A stretch of DNA of 64,000 nucleotides from Pirellulales bacterium. GTDB taxonomy: Bacteria; Planctomycetota; Planctomycetia; Pirellulales; JALHPA01. How positions within the stretch are numbered: position 1 is the first letter of the stretch; each line of letters opens with the position of its first letter. Location of the stretch: the NCBI GenBank assembly GCA_033762255.1, contig JANRLT010000001.1, positions 1 to 64,000 on the forward strand. Direction: 5' to 3'. Under the pieces are notes generated by a model, which saw only the letters and a list, made by a program, of their open reading frames with translations, made no database searches and was not told the origin of the DNA. The position numbers and the translations under genes were made by a program. Of the stretch, positions 1 to 64,000 are shown one piece after another.

Positions 1-1
1 C

Positions 2-283
2 TGGGTCGAAACCTGGAAAGGGACCTATGTGCTGTTTTATCACAGCTTGTTTGGGCTAAAGTTTTTGCTGGCTCTGGGCATCTTTTTTATTGCCAGCGCG
101 CTGGCCGGTCGGTCGGCTGGATTACAAAAAATTCGCGACCAGGCCCCATTTTGGCTGAATGTCAATCTTGCGTTAATTCTGGCCGTGGTGGTGATTAGCG
201 GGTTGCTGCGGCAAACCCATATCGGCCCCAGCCCCACCGCCACCCACGAGGTGATTTATCAGGCTCGCGGGGGAACGCCATGA
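2..283 (+). CDS. C-terminal part of a membrane protein (5' end outside window)
   Basis: The reading frame is open from the first complete codon of the window, so the gene starts upstream. A GTG at 29 could be read as a start, but the codons before it (W-V-E-T-W-K-G-T-Y) continue the same frame and look coding. Two hydrophobic helices are visible, one around LKFLLALGIFFIASALAG and one around LNVNLALILAVVVISGLL, separated by a short basic loop. The stop overlaps the start of the creatininase-like gene by 4 bases (ATGA), which suggests translational coupling in one operon. I do not recognise the family. Confidence 0.6.
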   Translation, partial: WVETWKGTYVLFYHSLFGLKFLLALGIFFIASALAGRSAGLQKIRDQAPFWLNVNLALILAVVVISGLLRQTHIGPSPTATHEVIYQARGGTP

Positions 284-1065
284 GTCCCCGCCCCTGGAAA
301 TTATTCGAGGCCAACCTGGCGCAAGTCCGCGCGGCCGATTATCAGGTGGCCGTCCTTCCCCTGGGCGCCACCGAGCCTCATAACCTGCACCTTCCCTATG
401 GCACCGATGTGCTGGAGGCGGATTTGGTGGGAGAGACCATCTGCGCCGCCGCCCACGCGCAGGGAGCGCGGGTGGTGCTGCTACCCACCATTCCCTATGG
501 GACGGAATCCAACCTGGGGCGGTTTCCTTTGGCGATGAACCTGCGGCCCACGACGCTGTTTCGGGTGATCGGCGACTTGGTGGAAACATTGGCGGGAAGC
601 GGTATTCGCAAAGTGGTGCTCCTGAATAGCCACGGGGGGAATGACCTAAAGGCGCTGTTGCGGGAACTTTACGGCCAAACCCCGGCCCATGTTTTCTTGT
701 GCAACTGGTACACCGTGCTTAAGGATTGCTATGACGAAATTTTTGCCAAGCCCGACGACCACGCGGGGGAGATGGAAACATCCCTCATTTTGCATGTTGC
801 CCCGGAGCTGGTGGCGCGCGACAGCCAGGGGAAATTGGCCGCGGATGCGGGAGCCGTGCAACCGACCCGTTTTGCGGCGGTAAATAACGGCTGGGTGGGA
901 ATCACGCGTCCCTGGCATTTATTGACGACTAACAGCGGCGCGGGTGACCCCCACGCCGCCAGCGCGGACAAGGGACGGCAACTGCTGGAACGACTGACCC
1001 CGCGGCTGGCGCAATTTTTGGTCGAGCTTTCCGCCGCTCCCCTGGACGAGCGGTTTCCGTTTTAG
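280..1065 (+). CDS. Creatininase-family amidohydrolase
   Basis: A 261-residue protein of the creatininase / creatinine amidohydrolase family, metal-dependent hydrolases that cut cyclic or linear amide bonds. Family motifs are in order: LPLGATEPHN near residue 28 (metal-binding Glu and His), HLPYGTDVLEA directly after it, the NSHGGN loop near residue 113, and DDHAGEMETS near residue 160 carrying the late metal-ligand Glu. Length is normal for the family. The true substrate cannot be read from sequence; members include creatininase, mycofactocin-maturation and formamide hydrolases, and no partner gene here discriminates between them. The ATG overlaps the upstream membrane gene by 4 bases. Confidence 0.85.
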   Translation: MSPRPWKLFEANLAQVRAADYQVAVLPLGATEPHNLHLPYGTDVLEADLVGETICAAAHAQGARVVLLPTIPYGTESNLGRFPLAMNLRPTTLFRVIGDLVETLAGSGIRKVVLLNSHGGNDLKALLRELYGQTPAHVFLCNWYTVLKDCYDEIFAKPDDHAGEMETSLILHVAPELVARDSQGKLAADAGAVQPTRFAAVNNGWVGITRPWHLLTTNSGAGDPHAASADKGRQLLERLTPRLAQFLVELSAAPLDERFPF

Positions 1066-1160
1066 CTGTAACATGATCGTCGCCAGGCCAGCGTCATTAG
1101 CCCTTTTCATCATTCCAACCCAATACATCCTCGTCACACACGTTATCTTTAGAGTGCTTT

Positions 1161-3290
1161 ATGGCAATTGATCCTTATGCGACATGTCCCGGTGGCACCG
1201 GAAAAAAAATCAAATTTTGCTGCCAGGACCTGCAAAATGAGCTAGGCAAGCTGGAGCAGCAGATTTCCGGGCAGCAGTTATCCGCCGCGCTGGACGCTAC
1301 GCGGCATCTGTGCGAAAAGTATCCCCAACGGGCGTGCCTGCTGTCTTACGAATGCCTGCTAGAATTATTAACTCGCGATCATGAGGGTTTTGCCAAAACG
1401 GCCGAGCAATTTATAGCCCTGCAGCCGCAAAACCCGGTTGCGCTGGCATATCGGGCAATTTTAGCGGCGCAAACAGGGGATCTGCTGGAGACGCAAAACG
1501 CCCTTCAGGACGCCCTGGAAAATAGCGGACCCGAAGTCCACGCCCGCGTCTATACCGCGCTGCAAATCGCCAGCGAAATATTATTGGGGTTTGGACAGGT
1601 CATTCCCGCGCGGGCTTACCTGACGCTAATGTCCATCTTGACAAAAGGGCAAGATGAAAACTGCGCCCAGCGCATCATGAGATTAGAGCAAGAGCAGCGA
1701 ATTTCCGTGCTGCTAAAGGACATGCCGTCGTTTCGTGACGCCCCCCGCGATGCCCCATACCGCCAGGAATTTGACGCCGCCATGCGCAACGCCGGGCGGG
1801 GCGCGTGGCGGCTGGCCGCCAAGCAACTGCAAACCCTGGCCAATAAATATGCGGAAGAACCGGCCATCGGGAAAAATCTGGCCATCTTGCATGGTTTTTT
1901 GGGAAATTACCCCGAGGCCCGCGCCGCCTGGCGCGCCTATGCCGATCTGGATATTTCCGAAGAGGAAGAAATCGAAGCCGAAGCGATGGCGCAAATTATG
2001 ATCCGCGACGAGGCCGAGGGCGAAGTCCGGGATCTCTTGGTAACGATTCCCGTCCTGGATTTTGACGGCCTGGAAAGCGGCTTGGCCGGGACCCGTTTGG
2101 CCGAAAAACGGCCCTTTGACACACTGCAGTTCACCCAACAAAACCAAGTTCCCCCCCGCGCGGTCTATGCCCTCTTTGACCGTCCCCGGCCGGAAAGTTC
2201 CAACCAGATCGCCCGCGAACAAATTCCCATGATCGTGGCCAATGCGTTTCTCTTTGGCAAGGAAACCGATCAACCCGCGCGCTTGGAAATTGAAGTCCTG
2301 GAAACCCACAAAGACCAGGTTTTATCGATGCTGCGCAGCGTGGCGGGGGCCAACCTGGGCCACGAGTTAAAAGAAGAACAGACGGGAGCGGCCTCGGCCC
2401 TGGAACTGGCGCTCAGTTGGCAGTGGCGGCTGCCGGATAAGACCGGCTGGCGGGAGCGGGTGCGGCTGACAACCGAACAGCGAGAGCATGTCCTTTTGGA
2501 GGTCTGGCCCAAGCTCAAGCTGCCGCTGCTCGATAACCTAACGCCCAATGAAGCCGCCGCCGATTGGAACCTGCGGGATCGCCTGCAAGCCGCGATCATG
2601 CTGTTAGAAACCACCGATTCTAGCGACGCCGCTCCCGCTACTTTTGCCAAATTGCGACAACATCTGGGCCTGCCGCATCCCCAGCCCATTCCCCCCGCGG
2701 AATTTGACTTTACAGGAGAGCGGCTGTTTCGATACTTATACTTGGATGTGGAGCAGCTTTCGCCCGAGCAATTACAGCAGTCGCTGGAACGGACGCTCAT
2801 CGCGCAATTTATGCCCGCGGCCAAGCGATTAGCCCTTGAAGCCATTCGCCGCCAAAACATCGATCCGCCGGAATTGCAACTCGCCGCTTATCAAGTGATG
2901 GTACGCGTCAGCGAAGATTTGGATCAAGCGCTTATCTACATCGATACCGGCCGTAAATTGGCCGAAAAATTCAAATTCAGCACCGCCCCCTGGGACCTGG
3001 AAGAATTACGCATACGCTTGGTCCGCCTCGAGGGAGCTGAGGTCGCCCAATTGATCCAGCATCTTAGCGCGGCCCACTCTCAAGAACCGGGCGTGGGGGA
3101 GCAAATGTATCAATTGCTGGCAAGCGCGGGGTTAATCGGACCGGATGGCCAATTGGTGGGCCTGCCCCCCCCGACGGGATCATCCTCGGTCATTGTCGGG
3201 GCGGATACCGGTCCGGGAGAAGGGAAACTTTGGACCCCCGAGAGCGCCGCCAAAAGCGAAGGCAAGTCCGCGCTCTGGATTCCGGAATAA
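1161..3290 (+). CDS. Large TPR-type protein with N-terminal Cys metal-binding motif
   Basis: A 709-residue protein beginning with a SEC-C-like knuckle: C9-P-G-G-T-G-K-K-I-K-F-C20-C21. The rest is helical, with tetratricopeptide-like repeats (for example the stretches around residues 40-140 and 215-270) containing the alternating Ala/Leu pattern typical of such repeats. There is no signal peptide, so it is probably cytosolic. The N-terminal knuckle with GKK-K-CC is a phylum-typical conserved start as I remember it; SEC-C motifs in other proteins bind zinc and contact SecB or ribosome-associated factors. Function is unknown. The C-terminal 50 residues are Gly/Ser/Lys rich and likely disordered. 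A 95-base gap separates it from the creatininase gene. Confidence 0.75.
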   Translation: MAIDPYATCPGGTGKKIKFCCQDLQNELGKLEQQISGQQLSAALDATRHLCEKYPQRACLLSYECLLELLTRDHEGFAKTAEQFIALQPQNPVALAYRAILAAQTGDLLETQNALQDALENSGPEVHARVYTALQIASEILLGFGQVIPARAYLTLMSILTKGQDENCAQRIMRLEQEQRISVLLKDMPSFRDAPRDAPYRQEFDAAMRNAGRGAWRLAAKQLQTLANKYAEEPAIGKNLAILHGFLGNYPEARAAWRAYADLDISEEEEIEAEAMAQIMIRDEAEGEVRDLLVTIPVLDFDGLESGLAGTRLAEKRPFDTLQFTQQNQVPPRAVYALFDRPRPESSNQIAREQIPMIVANAFLFGKETDQPARLEIEVLETHKDQVLSMLRSVAGANLGHELKEEQTGAASALELALSWQWRLPDKTGWRERVRLTTEQREHVLLEVWPKLKLPLLDNLTPNEAAADWNLRDRLQAAIMLLETTDSSDAAPATFAKLRQHLGLPHPQPIPPAEFDFTGERLFRYLYLDVEQLSPEQLQQSLERTLIAQFMPAAKRLALEAIRRQNIDPPELQLAAYQVMVRVSEDLDQALIYIDTGRKLAEKFKFSTAPWDLEELRIRLVRLEGAEVAQLIQHLSAAHSQEPGVGEQMYQLLASAGLIGPDGQLVGLPPPTGSSSVIVGADTGPGEGKLWTPESAAKSEGKSALWIPE

Positions 3291-3347
3291 GGGGGGTGGT
3301 GAAATGACTCGGAAAAAGCAGGGCAATTCGCAGACGAGGTAACTCAT

Positions 3348-3551
3348 CTAAGCGGACTTGTGCCGAGCGAGCATGTTGCGTATTTCAGGAAGCAGCACGG
3401 CGGGGACCGTGATTACGGTTTGTTGCGCACTTTCTTCCGACGCGACTTCATCGGCGGCAATCCATTGTTCATCCGTACGAGTATCCAACTCGGCAATTAA
3501 TTGACGCACCCGTTCTTCATTCCAACCCGGTGAAAAATTAGTGTTACTCAT
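3348..3551 (-). CDS. Antitoxin-like small protein (downstream partner of a DUF4258-like protein)
   Basis: A 67-residue acidic protein with W-x-E-E-R near the start, a Glu/Ala-rich centre, and a hydrophobic C-terminal segment (TVITVPAVLLPEIRNML). Its start overlaps the end of the upstream gene by 4 bases (ATGA), so the two are co-translated. Small size, coupling and toxin-first order suggest an antitoxin-like partner, but there is no recognisable DNA-binding fold and the family is not identified. The pair is flanked by unrelated housekeeping genes. Confidence 0.55.
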   Translation of the reverse strand: MSNTNFSPGWNEERVRQLIAELDTRTDEQWIAADEVASEESAQQTVITVPAVLLPEIRNMLARHKSA

Positions 3552-3832
3552 TTTCTTCGTTTTTTCATCCTTCTACGGAAAGCTTTAAGTTGCATGGGTG
3601 ATAATTGATACGCGGTAATGACAAATATGCCGTCACCAATTTCATCAGGTACATAAATTATACGCAAATATCTACCCGCCGCAGTTTGGCTCAAAGCTTG
3701 TCGTGTGCCATTAGCACAAGCTTCGTCTTCTCCTGGCGATTTGAGAATTCCAATAACTTCATCCTCGAAGACATTATGCTCGTAGATATATGGTAAGTCT
3801 GTCTCTGGATTGTAGTAGAATCTTATGTTCAT
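3548..3832 (-). CDS. DUF4258/BrnT-like small basic protein, putative toxin
   Basis: A 94-residue protein beginning M-N-I-R-F-Y-Y-N-P-E-T and ending in a strongly basic tail (RRRMKKRRK). The layout (short beta strand, H-x-V-x-E-D-E-V-I-x-I-L helix, then a beta meander GRYLRIIYVPDE followed by IFVITAYQLS) resembles the DUF4258/RelE-like small folds used by type II toxins. I remember similar proteins as common in cyanobacteria and planctomycetes, usually followed by a short acidic gene, as here. The toxin role is inferred from size, fold pattern and neighbour, not shown. Confidence 0.6.
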   Translation of the reverse strand: MNIRFYYNPETDLPYIYEHNVFEDEVIGILKSPGEDEACANGTRQALSQTAAGRYLRIIYVPDEIGDGIFVITAYQLSPMQLKAFRRRMKKRRK

Positions 3833-3875
3833 ATTATTACGCTAATTCATGAGGTAAGTCAAACTATTTTAATTA

Positions 3876-4964
3876 CTACACCCCCTGTGCTGGCCGGTCC
3901 ACAATGCCAAATTCCGCGGCGCGGGGGGCGGGGTCGGGCAGGTCCACCGGCTGGCCGTCGGCCACGGTCACGGTAAATCCCAGTTCGCGGATCATCCGAT
4001 AATCCTCGGCGGCGGCTTGCCCTTTGGTCGTCAGATAATCGCCAATAAAGATCGAATTCGCCACGTGCAGGCCCAGTGGTTGCAACGCCCCCAGGTGCTG
4101 CTCCCGCCCGCCGGCAATCCGCAACTCACTGGCGGGATTCACAAACCGCATCATGCACAGCGCCCGCAGGCAGTCGCGCGGAGTCAGTTCGTCCTTGTGC
4201 CCGATGGGGGCCCCTTCGATATTGATCAAAAAATTCAGCGGGATCGATTCGGCCCGTAACTCCCGCAGCTCCAGGGCCATTTGCACCCGGTCGACTAGGG
4301 TCTCCCCCATGCCGATGATCCCGCCGGAGCAAATTTGCAGGCCCGCGTTGCGGACATTTCGCAACGTCTCCAGCCGGTCGGCATGGGTGTGCGTTGAGCA
4401 TATCTCCGGGTAAAACCGGGCGCTGGTGTTGAGATTATGGTTGACCTTGTCCACGCCGCATTCCTTGAGAAGGCGGGCCTGGTCGGCGTCCAGCAGGCCC
4501 AGGCAGGCGCATATATTGAGGCCGAATTGCTGTTTGATTTGCGGGACCAGGTCGGTGACCAGGCGCAATTCACGGTCGGTCGGGGCGCGGCCGCTAATGA
4601 CAATGCAATAGGTTTTGGCCCGCTGTTCGGCGGCGCGGCGAGCTCCTTCCAACAGGCGGGGGGCGCTGAGGAAGTTGTACGTGGGAATTTCGGCGTCACT
4701 CTCTTTTGATTGCGAGCAATAACCGCAATCCTCGGCGCACAAGCCGCTTTTGGCATTCATCAAGAAATACAGTTGCACCGTCTGGCCAAAATACCGCCGC
4801 CGCAACCGCGCCGCAGCCGCCACTAGATCCAAGAGATCATCATCGGCGGACTGGAGGATCGCCAGGGCTTCGTCGCCGGTGGCGGATTCTCCGGCCAAGA
4901 CCCGCGCGGCCAAATCGTGCCAGCGGGAAGATGTTTCTGGAACAGTGGGTGATTCTAAAAGCAT
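3876..4964 (-). CDS. bioB: Biotin synthase
   Basis: BioB is the radical-SAM enzyme that inserts sulfur into dethiobiotin in the last step of biotin synthesis. The radical-SAM cluster motif C76-A-E-D-C80-G-Y-C83 is intact, followed by the BioB-typical SQSKES context and an intact barrel (YCIVISGRAPTDRE, SGGIIGMGE, NFLINIEGAPIG). Length of 362 residues is slightly longer than many BioB proteins because of about 20 extra N-terminal residues. No other biotin genes are adjacent, so bioB is isolated here. The sequence ends with a short Pro/Ala tail. Confidence 0.95.
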   Translation of the reverse strand: MLLESPTVPETSSRWHDLAARVLAGESATGDEALAILQSADDDLLDLVAAAARLRRRYFGQTVQLYFLMNAKSGLCAEDCGYCSQSKESDAEIPTYNFLSAPRLLEGARRAAEQRAKTYCIVISGRAPTDRELRLVTDLVPQIKQQFGLNICACLGLLDADQARLLKECGVDKVNHNLNTSARFYPEICSTHTHADRLETLRNVRNAGLQICSGGIIGMGETLVDRVQMALELRELRAESIPLNFLINIEGAPIGHKDELTPRDCLRALCMMRFVNPASELRIAGGREQHLGALQPLGLHVANSIFIGDYLTTKGQAAAEDYRMIRELGFTVTVADGQPVDLPDPAPRAAEFGIVDRPAQGV

Positions 4965-5128
4965 GGGCGTTGCGTCCGCTAAAATTCAGTGCAAAAGTTT
5001 CCCCAAAGAGGGGACAATCGCCCGAATTTTAACGCAAAACCAACACGCCGGGGAGAGGGACACCCCTATTCAGCCAAAACCGCCGGAAAAGTCCTGGTTT
5101 TGCCAAATATGTGTCCAGTGCCAGCATT

Positions 5129-5503
5129 TTAGCCGGCCAAGCTTACTGGCCCATGATCATCGCAATGATCGCCGTGGGGATGATGCAAATGGCCATCGAC
5201 CAGATAATCCACATGGTCGCCGTGGGGGACGGCCTCGTGCCCACAACCGGGACCGTGAACATGGTCCGTGGCGTGCGCCCCGCAGTTATGCTGGGGGGTG
5301 CAGGCGGCGGGATTGGCCGCGGAGACGCCGATCACATGCTCGTCCACATGGTCGCCGTGGGGGTGGTGCAAATGCCCGTCGTGCAGATAATCGGTGTGGC
5401 CGTCATGCTGGAGGGCGGTATGCCCACAATCCGGCCCATGCTGATGCGGGTGGTCGGCGTGGACATTGCAACTGGCTTGTGTTTGAGATTGGGTTGCGGA
5501 CAT
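5129..5503 (-). CDS. Histidine-rich metal-binding protein with internal duplication
   Basis: From the ATG at 5503 this is a 124-residue protein with about 27 histidines and several Asp and Cys residues. The block DYLHDGHLHHPHGDHVDEH recurs as DYLVDGHLHHPHGDHCDDH about 60 residues later, and CGH-T/E-A-x-x-H precedes each copy, so the protein is an internal tandem duplication. No signal peptide is seen. A longer frame reaches 5542, but a GGAG 8 bases before the 5503 ATG favours that start. The composition suggests binding, buffering or delivery of Zn, Ni or Co. I remember similar proteins being labelled zinc permeases by mistake; nothing here is membrane-spanning. Confidence 0.75.
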   Translation of the reverse strand: MSATQSQTQASCNVHADHPHQHGPDCGHTALQHDGHTDYLHDGHLHHPHGDHVDEHVIGVSAANPAACTPQHNCGAHATDHVHGPGCGHEAVPHGDHVDYLVDGHLHHPHGDHCDDHGPVSLAG

Positions 5504-5511
5504 GGAAAATG

Positions 5512-5515
5512 CTCC
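5512..5515 (-). promoter_or_regulatory. Ribosome binding site deciding the start of the His-rich gene
   Basis: GGAG lies 8 bases before the ATG at 5503, favouring this start over the in-frame ATG 39 bases upstream. Confidence 0.5.
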
Positions 5516-5621
5516 GGAGGAGTGTCTCATGAATAGAGGCATATAAAGGAATAATCTATTTTACGTTGAAACGTGAATTTTGGCAAATTTGTGGGTGTGG
5601 TATGTTACGGGGTAGGTGGCA

Positions 5622-5978
5622 TTACGACTGTATTAATTCAATTCGATGACCGTCCGGGTCTGCGACGACCGCTCGGCGTCCCCATTCGGAATCACTCGCT
5701 TGTGTCACGATTGCAGCAGGATTATCACTTAAAGCGGCCAAAGCCGCATCTAACGAAGGAACACGAAATCCGATGCGAATGCCCGTCGTGGATTTGCCAT
5801 CAGATGCGACGGGATAAAGCTCAAAAACTTCACCACCCGGCAACTGAGCGGCATAATGTGTAGGGCCGTTACCATGTCTGTGCTGTGAGAACCGCAAACC
5901 GAGATGTGAATAAAACGCCGCCGCTCGTGCTATGTCTGTGGACCTCAGAACAACAAGATTCAAGGATATTTGATTCAT
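5622..5978 (-). CDS. VOC / glyoxalase-like protein
   Basis: A single-domain vicinal-oxygen-chelate protein of 118 residues from the ATG at 5978. The beta-alpha-beta pattern starts LNLVVLRSTDIARAAAFYSH, then GLRF, and ends with VVADPDGHRIELIQ, the usual C-terminal metal-ligand strand with Glu. Upstream in-frame codons reach 6050 but read as junk (MWIVVTTLVGSC), so the inner start is preferred. Substrate is unknown: VOC proteins include lyases, dioxygenases and antibiotic-binding proteins. It belongs to the run of unrelated small minus-strand genes that ends at 8894. Confidence 0.75.
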   Translation of the reverse strand: MNQISLNLVVLRSTDIARAAAFYSHLGLRFSQHRHGNGPTHYAAQLPGGEVFELYPVASDGKSTTGIRIGFRVPSLDAALAALSDNPAAIVTQASDSEWGRRAVVADPDGHRIELIQS

Positions 5979-6077
5979 AGTTTTTGATGATACATTAGCG
6001 AAACGGTTAGCCAGACAAGAACCAACCAACGTTGTTACCACAATCCACATTGCCCACAGGTCCGGTTGACTGCACTA

Positions 6078-6641
6078 TTATCCCTTCATTGCCCCGGCGA
6101 TGAATTTGACAACCGGGGCTTCTAGTAATTGGTGATATGGGACATCTACTGCAAACCATTCAGAATAGGTTCCCAAATCAACTTGATTGTATGCTAGCAC
6201 AAAGTGGAATCCAACAGTCGTATTGGGTGCAACATATGGAATTGCTATTCTTAATCCATGACGTAGATATTCAATTGGATAGTTATCTCCTTCTATTTTG
6301 AGCCATGGCATTCGGTTTTTTAGAGCTTCGCCATCTTCGGTACCGATCATCAAAAGTCCGTCGCCGATTGACCATGATTGAGCATCGAGAGATTCACCAG
6401 AATTAGGGCCGCCTTTTGTTACACATTGAGTAAGTGTCAATTCGAACGAAAAAGCGTGAATTGGGAATGGTACGCAGAAGGAGTCTCGGTAAGCGGCAAC
6501 TAGGTCAACAGCCATACCAGCGGGGGGATTCGGCGTAAATGCGACTTGTTGCACAACGAGGGCATTGTCCAGAAATGGGGAAGAAACACACGACATTGCG
6601 ATGTCACCAAACGGAAAGGTTTCTGTGACGGGGAATGTCAT
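6078..6641 (-). CDS. Hypothetical protein, orphan
   Basis: About 187 residues from the ATG at 6641 (an in-frame ATG exists at 6728, but the region between is poor in coding character). The predicted fold is mostly beta strand, with motifs such as PIHAFSFELTLTQC and VGFHFVLAYNQVD; there is no signal peptide or membrane segment. The family is not recognised. Lower GC and more irregular codon choice than bioB or metH, together with its neighbours, suggest accessory DNA. Confidence 0.55.
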   Translation of the reverse strand: MTFPVTETFPFGDIAMSCVSSPFLDNALVVQQVAFTPNPPAGMAVDLVAAYRDSFCVPFPIHAFSFELTLTQCVTKGGPNSGESLDAQSWSIGDGLLMIGTEDGEALKNRMPWLKIEGDNYPIEYLRHGLRIAIPYVAPNTTVGFHFVLAYNQVDLGTYSEWFAVDVPYHQLLEAPVVKFIAGAMKG

Positions 6642-6800
6642 AGGATTAGCGTGTAAATTAATTGAAATAGTGTACTGACATGAGGTGCATGGATTTAATA
6701 ACCTATCAAACCATCGGCCTAGTTGCACACATTTTTAATAATGTAATGTACCATCCGACGTCAGGCCGGTATCGCTGCGATGCATGGATAGGGGGCATGG

Positions 6801-7124
6801 TTACTCTGTCTCATCGTCTAGGTCCGCTGGTCGTTGCCGTCGTGTCCATGCACCGCCAACACGCTCTCGAACAGCCCGCCATCCAGGGGGAAGGTCCGCA
6901 ACTTCGAGAACTGTCGGATCGAGATGAACTATCTCTTCCAGACACACAACCTTGCCGTCGGCATAGGATGCGTCGGAAATCCCTATAAACTGCCAGCCAT
7001 GATCGTCGGCATCATGGCTTACCAAAAGAATCGGCTCTGTCCCATCCAAAACCTGCCGCATCGTAAGCGTGGCGCAGTTTCGAGGCTGGTCAAATGGCCA
7101 AGAGTCTGTGGGATTTTTGTTCAT
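6801..7124 (-). CDS. DUF2185-like cassette-type protein
   Basis: A 107-residue protein starting MNKNPTDSWPFDQPRNCA. The frame is open upstream to 7304, but that stretch translates recombination-site-like sequence, so the ATG at 7124 is chosen. Characteristic segments are ILLVSHDADDHGWQFIG, CLEEIVHLDPTVLEVADLPP and GWRAVRERVGGAWTR. I remember this pattern (SWPFDQPxNCA, HDxDDHGWQF, LPPGW) from many mobile-integron cassette proteins and immunity-like small proteins. Function is unknown. It sits in a minus-strand series of single-gene units. Confidence 0.65.
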   Translation of the reverse strand: MNKNPTDSWPFDQPRNCATLTMRQVLDGTEPILLVSHDADDHGWQFIGISDASYADGKVVCLEEIVHLDPTVLEVADLPPGWRAVRERVGGAWTRRQRPADLDDETE

Positions 7125-7224
7125 GAAATGCGAATTCTCCGAATGACCCAAACTCCGGGACCAGACCCGTGAGAAGCAAGGATTACAATAGTGACGCGTT
7201 GGCCGTGTTCGTTGCAGTGTATGG

Positions 7225-7485
7225 CTAGGTGTTATTCGTGTCCTCATGAACTCTCTGCCCGATGCGAACACTGATGGTACGCCACTCCTCGCCGTGAAAT
7301 GCAAGTCTGCCGTGATCTATCCATGCTTCTCGCCACAAAGAATAAATGAGCTGTCGCAAATCTTCGCGAGCGTCGTTGTAGCCAAACTGAATGCCACACG
7401 ATGGGCATATCTCCTGTGAACCCCGGCCGTCCCGCCACGGCTCGTAATCTAACTCCGTCTGACAAACTGGGCAAGTAGTAGTCAT
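7225..7485 (-). CDS. Small zinc-ribbon cassette protein
   Basis: An 86-residue protein with two CxxC pairs, C5-P-V-C8 and C27-P-S-C30, then G-I-Q-F-G-Y, giving a zinc ribbon at the N-terminus. The remainder is a short helical region (REDLRQLIYSLWREAWIDHG). The start lies 14 bases after the 3' core of the attC site at 7499-7588, the position expected for a gene in an integron cassette. Downstream of its stop is a degenerate site. Similar proteins are frequent in cassette arrays as I recall. Function is unknown. Confidence 0.65.
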   Translation of the reverse strand: MTTTCPVCQTELDYEPWRDGRGSQEICPSCGIQFGYNDAREDLRQLIYSLWREAWIDHGRLAFHGEEWRTISVRIGQRVHEDTNNT

Positions 7486-7498
7486 GGCGTATGCAGCG

Positions 7499-7588
7499 GC
7501 CTAACACCAATGTAACCCGGCTAAGGCCAAGAAACTTTGATTTCAAAATCCGCACGATCAGAAGCTCGGGTGCATTGGATTGTTAAGA
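7499..7588 (-). mobile_element. attC recombination site (integron cassette site)
   Basis: On the minus strand the 90-bp element begins TCTTAACAATCCAATG and ends CATTGGTGTTAGGC. The 3' core GTTAGGC (7499-7505) fits the GTTRRRY consensus and the 5' inverse core is CTTAAC (7582-7588). The arms pair well: CCAATGxxCCCGxGC near the 5' end is complementary to GCCGGGTTxCATTGG near the 3' end, with the extra unpaired bases typical of attC. It starts 10 bases after the stop of the gene at 7598-8134 and ends 14 bases before the next start, exactly the cassette arrangement. Confidence 0.75.
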
Positions 7589-7597
7589 GCAAAAGGA

Positions 7598-8134
7598 TTA
7601 TGAGACCCATGTCATGATCCGGAAAATCTCGTCACCATCTCTCGTTCGATACACGAATCCACCCTCACCGCTAAGCGGTCCAGAAACGTCGCTCCATTCT
7701 TCCTTTATGATATCGTGAAATCGGTACTCTATTCGATTGTATAGCATCGTGGCTCGACCAATTTCAAAGAGCTTAAGTATAGCAAAACCAGTTCGCCCCC
7801 AATGATCGTCGTTCAGTCGCCAATCTAAATGATGGCGGATCGCGTGTCGTAACAAAGCCCTTTGGGCCTCGAGTTCGAGTTTATTCGGATGAGAAGAATC
7901 GCCAATGTGTCGGGTGGTTTCAAGTTCTGTGAGAAGGTCTTGTGGATTCATTCGAAACTGCGGGTGTTCTGGAAGCATTGAAGTCACTACGCAAGATACA
8001 AATGGCGGTCTCTTGGGAACTACCTGCTTTTTTGTTCCATTTTTACACGGTGCGCAGAATCCTCCAGTACGATCCGCCGTGGATTGCAATATCACGACAC
8101 CACAGGTTCTGCATGATGTCTTTGGTTCGCTCAT
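7598..8134 (-). CDS. Cassette-type protein with N-terminal zinc ribbon
   Basis: A 178-residue protein with C8-R-T-C11 and C27-A-P-C30 flanking I-L-x-x-T-A-x-x-T-G-G-F, a zinc-ribbon start I associate with other integron-cassette proteins. The middle is charged and helical (LELEAQRALLRHAIRHHLDW) and the C-terminus is beta-rich (FVYRTRDGDEIFRIMTWVS). No signal peptide. The gene is bounded by an attC-like core 7 bases before its start and by a full attC 10 bases after its stop, so it appears to be a complete cassette. Function is unknown. Confidence 0.7.
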   Translation of the reverse strand: MSEPKTSCRTCGVVILQSTADRTGGFCAPCKNGTKKQVVPKRPPFVSCVVTSMLPEHPQFRMNPQDLLTELETTRHIGDSSHPNKLELEAQRALLRHAIRHHLDWRLNDDHWGRTGFAILKLFEIGRATMLYNRIEYRFHDIIKEEWSDVSGPLSGEGGFVYRTRDGDEIFRIMTWVS

Positions 8135-8141
8135 CTATTTT

Positions 8142-8248
8142 TCCTAACGACCGCCAACACCCGGCACGCGCCGCGAAGGATTCCATGATAAATACGGGCC
8201 GACCGTGTGCTCTGCGTAGATGGTTTTGCTATGCTGCGTTCTCGTTTA
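8142..8248 (-). mobile_element. Putative degenerate attC site
   Basis: The minus strand ends with GTGTTGGCGGTCGTTAGGA, whose GTTAGG core (8142-8148) lies 7 bases before the next gene start. The predicted partner at the 5' side, next to the stop of 8250-8894, reads TAAACGA and pairs only over about six bases with TCGTTAG. Core, position and length (about 105 bp) fit attC; the weak inner pairing keeps confidence moderate. Confidence 0.45.
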
Positions 8249-8249
8249 C

Positions 8250-8894
8250 TCAGCGGCAGAAATCATCTTGGGTTTTTTGATCACCGATTTCCGAAGTGTA
8301 TTCAACAATCTCCAAAGCACGTTTTGGTATGGTAACGCCATACTTTCCGATTAGCCATTCTTGAAATTTTGCGTTTGGGGGAACGTAAAATTCATTCCCA
8401 TTTTCTGGGGAGTTAGGTGGATACTCATATTCTGCGTTCCAGCAGATTTCATCATAGCCTATCGCAAGCAATCGAAGGAAATCAAGTGCGTTGTTTGCCA
8501 GGACATAACACAAGACAGAGCCTGATCCAGAGCCCATGTGTATGATGCGTTGCACACTATTGTCGTCGATCCAGAATGCGGCTACTGAACCTTCAGCTCC
8601 AGTTTGTGCAAAAACGCAAAGTCGATTGACGACTTCAGGGCGGTTATGGCCAAACCAATAGTGAACGTAGGCGTTTCCGGAAGCGCCGTATTCAATGTTC
8701 TTTCCACCAGGACGCTCGGTATCAGTCCAGCCAGCCTTGAGTTCGACCTCAGGGTAGAGAAAGCCGATCCGCCCGCCATCGTTGTCAACAAACATTCGAT
8801 TCGTTTCGATCCATTCAAACAGCGCGCTTTGCTCAGTGGGCATCGACATGCCCGCGAGTAGTTTGGCTTTAAGTTGAGATCGGAGTAACGACAT
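8250..8894 (-). CDS. SMI1/KNR4-like (SUKH-type) cassette protein
   Basis: A 214-residue protein. The segment VQRIIHMGSGSGSVLCYVLA followed by DFLRLLAIGYDEICWNAEY resembles SMI1/KNR4 (SUKH) superfamily proteins, many of which neutralise contact-dependent or polymorphic toxins. The tail carries F-x-x-W-L-x-x-x-Y-G-V-T-I-P. No signal peptide. It is the outermost gene of the cassette-like run. Immunity function is inferred from superfamily similarity only. No toxin gene is near it. Confidence 0.65.
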   Translation of the reverse strand: MSLLRSQLKAKLLAGMSMPTEQSALFEWIETNRMFVDNDGGRIGFLYPEVELKAGWTDTERPGGKNIEYGASGNAYVHYWFGHNRPEVVNRLCVFAQTGAEGSVAAFWIDDNSVQRIIHMGSGSGSVLCYVLANNALDFLRLLAIGYDEICWNAEYEYPPNSPENGNEFYVPPNAKFQEWLIGKYGVTIPKRALEIVEYTSEIGDQKTQDDFCR

Positions 8895-9185
8895 TTTTTA
8901 GCCGCATAGTAATACGTTATCCAATCAACCAAAAAAGCTATATCGCTGGATACATTTACCATAATAAATCTTGTCATACATTGCAACGTTTTTTCTGGGT
9001 AGTGATTAACCCAGGGGATAAGTTCACGCCCAACCGTAATTTGCAGGAATAGTGAATGGTATCTCCCATGCAAACCGGATACCGCCGGTTGGCGCAATCT
9101 GCCAGTTTCGTGTGACGATCACGCCGGGAAAAATCAGTACAAATCTCGCGGAATCCCGCTCATCTGTGTGCTATGTATCTCTCTG

Positions 9186-9255
9186 CTCCGCGCTCCGCTG
9201 CGCGACTAAACCTCCCGCCTCCGGACCGCCGATGCCATCAGCGGCTTTGTGCGCG
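9186..9255 (+). repeat. Dispersed repeat unit B, copy 1
   Basis: Consists of CTCCGCGCTCCGCTGCGCG, a GACTAAAC joint, then CTCCGGACCGCCGATGCCAT and a CAGCGGCTTTGTGCGCG end. The same parts recur in order at 9481-9566. Confidence 0.7.
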
Positions 9256-9280
9256 GCGGGGCTAATCAAAGGCCAAACGC

Positions 9281-9311
9281 CAGTTCGGCGAGTAAAACTA
9301 GCCGCTACGGG
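9281..9311 (+). repeat. Dispersed repeat unit A, copy 1
   Basis: Core GGCGAGTAAAACTAGCCGCT followed by ACGGG. Two further copies occur at 31939-31966 and 32001-32030. Confidence 0.7.
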
Positions 9312-9480
9312 TTGAGTTTCCATGGTGCGCTGCGCGAACCTGGGCTAGCGGATGCAACCGCTTCACGGTAGAAAGAGAAAAGGGCAGCGTGTGTGAATGG
9401 CTTTCCGGTGGTATCGCTGCGCTCAAACACCGGCTAAGGGCTGTCAACCCTGCGGGATGGTAGTTACCGTAAACAAAAAC

Positions 9481-9566
9481 CCGCGCTCCGCTGCGCGTCG
9501 CGACTAAACAAAGTATTTGCGACTCCCGCCTCCGGACCGCCGATGCCATCGGCGGCTTTGTGCGCG
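9481..9566 (+). repeat. Dispersed repeat unit B, copy 2
   Basis: Same parts as copy 1 with an extra short insert (GTCGC and AAGTATTTGCGA) between them; ends GGCGGCTTTGTGCGCG. A related short palindrome, CCGCCGATGCCATCGGCGG, lies near 63495. Confidence 0.7.
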
Positions 9567-9674
9567 TTGCGGTTAACCAAACTCCACTCCTCCATTACTC
9601 CAAACTCCATTATCTTCTCCCCAGTCCCTTGCTAACGCGTCGGGCTAAGTGCGTCGGGCTAAACGGTCTGGTAA

Positions 9675-11024
9675 TCAAATCCCAAACTGCCTTAGCACCA
9701 GTTCGTACACGTCGGTATCCATCATCGGGGGGCCTTCCAGCACGCCCGGTTGACTGGTGAGGATTATTCCCCGTTGACCTTCGGTCCGGGCCGGCGCGCC
9801 GTGCGAACCCTTGATCAGCGTGGCGTCCAGCGGGATACTCTTGGTCGCCGGATCAAAGCACAGTTCCACCGGGTCGTACCCCGGCTTGCGATGAATGTCC
9901 ACCGTGCGGGCAAAACTGGGCGCTTGGGCGTCATCGTGCCACCAGTAATACGCCTGCCAACTGTTGGGCGTACTAATCAGAATCGCCTCCCCCGCGCGGG
10001 GGTGGTCCAGGTCGTATTTTTCCCGTTCGGCCCCGATCAGCACCTCGTCGATTCCCGCAGTTCCGGTAAAGAGCTCGCGGACGCGTTCGAGCACGGCGGG
10101 ATCGGCATTTTGCACAAAAACGTGGGAAAACTGGTGATCGACCATCGCCCAGGCCGCGCTGGCGGCCAGGTCCAGTTCTTCGCCAATGCCATCCGCCGCG
10201 GGGCGGACATTTAATAGTCCCGCGTTCCGCAGCACGCGGTTGGGATACGTCACATGGTTGACCGGCGAAATCACATATTCACTGGCAATGATGTACAGCG
10301 GCGGCAGGCGGTCCTGGTCGGGAATATTTTCGTACGCGCGATCCAGACCCTGCGTGAGCTGCGACAGGACCACATCCAAATCGACGCAGGCGCGGTGCGC
10401 CTCGGGACTGTCGGGGCCGAACTTTTGGGCGGCGTAGTCCAGGTGGGGAAGGTAGATATAAAAAAAGTGGGGCGTGTCGCGCTGGGCGGCCCAGATGGCG
10501 GAATCGACAATCCACGAGGTCGATTTGATATTGGCCAGCGGTCCCCAAAAATGGTGCAGGGGAAAATGCCCGATCGCGTCGCGCAGCTCGCCATACAGCG
10601 ATTGCGGTTTGGTGTAGCACCAGAGCGATTCGCTGCCATCGGGATTATGGATTGGGGCGGGGGTGCAAACCAGCGCCGCCTCCGCCCCTTTGCTCAGCAA
10701 AGGAAACCAGACCGCGCTGGTGAGGCTGTCATCATGCTGGCTGAGGATATCCCAGATTTGCGGCTGCTCGATCACGTCGTTCCAAGCGGTCCACAGTTCC
10801 GGGTGCTGTTTCTCGCGCCAGTAAAAGCCGTTTCCCACCACGCCATGCTTGCGCGGCGGCTGGCCGGTCGTCATGTTCACCTGCACCGCGCAGGTGACGC
10901 AGGGAAAACTGGGAACCAGCGTGGTCCGGTCCCCATGGCTGGTGAGCCGCGACAAATGTGGCATCCGCGCGAGATCGCTTTCACGCAGGCCGGGAATGGA
11001 TAAGAGGATGACAGTGTCGGGCAT
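9675..11024 (-). CDS. Alkaline-phosphatase-superfamily phosphodiesterase-like protein
   Basis: A 449-residue protein of the type I phosphodiesterase / nucleotide pyrophosphatase fold. The nucleophile loop is [18 protein letters not shown] near residue 40, with [10 protein letters not shown] after it, the usual start of this family. Later motifs are [13 protein letters not shown] (metal-ligand D-x-x-x-x-x-x-x-x-P-E region) and [13 protein letters not shown], where typical members have S-D-H-G-M. The first Asp of the fold (usual D-G-L) reads I-P-G-L. These changes match a distinct subfamily, or reduced metal binding. No signal peptide. Substrate is unknown. Lies 96 bases downstream of metH on the same strand, separated by AT-rich repeat DNA. 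Confidence 0.75.
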
Positions 11025-11031
11025 GGCGTTG

Positions 11032-11119
11032 CAATTAAGAATGAAGAATTAAAAATGAAGAATGAAATAAACAGTTTACGGATTTTACACAATTCTTAAT
11101 TGTTAATTTTTAATTCGTA
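11032..11119. repeat. AT-rich imperfect inverted repeat
   Basis: AATTAAGAATGAAGAATTAA and similar words are followed by CAATTCTTAATTGTTAATTT and TAATTCGTAATTAATT, giving an imperfect palindrome between metH and the phosphodiesterase-like gene. The motif ATTCTTCATTTTTAATTC recurs at 20382-20415. Confidence 0.55.
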
Positions 11120-11120
11120 A

Positions 11121-14100
11121 TTAATTGCCGTATCCCAAATTCGGGGCGAGCCATTTTTCCACGTCGGCCACGGTCATGCCCTTGCGCGCGGCGTAGCTTT
11201 CCACCTGGTCCCGGGTGATCCGGTCCACGGTAAAATAGCGGCTGTCCGGATGTCCAAAGTACAACCCGCTGACACTGGCGGCGGGCCACATGGCGTACGA
11301 TTCGGTCAATTTCATGCCGTTCGCCTGTTCCGCGCCCAAGATGTCAAAAATGGTTCGCTTTTCGGTGTGGTCGGGACAGGCGGGGTAGCCTGGCGCGGGG
11401 CGGATGCCGCGGTATTTTTCGGCAATGAGGTCGTCATTGGTCAATTGTTCCTCGCGGCCGGAACCCCAATCGCGCCGCGCGACGGCGTGCAGATATTCGG
11501 CGAACGCCTCGGCCAGGCGGTCGGCCAGGGCCTTGGCCATGATCGAGTTATAATCGTCATGCTCGGCGTCAAAGCGGCGGGCCAGTTCATCGCAACCCAG
11601 ACCCGCGGTGACGGCAAACGCCCCCAGATAATCGCGGCGTCCGCTAGCGCGGGGAGCGATAAAATCAGCCAGGGCGTAAAATGTCTCTTGGCCCTTGCGC
11701 TCCCACTGTTGGCGGAGCGTGTGCAAGCGGGTTAATTCCCGTTCGCGGCTCTCATCGGTAAAGAGCACAATATCGTCCCCATCGCTGGCCGCCGGCCAAA
11801 AGCCGTACACGCCTTTGGCGGTCAGCAACTTGTGCGTCACGATCCGGTCCAGCAAACCCCGCGCGTCGTCATACAGCTTTTTGGCCTCCTCGCCGACCAC
11901 CGGGTCGTTCAAGATCGCCGGGTACTTTCCTTTAAGCTCCCAGGTCATAAAAAATGGCGACCAGTCAATGTAGGGAATCAGCTCCGCCAACTCCGGCGCG
12001 ACTTCCCGGCGACCCAAAAACGCCGGAGTATCGATCCGCGTCGTCGGCCAGTCGCACGTGTACCGTCCCGCGCACGCCTGCGCGTACGGGACCAGGCTAA
12101 CAGTTTGCCGCTGGTGATAGCTGGCCGCCAACTGCGCCTGTTCCGCCCGGTTACGCTCGTCATAGGCGGATCGTAATTGCGGATTGAGCAGGTTTTCGAC
12201 CACCTGGGCGGAACGACTGGCATCTAGTACATGGACCGTGCTGGCGGTGTATTGCGGGGCAATTTTTACCGCGGTGTGCTTGGCGCTGGTCGTGGCCCCG
12301 CCAATCAGCAGCGGCACGGAAAATCCCTGTCGCTGCATCTCCTTGGCCACATGGACCATTTCATCGAGGCTCGGCGTGATAAGTCCGCTTAGGCCGATGA
12401 TATTGGCCCCACATTCGCTGGCGGTGGACAGGATTTTTTCGCACGGCACCATCACGCCCAGATCGACAACTTCGTAGTTATTGCAGGCCAGGACGACGCC
12501 GACGATATTTTTGCCGATATCATGGACATCCCCCTTGACCGTGGCCAAGAGGATTTTTCCGCGGGATTGGCCGGTGGTGCCGGCGGCGGCCTTTTCGGCT
12601 TCCATAAAGGGGAGCAGGTAGGCGACTGCTTTTTTCATGACGCGGGCGGATTTGACGACCTGCGGCAGGAACATTTTTCCCTCGCCAAAGAGGTCCCCCA
12701 CGACCTGCATCCCGCGCATGAGCGGCCCTTCGATAATCGCCAGGCAACCGGGATAGTGGCCCCGGGCCTCCTCGACATCGGTTTCGATGTAATCGACGAT
12801 CCCCTTGACCAGGGCGTGAGTCAACCGCGCTTCGAGTGGTTCATCCCGCCAGGTGCTGGCAGCGGGATCGGCGGTTTTTCCCTGGGCTTTGACCGTTTCG
12901 GCGTATTCGACCAGACGCTCGGTGGCGTCGGGCCGACGGTCAAACAGCACGTCCTCCACCCGCGCGCGTAGTTCGGCGGGGATTTCCTCGTACACGGCTA
13001 GTTGACCGGCGTTGACAATGCCCATGTCCATACCGGCGCGGATGGCATGATACAAAAAGGCCGAGTGCATGGCCTCGCGAACGACGTCATTGCCCCGAAA
13101 AGAGAAAGAGATATTGCTAACGCCGCCAGAGATCCTTGCGCCGGGGCAGAGTTCCTTAATCTGGCGGGTCGCTTCGATAAAGTTGATCGCGTAGCGGTTA
13201 TGCTCCTCGATGCCGGTCGCGACGGTCAGGATATTTGGGTCAAAGATAATGTCCGTGGGGGGAAAGCCGACCTGTTCGGTTAGGAGCTTATACGCCCGCT
13301 GGCAAATGCGCACTTTATCTTCGATCGTCACCGCCTGGCCTTCTTCATCAAAGGCCATCACGACCACCGCCGCGCCGTAGCCGCGCACCGTGCGCGCCTG
13401 GGCGAGAAATTCCGCCTCTCCCCCCTTGAGACTGATCGAGTTGACGATCCCCTTTCCTTGCAGGCATTTTAGGCCCGCGGTCAGTACGCTCCATTTGGAG
13501 CTATCGACCATGATGGGGACGCGGGCGACTTCGGGCTCGGCGGCAATCAAGTTAAGAAAGCGGGTCATCGCCGCTTCGCCGTCGAGCATCCCTTCGTCCA
13601 TGTTGATGTCGATGACATTTGCGCCGTTTTCGACTTGTTCGCGAGCCACGCTGACAGCCGCCTCGTATTGTTCCGTCAGGATCAGTTTGGCAAACTTGCG
13701 CGAGCCGGTCACATTGGTTCGTTCGCCAATGAGCAAAAAATTGCTTTCGGGCCGCAGGGTAAGCGGTTCCAGCCCGCTCAAACGCAGGTACGGCTCTGGC
13801 GTTGCTGGCTGGCGCGGGGGATGCTGCCGGACCGCCGCGGCAATGGCGGCGATATGTTCGGGCGTGGTGCCGCAGCAGCCGCCGACGATGTTCAGCCAGC
13901 CATTCGCGGCAAACTCGCCCAGGGTCGCGGCCATCATCTCTGGCGTTTCGTCAAAGCCGCCAAAGGCGTTGGGCAATCCGGCGTTGGGATAACAACTGAC
14001 GTACCGGGGCGTGACCTGAGAGAGTTCCTCGAGGTATGGACGAATTTTATCGGGGCCTAAGGCGCAGTTGATTCCCGCGCTGAGCAGTTCATGATTGGAG

Positions 14101-14816
14101 ATCGAGTTCCAAACCGCCTCCACCGTCTGGGCGGAGAGCGTCCGCCCCCCGTCAAAAATCGTAAAGGAGGCCATCACCGGCAGGCGAATCCCCTTGCGCA
14201 CAAAGGCCTGTTCAATCGCCTGCAAACAGGCCTTAAGCACCAACGTGTCAAACGCTGTTTCCGGCAACAGCAAATCCACCCCCCCCTCGATCAGCACCTC
14301 CACCTGTTCGCGGTAATTTTCGACCATTTGATCAAAAGTGACATCGCGATGGGCGGGATCGTTGACGTTTCCCGCAATGGAAAGCTGCTTATTGGTGGGG
14401 CCGATGGACCCCGCGACAAACCGTGGCCTCCGGGGATTTTCACGGGTCGCCTCGTCGGCGGCGTCGCGGGCCAGCCGGACCGCCGCCAGGTTTAGCTCGC
14501 GGACGAGGGGCTGGAGTTCAAATTCGGCCAGCCCCAGCGCCGACGCGCCAAACGTGTTGGTCTCGATAATATCCGCCCCCGCCGCCAGATAGCCGGCGTG
14601 AATGTCGCGGATGGCCGCGGGCTGGGTGAGGACCAAGATATCGATCAGATTTTTGAGGTCTTTTTTAGGATTAGGAAACCGGCTGCCGCGATAGTCGGCT
14701 TCTTCAAACTGGCGGGCGTGCACCATGGTGCCCATCGCGCCATCGATGATCAAGATCCGCTCGGGAAGCAACTCGGTGAGGAGGGAACTCCGTTTTTCGG
14801 CGGGGGCTGGCGGCAT
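11121..14816 (-). CDS. metH: Cobalamin-dependent methionine synthase
   Basis: A full-length 1231-residue MetH that remethylates homocysteine using methyl-tetrahydrofolate and cobalamin. Domains in order: homocysteine-binding barrel from [10 protein letters not shown] (about residue 22) with zinc cysteines ending at [11 protein letters not shown] (about 318); pterin-binding barrel with [13 protein letters not shown] (about 363); cap domain (about 650-740); cobalamin-binding domain with [10 protein letters not shown] (about 764) supplying the axial His; and the SAM-activation domain to the end ([12 protein letters not shown] near 1145). All modules are intact. No adjacent metF and no clear cobalamin riboswitch in the 266 bases upstream. 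Confidence 0.97.
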
Positions 14817-15082
14817 GTAAAAATCACAAATGACGTGTTAGGGAAAACCGCTAGTGGCACTCGATCAATAACTTCCCGATAAAAACCCGCCAAACAACAA
14901 CCGAATATTCCTGGGGAGTATTTTCATCCGGGGAAGTATGTTTCCGGGCGATCCTAAATAGCAGTTAATATGCCATTATCGCAAGAATCCGGGGGGAGTT
15001 CAATCGTGTGCCGATACGACATAACCCGCCGGTTCCTGTTTTTCAGCCGGCGCGAATCCCCTCGGACCGATCCCGCCAGTTC

Positions 15083-15427
15083 TTAGCTTCCTAGCGGGCG
15101 ATTCCACAAAGCCAGATGCGCCACGAGTGATATCAACCAGCCAATTGCAAAGATAGTTGATAAATGCAAGAGGATCATGACCCTTAGCGGTCGATTTGGG
15201 TTAACTTCGGCCCGAGTGGATAGCTTGGCTTCGGCCAGGGATTCGCGGGCGCATACCAGCCAAAGCAAACTAATCAATAAGCCCAATGCTGAAACCGCGG
15301 CCCGGTGCGGATTTGTATCCGCCGTCCCCAAGGCACCGACTAAAAAACTACTAGGAATCAAAAAAATTTCTGTGATTTTAATCAAATCGGGAAGCGCGTT
15401 GCCGTTGTCCATGTCGTTTTGAGCCAT
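15083..15427 (-). CDS. Small membrane protein, hypothetical
   Basis: A 114-residue protein with three likely membrane segments: FLIPSSFLVGALGTA, ALGLLISLLWLVCA and LHLSTIFAIGWLISLVAHLALW. A second in-frame ATG lies 15 bases after the first and could be the start. The family is not recognised. It points away from the dockerin-bearing gene and toward metH. Confidence 0.5.
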   Translation of the reverse strand: MAQNDMDNGNALPDLIKITEIFLIPSSFLVGALGTADTNPHRAAVSALGLLISLLWLVCARESLAEAKLSTRAEVNPNRPLRVMILLHLSTIFAIGWLISLVAHLALWNRPLGS

Positions 15428-15786
15428 GACTGTTTAACTTGGGGAAAATTCCAGATCGACGGGGGTAATTTTGCATGATGCGGGGCGGCCCCGCAGGTCG
15501 TCAGCCGGAAAGGGGTAAATAGGCTTGGTATTCATTCTTATCAGCCAGGAATATTTTTCACAATCTCGTCCGAAATGATTGCTATATTGGGGTGCTTGGA
15601 TGAAGATAATGGTATATTCCGTTTTTGTGAAGCGGGCAGACTTGTCTTATTTGCTTGCACTATCTCCGGCATTTTTGCAACCGGAGTCAATGCGCTTTCC
15701 CATGGGCCTAACAGTGGATCGCGCGTTGGAGGGAAGGGCTAGCTAGCGGGGGATTTTGCATTTTTTGCCTTGAGGATACGCACACC
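15428..15786. other. Spacer upstream of the exported dehydrogenase
   Basis: Divergent promoter region of about 360 bases. A short perfect hairpin GCGGGG-CGG-CCCCGC lies at 15480-15494. GAGG stands 10 bases before the ATG at 15787. No gene seen. Confidence 0.4.
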
Positions 15787-18700
15787 ATGAACTTATTGAG
15801 TATTTTGGCAAATCGCATCAAACGAAAATCCTGTACCTTTCCACCCAACCGAAAAGCACCTGCCCGGGACCGCAAACGCCAATCCCTCATTGAAAAGCTG
15901 GAGGACCGCTGGGCGTTAGCCACGGTGCCGACAGGCTTTACCGATAGCACGCTGGTCACGGGGCTGACCAGCCCTACCGCGCTGACGATCGCGCCCGATG
16001 GGCGGGTCTTTGTGGCGTTCCAAAATGGGACGATCCGCGTCATGCAAAATGACGTCATGTTGGCGACCCCCTTTGCCACCCTGGCGACAGATGGGAGTGG
16101 CGAACGGGGCATGCTGGGCCTGACGCTGGATCCGGACTTTGCCACCAATGGCCACATCTATGTCTATTATACGGCCAGCACTCCCGCCAGCCATAACCGG
16201 CTAAGCCGGATCACCGCCGTCGGGAACGAAATGCTCCCCGGGAGCGAGCAAATCCTGTTGGACCTGCCAAATCTCTCAACCGTGGGGAATCCCATTTGGC
16301 ACATGGGGGGGGCGGTCCACTACAACCCCGTGGACGATAAGATTTACATCGCCGTGGGTGATCACCAAAACACCAGCTTGCCGCAAAGCCTGAACAGCCC
16401 GTTTGGCAAGATTTTGCGCGTCAATCCAGATGGCAGCATTCCGACGGATAATCCGTTTTATAACCAAACCACGGGAATCAACCGGGCAATTTATAACACC
16501 GGACTGCGCAATCCGTTTCGCGCGGCCATTCAGCCCGAAACGGGGTTGCTCTATATCAACGACGTGGGAGCCGGCTCTTGGGAAGAAGTCAACGCTAGCG
16601 TGGCTGGCGCAAATTTTGGCTGGCCGACTACCGAGGGGAACTTTAACCAGGCGACATTCCCCAATTTTACCCGCCCGATCTATGCCTATTCGCATGGCGA
16701 GGGGTGCTCGGTGACCGGAGGGGTCTTCTACCCGCAAAATGCGTTGCAGTTTCCCGCCCAATATCGGGGCAAGTATTTTGTCCAAGAGTTCTGCAGCGGC
16801 TGGATGCGGGTGATTGATCCGCTGAATCCCACGGCGCCGCCGCAGGCATTTGCCTCGAATATGAATTTTCCGCTGGATGTGCAGGTCGGTCCCGATGGGT
16901 CGATGTACTATATTTCGCGCGGGGCGGGGGCCGGGGGAGCTCCGGGGGTGGGGACCGGTAGCATTGGCAAAATTCAATACGTGGCCAATGTTCCGGCATA
17001 TATCGTGCAACATCCAACCAACCAACTGGCGTCGGTCGGATTTGCGGCCACGTTTAGCGTGACCAGCAGCGGCACGCTTCCCCTGACGCATCAGTGGCAG
17101 CGGTCCAATGACAACGGCGCGACCTGGAATGACATTCCCGGCGCGACCGCCAGCGGCGTGGTCATTAGCAACACCACGCTGGCCGACAATGGCGCCCAGT
17201 TCCGCGTGATTGTCACCAATGCCTTTGGCATGGCGACCAGCAATCCCGCCACGTTGACGGTGACCAGCAATCAACCGCCGGTCCCCACGATCACGCTCCC
17301 GTCCAATGGCACGCTGTATTCCGGCGGGGACATGTTCAATTTTAGCGGGATTGGCACGGATAACGAGGATGGCAACCTCCCCGCCAGCGCATTTACCTGG
17401 CGGATCGATTTTCACCATGATGATCACAGCCATCCGTTTTATCCCACGACCAGCGGCGTCACCGGCGGATCCTTTACCATACCGAATACGGGCGAGACAT
17501 CCGACAATGTCTGGTATCGCGTGTTTTTGTCGGTGACGGATTCCATCGGCCTGCAGGGGAGCACCTATATCGACGTGCTGCCGCGCAAAAGCGACATGAC
17601 GTTCAATACCAATATTCCGGGTTTGACAATCAACCTGGATGGCGCTCCCCGGACTTTGCCACTGACGGTCACCGGCGTCGAGGGAATTCAGCGCACGTTG
17701 TTTGCCCCATCGCTGCAGTTTATCGGCAATCAGGCGTACCAGTTTGTCAATTGGTCCAACGGAGGGTCCCAGTCCCAGACCATCACCACCCCGGTGGATA
17801 ACACCACCTACACCGCCAATTACGCCGCCACCACCGTGGTCTTTGTCAGCGATTTGCCGTTTGTCGGCACGCCCACGAATGGCTGGGGCCCGGTCGAACG
17901 GGATCGCAGCAATGGCGAAACCGGCGCGACGGACGGCAACACAATCACGCTTAACGGCCGGACCTATGCCAAGGGGCTAGGCGTGCATTCCAATGGCGAA
18001 GTCATAATTAGTCTGGCGGGGGGGGGCTACGACCGCTTTGTCAGCGATGTCGGCGTCGATGACGAGACTGGCCCCAATGGCACCGTGGTATTTCAGGTGT
18101 ATGGGGACAACACGCTGCTCTTTCAAAGCAATGTGCTCAATGGCAGTTCCGCGTCGGAAAGTGTCGATGTCAGCGTCGTGGGTTATAACCAGTTGCGCCT
18201 GGTCATCAACGACGCCGGGGACGGCAATGGCTCCGACCATGGCGACTGGGCGGGAGCGGCGCTGTTGACCACGCCGGTCATGGCCCCGAGCGCCCCCAGC
18301 GGGTTGTCAGCCACGGCCAACACCGCGACGCAGATCACTGTAAATTGGACGGACAATTCCAGCAACGAAAGCGGCTTTCGCATCGAACGTTCCCCGGATG
18401 GCAGCAGTGGCTGGACCGAAGTGGGCAACACCAATGCGGGCATTACCAGCTTTGCCGACACCACCGTGCTAGGGGGGGGAACCTACTATTACCGCGCCCG
18501 GGCGTATAACGCCGGCGGCAATTCAGCGTATACCAACACCGCCAGCGCCACCACGCCGGATCAGATCATTGGCACCGTCAAGGTGAACTTTCAACCCGCC
18601 ACGGTTCCCGTGCCCAATGGCTATATCGCCGATACCGGAATCGTGTATGGCAATCGTGGAAACGGCTATTTCTATGGCTGGAATGCCACAAATAATGAAA

Positions 18701-20244
18701 CCCGCGACCGCGAGGTGAATCCCGACCAGCGGTATGACACGCTGAATCACATGCAAAAGCCCACCAATCCCACCGCCAGTTGGGAAATTGGCTTGCCGCG
18801 CGGGGTGTATCGCGTGTTCGCCGTCACCGGCGATCCCAGTAACTTTGACGGCAGTTATGATTTACAGGCCGAAGGGACCACTTTTGTCCAGGGAACGCCC
18901 AACGAGGTCACTCGCTTTTACGAAGGTACCCGCGATGTGACGGTGCTGGACGGACGGTTGACACTGACCAGCGGACCGACCGCGCAAAACAACAAAATCA
19001 ACTTTGTCGATATTGAACGACTACCGATCATACCGGGAACGACGGCGGGGGATGTCATTTTAATTCGTACCGCCGCCACGGCGGGCATCGTGCAGGTGTT
19101 TGACAATGCCGCCGCCACCGGCACGCCGTTCTTTTCCGCTCCCTTAGCGGCCTTGGGCACGCTGACCGTTAACGCTGGGGCGGGGAACGACCAGATCATC
19201 GTCGATATGACGTTTGGCAACCCGATCCCCACGGGAGGGCTGATCATCAATGGCGAAGCCGACGACGACACGCTGACCGTCATCGGACAAAACACCCTCG
19301 CCGCCGGACGGATCATCACCTTTAACGCGGGGGGCGGCACGAATACCCTAAATATGGCGGCCAAAGCCGCGCGGGTCGAAACCACGGCCGTCGGCGGCAC
19401 TCTCGACACCACGGTTGATTACGACGCGCAACTCACCACCAGCTCCATCAAACAACGCTCGCTCACGATCGCCAGCGATAGTTCCGGCAATGGCGGGTTG
19501 GTCACGATTTTACCCCATGGGGGAGCGGCGGGCTTGGTCAAGCTGGACGCGCTAAGCATCGGCCTGGATGGCACCCTGGAACTGAACGATAACGACCTGA
19601 TCTTGACCTATGTCGCCCCGGGGCCAAATCCCGCGCTCACCAGCCTGGTGCAGTCCTACATCATCAACGGCATCAATAACGAATCCTTTGCCCCCCGGGT
19701 CACCAGCGCGTTTTATACCAGCACGGGAGGCCAACGGCTGCTGGTGGCCCTGGATAATACCGCCGGTCAGTTTGGGGATGTCAACGGCTCGCCGTTTAAC
19801 GGTGAAATCCTGGGTGATTCCACCAACATGGCCAACCCCGGCTTTAATCAGGTCCTCATCAAATTCACCTACCCCGGCGATTATAACCTGGACGGCCAGG
19901 TGGATGCCTCGGACTATGTAGTGGTCGATTCCAACATTGGCACCAGTACCGCGGGTGGCCTGTCTGGCTGGATTTTTGGGGACGGCGACTTTAGCGGCAT
20001 GGTCGATGCGGCGGATTACCTGCCCATTGACAGTAACTTTGGCTCTGGTGTGGGAAATCCGCTCTCCACGGGAGTCACGGCCCTGGGGGATGAATCCGGC
20101 GTCAGTCCGCTCTTTAGCGACCAGACCGAGTGGCTGACGGATGATCTCTTGGCTGGCTGGCTTTGGGCGGAGGCGAATGCGGCCAACACCAATGACGGCG
20201 ACTTGAAGAATTGCGGCTGTGGTAACGGCAGTTGGGCACGGTAG
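15787..20244 (+). CDS. Giant exported PQQ-type sugar dehydrogenase with NPCBM, Fn3 and dockerin domains
   Basis: A 1485-residue exported protein. The N-terminus carries the planctomycete LEPR-like pattern SLIEKLEDRWALA (about residue 35) in place of a classical signal peptide. Then come a glucose/sorbosone dehydrogenase beta-propeller (about 45-400; GLTLDPDFATNGHIYVYY, GLRNPFRAAIQPETGLLYIN), an Ig-like region (about 405-500), a PKD-type region (about 500-600), an NPCBM carbohydrate-binding domain (about 685-830; GLGVHSNGEV, RFVSDVGVDDE), fibronectin III (about 833-925), a galactose-binding-like domain (about 930-1075), and type I dockerin repeats (GDYNLDGQVDASDY at 1361, GDFSGMVDAADY near 1400). 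It likely oxidises sugars at the cell surface or on particles. Confidence 0.85.
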   Translation: MNLLSILANRIKRKSCTFPPNRKAPARDRKRQSLIEKLEDRWALATVPTGFTDSTLVTGLTSPTALTIAPDGRVFVAFQNGTIRVMQNDVMLATPFATLATDGSGERGMLGLTLDPDFATNGHIYVYYTASTPASHNRLSRITAVGNEMLPGSEQILLDLPNLSTVGNPIWHMGGAVHYNPVDDKIYIAVGDHQNTSLPQSLNSPFGKILRVNPDGSIPTDNPFYNQTTGINRAIYNTGLRNPFRAAIQPETGLLYINDVGAGSWEEVNASVAGANFGWPTTEGNFNQATFPNFTRPIYAYSHGEGCSVTGGVFYPQNALQFPAQYRGKYFVQEFCSGWMRVIDPLNPTAPPQAFASNMNFPLDVQVGPDGSMYYISRGAGAGGAPGVGTGSIGKIQYVANVPAYIVQHPTNQLASVGFAATFSVTSSGTLPLTHQWQRSNDNGATWNDIPGATASGVVISNTTLADNGAQFRVIVTNAFGMATSNPATLTVTSNQPPVPTITLPSNGTLYSGGDMFNFSGIGTDNEDGNLPASAFTWRIDFHHDDHSHPFYPTTSGVTGGSFTIPNTGETSDNVWYRVFLSVTDSIGLQGSTYIDVLPRKSDMTFNTNIPGLTINLDGAPRTLPLTVTGVEGIQRTLFAPSLQFIGNQAYQFVNWSNGGSQSQTITTPVDNTTYTANYAATTVVFVSDLPFVGTPTNGWGPVERDRSNGETGATDGNTITLNGRTYAKGLGVHSNGEVIISLAGGGYDRFVSDVGVDDETGPNGTVVFQVYGDNTLLFQSNVLNGSSASESVDVSVVGYNQLRLVINDAGDGNGSDHGDWAGAALLTTPVMAPSAPSGLSATANTATQITVNWTDNSSNESGFRIERSPDGSSGWTEVGNTNAGITSFADTTVLGGGTYYYRARAYNAGGNSAYTNTASATTPDQIIGTVKVNFQPATVPVPNGYIADTGIVYGNRGNGYFYGWNATNNETRDREVNPDQRYDTLNHMQKPTNPTASWEIGLPRGVYRVFAVTGDPSNFDGSYDLQAEGTTFVQGTPNEVTRFYEGTRDVTVLDGRLTLTSGPTAQNNKINFVDIERLPIIPGTTAGDVILIRTAATAGIVQVFDNAAATGTPFFSAPLAALGTLTVNAGAGNDQIIVDMTFGNPIPTGGLIINGEADDDTLTVIGQNTLAAGRIITFNAGGGTNTLNMAAKAARVETTAVGGTLDTTVDYDAQLTTSSIKQRSLTIASDSSGNGGLVTILPHGGAAGLVKLDALSIGLDGTLELNDNDLILTYVAPGPNPALTSLVQSYIINGINNESFAPRVTSAFYTSTGGQRLLVALDNTAGQFGDVNGSPFNGEILGDSTNMANPGFNQVLIKFTYPGDYNLDGQVDASDYVVVDSNIGTSTAGGLSGWIFGDGDFSGMVDAADYLPIDSNFGSGVGNPLSTGVTALGDESGVSPLFSDQTEWLTDDLLAGWLWAEANAANTNDGDLKNCGCGNGSWAR

Positions 20245-20381
20245 GTTCATTAGGGGTCAGGGGACAGGGACTAGGGGTCTAGGAAGAGAGGGGCGAGAGG
20301 CGCAGGTGGCGGGGGCAAGATGGCTTTTGCCCCCGTGGAAAGTCAGAAGCAGGAATGCAGAAGGCTGAATGACTGCTCTCC

Positions 20382-20415
20382 CATTCTTCATTTTTAATTC
20401 ATAATTTTTAATTCA
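20382..20415 (+). repeat. AT-rich dispersed motif, second copy
   Basis: ATTCTTCATTTTTAATTC followed by ATAATTTTTAATTCAT; its complement is found in the palindrome at 11032-11119. Confidence 0.5.
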
Positions 20416-20466
20416 TCCCGTCGGGTGGCGGGGGCAACAGTAACTTTCTCACCCTTCCACTAACCA

Positions 20467-21228
20467 CTATTCCATCCCCACATTCCTCAGGCCCCGGCGA
20501 CAAATGTAATCAGTGGGGGGGCCGGGACTTTCGCGTTGCCAGCGGCGGCACAGGTCGCGCACCCAGTGGGGTTGGGTTTTGCCAGCGTCATTTAGCCAGT
20601 TGCCGACGGAGTTTTGCACATAACAGCTGGCGTCGGCTCGTAGCGGTTCCAAGATTGGCAGGGCTAACTCTGGCTCGGCCTTCAACTCCTCCAAATGCGC
20701 GCACCAGACGCCGCGCGGACGGAGCGCCTCGCAGGCAAATCGCCGTAGATTTTCGCTTTTAGACTCGGTCCAGGGGGTCAGCAGCCGGATCGCCGCCGTC
20801 ACCTCCGCCGCCAGATGCCCCCGCACCGCCAGCCACGCCCATTCGCGCACGCCAAAGTGGCTATCATCGGCCAGGGGGCGGATTTTTACTAGTCGCTGCC
20901 GCAGGGTCAATCGGGGTAACTGCCCCACGACAAAGCAAATCCAACCTCGCACGGTGTCGGACGGATGGTTTCGCCACTGGTCAAAGGCGTCCCACTCCGG
21001 ACAAGCGAGCAGCAATTCCGCCGCCGCCGCCATGCGACGGGTGATCGGGATTCCCGGGGCTAATCGGGCCAGTTCACGCGGAGGCCAATCTTGATGCAGC
21101 GATTGTATTAATAGCCGAAAGTCAATCGCCAGCCCTTCGACCAGATTCCGCGTTGCCCGCGTCCCGGCATTCAGTTCACGCAAAATTGTGGGCGGAACAT
21201 TGGCAACGGTGGAACGCGACTTGGCCAT
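20467..21228 (-). CDS. AlkD-like HEAT-repeat DNA alkylation repair family protein
   Basis: About 253 residues from the ATG at 21228 (MAKSRSTVANVPP). The helical HEAT repeats and the C-terminal signature (YVQNSVGNWLNDAGK, then WVRDLCRRWQ and TDYICRRGLRN) match the AlkD-related alkylbase glycosylase family, which recognises positively charged alkylated bases without base flipping. Conserved Trp/Asp/Arg in VREWAWLAVRGHL near the middle could serve the substrate groove. No ada or alkA neighbour. Catalytic activity is inferred; many relatives are uncharacterised. Confidence 0.75.
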   Translation of the reverse strand: MAKSRSTVANVPPTILRELNAGTRATRNLVEGLAIDFRLLIQSLHQDWPPRELARLAPGIPITRRMAAAAELLLACPEWDAFDQWRNHPSDTVRGWICFVVGQLPRLTLRQRLVKIRPLADDSHFGVREWAWLAVRGHLAAEVTAAIRLLTPWTESKSENLRRFACEALRPRGVWCAHLEELKAEPELALPILEPLRADASCYVQNSVGNWLNDAGKTQPHWVRDLCRRWQRESPGPPTDYICRRGLRNVGME

Positions 21229-21357
21229 ACGGGGACTCAGGGGATCGACAAAGGGGAAATCTACTGGCAATAGGCTCTAGCAAAACAACATTATTGCCAA
21301 TGGGGCGACCATTTCTGTAGCTAGCATGTTACATTTTTCACAATACCCCAGCTAGCA

Positions 21358-23505
21358 TTGGAATATTTCCATCCCCTAACTTCTATTCCCTGTTCCCTAT
21401 CCCCTGTTCCTTTCCGCAGATCGCTCTTTTCGCAAATCCCACTCCGCTGTTACAATCCGCCGGTTTATTTTTTTGCGGCATGGCGCACTCCCTCTCCGGT
21501 GGGGAAGCAGTCGATGGCTCCGCACTGTTATCAATTTTTGGAATTTGTGGTGGAACCGAGCCTGATTCAGCGATTTAGTTCGCGGCACACGCCTTTCGCC
21601 CCAGGCGCAAAGCGAAGTTCCCCGCGCGCGCCGCGGCTGGATTGGCCTGGCGGGTTGGTCCTGCTTGTGAGTTTCTCCCTGGCGATTGCCCCTGGTTGCC
21701 GCAGCACGCGCGATACCGACCGCGAACTCATGCACAATGAGCAGCGGTTGCTAGAAGATGAGCTTTACGCGCTGGAGGCGGAGCTTAACGAGCGCGAACG
21801 GATGCTGGATGCCTGCCATCGCGAGAATACCGCCCTGCGGCGGGAATTGGCGGGGAGTGGGGGGGCGAATGACGCAATGGGTCATGGCGGAAATAACAAC
21901 CGCCCGCGCCCAGGAGGGAATTCCCGCAATGTTGAACCATCCGAACCGGTCATCGAAGCCCCCGCGCTGCCCAATAGTCCCGCTCCCAACGTGAATTCCG
22001 GGGATATGCCGTCCACGCCTGGCGCGACATTTCCTCCCAACGGCACATCCTCCTCGCTGCGGTTGGCTCCGGCGGATGGCGAACTCACTGGCTATGAATC
22101 CGCGCGACCCACGCCAGCGGCAACGGGTACGATACGCCGCACGGCGTATCACTCTCCCGCGGAGGCTGGCGATCCCCCTCCCGCGGTCGAGGACTTTCAA
22201 AGCGAAAATTTTCAGCAAGGCGATTTTTCCAACCCGGACCAACCTTCCGCTCCTCCGCCGACCTTGTACGAAAGCATGAACTTGCCCCGCGCGGCGGTCG
22301 CTGATCCCGCGGCGGTCGAACGGATCACGTTAAATCCCCGGTTGACGGGGGGGCATAATGTGGACCAGCGTCCCGGCGACGAGGGGATCATGGTCGTGGT
22401 TTCGCCAACCGGCTCCTCGGGGGCGCAACTGAACGTGCCGGGGGAAATTTCCGTCGTGCTGGTCGATCCCACGCAAAACGCCCGCACCGCCCGCTGGGAT
22501 TTTTCCACGGCGGAATCCGCGACGTTCTTTCAACAATCCCTTATCGGCGGCGAAGCATACCATTTGGAATTACGCTGGCCCAACCAACCCCCCGCCAATC
22601 CGGTGCAAGATTTGTACGTGCGGATGTCGCTGGGCGATGGCCGCCAACTGGAAACCAAGCGGCGCATCCGCATCGACAACCGCCAACCCCCCCGTGACCG
22701 CCCGGCAGCGCGCGACCGTCAGCCACAACAACCACTGGTCGCCAATCGCGATCAATGGCGCACCGCCCCGGCAAAAAACGCCCCCCCGGCCCCCTCCCGC
22801 GAATTCACAAATCTGCAAAATCCCGACGCCACCCTGCCCCCTGGGCCAATGGAAAACTTTTATCCCGCGGACCAAAACCTAACTGAAACTCCCCCCGCGG
22901 AAGTTAATATTCAACTGGAAGACCCCACCCAGGGGGGAACACAAATTCCCAGCCCGCATCAGCTTGCTGGCGCGCGTCCGCCGCTGCAAGAACGCCTGGC
23001 CGAACGGCGCAGGTTGATGAACATGCGCTTGGCCGGGGAAGGATCCAGCGGGAGGGGTGGTGCCGCGCTGCCGGATGGTCAAAGTTCCAGCGTGGGCCTG
23101 TCGCCGAGCAATAATTCGCCTGATGGTCAACAACCGGGCTGGAACTGGCGCAAATGGTTTGGCGCTCCTCCCCGTGAAGCCGTGCCCCAACCAGGAAGTA
23201 CAGTTCCGCAGCCGGGAAACACCACGGCTCAGCCGGTTGTCCCCCCGCCGGTCGTGCCGCCGACAAACAACAATGCCAATGTCGTCCCCGATGGCTTTGT
23301 CATTGTGCCGCTGCAACCGGGCCGCCCTGCCACCGCCGCTCCGGACAATTTACCCGCCGTGCCGCAGTACGCCCAACCATTTAGCCCCAGCGCGCTCCAT
23401 AGCGGCGATCAGGCCCCCGCTTATCCTGGATCGGGTGGCTCACCTCCCGCCGCGCGCACCGCCACCCGCCCGGTGGAGCGGCCCATGTGGAAGCCGTATC
23501 GATAG
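21358..23505 (+). CDS. Putative lipoprotein, proline-rich, with N-terminal coiled coil
   Basis: The open frame is 715 residues, but the real start is uncertain: the region before residue 80 is poorly coding, and an ATG at 21514 is an alternative. A lipobox-like site LAIAPGC ends at C114, preceded by the hydrophobic GGLVLLVSFS, so the mature protein probably starts at that Cys and is anchored to a membrane. Next comes a short coiled coil (RLLEDELYALEAELNERERM), then several hundred residues of Pro/Ser/Asn-rich low-complexity sequence around a small beta domain (about residues 320-450, with VVLVDPTQNARTARWDFST). Likely an envelope structural protein. Family not recognised. Confidence 0.6.
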   Translation: MEYFHPLTSIPCSLSPVPFRRSLFSQIPLRCYNPPVYFFAAWRTPSPVGKQSMAPHCYQFLEFVVEPSLIQRFSSRHTPFAPGAKRSSPRAPRLDWPGGLVLLVSFSLAIAPGCRSTRDTDRELMHNEQRLLEDELYALEAELNERERMLDACHRENTALRRELAGSGGANDAMGHGGNNNRPRPGGNSRNVEPSEPVIEAPALPNSPAPNVNSGDMPSTPGATFPPNGTSSSLRLAPADGELTGYESARPTPAATGTIRRTAYHSPAEAGDPPPAVEDFQSENFQQGDFSNPDQPSAPPPTLYESMNLPRAAVADPAAVERITLNPRLTGGHNVDQRPGDEGIMVVVSPTGSSGAQLNVPGEISVVLVDPTQNARTARWDFSTAESATFFQQSLIGGEAYHLELRWPNQPPANPVQDLYVRMSLGDGRQLETKRRIRIDNRQPPRDRPAARDRQPQQPLVANRDQWRTAPAKNAPPAPSREFTNLQNPDATLPPGPMENFYPADQNLTETPPAEVNIQLEDPTQGGTQIPSPHQLAGARPPLQERLAERRRLMNMRLAGEGSSGRGGAALPDGQSSSVGLSPSNNSPDGQQPGWNWRKWFGAPPREAVPQPGSTVPQPGNTTAQPVVPPPVVPPTNNNANVVPDGFVIVPLQPGRPATAAPDNLPAVPQYAQPFSPSALHSGDQAPAYPGSGGSPPAARTATRPVERPMWKPYR

Positions 23506-23934
23506 GAGAGAGGGGATGGTGGATGGTGGTGAATCGCTTGAGTAAGTTATACCAATCGCAATTAATCCTAGCGCGGCTTTTACCCAGTTTAACTAGAGTT
23601 TACGGAACTCCGTTGGAGTACGGGAACCTTAGTTTATTTTACTGACCCAGGGTTGTTCGCTGCGCTCCAACCCGTGGGCTATGATCCAGAACCGCGTTGC
23701 GGTACCCCATCTACCGCAACGCGGTTGCGTCATGCCGTAATTTATTAGCAAAAGTTCACGTCACCACAAAATGCTAGCTGCGCTATATTTGGCTAGAAAG
23801 CATATTAAAATCTATTTAACTTTGAATCATTCTGCTTTTACAAACTCGTGACAAGCCCAACTGAGGCTGACGGTTATAATCCGATGATTGTCGATCGTCG
23901 GATTTTCTATTGACCAACTTAGGACTGATGCATC
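23506..23934. other. Spacer with palindromic repeats
   Basis: About 430 bases. It holds the perfect hairpin at 23690-23726 and, before it, a degenerate CCCAGGGTTGTTCGCTGCGC / CCAACCCGTGGGCT element related to the palindromes near 36567 and 37393. No gene. Confidence 0.5.
23690..23726. terminator. Perfect 15-bp inverted repeat, possible terminator
   Basis: AACCGCGTTGCGGTA, loop CCCCATC, then TACCGCAACGCGGTT. It lies 185 bases after a plus-strand gene. No T-run follows, so it may be a repeat rather than an intrinsic terminator. Confidence 0.4.
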
Positions 23935-24615
23935 ATGTATACTTGGATTTCTCTGCTATTGTCGTTTTGCTGCTCCGAGGCCCCCTTGTCCCCCCCCGCC
24001 AATCCCCTGCAAATTGAGGTGTTTCACGTCTATTGGCTGACGCCCGTGGAAAATAACGTGGGCTACGGAGCCTGCATTTTAACCCCGGTACGGTGGATTC
24101 CCTTGGGTGAAGACTCGCCCACGACGCGATTGCGGGGTGAAATCCTCCAACGCCAGCAACTGTCCACGGAAGAGCGGCAAAAACTGGCCACGGTCCCCCC
24201 CCGCGGGGAACCAAAATCATTTTCCGAAACCATCGGCGGCGCTCGTATCGATGTGCCCGTGGTCAAAATCTCAACCTATGGGCGGGACTCGATCTGGAAC
24301 GCTCCGCCTTCGCCCGCGATCGGTATGGTGACGCCCAGCGAGATCCACGCGCAAAATGGCAAGTACGAGGTGGTGATCGACGGCGTGCGGTATCAGGTCG
24401 CCGCGGGCACGCCGGCGGAGGCTTTGAAATTGCTGGAAAATCCAGAGGGAAAAGCGATATTGCATCGCCTGCGTGGACCGCTGGACGGTTTTGAACGCGA
24501 GGCGATCGCGCTCAAGCACCGACTGCGGATGCAACTCGAGCTAGAGGCGGTGGTTGAGGAGAGAGTAAAACATTATCAGGCAACCCGCGTTCCAGAAACG
24601 CCAGCCGGGAAGTAA
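23935..24615 (+). CDS. Hypothetical protein
   Basis: A 226-residue protein. The N-terminus MYTWISLLLSFCC is short and hydrophobic and may be a signal sequence or lipobox-like anchor. Two beta-rich stretches (QIEVFHVYWLTP, NGKYEVVIDGVRYQVAAGTP) surround a charged middle, and the C-terminal 70 residues are helical. Family not recognised; location probably periplasmic if the N-terminus is an export signal. Confidence 0.5.
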   Translation: MYTWISLLLSFCCSEAPLSPPANPLQIEVFHVYWLTPVENNVGYGACILTPVRWIPLGEDSPTTRLRGEILQRQQLSTEERQKLATVPPRGEPKSFSETIGGARIDVPVVKISTYGRDSIWNAPPSPAIGMVTPSEIHAQNGKYEVVIDGVRYQVAAGTPAEALKLLENPEGKAILHRLRGPLDGFEREAIALKHRLRMQLELEAVVEERVKHYQATRVPETPAGK

Positions 24616-24713
24616 TTCTTAGATGTAAGGGTGGATAAATCAAGCTCTTTCTCCCTATGGCGGTTCCCATTTTTATAATTAAAAGGGCGAGAAAGCAGAG
24701 TGCTGTATGCAAA

Positions 24714-25124
24714 CTATATATCCGGCGACTTTCGATTCTGTAATAGGAACCGGATTGCTTGCGGAATATTCCGGATGATCCGGTAGCAGATTGCCACGCC
24801 AAGGCACAAGAATAGACCGAAAAACGTAAAACCGAGAACTAACGCGCCAATACTCCAATAAATATGAGCGTATCTTAAGTGCAAATCACTTTCAAAAAAA
24901 GAGACCGTCAACACCAATAACAGTATTACGCTGGTAATTCCAAAAGTTATAATTCCCACGAGCAACCCTGTGTACGCCGCGGGTTTTATATTTGCGAACA
25001 GGGCTGCTTGAAAAGTTTGGTACTCGGGTTGTTGCGCGGACGCGCTGATGATCGGCAACGCCCCCGGAAATAACTTTTTCGGTCGCCGCGAGTACGGATT
25101 GTCTGCTTCGGACTCGTGTTTCAT
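24714..25124 (-). CDS. Small two-helix membrane protein
   Basis: A 136-residue protein with two strong membrane helices, TGLLVGIITFGITSVILLLV and WSIGALVLGFTFFGLFLCLG, and basic N- and C-terminal arms. Tail-to-tail with the preceding plus-strand gene. Family not recognised. It could be a subunit or accessory of an envelope complex, but nothing nearby indicates which. Confidence 0.5.
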   Translation of the reverse strand: MKHESEADNPYSRRPKKLFPGALPIISASAQQPEYQTFQAALFANIKPAAYTGLLVGIITFGITSVILLLVLTVSFFESDLHLRYAHIYWSIGALVLGFTFFGLFLCLGVAICYRIIRNIPQAIRFLLQNRKSPDI

Positions 25125-25645
25125 GGCAATTGATGGGGGAACCCGCGGTAGGGCGTGCTGAACAGTTTGCCAATAACTGTCCCTGAGTGTTAACTTTTGT
25201 TTGAATTAGTTTCGTCTCTCAGCGGATAGCCCCACAAATCATTCGGCAAACCGCAACCTTAGGAACTTGTTCCTCGGCCGTGAGGGGGGATTACCCATTG
25301 GCACAACTTATCCTTATTGTACAGCAACCCGAGGGGCTAGCGAACGGCTTGTAATTCTTTTTACTTAGAGCTTTTTTACTCTTTCGTTTCTTGTGCGGCC
25401 GCCTGGGTTAGTGCTGGCTGGCTGTATTTCTTTTGTGGTTGCCTGCATTTCTCTGGCGGCTTCGCCGGCGGGGAACAGATTAACGAGGTAGCCGAGTGCC
25501 GGTGGAGATCTGGAGGTCGTTGTTTTTCCGATGAATGCCATTGAAGTTGCTAAAGCGATTGTTGTAAACTTGTGGAACATCATGGCGATTTTTTTGATCG
25601 TACTATTGTCACATGTTTAATGGATCGGCCACAAAGGGGGAACAC
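25125..25645. other. Spacer upstream of the amidohydrolase pair
   Basis: About 520 bases. A 72-codon minus-strand frame (25365-25583) lies here but is not convincing. No repeat or RNA gene seen. Confidence 0.4.
25633..25640 (+). promoter_or_regulatory. Ribosome binding site selecting a GTG start
   Basis: AAAGGGGG ends 5 bases before a GTG at 25646, which is a better start than the ATG at 25613 because it leads directly into the signal peptide. Confidence 0.5.
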
Positions 25646-27760
25646 GTGAAGCTTTGTTTGTTAGGATGCCTGCTATCGAGCTGTTTGATTTTTGCAAGTT
25701 CCGTCACCGCCCAGACCGCGGACATCATTTTTCATGGCGGGGACATCGTAACGATGAACGATGAAAACCCCACGGCCGAGGCCGTGGCGGTCAAAGACGG
25801 ACTAATCCTAGCTGTAGGGAGCAAGACCGATTTGCTCAAACTACGGGGGAATGACACAAAACTGGTCGATCTGGGGGGGCAAACCCTGCTTCCCGGCTTG
25901 TTGGACGCCCATTCGCATTACATTAATTCCTTATTAGTGGCGAACCAGTGTAAGCTGTACGCTCCCCCTTCCGGTCCCGGCAAGGACGTACCCAGCATCA
26001 TTGCCGAGTTAAAGCGATTTGCCGCCGCTCGCCGGATTGGCAAAGGGGAGTTAATCATAGGTTACGGCTACGACGACACTGTCATGCCAGCGGGCCGATT
26101 ACTGAATCGCGACGATCTGGATGCCGCCTTTCCGGACAATCCCGTGCGCGTGGATCATGTTTCCATGCATGGGGGGGTGCTCAATAGTCAGGCATTAAAA
26201 AAGTACGGAGTTTCCGCGGCGACAAAGACGCCTCCGGGGGGCGTGATCGTCCGCAAGCCAGGCTCCGACGAACCCTGGGGATTGATCATGGAAACCGCAT
26301 TTTTGCCCATCTTTGAGCAGTCCGAACCTTTAACCGGCCAACAGGAAATCGAATGGACGCGGGCGGGACAAATGCTCTACGCCGCCGCGGGAGTGACCAC
26401 AGCGCACGAGGGGGCAACGCATTACCCGCAGTACATGACGATGAAGCGGGCGGGCGAAGCGAAGGCCAATCTGATTGACGTGGTTTGCTTCCCCTTTATC
26501 ACGGACGTTGACAAAATTGTCGCTGATTTGCCCGTGGCTGAATGGACCAAATACAAGAACCGACTCAAAGTCGGCGGCGTCAAAATTACCTTGGATGGCT
26601 CGCCCCAGGGCAGAACGGCTTTCTTTACCACGCCTTATCTGACCGGCGGTCCGGGGGGAGAGAAAAACTGGCGGGGGGAACCAACTTTTCCCCAGGACTT
26701 GGCCAACAAGATGGTAAAAAAAGTCTACGATATGAATGTTCCGTTAATTTTGCATTGCAACGGAGACGCCGCGATTGATTCGTTTTTGTCGGCGTATGAA
26801 TTAGCCCGGGCGGGGGATTTTAGCCGGCCGTGGAACGTCACGACGATTCACACGCAATTCCTGCGCAAGGATCAAATTCCAAAATTTGTCCGGTACAAAA
26901 TTCGCCCGTCATTTTATACCTTGCATACCTTTTACTTTGCCGATGCGCATTTGGCGAATCGCGGCCAGGACCAAGCGAACTACATCAGTCCCATGCGCGA
27001 CGCGATCGATGCGGGGTTGCGGCCGACCAACCATACGGACTTTGTCGTGGCCCCGCTCGACCAAATGATGATGCTGTGGTCCGCCGTCAATCGCGTGTCG
27101 CGAGCCGGGACAACTGTCGGTTCCGACCAGCGGGTGACCCCCGCCGAGGGCCTCAAGTGCATGACCATTTGGGCCGCCGAACAATACGGCGAAGCCGACC
27201 GCAAGGGTTCCTTGGAGGCGGGCAAACTGGCGGACCTGGTGATCCTGGATCGAAATCCCTTAAAAGTCGAGCCCCTGGCAATCAAGGATATTAAAGTGGT
27301 GGAAACAATCAAAGAAGGAGTGACCATCTTTCCGGCGCCGGCGGACCTTGATAAGCCGCTTGCCCCCGTCATCAATGACACGGCAAAGAAGTACCAGTGG
27401 CGCGCCCATGTCTGCGACATGGCGGAAGTCAACCAGGCGGCAAACCGGGAATGGACGCTCGTAACCCTGCAAGGAAAGGATATCGCCACGGCCCCGCCTC
27501 CCACGATGAAGTTTGCCCAGGGAAAATTGTCGATTTTTGGCGGTGTCAACCAATTACGCGGCTCCTATGCCCTGGTGGGAGAAAGCGTCATCCTGGGCGA
27601 ATTGATTTCCACGCGCAAGGCGGGTCCCCCGGAATTGATGCAAGTGGAGCAGGAATTCGCCAAGGCGCTGCGCCTTGTCAACGGGTTTCATGTGCATGGG
27701 GGGCAACTCCACCTGCTTAGCGATGGTGAGGTGGTCGCCACCTTTCAATCCGCGGAATAG
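25646..27760 (+). CDS. Exported amidohydrolase (YtcJ-like, amidohydrolase family 3)
   Basis: About 704 residues from the GTG at 25646, beginning with a signal peptide (LCLLGCLLSSCLIFA, then A-Q-T-A). The metallo-dependent hydrolase barrel shows the first metal pair in LLDAHSHYINS, the later ILHCNGDAAIDSF, TIHTQFLRK and the Asp region THTD-like NHTDFVVAPLDQM, plus the C-terminal GSLEAGKLADLVILD lobe. Length is above average because of a roughly 130-residue C-terminal addition with an extra beta domain. Substrate is unknown; YtcJ-type proteins hydrolyse cyclic amides and imines. A second homologous gene follows 78 bases later. Confidence 0.8.
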   Translation: MKLCLLGCLLSSCLIFASSVTAQTADIIFHGGDIVTMNDENPTAEAVAVKDGLILAVGSKTDLLKLRGNDTKLVDLGGQTLLPGLLDAHSHYINSLLVANQCKLYAPPSGPGKDVPSIIAELKRFAAARRIGKGELIIGYGYDDTVMPAGRLLNRDDLDAAFPDNPVRVDHVSMHGGVLNSQALKKYGVSAATKTPPGGVIVRKPGSDEPWGLIMETAFLPIFEQSEPLTGQQEIEWTRAGQMLYAAAGVTTAHEGATHYPQYMTMKRAGEAKANLIDVVCFPFITDVDKIVADLPVAEWTKYKNRLKVGGVKITLDGSPQGRTAFFTTPYLTGGPGGEKNWRGEPTFPQDLANKMVKKVYDMNVPLILHCNGDAAIDSFLSAYELARAGDFSRPWNVTTIHTQFLRKDQIPKFVRYKIRPSFYTLHTFYFADAHLANRGQDQANYISPMRDAIDAGLRPTNHTDFVVAPLDQMMMLWSAVNRVSRAGTTVGSDQRVTPAEGLKCMTIWAAEQYGEADRKGSLEAGKLADLVILDRNPLKVEPLAIKDIKVVETIKEGVTIFPAPADLDKPLAPVINDTAKKYQWRAHVCDMAEVNQAANREWTLVTLQGKDIATAPPPTMKFAQGKLSIFGGVNQLRGSYALVGESVILGELISTRKAGPPELMQVEQEFAKALRLVNGFHVHGGQLHLLSDGEVVATFQSAE

Positions 27761-27837
27761 CGGCGGATATCAGTAGTTAACGCACCTTTCATTCCATCAA
27801 TCGGTAAACCAGGCGACCCACTTACGGATTAACTTCC

Positions 27838-29919
27838 ATGAAATATTGCATCGCACAGGCTATCGTCTTATTTGGGCTATCAATCATCAGGGTGTGCGCC
27901 CAAACAAATTCGCTGCAAGACATAGCCAAAGAGGTGGTCCCGCCGCCATTCGAAGGCACAACCATTTATGTCTCGCGCGAGTTTATCACGATGGATCCCC
28001 AAAAACCCAAAGCCGAGGCAGTGGCTATAAAGCAGGGCAAGTTCACCGCTGTGGGATCCTTAACGGAAGTTCAGGCGGCTGTCGAAAAGGATGCAAAAGT
28101 GGATCGCAGCTTTGCCGACAAGGTTGTGACGGCGGGGTTTGTCGAGCAGCACGTTCATCCAGTACTAGCCGCATTAACGATGGCCACCATTGTTATCTCG
28201 ATCGAGGATTGGGAGACAATATCCGGTTTCTCTCCGGCTGTTCGCGATCCAGTAGAGTATCGCCGACGATTACAACTGGCGCTCAAGAATCATCGCGAAA
28301 GCGGCGATTTGTCACAGCCATTTATTAGTTGGGGTTACCATCATTACATGCATGGGGAAATATCGCGAAAGCTGCTCAGTGAGTTAGCACCGGACTTTCC
28401 CGTCATTATCTGGCACCGCTCCTGCCATGAATTCTACTTCAACGACGCAGCATTGCGGCTCGCGGGAATCGATGAGTTGTATTACAACGGGATGCCAAAC
28501 AGCGCCAAGGAGCAATCAAATCTTGAGCGGGGTCATTTTTTTGAGCAGGGCGCGCTGGCAATTCTGTCAAAAATAGCTCCGATTCTGGCATCTAAGGATC
28601 AATTTATGAAGGGACTGCAATTCACCGTGGAATACTATCACCGCAACGGCATCACAACTTGTTGCGAACCAGGTGGATTTCCTTCCAAGCCAATTCAGGA
28701 CTTGATTAACAGCGTCTATAGCGCGCCTACCACTCCCTTTAATCATTATTTTATGGCTGACGGCAAAAGCCTGGCAGCGGCAAACCCCGGCCAACCCTTA
28801 ACCATGCTGGCAGAAAGCGAAAAAGTACTTGACTGGGGAAATGGACGCGCCCGCTACCTGCCAAAACAGGTAAAACTACTCACCGATGGGGCAATCTTTA
28901 GCCAGCTTATGATGATGACGGATCAGTACACGGACGGACACAAGGGGGCATGGATCATGGACCCTCCCGTTTTTAGTTATGCTTTTCAAAATTACTGGGA
29001 TGCCGGATACCAAATCCATGTGCATAACAACGGAGATGCCGGGCTGGATGTTTTAATTGGGGAGTTAGCGAAGGCCATGGAGCGCCATCCGCGCAGCGAC
29101 CACCGGACAGTCTTGGTCCATTTTGGGTTTGCCCGTCCCGAGCAAGTTGAAAAGTGGATTCGTCTCGGCGGAATAGTGAGTTCCAATCCGTATTACGTAA
29201 CGGCTTTGGCGGGACGCTATGGCAAACTGGGAATGACGGAACAATGGGCCCAAAACATGGTGCCGCACGCTTACGTCCGGCGACATAAAGGCTCCCTTTC
29301 CTTTCACTCCGATATGCCAATGGCTCCAGCCAAGCCGCTGCAGTTGATATGGGCGGCGTCCAATAGGTTAACTTACGAACAGAATGTGGCTGGGCCAGAG
29401 CACCGAGTTCCCGTGGCCGAAGCCCTCCGCGCTATTACAATCGATGCCGCTTATTCAATCCAACTTGACAAGGAAATCGGCTCGATCGAAGTGGGGAAAA
29501 ATGCGAATTTGACCATACTGAATCAAAACCCCCTCGATGTCAAACCCGAATCGATTCATGAAATTCGTGTCTGGGGAACCATGCTGGAAGGGCGTGTTCA
29601 ACCGGTAAAGTCCTCGGAACACTTCAATGCCGCCTCTCCCAATCAGGGCGCAATCAAGCGGGTAAATGATGAAACCATCAGCAAGCATCCGGCCGCGGAT
29701 GACCAAACACAAGTTGCTTTGCAACTAGAGCTGCAAAATGTGCGGCGGCAAAACTCGCTCTATTGGGAGAGTTTGCAACGTAGAGAAACCGCTGGCGGAA
29801 AAAATACGCTTGAAAAGAGAATTAACCTGAATTCTGGGTACACAAGCTGCCAACCGGGTTGTTCGTGTACACTTTCCCGCCAATTCGGCGGCTTGATCGA
29901 ATTCCATTTGACCAGGTAA
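27838..29919 (+). CDS. Second exported amidohydrolase family 3 protein
   Basis: A 693-residue protein with signal peptide MKYCIAQAIVLFGLSIIRVC, then A-Q. It shares the same lobes as its neighbour (EFITMDPQKPKAEAVAIKQG at the start, GSIEVGKNANLTILNQNP at the end). Metal-binding candidates are EQHVHP, QIHVHNNGDAG, VLVHFGFA and FHSDMPMAP. It is not a recent duplicate: identity to the first gene is low outside the motifs. The last 70 residues are not part of the hydrolase fold and end with a Cys cluster (SCQPGCSC). Likely co-transcribed with the upstream gene. Confidence 0.78.
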   Translation: MKYCIAQAIVLFGLSIIRVCAQTNSLQDIAKEVVPPPFEGTTIYVSREFITMDPQKPKAEAVAIKQGKFTAVGSLTEVQAAVEKDAKVDRSFADKVVTAGFVEQHVHPVLAALTMATIVISIEDWETISGFSPAVRDPVEYRRRLQLALKNHRESGDLSQPFISWGYHHYMHGEISRKLLSELAPDFPVIIWHRSCHEFYFNDAALRLAGIDELYYNGMPNSAKEQSNLERGHFFEQGALAILSKIAPILASKDQFMKGLQFTVEYYHRNGITTCCEPGGFPSKPIQDLINSVYSAPTTPFNHYFMADGKSLAAANPGQPLTMLAESEKVLDWGNGRARYLPKQVKLLTDGAIFSQLMMMTDQYTDGHKGAWIMDPPVFSYAFQNYWDAGYQIHVHNNGDAGLDVLIGELAKAMERHPRSDHRTVLVHFGFARPEQVEKWIRLGGIVSSNPYYVTALAGRYGKLGMTEQWAQNMVPHAYVRRHKGSLSFHSDMPMAPAKPLQLIWAASNRLTYEQNVAGPEHRVPVAEALRAITIDAAYSIQLDKEIGSIEVGKNANLTILNQNPLDVKPESIHEIRVWGTMLEGRVQPVKSSEHFNAASPNQGAIKRVNDETISKHPAADDQTQVALQLELQNVRRQNSLYWESLQRRETAGGKNTLEKRINLNSGYTSCQPGCSCTLSRQFGGLIEFHLTR

Positions 29920-29930
29920 GCAACTGAAAT

Positions 29931-31274
29931 CTAAAACCTCCATAAAAACTCGGTATAAAAAATCACCCCCTTCGCATCCAATAAGGGATCGCGGTAGTGG
30001 GTGCTGCGAAAATCGATTTGGTTGCTAATTTGTACGTTCTTGGTACAGTTCCAGACCAGGTTGGCGTACCAAGTTTGATTCTCTGTTATCAAATAGGAAT
30101 CTCCGGAACGACGAAGGGGAGCATCAATCCCGTATCCGGTATGGAGATGCAACTGGGGGTTAAGATACACAAAAAATTCCCCCCAACCGCCGCTGGAACG
30201 AATCGACCGCATGGCGGCGGAATCGTAGGTTTGGCCGATGCCGCCGTTATATTCGCCCAGACCCGCGCCTGTAAAAAGTTCACCCTGCAGACCGATGGCA
30301 TCGGTAAGGTTTAAGGCTGTATCAATCCCCAGTCCCCAACAATCGGCGATTTCCCGGATCGGGCTTTGCGGATCAGGAGGCGAAAGAATGGAACGCGTCG
30401 TTCGTAATTGTCCGACAAAGCCCGAAACTCCCAATTCGAGGGGGCGTGCCGTGCGATTCCCGACGAGCTGCTCCATTGGCCCTAATCCCGCGTTGACTCT
30501 GCCTTCGATGTTGGGCCAGCCGTTGTCTTCTTGAATTCTGGTATCACGAGTCACGATCACCGATTGGATCGGATCGCTGATGGCAAATTGAAATTGCAGC
30601 GCATTCGTCGTAGCGCTGCCATACTGACGTTCAATTCTTGCCTGGCTGCGGAATGACCCGGTGTTTCCCGAGGTAAACATAACAGCCAATGATACCGAGG
30701 TCGGCTTGCGCGGATTAAAAACATCGTTTTGCAAACCAGCCGCAAAGCGCCAATCCTCGTTCTTTAACTCCCCATAAGCGTTATACGGGAGAAACCCATA
30801 ACTGTCGCCGGTTAACGAATCATTGGCAATAAATGCGAGAAAAGTGGCCGAAGGGGTGAATGCGCCCGCCGGGGGACCCGTGAAAATCGCTCCGATGTTG
30901 GATTGACGGGCGTGAATGTCAAAGGTATTTGTTTCCAGGCCAAAGGGAGATTCCGGCAACAGAAACAACGGTAGTCCGGGAGCAAAGGGACGATCCGTGC
31001 TAAAAATCGTCAATGCCGAGAAAGACCCTAAAAGTTTTAACTGGCTAGTGCCATTTAGCAGGGAAACCGAATAACCATCTCCCGCTTGTTGGCTTGACGC
31101 CAGTGCCGCATAAGTTACAGGAGTGGAGACGGTTACCTGGTCTGCGGGGGCGAGAGACGGGGAAAATTCCGCCGGCTCCGCTATTTGTGTATCATTGATT
31201 TGCGCGGCTAAACGGAGAGAGCCGAAAGGGACTAGCGCTAAGCTGATTGCTAGCAAAATATCGGCTGATTTCAT
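29931..31274 (-). CDS. Exported outer-membrane porin-like protein
   Basis: From the ATG at 31274 the protein has a signal peptide (MKSADILLAISLALVPFGSL, then R-L-A-A-Q) and about 420 residues of alternating polar/hydrophobic beta-strand sequence ending L-W-R-F, the aromatic C-terminus expected of outer-membrane barrels. The frame is open to 31478, but GGGAGGG 10 bases before 31274 and the export signal fix the start. It converges on the amidohydrolase pair with 11 bases between stops, so it may supply their substrate, though linkage is not shown. Family not recognised precisely. Confidence 0.65.
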   Translation of the reverse strand: MKSADILLAISLALVPFGSLRLAAQINDTQIAEPAEFSPSLAPADQVTVSTPVTYAALASSQQAGDGYSVSLLNGTSQLKLLGSFSALTIFSTDRPFAPGLPLFLLPESPFGLETNTFDIHARQSNIGAIFTGPPAGAFTPSATFLAFIANDSLTGDSYGFLPYNAYGELKNEDWRFAAGLQNDVFNPRKPTSVSLAVMFTSGNTGSFRSQARIERQYGSATTNALQFQFAISDPIQSVIVTRDTRIQEDNGWPNIEGRVNAGLGPMEQLVGNRTARPLELGVSGFVGQLRTTRSILSPPDPQSPIREIADCWGLGIDTALNLTDAIGLQGELFTGAGLGEYNGGIGQTYDSAAMRSIRSSGGWGEFFVYLNPQLHLHTGYGIDAPLRRSGDSYLITENQTWYANLVWNCTKNVQISNQIDFRSTHYRDPLLDAKGVIFYTEFLWRF

Positions 31275-31284
31275 GATTGCGCTA

Positions 31285-31291
31285 CCCTCCC
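31285..31291 (-). promoter_or_regulatory. Ribosome binding site fixing the porin-like start
   Basis: GGGAGGG ends 10 bases before the ATG at 31274. Confidence 0.5.
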
Positions 31292-31938
31292 TTAATTCCA
31301 TAAATTCCACCCTCACATCTATCGCTTCCCATTGATGCTGGACTTTAACGGTTACATAAAATGCAGTGTTTTTATCAACTAGGCAAACCGCGCATTTTAC
31401 CCAAGCTGCCAATGCTTGATATTTATGAGCAAAAGTTGCTGTGAATATGCTGAAAAGCGCAAAATGAGGCAGAGTCAACCCCGTTTTTGATCAAAGAAGA
31501 GTCGGTGCGATTGACGGGTTACTCCCCATTGGCAACTAAGAGACACTCGGCTGCCTCAGAAACTTATTCCCGGGCCGGGCCGCGCAGCGGATGAAAGCAA
31601 TCCTGGAGTACGCGATTGAGCCCTGATAAACCCTCAGTATGTCCGGCCAGTGGGGCGGATCACCGACGACAAAGCGTCCCTGGGCAGGTCCGCCTCGGCT
31701 TTCACTAGGTGGTTTTTCTATCATTTATTGCCCCCCTGAAGCGCGCCTCCGGAGGGTTGCCCGTGTCACCAAACACGGCACAAATCACACCATGCGGCCA
31801 CGGCGGAAAGCGGTTTTCATTACCAGAATACATCACACGGAGTGTGATGAGGACATTGGGAGGATCCAAGGTGCGCCGTGCGAACCGGGGATTAGTCCGG
31901 TAACCGGATCGCGGTCGGAGGGGAATTGAACCAAAGAC

Positions 31939-31966
31939 CAGTTTGGCGAGTAAAACTAGCCGCTCC
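31939..31966 (+). repeat. Dispersed repeat unit A, copy 2
   Basis: GGCGAGTAAAACTAGCCGCT, same core as at 9281-9311, followed by a perfect hairpin at 31975-31991. Confidence 0.65.
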
Positions 31967-32000
31967 ACCAGAACGGCGACGAAACGTCGCCACTACGGGC

Positions 32001-32030
32001 AAATCGGCGAGTAAAACTAACCCCTACGGG
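32001..32030 (+). repeat. Dispersed repeat unit A, copy 3
   Basis: GGCGAGTAAAACTAACCCCT then ACGGG; lies 36 bases after copy 2. Confidence 0.6.
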
Positions 32031-32102
32031 ACGCGCGTCGCGGCTTAGCAAACTCCATTCCTCCAGCCTCCACTTCTCCAATCCCCATTCTTCCAACCTC
32101 TC

Positions 32103-32714
32103 TCACGCCGTGACCAGCTTGTCACCCGGAGGGGTCATGTGTTCGATGACCTGGTCGATCAGGCGGTATTCCAGCGCTTCCTCCGCGCTCATAAAGCGGT
32201 CGCGGTCCGTGTCGGATTCGATCTTGTCCAGCGGTTGGCCGGTGTGCTTGATCAAAATGCGGTTCAGCTTGTCCTTGATCTTTTTGAATTCCTTGGCGTG
32301 GATCATGATATCCTCGGCGGTCCCTTCCATGCCCGCTAGCGGCTGATGGATCATGATTCGCGAATTCGGGAGCGCGCGGCGCTTCCCCGCGGCTCCGGCG
32401 GCCAAGAGCACCGCCCCCATGCTGGCACACTGACCGATGCAGTAGGTCGCCACGTCGCACGTGACAAATTGCATCGTATCATAGATGGCCATCCCCGCGG
32501 TCACGCTCCCTCCGGGAGAGTTAATGTACAAATGAATGTCCGAACGGGGGTCTTCCGACTGCAAAAACAGCAATTGCGCGACAATGATATTGGCCGACTC
32601 GTCATTCACCTGCGAGCCTAGGAAAATGATCCGGTCTTTAAGCAACCGGCTGTAAATGTCCATCGCCCGCTCTTCGCGGCCGCTTTTTTCAATGACAAAA
32701 GGAATCAAGGGCAT
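32103..32714 (-). CDS. clpP: ATP-dependent Clp protease proteolytic subunit, catalytic
   Basis: A 203-residue ClpP, the barrel peptidase that degrades proteins unfolded by ClpX or ClpA. The whole triad is present: S98 in GQCASMGA, H123 in IMIHQP and D168 in ESDTDRDRF. The N-terminus ([19 protein letters not shown]) is the normal axial-loop region. It lies 63 bases downstream of the second clpP on the same strand, so the two are probably co-transcribed and could form a mixed barrel. No clpX gene in the window. Confidence 0.95.
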
Positions 32715-32777
32715 AAAATCGCTCTCAATGAAAAAATGTGTTCCAAGTTGATTTAACGACGACGCGCGGGAGCCGGC

Positions 32778-33407
32778 TTAGGATTCGTCTTCCTCGCCGC
32801 CGCTCAGGGGGGGCCGGGTCAGAATGTCGTCCACCAGCCCAAATTCCTTGGCATCGAGCGCGGTGTAGTATTTATCCCGGTCGGTCGCGCGGGCGATCAC
32901 ATCGTAATCGCGCCCGGTATGCATCGAGAGGATGCGGTTGAGCTCCTCGCGATTGCGCAAAATCTCGTTGGCTTGAATTTCGATGTCGGTCACCTGGCCC
33001 CCCACTTGGCCGTAGGGTTGGTGGATCATGACCTTGGAATGGGGCAAGGCAAAGCGTTTTCCCTTGGTCCCTCCCGCTAGCAGCACCGCCCCGCCGCTGG
33101 CGGCAATGCCAATGCAATACGTCGCCACCGGACAGGATAAAATTTGCATCGTGTCATAAATGGCCAAGGTCGCCGTGACACTTCCTCCGGGGGAATTGAT
33201 GTAAAAGTGAATATCCTTTTTGCGATTTTCGCTTTGCAAATACAACAGCTTCATCACCAGCTCGTTGGCATTGCCGTCAAAAATCTCTCCCTGCAAAAAA
33301 ATAATCCGATTTTCCAAAAGCAAATCGCCAATCGTCATCTGCCGCTGACGCTGGTAGTCGCGGTACGCCGCGTTCACAAGCGCAGGCGGGGTGTTGGTCA
33401 CATTCAT
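32778..33407 (-). CDS. ClpP paralogue lacking the triad aspartate
   Basis: A 209-residue ClpP paralogue upstream of the standard copy. S104 is kept in GIAASGGAV (the usual Met after Ser is Gly) and H129 in VMIHQP, but the segment equivalent to D-T-D-R-D of its neighbour reads A174-T-D-R-D, so the usual triad Asp is Ala. The alignment is fixed by HTG-x5-I-x3-TDRD in both. Known ClpR and Listeria ClpP1 subunits with altered triads act in mixed barrels; a similar structural or regulatory role is inferred. The Asp-rich C-terminus (GGEEDES) is unusual. Confidence 0.88.
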   Translation of the reverse strand: MNVTNTPPALVNAAYRDYQRQRQMTIGDLLLENRIIFLQGEIFDGNANELVMKLLYLQSENRKKDIHFYINSPGGSVTATLAIYDTMQILSCPVATYCIGIAASGGAVLLAGGTKGKRFALPHSKVMIHQPYGQVGGQVTDIEIQANEILRNREELNRILSMHTGRDYDVIARATDRDKYYTALDAKEFGLVDDILTRPPLSGGEEDES

Positions 33408-33841
33408 GTTCGGGCCTTTCTAAATTAAATCTTGCTGTAAGCCATACGCGGCAAAGGATTTACCAAAAACCGCCCACTTTTTCACAAGCCCCGCCTCCCG
33501 CCCCGGCGACAACCCAACCATCAGGGGGCTTTCGCGCATGAGTGCCTTGCTCTAGCAGACAGCTTGGCGGATTTGGGACGATTCGTCAACGGCGGGGGCC
33601 GGTGCAGCAGGGGGGCGGTTCTAACCCTGTCACGGGGAAGACGAGTTTGTCGAGGAATGGGCGGATCCTGGTAAAACGGGGGTTGATCCGGCTGGTCAAA
33701 CCCTTCCCTGGTGGAAAAAGCGGAACAGGCCGGTTTCTTGCCCTATGACAAATTCTTAGGTACAACTAATAAAAGAGCAAGGCTTATCCCATCGCTCCCT
33801 GGCTGGGGCGAACTTGGCAGGACCGGAAAGAGCAGCACCGC
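33408..33841. other. Divergent spacer between clpP and the DUF1559 gene
   Basis: About 430 bases with no gene. Mildly G-rich; no clear repeat or regulatory motif recognised. Confidence 0.4.
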
Positions 33842-34882
33842 ATGCGTTCGTATACACTTTTGCTAGCAACTCCCGCGCGCCGCGCCACCCAGGGAGGTAT
33901 CGGCTGCGGGACTCACCGTGGTTTTACCATTGTGGAACTGCTGGTGGTGATCTCGATCATCGGGGTGCTCATGTCGCTGTTGCTACCGGCGATTAATTCC
34001 GCGCGCGAGACCGCCCGCTCCACCAATTGCAAAAACAACCTGCGGCAGCTGGCGACAGCCGCAAAGACCTACAGCACCGCCTGGAATGGGCGGATGCCTT
34101 CGGGGGGTTGGGGGCATCTGTGGATTGGCCGTCCCGGTTTTTTACAAGAAAAACAGCCGGGGGGCTGGATTTATCAACTGCTGCCGTACATGGAGGAAGA
34201 ACCCCTGTATAAGGCGATGGCCGACAACATTCCCCAGGGAACAAAACTGCGCATCGAAAAAGTGGTGGCCGGGTTGTATTGCCCCTCGCGCCGCCGGGCC
34301 GAGGCCTATCCCCTGTTGGTTACCGGATTTTTTGAGGCCGCTCCGGGGAGCACCGTGGCGGGCCGGTCTGACTACGCAGCCAACGCCGGGGCAAATTTAG
34401 CTGGCAACCCAGTCGTGACCGAGCTTACCGATAATCAATTTCCCAATTCCTTTACCGCCGCCAACACGTTCAACAATTGGCCGCCGATCGCAGGTTTTCC
34501 CGGGATTGTCGCCCCGCGGCAAAGTTTTTTGCGGGGCCAAATCGAGGATGGCGAGGGGAAAGTCCTCTTTGCCGCCGAAAAATACCTGGACATTCCGCGG
34601 TATGAAACAGGGGACGGCGCGGGGGACCGTTATCCCGCGCTCTCCGGCTATGGCAGCTCCATTGTCCGCACGACCGATTTTCCACCAGAACGGGATCAGG
34701 CAAACTCCACTCCTTCCAACGCCCAGTCACGGTTTGGATCGGCTCATCCGTCGGGGATCAATGTCACGTTTTGTGACACCACGACGCAATCGCTGGACTT
34801 AAGCATTAGCCCTCAAGTCTTTAAGCAAATCGGCAATCGGAGTGATGCGACAATCTTTAGCGATGCCGAGATCGGCCGGTAA
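33842..34882 (+). CDS. DUF1559 pseudopilin-like surface protein
   Basis: A 346-residue protein starting with a basic leader and the type IV prepilin methylation signature [19 protein letters not shown], cleaved before F and used as the assembly helix. The next segment ([20 protein letters not shown] then LRQL) is typical of DUF1559 (SBP_bac_10), a family expanded in planctomycetes. The usual C-terminal H-x9-D-G motif is altered here to [12 protein letters not shown]. Likely a minor pseudopilin or cell-surface fibre subunit. No other pilus gene is adjacent. Confidence 0.88.
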
Positions 34883-35157
34883 ATGTCCCGCGATCAATTT
34901 CTACCTCTCTGAAAATCCGCCTCCGATCGTGCTGGCGGGCATGCGGAGAATCGTCATCCGGGGTGCTTTTTTTTGCGATTCTATGGATTCTTCCATACTT
35001 AAATTTGCTGGATTTCTGGTCGGGTCTCTTGCGGGAGTTTTAAGATTTTGGTCGCGGATGGGGTGGATGGCCAGGGTTGGATCATCACAAATTAAAACTC
35101 GCAACTATTTGCCAATACAATTTTTTTAAAATAGTCTTGCGCCCCTCACTTTTCGTC

Positions 35158-36507
35158 TCACTCAGGGCCCCTTTCCCCGAGGGTGGTTTGCAATAAAAGC
35201 AACCGGTCCAGCGCCGCGCGATCCCCTTCCGATAGCCTGGTGGTCGCTCGCAAGCGATCCACGGCGGCCTGACATTGGGCGGCCAGGGCCTGCCACTGGG
35301 CCGTGGGTGGCCGCAACGCCGCCAAATCTCCCGCCAAATCCGGCGGAGCTAACTTAGAATAAAGCCGCAAGTTGTCATACGTCCGCTGCAAATCAGTCAA
35401 TATCTCAGACAGGGCTTCGATCCGTTCAGGAGTCCATTCCCCCCGCTCCAACAGGTCCAACTGCACGCCCCGGCACCCTTTGTGATAGGCGGTGATCCGC
35501 GCGGCTAATTCCGCCACATTGAGCTGCGCGGCGACTGTATCCGACTGGACTGGAGTTCCCGGATTTAATGCGGGTAACGTGATCCCGGCGGTTGCGGCGG
35601 CCGGCGCGGTGGCCTCCGGCAACGCGGGAAGCTCCAGCGGCGTCAGCCAAATTTTGGCCACCAATTTTTTTCCGCGATCCAAATCCCGAATTCGCGGCGG
35701 GGAATCGTTATGTGCATCTCGAAAAATCGAACCGGGCCATGACGGAAAAAAATTCGGCCGCGTGTGGAAAATGTTCGCGTCAGGTTCTGGCGCGACGAGG
35801 GGAATGGCCGAAAACAAGGTGCGGGCGGCCTGGCTCCAGGAAGGCCCAACAAACTGCCGTGGCAGGCTACTACCGCGAAAAACCAGCCGGTCGGCGGTTG
35901 TGCCCGCGGGCGAGGGGCGGGGATGAGCCTCGGGAAGCGGCAGGGGCAAGGGAGGGGGCGGGGGAGGAGTGGCTGGCGGTTGTGTGGTTTTATCAGGTTG
36001 AATCTGGGGGACGGGAGGCAATTCCCGCCCCGCGCTCGACGCCACGCGAGCCTGCTCAAACCAATTGCGCAGTTCGTCCACCCGGTCCGCCGGCTGGCCG
36101 GCGGCCGCCCAAGCGGCTAGTAAGTCCGCCCCGATCTGGCGGCGGCGATTGTATTCCCCGCGCTGATGGCGAAAGGCGTTATAGATTTCGATCCGATAGT
36201 CGCGCGCGGCGGTTTCCAGCGCGGATGCGGCGTTATTCAACTCCGTGGGTGGCGGGGACTGCCCCGCGACGGGCGAAATGACCGCCAGGATTAATCCGAT
36301 GCCAATCGCCCAGCAGGCACGGTGCAAGATGTGCCGCCGGCGCAAGGGGAAAATCGCCGCGGCCGCGCCGGGGAGCGCGAGACCGAGGGAAGCCAAATTC
36401 CGCCTGATTCCGCCGCATTCGCGATTCACAGCCGCCGATCCCGGTTGGACAAGAAAAATCGAGACGCTCCGCGCCTGGCCGCGGAAAGCTGGAAAAATAT
36501 AGGTCAC
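35158..36507 (-). CDS. Hypothetical exported proline-rich protein
   Basis: A 449-residue frame. A hydrophobic helix around ACWAIGIGLILAVISPVAG (residues 64-82) with basic residues before it looks like an export signal, so the real start may be further downstream than the first ATG. The middle contains a Pro tract (PPATPPPPPPLPLPLP) and a beta-rich domain; the last 150 residues are helical (ITAYHKGCRGVQLDLLERGE, PERIEALSEILTDLQRTYDN). Family not recognised. Confidence 0.5.
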   Translation of the reverse strand: MTYIFPAFRGQARSVSIFLVQPGSAAVNRECGGIRRNLASLGLALPGAAAAIFPLRRRHILHRACWAIGIGLILAVISPVAGQSPPPTELNNAASALETAARDYRIEIYNAFRHQRGEYNRRRQIGADLLAAWAAAGQPADRVDELRNWFEQARVASSAGRELPPVPQIQPDKTTQPPATPPPPPPLPLPLPEAHPRPSPAGTTADRLVFRGSSLPRQFVGPSWSQAARTLFSAIPLVAPEPDANIFHTRPNFFPSWPGSIFRDAHNDSPPRIRDLDRGKKLVAKIWLTPLELPALPEATAPAAATAGITLPALNPGTPVQSDTVAAQLNVAELAARITAYHKGCRGVQLDLLERGEWTPERIEALSEILTDLQRTYDNLRLYSKLAPPDLAGDLAALRPPTAQWQALAAQCQAAVDRLRATTRLSEGDRAALDRLLLLQTTLGERGPE

Positions 36508-36539
36508 GCGGCAGGGTAGTCAAATCGGCAGAATCGGCA

Positions 36540-36586
36540 TCACCGCGTAGCGGTGAAGTATCCTAGCCGTGGGCGAGAGCCCACGG
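36540..36586 (+). repeat. Composite palindromic repeat, left copy
   Basis: Two hairpins in series: CACCGC-GTA-GCGGTG (36541-36555) and CCGTGGGC-GAGA-GCCCACGG (36567-36586), joined by AAGTATCCTAG. The reverse complement matches the copy at 37390-37438, so the two form an inverted pair around the small genes at 36693-37301. Confidence 0.75.
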
Positions 36587-36692
36587 AAGCCTTATAAAAG
36601 AATTAAGCAGCCCCAAGGGGGCGAAGTAAATTGATAGGCAAATTATTTTTTCGCCTTAGTCGGGCTGAGGAGTTAATTTCCCGGGGAACTAT

Positions 36693-37031
36693 TTAGGCTT
36701 TTCGTTTAATTGGTAATCTGCCGTAGAGGTCCCCATAATCGAAAAGTTTGTAACCGCGAGTTTCTGGAGAATATTGGCTCGCTAGGGATGGGATGCAATC
36801 GGGACTTCCCGGCATGACACAGTATTTCCAATATGGACCTAGGTGCTCTTCCGACCAGACGCTTACTGGAGAGCGAATATTTAGAAAGACGGAGGGAGAC
36901 GCAAGCAATTCGGACCTGTCGTCGATGTGAATGTGGTCGCTGGGATCTGCGCCTGCTGTAGAGATGAGCTCCGTGAACTTGTCTCTTAAGAACGCGAAGC
37001 CTTCCGAGGTGCCCCCTATCATCAATTCCAT
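36693..37031 (-). CDS. Small immunity-like protein
   Basis: About 112 residues from the ATG at 37031 (MELMIGGTSEGFAFLRDKFT), preferred over the upstream ATG at 37058. The N-terminal half is a beta-alpha pattern of the kind seen in small toxin-immunity families such as Imm32 (short beta, G-x-x-x-G-F-x-F-L helix, then H-I-H-I-D-D-R-S-E-L-L strand). The remainder is Pro/Tyr-rich. Similarity is by eye only. The gene lies inside an inverted palindromic repeat pair. Confidence 0.45.
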   Translation of the reverse strand: MELMIGGTSEGFAFLRDKFTELISTAGADPSDHIHIDDRSELLASPSVFLNIRSPVSVWSEEHLGPYWKYCVMPGSPDCIPSLASQYSPETRGYKLFDYGDLYGRLPIKRKA

Positions 37032-37109
37032 ATTGAATCGTTTTCGTTGATAAACCAAGCGCTTTTGAAGTAGTAGAAAGGGGTGAATGGCTTCTTTACA
37101 AGTCGGTAG

Positions 37110-37301
37110 TTAAAGCACGTCCATGCTGGGCGTAAGGTCATCCGCTACGAGTTGAGTGTGCGAGGTACTTCCAGATACATGACTGTCGAGTTGAGTAACA
37201 AAAGCGTTGTAGTGCTCTTTGGTGCCAAACGTCCAAATGTCTGTGTACTCGCTGAAGTAGTTCTTCATATCAAACGTGCATTTGCGGCGCGAAAAAATCA
37301 T
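37110..37301 (-). pseudogene. Probable remnant of a small orphan gene
   Basis: Reads NYFSEYTDIWTFGTKEHY and then NAFVTQLDSHVSGS to the stop at 37110. The coding pattern continues upstream of the ATG (about ten more residues, VVLAQFPNAN, before a stop), and another frame encodes MLLFKILPLPDGYSILG just ahead, so the 5' part appears broken or frameshifted. Size and neighbours suggest a remnant of another immunity-like gene. The family cannot be confirmed. Confidence 0.35.
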
Positions 37302-37649
37302 ATTGGCATTGGGAAATTGTGCAAGAACAACTCAGTTGACCCTAAAATCGAGTACCCATCGGGCAGCGGCAAAATTTTGAAAAGAAGCATTCCGTGGGCT
37401 GACGCCCACGGCTACATTCCGTCACCACTGCGTGGTGCAGAGACGATAACTTCTAACCAAGCCTCTATGAACAGCCGCGCATGATAACAAGCCAGCGGCG
37501 GCACATGGCACCCAGCTTTCCCCCGGTAATGCTCGCTTAGGCTCGATCCTGCACAACTAATCAAATGCAAAATGATGAACGCAGAATGCGGAATTGAATT
37601 GCCTGCCCTTCTAAATTCTGCATTCAAACTTCTGACTTTCCCCGCCACC
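37302..37649. other. Spacer containing the right palindromic copy
   Basis: About 350 bases. It holds the repeat copy at 37390-37438 and a short open frame upstream of the remnant gene, nothing else supported. Confidence 0.4.
37390..37438 (-). repeat. Composite palindromic repeat, right copy
   Basis: CCGTGGGC-TGAC-GCCCACGG (37393-37412) followed by CTACATTCCGT and CACCAC-TGC-GTGGTG (37424-37438), the reverse order of the left copy. Confidence 0.75.
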
Positions 37650-38135
37650 TCACCCCCGCGCGGCGTACAATTCCGCGTATTCGACCAGCCATAGATCGAT
37701 CTGGTCAATGAGTCGCGCCACTTGCGCGTCGGTCAGCGGATGATAGAGTGACCGCTGCAAGACTTCCTTATTGCGGATCGTCCCCCGCACGCCAATCTCC
37801 AACACCTGGGCGGTCGAATAAGGCCGCACCGTCACCTCGATCCGGCTGAAAACGGTGCTGGCCTTACCGGAGGCCATTTGCACATCATCCCGGGCGGCGG
37901 CCGCCCCCCACCCCCGGTCCCCCACGACCGATTCCAGCCGAAAACCGGGAAAATGATCCCCCATTTTGCTCAGGCAACTTTCGATGTGTTCCGCCAGTTC
38001 CAACCGATATTGCGAATGCAACCGCCGCAACTGCTCCTCAGTCAAGGCGGCGCGCTGCGCGGCGGCTTTGCTTGCTTGGGCCGATTGGCGGCCACGCTGA
38101 ATAGCCTGGGACAGGCGGGATTCAAAGTCGCTCAT
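37650..38135 (-). CDS. Conserved hypothetical protein next to tex
   Basis: A 161-residue protein. The first 50 residues are helical with an Ala/Gln/Arg bias (LSQAIQRGRQSAQASKAA), suggesting a coiled coil; the rest is a small alpha-beta domain with VVGDRGWGAAAARDDVQ and IEVTVRPYSTAQVLEIGVRG. No export signal. It starts 8 bases after the stop of the Tex gene on the same strand, so they are almost certainly co-transcribed. I recall relatives of this protein in planctomycetes, without known function. Confidence 0.65.
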   Translation of the reverse strand: MSDFESRLSQAIQRGRQSAQASKAAAQRAALTEEQLRRLHSQYRLELAEHIESCLSKMGDHFPGFRLESVVGDRGWGAAAARDDVQMASGKASTVFSRIEVTVRPYSTAQVLEIGVRGTIRNKEVLQRSLYHPLTDAQVARLIDQIDLWLVEYAELYAARG

Positions 38136-38143
38136 ACAGGCCC

Positions 38144-41100
38144 CTAGGTTTGCGAGGGGGGTTCTCCGGCGTTGGCGGAATTGACTTCCGCCGACGCGGG
38201 GGTGACTGTCCCCGCGGAATCCGCCGGTTGAAGGACCGCGGCTTGTTCGCTGGCGGAAGAAGCGGACGGGGGTGTCGGTATGTTTGTTGGCGGCGTTTGC
38301 GGGGCGGGGGCATCCTCCGTCGTTTGCAGTTTGGCAAATTGGAGCAAATCCCCAAAAGTCCGCAGCGGTTCCTTCCCTTGCTTCATTTTTTCGCTCAGGG
38401 GGACCACGGGCTTATTCGATCGAGCCTCGTAAGTGCGCGGCTCGCCTCCTCCCCGCTGGCCACCTTTGTCAAAGCGCCTGCCACCACCGCCGCCACGTCC
38501 CCCAAATTGCCCCCGATCGCCCGCTTGACCACGATCACCGCCGCGATATCCTCCCTGACCCCCGCGATTGCCCATGCCACCTCGGTTATCCGGTCCACCG
38601 CGATTTTCCTGCCGAGTATCTCCGCCGGGGGGAGCCTCTGCCGCGGTCCCTTCGCCCACGGGGGGTGCGGCAGGAGCATCGGAGCGCGGGCCTCCCGGAC
38701 GGCTGCCAAATTTATTGCCAAATTTTCCTTTACCCCCCCCAAATTTCTTTTGAAATTGTTCAATAGGGGGGCCCAGCATGTTCCGCTGGCGGGGGGCGTT
38801 ATCTGTTTGAGGATTCCCACCACGTCCCCGTGCACCAGACCCAGCATCGCCTCCCGGCCCTCCTGTGCCACCAGGTCCCGCCGTCGCGGGACGTGGTCCG
38901 CGCGAACGATCACCACCGGGACGATTTCCGTCTGGGCGGGGGCCGCGCGGCGGGCGGTTTTCTCCACCGGGTCCGCCAGCCTCTGCTCCGGCGGGTTGGG
39001 GGCGATCTCCTGGCTGGCGGGGGGGACGATCCCCACGTGGGGGCCGGTCCCCCTGGGGACGTGGTCCGCGCGGGGGTCGTTCTCCGCGGGGAGCTCCCTC
39101 ACCACCGGCGCCTTCACGCTGGCCGCCTTCACGTTGGCGCGGGGCACGGGGGTCAAATCGCTTTGTCCCCGGCGCAATCATGGTCAGGGAGACACGCCGG
39201 CGGTTTTTATCAATTTCTAACACCCAGACTTTGACAATATCGCCGACGGAGACCAACTCATGCGGATCGCGGACAAAGCGGTTGGCCAGTTGGCTGACAT
39301 GGACCAGACCGCTATCGTGCAGGCCGATATCCACAAATGCGCCAAAATCAACGACATTCAGGACCGAGCCGGTCAGTTCCATGCCGACGGACAGGTCGTC
39401 CAGCTTGAGAATGCCCCGTTTAAAGATCGGCGGGGGAAGGTCCTCGCGCGGGTCGCGTCCCGGGCGGGTCAGTTGGGTAAAGATATCCGCTAAAGAGAGC
39501 TGGCCCACATGCAGTTCGCTGGCCAGCGCCACGGCATCCAGCGATTTGACTTTTTCGGATAATTCGGCGGCAGTTTCTTTTTTGGCCAGGTCGGCCTCGG
39601 CATAGCTCAGGCGCGAGAGGACTTCCCGGGCAGCTGCATAACTTTCGGGATGGATCCAAGTGGCGTCCAGGGCGTGTTCGCCATCAACAATTTTCAAAAA
39701 ACCAGCCGCCTGCACAAAGCTGGCTTCGCCAAAGCCGGGCACGGATTTTAATTGCTCGCGCGACTTAAACGGCCCCTGCTGGGTGCGGTATTCATAAATC
39801 TGCCGGGCCTTGAGTTGATTTAACCCCGACACGTACCGTAAAAGGGCGGGGCTGGCGGTGTTCAGGTCCACGCCGACGTAATTCACACAGGATTCGACCA
39901 CGGCGTCCAGCGACGCCCGCAGGTGCTTGGCCTTAACATCGTGCTGGTAGAGGCCGACGCCCAGGTTGGCGGGGTCGATCTTGACCAGTTCGCTGAGGGG
40001 GTCGAGCATGCGTCGACCGATAGAGATCGCCCCGCGCAGCGTGGCGTCGTAGTTGGGAAACTCTTCACGGCCCAGTTGGCTAGTGGAATAGACGCTGGCT
40101 CCGGCCTCATTGACGATCATGTAGGCCAGTGGTTCGTCCTTAAGCTCTTCGGCCAGGATCTCGGCGACAAATTCCTCGGTCTCGCGGCAAGCGGTGCCGT
40201 TGCCAATGGCCAGGGCGTTGACGTTATGTTGCTTGATCCATTCGACCAGTTTGGCGCGCCCCTCGGCCTTGCGTTCGGCCTTGCCAATGATATGGATCAC
40301 GCCATGGTCCAGCAAATTGCCAAATTCGTCCAGGACGGCGATCTTGCACCCACTTTTAAAGCCCGGGTCCAGCGCCAAGACCCGCCGCGCGCGGACCGGG
40401 GCCTGGAGCAGCAAGTTGCGCAGATTTTTGGCAAAGACATCAACCGCGTGCGTTTCGGCAAAGTCGGTCAGTTCGCGGCGTACTTCGCGTTCCAGACTGG
40501 GTATGACCAGCCTGGCGAGAGCGTCCTTGGCACAGGCGCGTAAAAAGTCCGCGTGGGGATGTTCGGGCGGAACCAGCAGGTTTTCGGCCAGTTTGTGCAA
40601 AGCTTCAAAGTCGGCATCCACGCGGACGCGTAAAATTTTGGCCCGTTCCCCACGGTTAAGGGCCAAGATTCGATGCGGCGGGATGCGCGAAAGCTGCTCT
40701 TGATACTCAAAGTAATCCCGAAATTCCTGCTCGAGGGGATTTTCCGGCTTTTTGTCGGCTTTTTTACTATCCGCTCGCTTGCCAGCGGGTTTTTTGTCTG
40801 ATCCTTTTTTTGCGCCACTTTCCGTCGCGTTCCCCACCGGAACAGCGCCCGGCACGCTCTCTGCGTTTGTGGCGGTGCCACCCGCGGGATCAGCGGCTGC
40901 GACCTCTGTCGGCGTTTCACCAGCCACAATCGCGGCGGCTCCATCCTGTCCGGCAATAGGCTCACTGGCAGTCAAATCATGGACGGCCGGATCAGTCGGT
41001 GCAATTTCGGTAACTGCGGTTTCGGGAGCCAGTTCAGTTGGTGCGGATGCAAGGGGTGCCGAGTTCAACACCGGCACCGCCGCCGCTAGATCGGCAAAGA

Positions 41101-42046
41101 CCTGCTCCGCCGTCTCCACGGATGCCACGGCCTGATCGATTTGTGCCGTTACATCAGGGGCAATTGCGCTATCCCCCGCCGCGGGCGCAACTTCTTTGGC
41201 TGACGCGGCATCATTCCCGTCGCTTGCCATCGCCTGATGACCCGTCTCATGATGATCCGTTGCCAGAGTTTGATCCAAATCGGAACCGGCCACTGCGGTG
41301 TTGACCTGTTCCGCATTCGCCAATTCCGCACTGGCTATCCCTGAGCTAGCCTGTTCACCCGTGGCCTGATCGATACTCTCGGGCGCGTCTCCGCCAGATG
41401 GCGGGATCGTGGAGTTTTCCTTGGGGGTTTCCGACTTTTTGTCCGTCTCGATCCGGGTGCTGACCAATACGCCCGACTTTTTGAACACCCGGCGCAGTTT
41501 TTCACGCAGGTCGGCCCGTTCGCTAAAGTCCTCCGCCAGAATGTGTCCCACGCCCAGCAGCACATCCGCCACGGTGGGAAGCTGCTTATCGGAATTGATA
41601 AAATCCGCCGCCCGCAGATCTAGATTCAGGGCCGCTTCCGCCCCGGTAAGAATCTCCAGGGCCAGCGGCTCTAGCTGCCGTTCGCGGGCCAGCGTGGCCA
41701 GCGTTTGCTTCTTGGGCTTGTAGGGAAGATACAGATCTTCCAGTCGCTTGATATTTTCGGCTCCGCTGATAGCGGCGGCTAACTCGGGCGTTAATTTGCC
41801 CTGGGAGTCGATCGAGCGGAGGATTGTTTGCTTTCGCTCGGCCAGCAAACGCAACTTCGTCACCCGGTCTTCGATTTGACGAATCTGTTCTTCGTCCAGA
41901 CCGCCGGTTTGATCCTTGCGGTAACGGGTGATAAAGGGGATGGTGTTGCCATCATCCAGTAAGCGAACGACATTCTCGACACTGTGTAACGACAGGCCAA
42001 GACCATGGGCCACAGGGGCCAGATCAATCGTGGTGGTCAAGCTCAT
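38144..42046 (-). CDS. tex: Oversized Tex-family RNA-binding transcription accessory protein
   Basis: Tex is a nucleic-acid-binding transcription accessory protein, related to eukaryotic Spt6. This copy is 1300 residues against the usual 750-800. Normal parts: N-terminal helical domain (1-198; NVVRLLDDGNTIPFITRYR), YqgF nuclease-like domain (LALDPGFKSGCKIAVLD near 560), helix-hairpin-helix repeats (GVDLNTASPALLRYVSG, SREQLKSVPGFGEASF) and S1 domain (GSVLNVVDFGAFVDIGLHDS, about 890-955). Extra parts: an Ala/Glu/Asp-rich insert of about 240 residues at 199-437 ending in a Lys-rich stretch, and a C-terminal tail from about 960 rich in Gly, Arg and Pro with RGG motifs. Both extras look disordered. 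Confidence 0.92.
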   Translation of the reverse strand: MSLTTTIDLAPVAHGLGLSLHSVENVVRLLDDGNTIPFITRYRKDQTGGLDEEQIRQIEDRVTKLRLLAERKQTILRSIDSQGKLTPELAAAISGAENIKRLEDLYLPYKPKKQTLATLARERQLEPLALEILTGAEAALNLDLRAADFINSDKQLPTVADVLLGVGHILAEDFSERADLREKLRRVFKKSGVLVSTRIETDKKSETPKENSTIPPSGGDAPESIDQATGEQASSGIASAELANAEQVNTAVAGSDLDQTLATDHHETGHQAMASDGNDAASAKEVAPAAGDSAIAPDVTAQIDQAVASVETAEQVFADLAAAVPVLNSAPLASAPTELAPETAVTEIAPTDPAVHDLTASEPIAGQDGAAAIVAGETPTEVAAADPAGGTATNAESVPGAVPVGNATESGAKKGSDKKPAGKRADSKKADKKPENPLEQEFRDYFEYQEQLSRIPPHRILALNRGERAKILRVRVDADFEALHKLAENLLVPPEHPHADFLRACAKDALARLVIPSLEREVRRELTDFAETHAVDVFAKNLRNLLLQAPVRARRVLALDPGFKSGCKIAVLDEFGNLLDHGVIHIIGKAERKAEGRAKLVEWIKQHNVNALAIGNGTACRETEEFVAEILAEELKDEPLAYMIVNEAGASVYSTSQLGREEFPNYDATLRGAISIGRRMLDPLSELVKIDPANLGVGLYQHDVKAKHLRASLDAVVESCVNYVGVDLNTASPALLRYVSGLNQLKARQIYEYRTQQGPFKSREQLKSVPGFGEASFVQAAGFLKIVDGEHALDATWIHPESYAAAREVLSRLSYAEADLAKKETAAELSEKVKSLDAVALASELHVGQLSLADIFTQLTRPGRDPREDLPPPIFKRGILKLDDLSVGMELTGSVLNVVDFGAFVDIGLHDSGLVHVSQLANRFVRDPHELVSVGDIVKVWVLEIDKNRRRVSLTMIAPGTKRFDPRAPRQREGGQREGAGGEGAPRGERPPRGPRPQGDRPPRGDRPPRQPGDRPQPAGAEAGGPGGENRPPRGPRPDGNRPGGDRSRGPRPATAGPGGTGGPGGDAGSGARGRGGNPQTDNAPRQRNMLGPPIEQFQKKFGGGKGKFGNKFGSRPGGPRSDAPAAPPVGEGTAAEAPPGGDTRQENRGGPDNRGGMGNRGGQGGYRGGDRGQAGDRGQFGGRGGGGGRRFDKGGQRGGGEPRTYEARSNKPVVPLSEKMKQGKEPLRTFGDLLQFAKLQTTEDAPAPQTPPTNIPTPPSASSASEQAAVLQPADSAGTVTPASAEVNSANAGEPPSQT

Positions 42047-42461
42047 CGGGAGAGATCACCGAATTACAACAAAATGGGGGGTCATCAGGTGGGGACGACT
42101 GTCCCGACGACCACGTCCCAAGCGCAGTACGCCAAATTTGGATTATTTCTACCTACGAAATCGTCCCGCAATCTATTCTTTTTAGGCTAGCATTGTCAAG
42201 CAGGGGAAATGTTTACCCACAAACAGCGCGTCCCATCCCCCCTCTCCGGGAAAAAATTGCATCCCATTTGTTAGTTGCTGGCAGCCTTTTGCTGTTAAAA
42301 TGGCAAATTTCGGAATTTTCCCTCATATTTCGCCTCATAAGCGCCGATGAATACGCCCACAGGCTGGAATTGCACTCGCAAAGCAAAGGATTGCGATAGC
42401 GGGTGCCCGCACAGAATGCTGTGAATTCCGGCAATTTACAAACAACCCTGTCGACGTAAGG
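42047..42461. other. Spacer upstream of tex
   Basis: About 415 bases. Divergent promoter region for tex and the small plus-strand gene; no gene or repeat supported. Confidence 0.4.
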
Positions 42462-42473
42462 ATGCGTCTATCT

Positions 42474-42716
42474 ATGGTGCGAAGCGCGCTCAAAGTCTAC
42501 TGTGGGCCGGAGGATTCCGCCGATAACCGGCTGTCCCTATGTGACCACCCCCATTCCGTGACGGTTCCCCTGGGCGAAATTCTGCCAATGCTGGCGGACG
42601 CGGTTCAAAGCCGTCGGACCTGGCTAGTGGATTTTGCCAATGACGGAGTGACCATTAGCACGGATTTATACGAAGTCATCCTGGCTTACCAGCATTATCG
42701 TCGGCCTTCCGCCTAA
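42474..42716 (+). CDS. Small conserved hypothetical protein
   Basis: An 80-residue protein from the ATG at 42474 (a GTG-type or earlier ATG at 42462 is possible). Sequence MVRSALKVYCGPED at the start and LYEVILAYQHYRRPSA at the end look like a compact alpha-beta fold. I remember close relatives in other planctomycetes, with the same Y-x-H-Y-R-R-P-S-A end. No signal peptide. Function unknown. Confidence 0.6.
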   Translation: MVRSALKVYCGPEDSADNRLSLCDHPHSVTVPLGEILPMLADAVQSRRTWLVDFANDGVTISTDLYEVILAYQHYRRPSA

Positions 42717-43141
42717 ATTGGGCAAATTCCCCAGACGCCCACTTTTGGGGCATGGCAGTAACCGAGCATATTTCACTCTTGTAACAACACAGCACGCCAC
42801 CAGAGATAACTCTCGGTGGCGTGATTGCGTTTGAGGGTCATATAGTATCTATCCCGGTCCGTGATGTTAGGGGTGCTCTTAACACCGCTAGCGGGGCCCA
42901 CGACGTGGATAGGTAGTTGGTCAGCCTGCCATTTTGACAGAAATTGTCATTTGGTCGCCCTGGAAATGTTTTTTTATCCCGCGGACTTTTCTGTCTGAGG
43001 CGTTTGTCCTGTCTGAAACTCTAGGCGAGGGCCATGGGCAAGAGCGGACAGGAAAAGTGGTTTTTGGATGCTGGTTTTTGGTTTTGGCAAGCCAACCTGG
43101 GTGGCCGTGATCGAGCCTGTCTTGAAATTTGTATTTTCATC
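42717..43141. other. Convergent spacer
   Basis: About 425 bases between two converging genes. The hairpin at 42793-42823 is the only structure recognised. Confidence 0.4.
42793..42823. terminator. Hairpin between converging genes, possible bidirectional terminator
   Basis: CACGCCACC-AGAGATAACTCTC-GGTGGCGTG: 9-bp perfect stem plus an inner AGAG/CTCT pair. Lies between converging genes. No T-run beyond ATTGCGTTT. Confidence 0.45.
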
Positions 43142-44878
43142 CTAAAACCTGACTGTGAACTGGACATACGTAAAGTCAAGTTCGTTTCCCACCGGCCGCA
43201 GGTTCTTGACAAAGTCCCCGGCAAAGAAGTGGCTGTAGCCAAATAGCACATCGGTGTTGGGGTTAAAATTGTACTGCCACGTCAGATCCAGCTCTTGGCC
43301 AACATAGCTGCCCGCATTGCCCGTGGGGTCAAATAAAATCGGCGTGCCGCCCGCGTTATACAGCGCGTCCCGCGGTGAATCCAGGAAAAAGATATGGTGC
43401 CAAATCAGGAACGTGCTCTTTTTGCCGGTGGCCAGCGTTAACTGCAGGTTTATATCGTGGATGTTTTGCCGCGCGACCAAATCCATAAAACCAAAGTATC
43501 TGTGTACCAGGCCAAAATACTGAAAGAACGTCCCATGCACTGCATCATTGGGGTCTTGGTCACCCGAGGCGTAGTCGTAGTACAGCATGAGTTTGGGTTT
43601 GTATTGACGTTTGCTCCAGTCGCGTCCCAGGCCGGCGGTGGCAAAACCGGCGGACTGTGTTTGCTGGCCAAAGTCTCCAAACTGATACCCCCCCTCGCAG
43701 TCCCAAAACAGCGACCCGTCGCCAAAGTAATCTAGCTGCTTCCCCGACCACCGCATGGCAAACAGCATCGGATCATAATCCACCGGAAAGAACTGCGTGC
43801 CGGGCCCTTCATATTCGGCAAAGCGTAAAAAGTAAAAATCATAGGTCTGGTCTTTTTTGCCTTTGTAGGTCGTATACAACCCGATGAACTCCTGGCTGTC
43901 GTCCGCGCTGTCAAAGTTGCGATCCCCATTAACGTGCTGGGACGCCGGGACCGGCCTCACCCAAAATCCGTCCATGTTCCATTCCTTGCTGGCGTACCAA
44001 ATCTTCGCCCCGTCAAATGTCCGCCGAGTATTCGCCCAGTCCAGGGGAGAGATCAACCGCTGTTCGCCATAGATGAGTTCCTGGCGGCCGACGCGGGCCT
44101 TGTATTTTCCCTCGCCATTATTGTACAGCAACAAATCGCCAAAGAGATTTTGCGCGTCAAAGCGGTTTTCCTCGATGACGCGCGGGGGGAAGTCCTCGTA
44201 GTTGCTTTGTGCGTCCAGGGCTTCGGCGTACAGCCGGACCAGCTCGCCGATCTCGGCATTGGCATACAACCGCACGCGATGCAACAAAAACTCATCGCTG
44301 GTGTTGCTAAAGTTAGTTCCGCGCAAATTGCTTTCGTTGTGATACCGCGCGCGGTACTCGCCACCAAAGTCCAGATAAGTGCAATCCCCGAGCTGCCACC
44401 GCTTTAGCCGATGTCCATAAAATTTGTCCTGCGATAATTGCTCAAAGTCATTGTCATAGAACACCCCTTTAAATGGCGGAGGGGGCGGGGGAGTGGGCTT
44501 CTTCTTAGCGGGGGGTTTTTCTGCTTCTGCACTGCCGCCAGCGGTGGGATTCGCGACTCCCTGGGGGGCCATCGCGTCCAAATTTTCCAGATGATCCAGT
44601 GCTTCCAGATTGCTGGCCGGTTCTACTAGTTCCTCCTCGGTCCCGGCATTCAATTCGGTATCTAACGCAACCGCCCCCTCCTTCGAACTCTCCACATCCC
44701 CCATGTCAAAAGCTTCCCCCACAGACAAGGAGGGCTCAGGCAAGGGGGCCAAACGGGGCGCGCTGGCCACGGGCCGGGCGTTTTGCTCCACCTCTTGTTG
44801 ACCCTGGCTAAATTCCGGGGCGAAAAATCCAATCGCGGCGCACAAGGCAATCCTACGTAAACGAGCCAGTGGCGACAT
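43142..44878 (-). CDS. Alginate-export-type outer-membrane porin
   Basis: A 578-residue exported protein: signal-like start (ALCAAIGFFAPEFSQG), a long Pro/Glu-rich linker (residues about 30-135, including KKKPTPPPPPPFKG), then a beta barrel with motifs typical of the AlgE/alginate-export family: YLDFGGEYRARYHNE, EFLLHRVRLYANAEIG, YKARVGRQELIYGEQRLIS, DWANTRRTFDGAKI, ending FTVRF, an aromatic outer-membrane signature. It would transport anionic polysaccharide or oligomers; transport direction is not shown. No alg genes nearby. Confidence 0.85.
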   Translation of the reverse strand: MSPLARLRRIALCAAIGFFAPEFSQGQQEVEQNARPVASAPRLAPLPEPSLSVGEAFDMGDVESSKEGAVALDTELNAGTEEELVEPASNLEALDHLENLDAMAPQGVANPTAGGSAEAEKPPAKKKPTPPPPPPFKGVFYDNDFEQLSQDKFYGHRLKRWQLGDCTYLDFGGEYRARYHNESNLRGTNFSNTSDEFLLHRVRLYANAEIGELVRLYAEALDAQSNYEDFPPRVIEENRFDAQNLFGDLLLYNNGEGKYKARVGRQELIYGEQRLISPLDWANTRRTFDGAKIWYASKEWNMDGFWVRPVPASQHVNGDRNFDSADDSQEFIGLYTTYKGKKDQTYDFYFLRFAEYEGPGTQFFPVDYDPMLFAMRWSGKQLDYFGDGSLFWDCEGGYQFGDFGQQTQSAGFATAGLGRDWSKRQYKPKLMLYYDYASGDQDPNDAVHGTFFQYFGLVHRYFGFMDLVARQNIHDINLQLTLATGKKSTFLIWHHIFFLDSPRDALYNAGGTPILFDPTGNAGSYVGQELDLTWQYNFNPNTDVLFGYSHFFAGDFVKNLRPVGNELDFTYVQFTVRF

Positions 44879-45694
44879 TGTTCAATCCTTGAACAAAAAG
44901 CATTCATAAAACCCTGCCGGGACATAGCCGGCGGGTTTTCAAAAAATCAGGCGGGAACAGAAGGCAGGCGGGTAAATCTTGCAGGCTTGGATTATCTTCG
45001 TACCACCACGATTCAATCCATCAAAAAAATCCTCAAAAGTTAGACATCTCTAAGTCCATGATAAATCACCACTTATGAGATTTATTCTATGCCTGACAGG
45101 ATTTCGCGCAGCCTGCCAGTTTTTTGCACACTGACGCTGTTGAGCCTGCATGACCACATGGCCAACGCTTGCCTGCGAAATATGCAATGCCAGGACTAGG
45201 GTATTTTAACAGTGCTGTTGAGCAGGCTCATAATTTATTTTAAATCGCAATGGCAAAGCGATTTATAACAATTCAAAAATCCTACGAACCATCTTTGGCA
45301 CAGTGGTTGCCAAAGGATAGTCCACCAACTGGAACTCCATCTGTTCAGCGACCTTTCCGGCGGAGGGAAGCGGTTTGCAAAACGGGCTGGCGAATGCCAC
45401 GGCAACAACGGTCAGCCATTCAATTCCGCGCATGCCACTTATAGTACCTTTCCTTCGAAACTCACAGCCAAGCCCTGCTGGGGGCGATTTTGGTCAAGCC
45501 CCCCCACTCCCCCAACCGCAATCCTCGCGTCCCGCGCGAATGATTCTCTGTGAAGTAGCGGAATTCGACGTGTCATTACCCCGTAGCGGAATTCACCAGA
45601 ATTCCGAAAAACACGCAATCCACATCAGAACAGCGGCGAGTTCCTAGACTTGCCTATTTGCCTAGAACTCTGGCGAGTTCTGCTACCGTCAACC
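44879..45694. other. Spacer between porin and DUF1501 gene
   Basis: About 815 bases. It holds the hairpin at 44908-44939 near the porin start, and AGCGGAATTC occurs twice in the right part (about 45558 and 45586). No gene supported. Confidence 0.4.
44908..44939 (-). terminator. Strong hairpin upstream of the porin gene
   Basis: On the minus strand AAAACCCGCCGGC-TATGTC-CCGGCAGGGTTTT: an 11-12-bp stem with one bulge. Could terminate read-through from the DUF1501 side or act in the porin leader. Confidence 0.4.
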
Positions 45695-46969
45695 CTAGGC
45701 AAACAATTCCTTGATGACCTTGCCGCTATTGGCGATTTTCATGGGGCGGCCGTTCTTGCTGGTAAAGGTGGTTTCCAGGGAAATATCCAACGCCTTGAGC
45801 ACGCTGGCCATCAGGTCCTGCGAGGTGTAGGCCTCGCTGGTGACCTCTGTCCCGTCGGAGTTGGTTTGACCGACGGCCAAGCCTTGCTTGAACCCGCCGC
45901 CCCCAACGACCACGCTCCAACTACGGGCCCAGTGGTCGCGTCCCGCCGCGCCATTGATACGCGGGGTGCGGCCAAACTCGCCCATCCAAATCACCACGGT
46001 GTCCTGCCACATCCCCCGTTCAACCAGATCGCCCACCAGGGCGCTCATGGCCTTATCCATTTCGGGCAATTTTTGATTCTGCAGCGTCGGGAAAATATTG
46101 TTGTGATTATCCCATCCCCCCAGATCGACTTCGACAAAGGGGACGCCGACTTCAACCAGACGACGGGCCATCAGGCAACTACGGCCAAAACCGGTCATGC
46201 CATAGCGGTCGCGCACGGCCTGCGGTTCGTTATTGACGCGGAACGCGTCCATTTGCTTGCTGGTCATCAGGTTCCAGGTTTTCTTTTGGACGTTCAGATG
46301 GTCCAGCGCCGCCGGGCCGCGATTTTGGGCGATAAAATTGCTTTCCATGGAATCCAGCATCGCCCGCCGCAAGGCCAGTTGCTTGCCATTCAGGCCCATA
46401 TTGAGATCCCGCACGTCGCCATTGGCATTCACCACAAAGGGCGCCCAGGTCATGCCCAAGAAGCCCGGGCCAACGCTGCCGCCGCCAACCGACACAAAGG
46501 GGGGAATCTCTAAATATGGAACCTGATCGACCAATTCATGGGCGATGACCGACCCATAGCCGGGATGTTCGATATTGGGATTGGGGACGTAACCGGTGTG
46601 CATGTAGTAGCGGCCGCGGCCATGGTCCGCCTCGCGGGTGCTCATACTGCGGACGATGGACATATGCTTCATCAGCTTGGCCATTTCGGGCAGATGTTCG
46701 CAAATTTGCACGCCATCGGCGCTGGTGGCGATGGGCTTGAACTGGCCACCGGTGGGTGCGCCGGGCTTGAGATCCCACAGGTCGATCGTGGAGGGGCCGC
46801 CCCCCATCCATAACAAGATCGCGGCCTTGTGCTTTTGCCGCATATCCTGCGCATTGACCATGAGGGTGTTGGTAAAGTTGATCGCCGGCGCGGCCATCAG
46901 CGCCGAAGCGCCCGCCACATGGCTCATAAAGTGACGGCGGGACATGCCCGCGGGAATGGCATTGAACAT
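45695..46969 (-). CDS. DUF1501 twin-arginine exported protein
   Basis: A 424-residue DUF1501 protein (sulfatase-like, PF07394), one of the hallmark expansions of planctomycetes. A twin-arginine signal starts SRRHFMSHVAGASALMAAPA. Core motifs follow: ILLWMGGGPSTIDLWDLKPG (about residue 50), NADHGRGRYY-type EADHGRGRYYMHTG, WDNHNNIFPTL (active-site-like) and IWMGEFGRTPRING near the end. The gene is followed on the minus strand, at higher coordinates, by its typical DUF1549/1553 partner. Exact function is unknown; these proteins are thought to work on sulfated polymers. Confidence 0.9.
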   Translation of the reverse strand: MFNAIPAGMSRRHFMSHVAGASALMAAPAINFTNTLMVNAQDMRQKHKAAILLWMGGGPSTIDLWDLKPGAPTGGQFKPIATSADGVQICEHLPEMAKLMKHMSIVRSMSTREADHGRGRYYMHTGYVPNPNIEHPGYGSVIAHELVDQVPYLEIPPFVSVGGGSVGPGFLGMTWAPFVVNANGDVRDLNMGLNGKQLALRRAMLDSMESNFIAQNRGPAALDHLNVQKKTWNLMTSKQMDAFRVNNEPQAVRDRYGMTGFGRSCLMARRLVEVGVPFVEVDLGGWDNHNNIFPTLQNQKLPEMDKAMSALVGDLVERGMWQDTVVIWMGEFGRTPRINGAAGRDHWARSWSVVVGGGGFKQGLAVGQTNSDGTEVTSEAYTSQDLMASVLKALDISLETTFTSKNGRPMKIANSGKVIKELFA

Positions 46970-47065
46970 GGTGGAAAAGTGGAAAGTGGGGAGTGGATGG
47001 TGAAGAGAGAAGAGTGGATCGTGGTCAGTGGATACTGAAGTGTACTGTGCAGTAAGAAATCAGCT

Positions 47066-48907
47066 TTAGTGGTTGAGGATGAATTCGTTGGTGTTGAGCA
47101 GTGCCCACCAAATATCCTGCAGGGCAGTCACGACATTTCCTTTGTGATAGGCCAACACTTGGTTGCAGCCGTTTAGTTCGGCATTGGTGGGATACCGCGT
47201 CAGGGCCGCCAAATACAAATAGTTCACCTTTTCCTTGGCATTCAGACTGCTATCCTGCGCGACACGGGCCAAAAAGCTGCCATCCCGCGTGTTTGTCGCC
47301 TGGCGAATCAAATCGCCGTTAAACATCATCAGCACCTGCGGAATCGTGCCGTTAAAGGTCGTCGCGTCGTCCCCCTCGTCCGTGCCAAAGGCCACCGTGA
47401 ACTGACGCAGCCAATCGGTCTGCGCTTTTTGTTGTTCGTCCGCGGAACCCTTGTACGCCTGGGTGGCCGTCATGAGCGAGTTATACAGTTCCTCGGCCCG
47501 CATTTGCCGGAGGTAAAACCGGCTAAATTTGGGCTTTTCGCCCAGGCTGGGGTCGTCTAGCTTGTTTTTGCCGGTCCCCACGCTGGATAAGGCATACGGT
47601 TCGCTGAGGACGATCCAGCGGATCAGTTCCTTGGTGTTAAAGCTGTGCTTGCGAAAATCCGCCGCCAAGCGATCCAACAATTCGGGATGCGTGGGGGCGT
47701 TATGCGGACCCATGTCGTCAATGGGCTTGGTAAAACCATATCCCAAAAAGTGCCCCCACATGCGGTTGACCATGGCCTTGGGCATTTCGGGGGAATTAAC
47801 GATGATTTTCGCTAATTCGGTCCGACGGTCGACCTGACTGACCATGCCGTTTTTGTTAATTTCGGTTTTGCCATCGACAAAGATCGGATAAGCCACGCTG
47901 ACCACGCCATTGCGCAGTTCGTAGTACAGTTCGGCTTTTTCGGGACTGTTCCCCTCGCCGCGAAAATCCTCATTGACGAGTGTGACGCTTTCCACCATCC
48001 GGCGGGCAGCGCGGTCGACTTTGGTTTTGGTCTGGCGAAAGAACGCGTTAAGCTCCCAAAACTGGTTTTGCTTGTACTCATTAAAAGGGTGATTGTGGCA
48101 CTGCGTGCATTGGACCTGCATCCCCAGGAAAAGTTGTGCGGTTTTGGCCGTGGCCTGGACGCCGTTTTCTTCCATTTTGCCCGAAAGAAAATTCACCGCG
48201 CCGTTGGAGTTGGCCTCCCCCGGGGTGTTGCTGCCGGTGGCGCTGACCAACTCGTACACTAAGGTGTCATAGGTCTTATTTTTGAGGAACGACAATCGCA
48301 AATACTGCTTCATCGCCTCGCGGTTGACCATGCTGCGCTGCTGGTCTTCCTCGCGCGAGGGACGGCCGATTAACATGACTTCCCAAATTGCTTCCCAATT
48401 ACGGGCGTACTCTTCTTGATATTCGGGGGAAAGCAGTCGATTGACCAGTTTGAGCCGCTTATCAGCGGAACGTTCCTTCAGAAACACTCGAGCCTCATCC
48501 GCCGTGGGGATGCGGCCCAATACGTCCAAGTAAACCCGGCGCAGCCATTCGCCATCGGTCGCATAAGGAGAGGGAGTAACCTGATTATCTACCCAACCCT
48601 TGCGAATCATTTCGTTGATGTAGGCAACTTGGGGAATTCCATAACCCTGCTGCTTGCTTTGATTGGGACGATTTTCTGTGGTACTCTCCCCCTTTGCCGC
48701 GGGGGCCGCTGGCACCGTATCCGGAGAATCCCCGGTGGTTGATGTCGTTTTAATCAGAGAAGCGGCGGGTTTGGTGGAAACCTCTTCCGCAAGGAGATCA
48801 TGCTCGCGGGGGTTACTTAACATGCCCAAACCCCAAACAGCCACCAACAGCAGCATGCCGCCTTTAAATAACAAACGCGGTTGTAAAGCTCGACGGGAAG
48901 ATTTCAT
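47066..48907 (-). CDS. DUF1549/DUF1553 exported protein
   Basis: About 613 residues from the ATG at 48907, with a membrane-anchor or signal helix (FKGGMLLLVAVWGLGML). The DUF1549 part starts with NEMIRKGWVDNQVTPSPYA and contains EWLRRVYLDVLGRIPTADEA; the DUF1553 part includes RRTELAKIIVNSPEMPKAMV, then NRMWGHFLGYGFTKPIDD. There is a single CxxCH motif in VQCTQCHNHPF, so it may carry one heme or bind a metal, whereas many relatives have a separate cytochrome domain. Together with DUF1501 it forms the paired unit repeated across planctomycete genomes. It precedes DUF1501 in the transcription order. Confidence 0.88.
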   Translation of the reverse strand: MKSSRRALQPRLLFKGGMLLLVAVWGLGMLSNPREHDLLAEEVSTKPAASLIKTTSTTGDSPDTVPAAPAAKGESTTENRPNQSKQQGYGIPQVAYINEMIRKGWVDNQVTPSPYATDGEWLRRVYLDVLGRIPTADEARVFLKERSADKRLKLVNRLLSPEYQEEYARNWEAIWEVMLIGRPSREEDQQRSMVNREAMKQYLRLSFLKNKTYDTLVYELVSATGSNTPGEANSNGAVNFLSGKMEENGVQATAKTAQLFLGMQVQCTQCHNHPFNEYKQNQFWELNAFFRQTKTKVDRAARRMVESVTLVNEDFRGEGNSPEKAELYYELRNGVVSVAYPIFVDGKTEINKNGMVSQVDRRTELAKIIVNSPEMPKAMVNRMWGHFLGYGFTKPIDDMGPHNAPTHPELLDRLAADFRKHSFNTKELIRWIVLSEPYALSSVGTGKNKLDDPSLGEKPKFSRFYLRQMRAEELYNSLMTATQAYKGSADEQQKAQTDWLRQFTVAFGTDEGDDATTFNGTIPQVLMMFNGDLIRQATNTRDGSFLARVAQDSSLNAKEKVNYLYLAALTRYPTNAELNGCNQVLAYHKGNVVTALQDIWWALLNTNEFILNH

Positions 48908-49925
48908 CACTGCTGATAACCCTTGTGATTCAAACAAATCGTTGTGGCGGCAACTGAGCCAACCTCACAAAACTATAAACGGCAATGATTTATGATAAAT
49001 AACCATTCTGCCAGTGGTCAAATTGCGGTTTTCCAGAGCTTTCCATCTCCCCTTGCAAAAGGGAACATGGATCCCTTTTGGTAAGGTAAAACGAGCGGGC
49101 CAGCGAAAGGACCCAAATTCTTAATTCCGCAAAAGACCGGATGACCGACCACAAATTGCCCCCCCATTTTGCCTGGGCAACTCACTTTCAAAAGCTAGCC
49201 TAGCCGGTTCATACTGAGATATTCGCAAAAAATGGGGGCCTTATTGCATTTGACGCGCGGCGGAAGCTCTGTATTTGGTCAAACTAAAATATTTTTAAGA
49301 AAATTCGCATTCTGAGCAAAAACGACGTTTGCATGCTAGAAAATCCCTCTAAGGCATGCCGCAAAAAAGAACATGTGTTGCAAAAAGGCACACACAAAAT
49401 GCAACAGGCGAGCCAAAATACTGGGGGGGTATTTTGGCTCGCCTTGTTGTGGTGCGAAAACCACGGTGCTTGGCTTGTTCTCCGAGGGCTTTTGGACTGT
49501 TAATCCCAGTACCCACAAGCAAAACACTGGTTTTCGAAAGCTAAAACTGCGCCTCTCAACTCAACCGGCCCATGTAACAGAGTCGTTTGCCTCTTCTCTG
49601 TGCTGGCCCCAATCGAGTTGAACTAATTAATTGCAAAAGCCGTGCCAAACTCATATTGTGCTGGTTTAGCTTCTTGTCTGACAGGCTTTCTTGGCGTTTG
49701 GTGGTTATTTTTTTGCGGTTTAACGCAAAACGGATTTAATAGTCTACTTGCTCTGTGTTCATACCAAGAACCATGGTCAACAACTTGCCACGCCTTATCA
49801 GCAGTTACAAAAAGTTTTAAGATGTGGGTGAACTTTAGGCACGCCTGTATCTTCGTAGGGGCGGGGCGCGGCTCACCCGCGCTAGACGGAATCCTCTTAC
49901 ATCATCATCTTTTTCATTTATTTTT
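48908..49925. other. Long spacer with one perfect palindrome
   Basis: About 1 kb between divergent genes. The only clear structure is the inverted repeat at 49406-49444. No convincing gene on either strand; short frames here lack coding character. Confidence 0.5.
49406..49444. repeat. Perfect 16-bp inverted repeat
   Basis: AGGCGAGCCAAAATAC, loop TGGGGGG, then GTATTTTGGCTCGCCT. Not placed behind any supported gene. Confidence 0.6.
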
Positions 49926-50813
49926 ATGTCTACCCGCGGTGCCGCGTTTGCCGGGCTGTCCGTGGCGATCACCACTCCCTTTCGCAATGGGGAAGTCGAT
50001 TACGCCACCCTCAGAACTCAAATTGATTTTCAGATTGCCGCCGGGGTGAATTGCCTGGTGCCGGTGGGCACCACCGGCGAGTCCCCCACGGTCTCGCACG
50101 AAGAGCACGAGCGCGTCATCGCAGAAGTGATTCAACATGCCGCGGGACGGGTCAAGGTCATGCCCGGCACCGGCTCCAATAGCACCCGGGAGGCGCTGCG
50201 GCTGACGAAATGGGCGGCCAAACAAGGGGCCGACGCCGCCCTCATTGTGGCTCCCTATTATAATAAACCGACCCAAGAGGGATTTTACCAACATTTTCGG
50301 GCATTGGCGGAAGAGACCGCGCTCCCGCTGTGCGTGTATAACATTCCGGGACGGACGGGCAAGAATATCGAGCCGGAAACCATCGCCCGCATGGCCGAAA
50401 GCAAGAATATACAAATGGTCAAGGAAGCGACCGGCTCCCTGGACCAAGCGTCGCAAATCGCCGCACTGACCGATTTAACCCTGCTGAGCGGTGATGACAG
50501 TCTGACACTCCCGCTGCTCAGCATTGGCGGGGAGGGAGTGATCAGTGTCGTGGGCAATATCGTCCCCGGAGATATGCTCAAACTGCTGGCGGCCTGGCAA
50601 GCGGGCAATGTGACCTCGGCGCGCGAATGGCACCGCAAACTGTTTTTTCTTTGCCGCGATCTGCTGGGCCTGGCCACGAATCCCATTCCCATCAAAGCGG
50701 CGATGAAGCTGCTCGGCCGGGATACGGGGGAATTGCGACTGCCAATGACCCCGCTGGATTCGGCGACCGAGGGAAAATTGCGTCTGACCCTGGCGCAGTA
50801 CGGCCTCCTCTAA
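49926..50813 (+). CDS. dapA: 4-hydroxy-tetrahydrodipicolinate synthase
   Basis: A 295-residue lysine/diaminopimelate pathway enzyme that condenses pyruvate with aspartate semialdehyde. Catalytic features: GTTGE at 48-52 (pyruvate binding), Y138 in VYNIPGRT and Schiff-base K166 in MVKEATGS. C-terminal [14 protein letters not shown] near 200 completes the barrel. Length is normal. The diaminopimelate product supports peptidoglycan and lysine synthesis. It is followed by a LOG-family gene. Confidence 0.97.
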
Positions 50814-50900
50814 ACCACTTGCGATCCGGGTTTGCAATCACTTTGTTCGCCGCGTTATACCACACCAGCGCCCCCCAACTTTTGCCGTTCAATTCCCCGC

Positions 50901-51773
50901 ATGCAACCCGATCCCGTTGATTTGCATAAGCTGCAGCAAGCGATTTTGGACTCTGCCAGTTATTTGCGCGTGGATCAGGATTTGGGTTTTTTGCAACGAC
51001 AGGACATGCGGGCGGTGCGGTTTCAATTGGAATTGCTCAAGCCGGAAGTCGCCTTTAAGGAACAGCGCATCCGGTCGACCATCGTGGTGTTTGGAGGAAC
51101 GCAAATTATCGAACAATCCGCGGCGGAGCAGCGCGTGGCCGCGCTGGAAACTTCCCTGGCCGCCGATCCTGAAAATCCGCAGCTGTTGCGGCGAGTGGCG
51201 CGGGCCCGGCGGCAACTGGGCAATGCGCATTACTATGACGAGGCGCGGCGGTTTAGCCGGTTGGTGTCCGGAACGTGCCAGGTTGACGGAACATGCGATT
51301 ATGTGGTGGTGACTGGCGGCGGGCCGGGCATCATGGAGGCGGCCAATCGCGGCGCGCACGACGTGGGAGCCAAGTCCGTCGGACTAAACATAACCCTGCC
51401 CGAGGAACAGGCCCCCAATCCCTACATTACGCCGGAGCTCTGCTTTCAATTTCAGTACTTTGCCATTCGCAAGTTTCATTTTTTGCTCCGGGCCAAGGCG
51501 CTGGTCACTTTTCCCGGCGGATACGGCACGTTGGATGAACTGACCGACGCCTTGACCTTGCGGCAAGTCCGGCGGATGCAGGCGATTCCGATCATCCTTT
51601 ACGGCACGGAATACTGGAAAAACGTGATCGATTTTCAGTATTTGGCGGATGAGGGGGTCATTGCCGACGAGCATTTGGACCTGATTAGCTACGCCGACAA
51701 CCCCGAGCAGGCGTGGCAACAGATTTTGGACTTTCACAAGCCGGAAAATCAGTATTGGCCGACGGTGAGCTAG
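50901..51773 (+). CDS. LOG-family nucleoside monophosphate hydrolase-like protein
   Basis: About 290 residues from the ATG at 50901. The family signature PGGYGTLDE and the preceding GGGPGIMEAANRGAHDVG mark a LOG (TIGR00730 / lysine decarboxylase-like) protein, which releases free base from nucleoside 5'-monophosphates. An extended N-terminus of about 100 residues is longer than minimal LOG proteins. Located 87 bases after dapA; co-transcription is possible. Substrate is unknown; the older lysine-decarboxylase label should not be used. Confidence 0.85.
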   Translation: MQPDPVDLHKLQQAILDSASYLRVDQDLGFLQRQDMRAVRFQLELLKPEVAFKEQRIRSTIVVFGGTQIIEQSAAEQRVAALETSLAADPENPQLLRRVARARRQLGNAHYYDEARRFSRLVSGTCQVDGTCDYVVVTGGGPGIMEAANRGAHDVGAKSVGLNITLPEEQAPNPYITPELCFQFQYFAIRKFHFLLRAKALVTFPGGYGTLDELTDALTLRQVRRMQAIPIILYGTEYWKNVIDFQYLADEGVIADEHLDLISYADNPEQAWQQILDFHKPENQYWPTVS

Positions 51774-51854
51774 GGTGGGGTGCTTTAGTCAAGGCGAAGT
51801 TTGAACTAAATGATGTCTCGCGCTGGATCCGCATCTTCTGCTGGCAATAGTACC

Positions 51855-51899
51855 GTGGGCCAACGGCCCTGGCTGTCGCAGGTTGGGCCGTTGGCCCAC
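51855..51899. terminator. Perfect 15-bp inverted repeat between converging genes
   Basis: GTGGGCCAACGGCCC, a 15-base loop, then GGGCCGTTGGCCCAC, between the converging LOG gene and the ceramidase-like gene. Suitable as a bidirectional terminator although it lacks a T-run. Confidence 0.45.
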
Positions 51900-51998
51900 A
51901 GTCTAAGACTCAATAGACACTCTACTGAAACGCTTTTTGCCATTATTTGATTCGTTGGATCAGCTAAAAGTGGATGGGACTTTCTATACAGCTCCCCC

Positions 51999-53417
51999 CT
52001 ACTCCGCCATTTCATTTAATAACTCCAGCGCCGCGGCCACCAGCTTTTCTCCACAACCAGGCACTAATGGACAGGTTGTCGGCTCGTAATTTCCCTCCTG
52101 GAACGCCCGCCGCGTCGGCACGTAATAATCCACATCGTTGGTAAGGCTAATCACAATCGTATTTTTAAAGGGGGAACCCGCCTTGATCGCAATGCCCAAT
52201 TCCACAAAGACTTCGTGCGGCAAGGTGACGATCGCCGTGTCCCGATCCAGCCGAATCGCCTGGACTTCCTTGGGGACATTTTCACCATAATCCCGCCAAT
52301 GCGCGATTTGAAACATTTTGCGGTAGGCATCCACGACTGTCAAAAACGGCTTGCCATTGCGATCAAGGGTATTAATGATATTTTCCGCCTCCATGCGTTC
52401 CACCTCGGTAATCGGGAGGACCGGCACGGTGATTGTCTTGCTTTTCATCGCTAACAGATCCGGCGCGACGGATCGGGCAAAAGGGACCGCCTGGCCGATC
52501 GTTTTTGCCAGTGTTTGCCCCACGGAGGCGTGATAGTTTTCTTGGCGGTCGCGTCCCTCGCGGACATCCAGATGATTGACATCCCCCGCGCACCCCTGCC
52601 CAAAGATCGAGATAAACTCCGGCGACTGCAATTGTTCGCGTAGGCCTATCTGCAAATGCCCGGGATAGCACGCTCCAAATTGCGGACCGCCATAAATGGC
52701 CGTGTGCATGGCAAAGACCGTCAATCCGCCCAAGGGTTTATCATTGACATCCCGCACCAACACAAACGGCAGGTCGGGATCCACCGGGCCTAATGGGCGC
52801 AAAATGTCGGGATTAAAATGACCCGAATTCCAACCCGTGCTCCCATCCTTCATCAAAAAGCGGCGATTGTACGCCATGTTCAATTGCTGCGGCACCGATA
52901 ACGACAGCTTTACCGGCTGCAAAGAGGCATTGGCCCGCGCGATCAGGTCCACCCAGGTGTCGCGCAGTTTGGCCGGATAATCAAACGGTTCGCGCGGGTC
53001 GGTGCCATTGTGCTCGGCCAGCGCCCGCGCGTGCAGGGCCTCGCGCAGGGGGCCGTAATACTCTGGCCCGCCATGCGTGTGGGTGGCGGTGATGGCGATA
53101 TGTTCCGCGGGAATGCCGGTCTTTTCAGCGGCTAATTTGCGGGTAGCGGCGGTCAAATCGCGCGGGACCGAGGTCAAATCATTGCCAATGATGACAATTT
53201 TTGTTTTTCCCTGGGCCAAGACCAACACTTTAGCATAGAGCGGGTCGGTCACGCCCGTACTGATCAGTTCGGTGTAATTGCCGGCCCGTCGCCAACCCAC
53301 GGGAGGAGTGATATCCGCCGTGGCAAAGCCGGCCTGAAATTCGGCGGCGGATGAGTTCACTGTCCAAGCCAAAGCACCATACCAAAACAGCAGGAAAATT
53401 TGCAAAAAGCGTACCAT
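51999..53417 (-). CDS. Exported neutral/alkaline ceramidase-type hydrolase domain protein
   Basis: About 472 residues from the ATG at 53417, with signal peptide MVRFLQIFLLFWYGALAW. The N-terminal ceramidase-like motif FATADITPPVGW is followed by IGNDLTSVPRDL, the zinc-binding IAITATHTHGGP and FAMHTAIYGGPQFGACYPGH. The C-terminal half also contains QGCAGDVNHLD, near the usual metal site. Natural substrate is unknown; planctomycete members are generally annotated ceramidase N-terminal-domain proteins. Convergent with the LOG gene. Confidence 0.82.
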   Translation of the reverse strand: MVRFLQIFLLFWYGALAWTVNSSAAEFQAGFATADITPPVGWRRAGNYTELISTGVTDPLYAKVLVLAQGKTKIVIIGNDLTSVPRDLTAATRKLAAEKTGIPAEHIAITATHTHGGPEYYGPLREALHARALAEHNGTDPREPFDYPAKLRDTWVDLIARANASLQPVKLSLSVPQQLNMAYNRRFLMKDGSTGWNSGHFNPDILRPLGPVDPDLPFVLVRDVNDKPLGGLTVFAMHTAIYGGPQFGACYPGHLQIGLREQLQSPEFISIFGQGCAGDVNHLDVREGRDRQENYHASVGQTLAKTIGQAVPFARSVAPDLLAMKSKTITVPVLPITEVERMEAENIINTLDRNGKPFLTVVDAYRKMFQIAHWRDYGENVPKEVQAIRLDRDTAIVTLPHEVFVELGIAIKAGSPFKNTIVISLTNDVDYYVPTRRAFQEGNYEPTTCPLVPGCGEKLVAAALELLNEMAE

Positions 53418-53688
53418 AAATAATAATGATGGAAACGAAGAGTGTATTAAGAATGAAATAATAGAGTCACTGCTTGTCAATTCAATCTAGCAGCAACAAA
53501 TGGGAAATGCGAATGCTATCAAATTGTTAATTTAAAACAGATGAATCAGGCCTTTGGCCAGCGGAATTGGTTAATAATTCAAAAATTTACAAAGCCAATA
53601 AGTACAATAATCTTCCGACGAAAGTCATCACTGGTGCATGACTACTTTTGAAAACATCAGCAATATGCCCTACACCATGAGTGGCCAC

Positions 53689-54678
53689 CTATTGCGCCAA
53701 CACCTCCCGCACAAAGTCCACTTGCGGCTTGCCTCCCCCCTTAATCGCCGACCCTTTCATAAACTCCGACACATACCGCAGCCGCTCCTTGGGCCGGTCC
53801 GGATCATTAAAGTTATCCCCTTTTTGCAAAATCGGGCGATGTTCCGGAATCCCGCCGAACGCCCGCGACCCCGCCGCCTGGCATGGATACCAATTTCCCT
53901 TTCCTGCGGCGTCCTCCAAATAAAACTCGGGATAGCAATGTCCCGGCACCCAGACCGTGCGGGCGGGAATTTTTTGCAATCGGCATAGGGCGATAAAGAG
54001 TGACGTCAGTTCCTCGCAGTCGCCGGTGCCGTCCCGTACCGCCTTGGCCGCTCCCTTGATCGGGCCTTCCTTGTATTGCACCTTATCGCGCGTCAAATCA
54101 TAGATCGCTTCCACCCGGGCCCAACCGGTCGCCTCGGCGGGGAGTTCCTTAGTCAATTTGATAATCTCCCGGTCGCCCAATTCAATCAGCGGACTGGTGC
54201 CAAGGTATTTTTTTAACTCATTGCTAGGCTTGGGGGGTATCTTTAGCTCGTCAGTCTTTTCTGGCGGTACCAGTGAATGCCGCTCGATTTCATAGATCGT
54301 ATAGGCCTCGGCGATTTCGTTGGCCTTGAGACTGGGGATGGTGATCACCATTTGCCGCACCCCGCCAGCGATATTATTGATAAAGGTCACGTTCCGCACA
54401 TTCGGCGTCGCTTTTTCCTCGACCACTTTTACTTTTTGCTCGGGCCAATCGATGGGCACCGGCGTGGTGATTCGCAACCCCGCGCAGGGACCGCCATTGG
54501 CCACGACCTTGGCCCCCACTTTGAGCCGTTGCACCAATTTTTGATCCAGCTTGGGTGCCGCGTCCGACTGCTCGGGCTTCTCCTCTTCAAATTGCGCCCG
54601 CGCGGCTACTGGAAACGCCAACGCACAACACACGACCCAAGCCAAGGGAAAAAAGTGCCAGTTTTTGATCGAGTTCAT
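53689..54678 (-). CDS. Exported transglutaminase-like protease-fold protein
   Basis: About 329 residues from the ATG at 54678, with signal peptide (FFPLAWVVCCALAFPVAARA). The transglutaminase core has the catalytic Cys in GTGDCEELTSLF and the His in WVPGHCYPEFYL; the third residue lies in the following beta strand. An N-terminal beta domain of about 150 residues precedes it. Such proteins remodel or cleave peptides in the cell envelope; direct substrate is not known. Lies alone between a ceramidase-like gene and argS. Confidence 0.8.
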   Translation of the reverse strand: MNSIKNWHFFPLAWVVCCALAFPVAARAQFEEEKPEQSDAAPKLDQKLVQRLKVGAKVVANGGPCAGLRITTPVPIDWPEQKVKVVEEKATPNVRNVTFINNIAGGVRQMVITIPSLKANEIAEAYTIYEIERHSLVPPEKTDELKIPPKPSNELKKYLGTSPLIELGDREIIKLTKELPAEATGWARVEAIYDLTRDKVQYKEGPIKGAAKAVRDGTGDCEELTSLFIALCRLQKIPARTVWVPGHCYPEFYLEDAAGKGNWYPCQAAGSRAFGGIPEHRPILQKGDNFNDPDRPKERLRYVSEFMKGSAIKGGGKPQVDFVREVLAQ

Positions 54679-54984
54679 GGAACTTCCCCGAGTAGCGTTA
54701 ACATATAAGTGGCCTAGAATCACAAACATCCCAACTATCCCATTTTAACAATTTACCAACCCGGGTAGCGAACGTTTTTTTGGCAAGTTGCTCTTTTAGG
54801 ATCTGCTTTTTCGGCCATTAACATCCCCCAATACACATATTCCGCATAATCGCCCCGCGTTATTCGATTATTCATTCTAAAGCATTATTTGGCAAATATT
54901 TACAGAGCAACCATACTTCTTCATGGCTCTGGTTAGCCCAGTGTGCATTTTCGCCGCGGCGGTTAACAGTTATGATGCGTGACT
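54679..54984. other. Divergent spacer upstream of argS
   Basis: About 305 AT-rich bases between transglutaminase-like gene and argS. No repeat or tRNA gene seen. Confidence 0.4.
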
Positions 54985-56988
54985 ATGAACATTTTGGTTG
55001 AACTACGAAATTCATTAGCTGCCGCGTTAGCCGACTGCGGAGGCTCCACCCCCGAGTTACTGGAAACGCTGCGCCCCGCCGGTGATCCCAAATTTGGCGA
55101 TTATCAGGCCAATTGCGCCATGTCCCTGGCCAAAACACTGGGCAAATCCCCGCGTGAGGTGGCGACGCAAATTGCCGCCAGCTTGCAAAAAAATCCCAAT
55201 TTTGCCGCGCTGTGCCACCCACCGGAAATAGCCGGACCGGGGTTTATCAATATCCGCCTGCGAGATGAGGTCCTGGCCCGCCACGTCGCCGCCAATCTGT
55301 CCGACCCACGCTTGGGCGTGCCGCGGGAATCCCCCGCTCGGACTTTTGTCATTGACTATTCAGGCCCAAACGTGGCCAAACCGATGCACGTGGGCCATAT
55401 ACGATCGACCGTGATTGGGGACGCCCTGGCGCGGACATTACGGTTTTTGGGCCATCGAGTGGTTGGCGACAATCATGTGGGGGACTGGGGAACGCAGTTT
55501 GGCATGATCTTGTACGGGTACAAGCATTTTGTGGATGCCGCGGCGCTCGAGCGGCAACCGGTGCAGGAACTGGCCCGGTTGTACAAACTGGTCCGGCAAC
55601 TGGTCGATTACCATGCCGCCGTAATCAACCTGCCTAAGCAGCAAGAGGTACTGGCCCAGCGCGAGGCGGCACTTGCGCGGCAAAAAGCCGAGGTTAGTCC
55701 CGATCCAAAAACGGCGAAGCAACAAGAGAAGGCGATACGCCAGCAAAGCGAATCGCTGGCGGAACTGCGCGAGGAAGTGCGCGGCCTGCAAAAGCGGATC
55801 GCCACGGTGTCAGAATCCGCCGAGCTAAGCCAACTAGCCGCCGCGCATCCCGGCATCGGCGCCGCGGTTTTGGCCGAAACCGCCAAGCTACACGCGGGAG
55901 ATGCGGAAAATGTGGCTCTCTGGCAACGCTTTTTACCCGCCTGCCGGGCCGAAATCGACCGCATTTACCAGCGGCTGAATATCCAGTTTGACACGCAGTT
56001 GGGCGAAAGTTTTTACCACGAGCGGCAAGCTCCGCTGGTTGAGGAGCTTTTGGCAAAAGGGATCGCCACGACCAGCAACGGGGCCACGGTCGTGTTTCTC
56101 GACGGATTTGACACGCCGATGCTCATTCGCAAGCAGGACGGCGCGTACCTGTACGCCACCAGCGACCTGGCAACCATTCAATACCGGCTGGACCAATATC
56201 AGCCAGAAGAAATCTTGTACGTGGTGGATCATCGGCAAAGCTTGCACTTTGAACAACTGTTTGCCGCAGCACGGCGCTGCTGGAATCTCGATCATGTGCG
56301 CTTGCGGCATATCAAATTTGGAACGGTCCTCGGCCAGGATGGCAAACCGTACAAAACCCGCGAAGGAAAGGCCGAGGGGCTGGACGCGCTGTTGGATGAG
56401 GCCATCGAGCGGGCGGCGCGGGAACTAGCCTCCCGCCGGGAACAGATCACACCCGACCCAGCCGCCGAAAGCCCAATAACCGCTCAGCAAGACGGTATTG
56501 CCCGGATCGTGGGCCTGAGCGCGGTCAAATACGCCGATTTGTGCCAGAACCGCGAAAGCGATTACCAGTTTGACTTTGACAAGATGTGCGCGTTAAAGGG
56601 AAACACCGCGGCGTACATGCAATACGCCTATGCGCGGGTAAAAAGTATATTTGAGCGCGGGGGGCGGGGGAGTTTGGACCAAGCGGGAGAGATCTTAGGT
56701 CAGGGGGAGTTACGACTGGAGCATCCGGCGGAACGGGCGCTGGCCTTGGCGGCTTTGCGCTTTCCCGAGGCGATCGCACTGGTGCTGGCGGACTATCGCC
56801 CCCACCAGCTCACAACGTATTTGTTTGAACTGGCTAATCAGTTTAGCGCGTTTTATGAGGTTTGCCCCGTGCTGCAGGCGGACACGCCGACGCAACTGGC
56901 GACGCGACTAGCGCTGTGCGCCTTAACGGCGCGGGTGCTGCGCCAGGGGTTGGAATTATTGGGGATCGAAGTGGTGGAACGGATGTGA
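54985..56988 (+). CDS. argS: Arginyl-tRNA synthetase
   Basis: ArgS charges tRNA-Arg. From the ATG at 54985 the protein has about 667 residues, against 550-590 in most bacteria. The class I signature appears as VAKPMHVGHIRSTVIGDAL, and the other end of the catalytic domain as HIKFGTVLGQDGKPYKTREG, which replaces a classical KMSKS. The extra length comes from a helical, Gln/Glu-rich stretch (about residues 214-285) that looks like a coiled coil. I recall similar insertions in other planctomycete ArgS proteins. The anticodon-binding domain at the C-terminus is normal. Confidence 0.95.
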   Translation: MNILVELRNSLAAALADCGGSTPELLETLRPAGDPKFGDYQANCAMSLAKTLGKSPREVATQIAASLQKNPNFAALCHPPEIAGPGFINIRLRDEVLARHVAANLSDPRLGVPRESPARTFVIDYSGPNVAKPMHVGHIRSTVIGDALARTLRFLGHRVVGDNHVGDWGTQFGMILYGYKHFVDAAALERQPVQELARLYKLVRQLVDYHAAVINLPKQQEVLAQREAALARQKAEVSPDPKTAKQQEKAIRQQSESLAELREEVRGLQKRIATVSESAELSQLAAAHPGIGAAVLAETAKLHAGDAENVALWQRFLPACRAEIDRIYQRLNIQFDTQLGESFYHERQAPLVEELLAKGIATTSNGATVVFLDGFDTPMLIRKQDGAYLYATSDLATIQYRLDQYQPEEILYVVDHRQSLHFEQLFAAARRCWNLDHVRLRHIKFGTVLGQDGKPYKTREGKAEGLDALLDEAIERAARELASRREQITPDPAAESPITAQQDGIARIVGLSAVKYADLCQNRESDYQFDFDKMCALKGNTAAYMQYAYARVKSIFERGGRGSLDQAGEILGQGELRLEHPAERALALAALRFPEAIALVLADYRPHQLTTYLFELANQFSAFYEVCPVLQADTPTQLATRLALCALTARVLRQGLELLGIEVVERM

Positions 56989-57371
56989 GGAGGATTGAGT
57001 GCTTTTATTGTAAAGTAATTACTGTTATTTTTCCCGGCGGACAGACTTTTGATCAGCGATGATCGAAGGAAAACGAAAGACTCGCTCTCGTACCCTAAAA
57101 ATCGCTGGTTTACGCGGGATTTTAGTCCACTTTTTTCCAGTGGGATGGCTTATCTTGGCCTCTCAAATCTGGTATCTTATGGTGTGATTTTTGACTTGTG
57201 AAAAATTCCGCCAAACGCGCATTTTTCACGGTTTTGCCTCATTCCGGAGAGGGGGGGCCAAGTGCGTGCGGCGATGCGACTTCGCCGGGATGACTTGTGC
57301 CGTGCGCCCTCCCCCGCTGGGTAACAATTTACGCCTCTGGATTTTGTCATTTTGCCCGAGTGGAGCGTCGT
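56989..57371. other. Spacer upstream of dnaA
   Basis: About 380 bases. It contains a CCACTTTTTTCCAGTGG hairpin near 57130 and A/T-rich blocks, but no consensus DnaA box is visible. Confidence 0.4.
57362..57365 (+). promoter_or_regulatory. Ribosome binding site for dnaA GTG start
   Basis: GGAG lies 6 bases before the GTG at 57372. Confidence 0.4.
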
Positions 57372-58604
57372 GTGGACGGAGTTGTGACGATAGCCCCCGT
57401 GCCTGTGCTCGATATTCCCGGCCCCTGGCCGCGGAATGAGGGGCACACGGAATGGCCATCCACGATTTCCCTGGATACCCCAGCGCCTTCCCCTCCCCAC
57501 TCCCGTGGCAATTCACGACATTCACCCAGCAGCCCCAAGCGCCCTGCGGATTCCTCCCCACCACAAAATCCTCCCCCATCACAGACCACGAATTTTTCCC
57601 CACCTCGGGGAACACAAAGCTTTGCTGCCGGAGTGGAAAATCGCCTTGCCACGGAGGCGCTCCAAACCCTTGCCGGGGAATTAGGCACCTTTTATAACCC
57701 GCTTGTGCTGTTAGGCCCCCCCGGTTCGGGAAAAACCCATTTGGCCCGGGGATTGGCCGATATTTGGCGCAATAAATTAGCCAATCCCGCCCAAGTTATT
57801 TGTTTAACCGGTGCTGATTTTGCCCAATGTGTCACCCAGGCACATGAACGCCAACAGGTTCGGCCTTTTCAAGAACGGATCCGCCAAGCTGTTTTGTTGG
57901 TGGTGGATGACGTTACGCAATTGGCGGGAAAGCGGACCGCCTGGGTGGAATTGCAAGCCGCCCTGGACGACTTGGTGGCCAGCGGGTCGCAGGTGGCACT
58001 GACATCACGCCTACCACTTGAACGGATCAATGGCCTGGGGGAGGCGCTCTTGGCCCGTTTACAAGGTGGTCTAACCGTACAACTGCAACTGCCGGATGTT
58101 GCCAGCCGCGCGTTATTGTGGGAGCGTTATTTGGGATTATGGGGAGTGGATCTGGCCCCGGGCGTTGTTCCTTATTTGGCGCAGCGTCCCAATATTACCG
58201 CGACCGAGATTTTTTGCCAGGCGGAGCGAATTGCCTCCCTCGCCCCCCAAAATTCCCTTTTGACCCCGGCCGAGGTCCGCCGACTTTTGCCCGGAGGAAA
58301 ATCCCCCCTGCGGCCTAACATGCGGACTATAACAAATTTATGCGCGAAATATTTTGGCTTTAAAGCCCCCGATTTATTAAGCCCCTCGCGGCGACGGGCC
58401 GTGGTCAACGCCCGAAATTTGGCCATGTATCTGGCCCGCAGCCTTAGCGAAGTCAGCCTCGAGCAACTGGGGCGCCATTTTGGGGGGCGGGACCATACGA
58501 CGGTTTTGCACGGTATTCGCACTATCGAACAACGTTTACGCACCGATCCTGATTTACGCCAAGCACACGAAGAACTTCGTAAAATGCTGGCTACCGCCGA
58601 TTAA
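57372..58604 (+). CDS. dnaA: Chromosomal replication initiator DnaA, truncated N-terminus
   Basis: From the GTG at 57372 the protein has about 410 residues. The AAA+ core starts at a Walker A of GPPGSGKTHLARG and a Walker B of LLVVDDV, and the C-terminal DnaA box-binding domain keeps GGRDHTTVLHGIRTIE. The arginine finger is kept (LLARLQGGL equals the usual LRSRFxxGL). Missing or changed: the normal folded domain I is absent and replaced by about 75 Pro/Ser-rich residues; the sensor I S-D-R reads S-R-L; and the sensor II Arg in N-V-R-E-L-E-G-A-L reads N-I-T-A-T-E. It lies at the head of dnaN-DUF721-gyrB, confirming the identity. Confidence 0.88.
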   Translation: MDGVVTIAPVPVLDIPGPWPRNEGHTEWPSTISLDTPAPSPPHSRGNSRHSPSSPKRPADSSPPQNPPPSQTTNFSPPRGTQSFAAGVENRLATEALQTLAGELGTFYNPLVLLGPPGSGKTHLARGLADIWRNKLANPAQVICLTGADFAQCVTQAHERQQVRPFQERIRQAVLLVVDDVTQLAGKRTAWVELQAALDDLVASGSQVALTSRLPLERINGLGEALLARLQGGLTVQLQLPDVASRALLWERYLGLWGVDLAPGVVPYLAQRPNITATEIFCQAERIASLAPQNSLLTPAEVRRLLPGGKSPLRPNMRTITNLCAKYFGFKAPDLLSPSRRRAVVNARNLAMYLARSLSEVSLEQLGRHFGGRDHTTVLHGIRTIEQRLRTDPDLRQAHEELRKMLATAD

Positions 58605-59104
58605 AGAGGAGTTTGGCAGCGGCACTATTTATGTCACTGCTGTATTGGACCTACACATGACTACAACCAGCCTGGCCCTTGATTGGGGAAAAACTGTTTT
58701 CATGTTGTCAATCAGCACGACCAGCCAACAACCACATCGCATACATACCCGCTCCTTGCGTGGACCAAAGATAATCCAACTGCCGTCAAACAACCGCGGA
58801 ACATGCCAACGACAATTTTTCCACTGAGCCCAGGTCCCTCCAAAATAAACTTTTCCCCCGGTTAATCACATTTTTTTAGTCATGCCACCCAACCCTGGGC
58901 CTGTGTCACGTGACCTTGTATTACTACTGCTAATTTTTAACTATTTATTAAAAGAACAGAGCAACCAACCACGTCCGCACAAGTTCCTCCCCCGCAACTC
59001 CCCTTGGCTTGGACAAGAATGTTGCCTCTGGGAGATTTATCACCTTCGACCGGCTATATCACATTTAGCTGTATCACTTTAATCAGGGAAAGTTTACCAC
59101 CAGC
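58605..59104. other. AT-rich spacer, candidate origin region
   Basis: 500 bases between dnaA and dnaN, the usual location of a bacterial replication origin. Visible features: TTTTTCCACT near 58812, TTAATCACA near 58863 and the AT-rich TAATTTTTAACTATTTATTA near 58930. These only loosely resemble TTATCCACA, so the origin call is weak. Confidence 0.3.
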
Positions 59105-60220
59105 ATGAAACTCAAGTTACCCCGCAGTGAATTTGCCAACGCGTTCGCCATTGCGGCCCAGGTTGCGCCGGTGCGCAGTCCCAAGCCAATTTTACAGAAT
59201 GTAAAATTCATCGCCCGGGTCGATGGGGGGGAGCTTTTGGCCACTGACCTGGAAGTGGGCGTGCGGATTCGGGTTTCGGGCCTGACCGTGGACCAGCCGG
59301 GCGAGACCGTCCTGCCGATCGCCCGCTTTCGCAATGTTTTGGCGGACAGCCATGACGATGAGTTGGAATTATCCGTCACGGACTCGGGCGCGCTGGTCAA
59401 GGGAAAATCCTCCCGGATCAAGTTGGCCACCGAAAGCGTGGCTGAGTTTCCCTCTATCGCCGACTTTGCCGAATCCCGCTACCACCAAGTCCCCTGCCGC
59501 GTCATGCGCGAGCTTATTCGCCGCACCGTCTACGCCACCGATAACGAAAGCAGTCGCTACGCCCTGGGGGGGGTATTATTGGAACTAACCGCCGAAAAGG
59601 TCACCGCGGTCGGGACCGATGGCCGCCGCCTGGCCAAAATGGAAGGGCCCGCCAGCGCCGTGGGCGAACAGCCCGCTTCCGATCAGCCCACCATTGTTCC
59701 CACGCGGGCCTTGCAAGTGATCGAACGGGCCATCGGGGACGAAGGAGACATTAAACTCGCCGCGCGGGGAAATGACCTTGTGGTGTGCAGTGAAAAAATA
59801 ACGTTGATCACCCGGTTGGTCGAGGGGCGTTTTCCCCGCTGGCGCGACGTCTTTCCCCATCGACCCTCGGCCCCGCGGATAGAGCTTCCCGCCGGCGCAT
59901 TGGCCGATTCCGTCAAGCAAGCGGCGATTGTGACTAGCGATGAAAGCCGCGGCGTCAGCTTTCGCTTTACCGAAGGCAAGCTCTCGCTTCAGGCCAGTAC
60001 CGCCCAAGTCGGCGAAGCCGACGTTGAACAGGTGATTTCCTATTCTGGCCCGGAATTAAAAATTTCGTTGGATCCCCGGTACGTGCTGGATTTTTTAAAG
60101 GTACTTCCCGTGGAACAGATTGTCACCTTTGAATTGGCCGAAGGGGTCGGTCCCGCTGTTCTCTTTAGCGATGACGGTCGTTATTCATACGTGGTCATGC
60201 CACTCAATCGCGACCGCTAA
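59105..60220 (+). CDS. dnaN: DNA polymerase III sliding clamp beta subunit
   Basis: A 371-residue beta clamp. The three-fold pseudo-repeat is recognisable: MKLKLPRSEFANAFAIAAQV, then GKSSRIKLATESVAEFPSI, and the C-terminal sensor YVLDFLKVLPVEQIVTFELA. The final motif YSYVVMPLNRDR corresponds to the usual Y-x-x-M-P-M-R end, here M-P-L-N-R. Forms the dimeric ring that tethers polymerase. Between dnaA and DUF721, as in many genomes. Confidence 0.97.
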   Translation: MKLKLPRSEFANAFAIAAQVAPVRSPKPILQNVKFIARVDGGELLATDLEVGVRIRVSGLTVDQPGETVLPIARFRNVLADSHDDELELSVTDSGALVKGKSSRIKLATESVAEFPSIADFAESRYHQVPCRVMRELIRRTVYATDNESSRYALGGVLLELTAEKVTAVGTDGRRLAKMEGPASAVGEQPASDQPTIVPTRALQVIERAIGDEGDIKLAARGNDLVVCSEKITLITRLVEGRFPRWRDVFPHRPSAPRIELPAGALADSVKQAAIVTSDESRGVSFRFTEGKLSLQASTAQVGEADVEQVISYSGPELKISLDPRYVLDFLKVLPVEQIVTFELAEGVGPAVLFSDDGRYSYVVMPLNRDR

Positions 60221-60282
60221 TGTGAATTTTTTTGTTCCCTAGCCCCGACCTATTGTCAGGTAAAATTTTTCCCCCGTCCTCC

Positions 60283-60579
60283 ATGGCCCAACCGCAAAAG
60301 ATCAGCGAAATTTTGGCCCAGGTGATTGCCCGCCACGGCTATGCCCGCCAATCCGCCGCGGCCGTCGAAGCGGAGGTTTGGGCGCGGATAGCGGGGCGGT
60401 GGTCGGGTCAAACCCGCGTGGGTGAGCTTAAACGGGGGGTGTTGGAGATTTTTGCCGCCAGTAATGTCGCGATCATGGAGCTAGGCTTTGAAAAGTCGCG
60501 GTTATTGGCGGAGTTGGCCGCGGCGCTTCCCCAGGCCAAACTGAAGGATTTGCGGTTCAAGGTGGAGCCGCGCAAATAA
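60283..60579 (+). CDS. dciA: DciA-type (DUF721) replicative helicase-loader protein
   Basis: About 98 residues from the ATG at 60283 (MAQPQKISEILAQVIARHGY); an upstream ATG at 60232 is in the same frame but its codons are poor. DUF721 pattern: ISEILAQVIARHGY, V-W-x-R-I-A-G-x-W and LEIFAASNVAIMELGFEK. DciA is the ancestral operator that assists DnaB helicase loading in bacteria that lack DnaC/DnaI. Its position right after dnaN and before gyrB agrees with this role. Length is on the shorter side. Confidence 0.82.
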   Translation: MAQPQKISEILAQVIARHGYARQSAAAVEAEVWARIAGRWSGQTRVGELKRGVLEIFAASNVAIMELGFEKSRLLAELAAALPQAKLKDLRFKVEPRK

Positions 60580-60588
60580 GATTTTTAG

Positions 60589-63285
<2,697 letters not shown>

Positions 63286-63431
63286 CAGGCGAACTGGATT
63301 TTTTGTTGCTGGTATTTGGTTAGCCGCGACGCGTAGCGGAGCGCTTGACTGACGGTAAATACCGCTTGGGTGGCAGGGGCATAACTTGTTATGCTCACGG
63401 TAGTACGGATTTGTTTTCCCTCATCCCTCCC

Positions 63432-63455
63432 CCCGCGACCCTCGTCTCGCGACCC
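63432..63455 (+). repeat. Direct repeat, copy 1
   Basis: CCCGCGACCCTCGTCTCGCG plus ACCC; identical copy at 63521-63544. Confidence 0.7.
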
Positions 63456-63520
63456 TATTCCCGTTCCCTGTTCCCTATTCCCCGATTGCCCTTCCGCCGA
63501 TGCCATCGGCGGCTATGTTT

Positions 63521-63544
63521 CCCGCGACCCTCGTCTCGCGACCC
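63521..63544 (+). repeat. Direct repeat, copy 2
   Basis: Identical to 63432-63455; 19 bases before the hisE start. Confidence 0.7.
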
Positions 63545-63563
63545 CCCTCCCCTCCCCACGCCC

Positions 63564-63899
63564 ATGCCTACTCCTGGCGAAATTATTGAACAATTGATGG
63601 CCACCATCGAGGCACGGCGGGCCAATCCGCCGGCCAAGTCGTACACGACCAGTCTGTTTCAAGCCGGGGTCCCCAAGATCTGCGCGAAAATCACGGAAGA
63701 GTCCGCCGAAGTGGTCGAGGCGGCCAGCGAGCCGGGTGACGCCGGCCGCGCGCATTTGATTTACGAATCGGTCGATTTGCTCTACCATCTGTTTGTGCTT
63801 TGGGGGCATCAGGGGATTCGCCTGGAAGAAGTCACGGCCGAAATGGCCCGGCGGTTTGGCGTCTCGGGCCTGGACGAAAAAGCCGCCCGGGGTGGGTAA
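63564..63899 (+). CDS. hisE: Phosphoribosyl-ATP pyrophosphatase
   Basis: A 111-residue HisE from the ATG at 63564, the second enzyme of histidine biosynthesis, hydrolysing phosphoribosyl-ATP to phosphoribosyl-AMP. The MazG-like motif KITEESAEVVEAASE (metal-binding Glu pairs) and HLIYESVDLLYHLFVLW are intact. A longer frame starts at 63345 but runs through repeat DNA, so the ATG at 63564 is preferred. Other his genes are not in the window. Position after gyrB is coincidental or shared with a downstream his group. Confidence 0.92.
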   Translation: MPTPGEIIEQLMATIEARRANPPAKSYTTSLFQAGVPKICAKITEESAEVVEAASEPGDAGRAHLIYESVDLLYHLFVLWGHQGIRLEEVTAEMARRFGVSGLDEKAARGG

Positions 63900-64000
63900 G
63901 CAGTGGGGGTTGAACAATTACTACTGATCATCATCGCTTGGGAACAGGAAGAAATTTAGTCTAGCAGAAGCGCAAAAGGTTGCGTGATTTGCTGCTTTGA

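Follow-up and report, generated by a model that had tools for sequence, protein, structure and literature searches.

The question raised by this locus is whether a row of small genes facing the same way near the start of a Pirellulales contig constitutes a group of integron cassettes and, if so, what has become of the integrase that would have placed them there. The stretch of DNA that we analysed, referred to throughout as the window, comprises 64,000 nucleotides, and a preliminary description had read part of it as a cluster of attC sites lacking an integrase (CALIN). In an integron, the bases that follow the cut (TTRRRY) open a cassette and the R'' box closes it, so that the start of a cassette and its R'' should be complementary.

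Methods

The genome is Pirellulales-like, 96.6% complete, and amounts to 5.47 Mb in 72 contigs. Two covariance models of attC were built, both with the window left out. The first, the five-site model, was derived from three sites on contig C27 and two in genome G049, where an intact intI stands at a distance of about 1 kb; in its consensus the L'' side has two extrahelical bases, and compensating changes affect both partners in 13 of the 25 pairs. The second was made from 27 sites, and finds two sites (24 bits) in an array of a Vibrio replicon, next to the gene annotated there as an integron integrase. The Infernal E-values given below are rough, since the calibration was short. A home-made hairpin scan, in which chance matches were frequent, was used solely to pick training sites, and matches to the box pattern across the genome (183 per strand) fell below those of a reversed control, so that the boxes alone lack specificity. 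For the wider order, 58 genomes, the present one included, were searched with an attC threshold of E<=0.001.

Results

The features of the window considered here are as follows.

7499-7588, minus strand: attC of the 7598-8134 cassette, with R'' TCTTAAC, L'', L' and R' GTTAGGC
8142-8234, minus strand: decayed attC of the 8250-8894 cassette, with R'' GCATAGC and R' GTTAGGA
7505-8147, minus strand: inferred complete cassette, running from TTAGGA up to the G that opens the following R'
8148-8909, minus strand: probable second cassette, starting with CTATGC (8909-8904)
7598-8134, minus strand: cassette gene, 178 aa, with an N-terminal CxxC..CxxC ribbon and a C-terminal domain of unassigned fold
8250-8894, minus strand: 214-aa gene of the second cassette, of no family, with relatives in 3 of 391 other genomes of the phylum
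7225-7485, minus strand: 86-aa CxxC protein
6801-7124, minus strand: Imm33-like (DUF2185) protein, 107 aa, a putative array member only
6078-6728, minus strand: 216-aa orphan in the low-GC block, no attC found
5622-5978, minus strand: VOC/glyoxalase-family protein in the low-GC block, no attC found

The site at 7499-7588 is a genuine attC, with its boxes, its arms and its place between genes all as first described. Reading along the minus strand, R'' occupies 7588-7582 and R' 7505-7499, giving 90 bases in all for a pattern (RYYYAAC...GTTRRRY) that spans 50-150, although the first base of TCTTAAC departs from RYYYAAC. Its arms pair over CCAATG/CATTGG and CCCG/CGGG, and the whole is set in the gap from the 178-aa gene, with its stop at 7598, to the 86-aa gene, with its ATG at 7485. 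The match to the covariance models supports an imperfect L''/L' palindrome, in which one of the two extrahelical bases on the L'' side is retained as a bulge and the other falls inside a small internal loop; L' has TTAC where relatives have TG, which disturbs the first extrahelical position. The five-site model, from whose training set the site was absent, scores it at 36.2 bits (E=5.9e-6 genome-wide) and, with filters off and both strands searched, ranks 7588-7499 as the best match in the 64-kb window (E=6.9e-8). The 27-site model, in which the site was likewise absent from training, gives 40.2 bits (E=1.9e-6 genome-wide). When the genome was searched with the site itself, one further place was recovered, C27:64849-64897, which belongs to an unmistakable attC array; the 49 interior bases are 82% identical and the window site can be aligned with the attCs of C27. 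Searched with Rfam, the region returned no match to attC. Folding had been proposed as a check. The single-strand energy of 7499-7588 and 8142-8250 proved uninformative; for 7496-7591 the fold was of ordinary stability (z=-0.95), so fold energy by itself would have missed the site.

A second GTTAGG core had been placed at 8142-8148, seven bases before the next gene, and this too is real: GTTAGGA at 8148-8142, ahead of the ATG at 8134, closes, at its 3' end, a decayed attC that runs from 8234 to 8142. The 27-site model scores it at 24.4 bits, with E=2.7e-5 over 5400-9700 (4.3 kb) and 0.035 genome-wide, so that it is only marginal at the scale of the genome. In the search of both strands of the window with the five-site model it ranks second (E=0.087), and the two best matches in 64 kb therefore share a strand and bracket a single gene, that for the 178-aa protein. 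Further along, the sites described as eroded upstream of 7225 and around 6720-6800 were not recovered: a candidate at 7138-7230 reached 6.2 bits (E=2.3) with the 27-site model and 6705-6806 gave no match, which leaves the genes below 7225 with no attC. The attC that would belong to the 86-aa gene was unrecognisable in the same search of 5400-9700.

The ends of the cassettes can be compared with one another. Across the genome, 13 of 17 other cassettes have a start that is complementary to their R'' at all seven positions; shuffling the ends gave a mean of 1.8 full agreements and a maximum of eight in 20,000 trials. The window cassette at 7505-8147 agrees at six of seven positions (GTTAGGA against TCTTAAC), and only one of the 17 other ends would match its start that closely. 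For the second cassette, CTATGC (8909-8904), nine bases ahead of the ATG of the 214-aa gene, is complementary without a mismatch, read in reverse, to the six bases that open R'' GCATAGC (8234-8228), giving six of six after the first base; as a coincidence of six bases this is only suggestive of where the 8148-8909 cassette starts. The 178-aa gene, bracketed by two attCs, is one cassette and the 214-aa gene is very probably another. Since the 86-aa gene begins 13 bases past R' GTTAGGC, its start is also that of a cassette.

GC content dips to 46-52% over 5500-9000, against 52-61% in the surroundings, and the four genes that had been counted here do face one way, although the number becomes six once 5622-5978 and 6078-6728 are included. 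Relatives of these genes are scarce among 391 other genomes of the phylum: none were found for the 86-aa protein, 19 for the Imm33-like protein, and for the 178-aa protein only those of G113, a member of another family, which has two copies (36-37%), one of them flanked by attCs. The DUF2185-like label for 6801-7124 is plausible, but the match to DUF2185/Imm33 (E=5.9e-4) lies below the curated cut-off. The SUKH-like label for the 214-aa protein fared less well, with no Pfam or NCBIfam match and a low-confidence predicted structure (mean pLDDT 68) that matched nothing in the PDB at E<=0.001; profile matches to the short repeats of designed propellers and of lectins were read as composition, not homology. 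From shallow alignments, the predicted structures of the 178-aa and 214-aa proteins gave no significant PDB fold match, and PADLOC assigned no defence family to the genes of the window. Immunity-type families do recur among the cassettes (Imm33-like in the window, Imm1 on C47); the majority of cassettes, however, belong to no family, and we do not claim a functional theme.

The N-terminal ribbon of the 178-aa protein is found again on C47, in the first cassette, fused there to a DMP19 domain, and no common DNA origin for the 5' ends of these two zinc-ribbon cassettes was found at the nucleotide level. The same CxxC ribbon, with a different C-terminal domain each time, is seen at L045 6648-7394, at window 7598-8134 and at L102 4992-5576, the last of which encodes a DUF4375 protein and belongs to a plasmid of Vibrio campbellii.

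Beyond the block, the phosphodiesterase at 9675-11024 is present in 16 named planctomycete loci with no other window gene near it, so an empty site cannot be read from synteny. We also observed a repeat, CCGATGCCATC[AG]GCGGCTTTGTGCG, at 9229-9253 and 9540-9564, two copies just past the cassette block in GC-rich surroundings, where chance would predict none. Two Acido-Lenti-1 RNA matches above the Rfam gathering score lie about 0.8 kb apart elsewhere in the window, at 37392-37437 (plus) and 36541-36586 (minus).

Scoring the best 150 candidates with the 27-site model revealed at least about 27 attCs at about 12 loci. Contig C27 carries an array of six and a single site at 26 kb; C47 has five, C14 three, C11 two or three, C39 two, C36 two or more and C60 two, and the remaining loci are C56, C30, C71 and the window. 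Single-attC loci include C56, C30, C27 at 26 kb and C71. The attCs of the window are among the lowest-scoring in the genome, and no copies of its cassettes were found in other arrays.

With a general intI model, the whole genome yielded only Xer-like matches, reaching at most 78 bits against a cut-off of 265. A profile of six Pirellulales IntIs, by comparison, matched C47:23552-23698 (plus strand) over positions 2-50 of 313 (E=7e-12). The 90-aa frame at this place matches Phage_int_SAM_4, and its only NCBIfam matches are two integron-integrase models (E=8.8e-14 and 4.3e-13) over the first 51 residues. The stub points away from the five-attC array, whose first cassette starts GTTCGTTGC and closes with R'' GCAACGAAC, in the manner of an attI junction, and it abuts a following gene whose product matches the REP-associated tyrosine transposases (E=8e-22, with 77.7 bits just short of the cut-off of 80) and which is flanked by inverted repeats.

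L045 7445-7717, on C47 of the present genome (G000): intI stub
L045 7886-8479, on the same contig: REP-associated transposase gene

C47 carries a canonical integron platform, the original one of this genome, with its attI-like junction and five attCs, in which intI is cut to roughly its first 51 residues. An intact intI with attI beside an array is found neither in the window nor on C47, which has the stub alone, and no other intI fragment was found in the assembly. The window holds no IntI, as first stated, but the genome as a whole is not free of intI.

Among the 58 genomes of the order, attCs occur in 25 and an intI above the cut-off in eight, all eight of which are attC-positive (Fisher p=5.6e-4, uncorrected for kinship). 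The closed genomes G007 and G024 have eight and six attCs and no recognisable intI. In G013, from another family, an N-terminal intI stub (C6:182784-182897; L096 4741-4898) adjoins three attCs and runs into a 47-base palindrome, AAAAGGGGACATTC...GAATGTCCCCTTTT. The stub arrangement recurs in two families (C47 here and C6 of G013), two cases being too few to tell whether there is a pattern. An intI pseudogene with two stops also adjoins three attCs at G016:C2:712000-724000 (L098), apparently on the strand of the cassettes, which is the reverse orientation.

Discussion

Taken together, the locus is very likely a CALIN made up of at least one complete and one probable cassette, arranged head to tail on the minus strand and derived from an integron whose platform is on C47 and whose intI is truncated. 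Two attCs lie 553 bases apart, the second at E=0.035 genome-wide, the genes they serve are on the minus strand, and the sole intI material in the genome is the C47 stub, which bears out the CALIN reading first proposed. Given a platform with a truncated intI, the cluster becomes a CALIN satellite to an integron whose integrase is dead. The sites, the family that they form, the platform with its stub and the genome-wide agreement of cassette ends are seen directly in the sequences; the route of insertion, past activity and present immobility are inferences and may be pictured as follows. The tyrosine recombinase of a once-working integron would most likely have inserted the cassettes, binding the folded single strand of attC, cutting between G and TTRRRY and joining the cassette to a site other than attI; alternatively, a piece of array may have arrived later by rearrangement. 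With only the first ~51 residues of intI present and the remainder missing from the assembly, the cassettes should no longer move, and neither excision nor shuffling would be expected unless an integrase acts from elsewhere.

An origin of the cluster by rearrangement, as a piece split from the C47 or C27 array, in place of off-target insertion by the integrase, is possible if rather doubtful. Two or more cassettes in tandem do resemble an array, and contig ends and transposase-like genes are found close to several of the arrays. The spread of attCs over roughly a dozen loci, several of which hold only one, is however a better fit to repeated off-target insertion, and the other arrays lack copies of the window cassettes.

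It is very unlikely that an intact integron integrase, encoded on a plasmid or in the ~3% of the genome that the assembly lacks, still acts on these cassettes. The assembly is incomplete and an intact intI could be absent from it, and contigs C11, C27 and C56 break off a short way from attC arrays; yet the C47 gene is truncated and no other full copy was found, closed genomes of the order also carry attCs with no recognisable intI, and the low scores of the window sites are as expected once activity has been lost. A chance hairpin between ordinary genes has almost no probability left to it, since the unremarkable fold energy is outweighed by the covariance-model E-values for both sites, their fitting position and strand, the identity with a C27 attC and the agreement between cassette starts and R''.

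Precedents exist for CALINs, for attCs in planctomycetes and for pseudogenes of intI. The cluster resembles other CALINs in having at least two attCs, small codirected genes and no adjacent intI (IntegronFinder 2.0, PMC9024848; PMC8618304). It differs in that only two sites are recognisable, one of them marginal, and in belonging to a set of about 12 attC loci, the platform intI of the same genome being truncated. Both routes considered above, off-target insertion by the integrase and breakaway from an array, are named in a review (PMC8618304). In Xanthomonas, dispersed CALINs accompany loss of intI (PMC12444791), and there as here clusters lie away from a platform whose integrase is progressively lost; the present case concerns another phylum and has stub and satellites within one genome. 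A covariance model specific to Planctomycetes-type attCs exists (PMC8352920), and the sites of this genome likewise form one conserved family common to the order, although we assign them to that type from taxonomy and our own covariance model. Pseudogenes make up about one third of intI genes (PMC2426708); C47 shares with them an inactive integrase beside a cassette array, and differs in being truncated after ~51 residues beside a REP-associated transposase gene.

A broader proposal, that Pirellulales integrons tend to freeze in a recurrent manner, is in our view improbable as it stands. Under it, a REP element or a REP-associated transposase would sever intI close behind the part encoding the N-terminal domain; attI and the start of intI would survive, perhaps because they hold the cassette promoter, and the cassettes would live on as many dispersed, immobile CALINs. 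The two stubs beside REP-type elements nonetheless offer a lead on the route by which intI is lost. What the locus adds is a well-resolved case of integron death, in which a single planctomycete genome shows the satellite cassettes together with the remnant of the platform and its truncated integrase, set within an order where attC outlives intI (25 against eight of 58 genomes), and it provides material for asking which cassette genes stay after mobility is lost.
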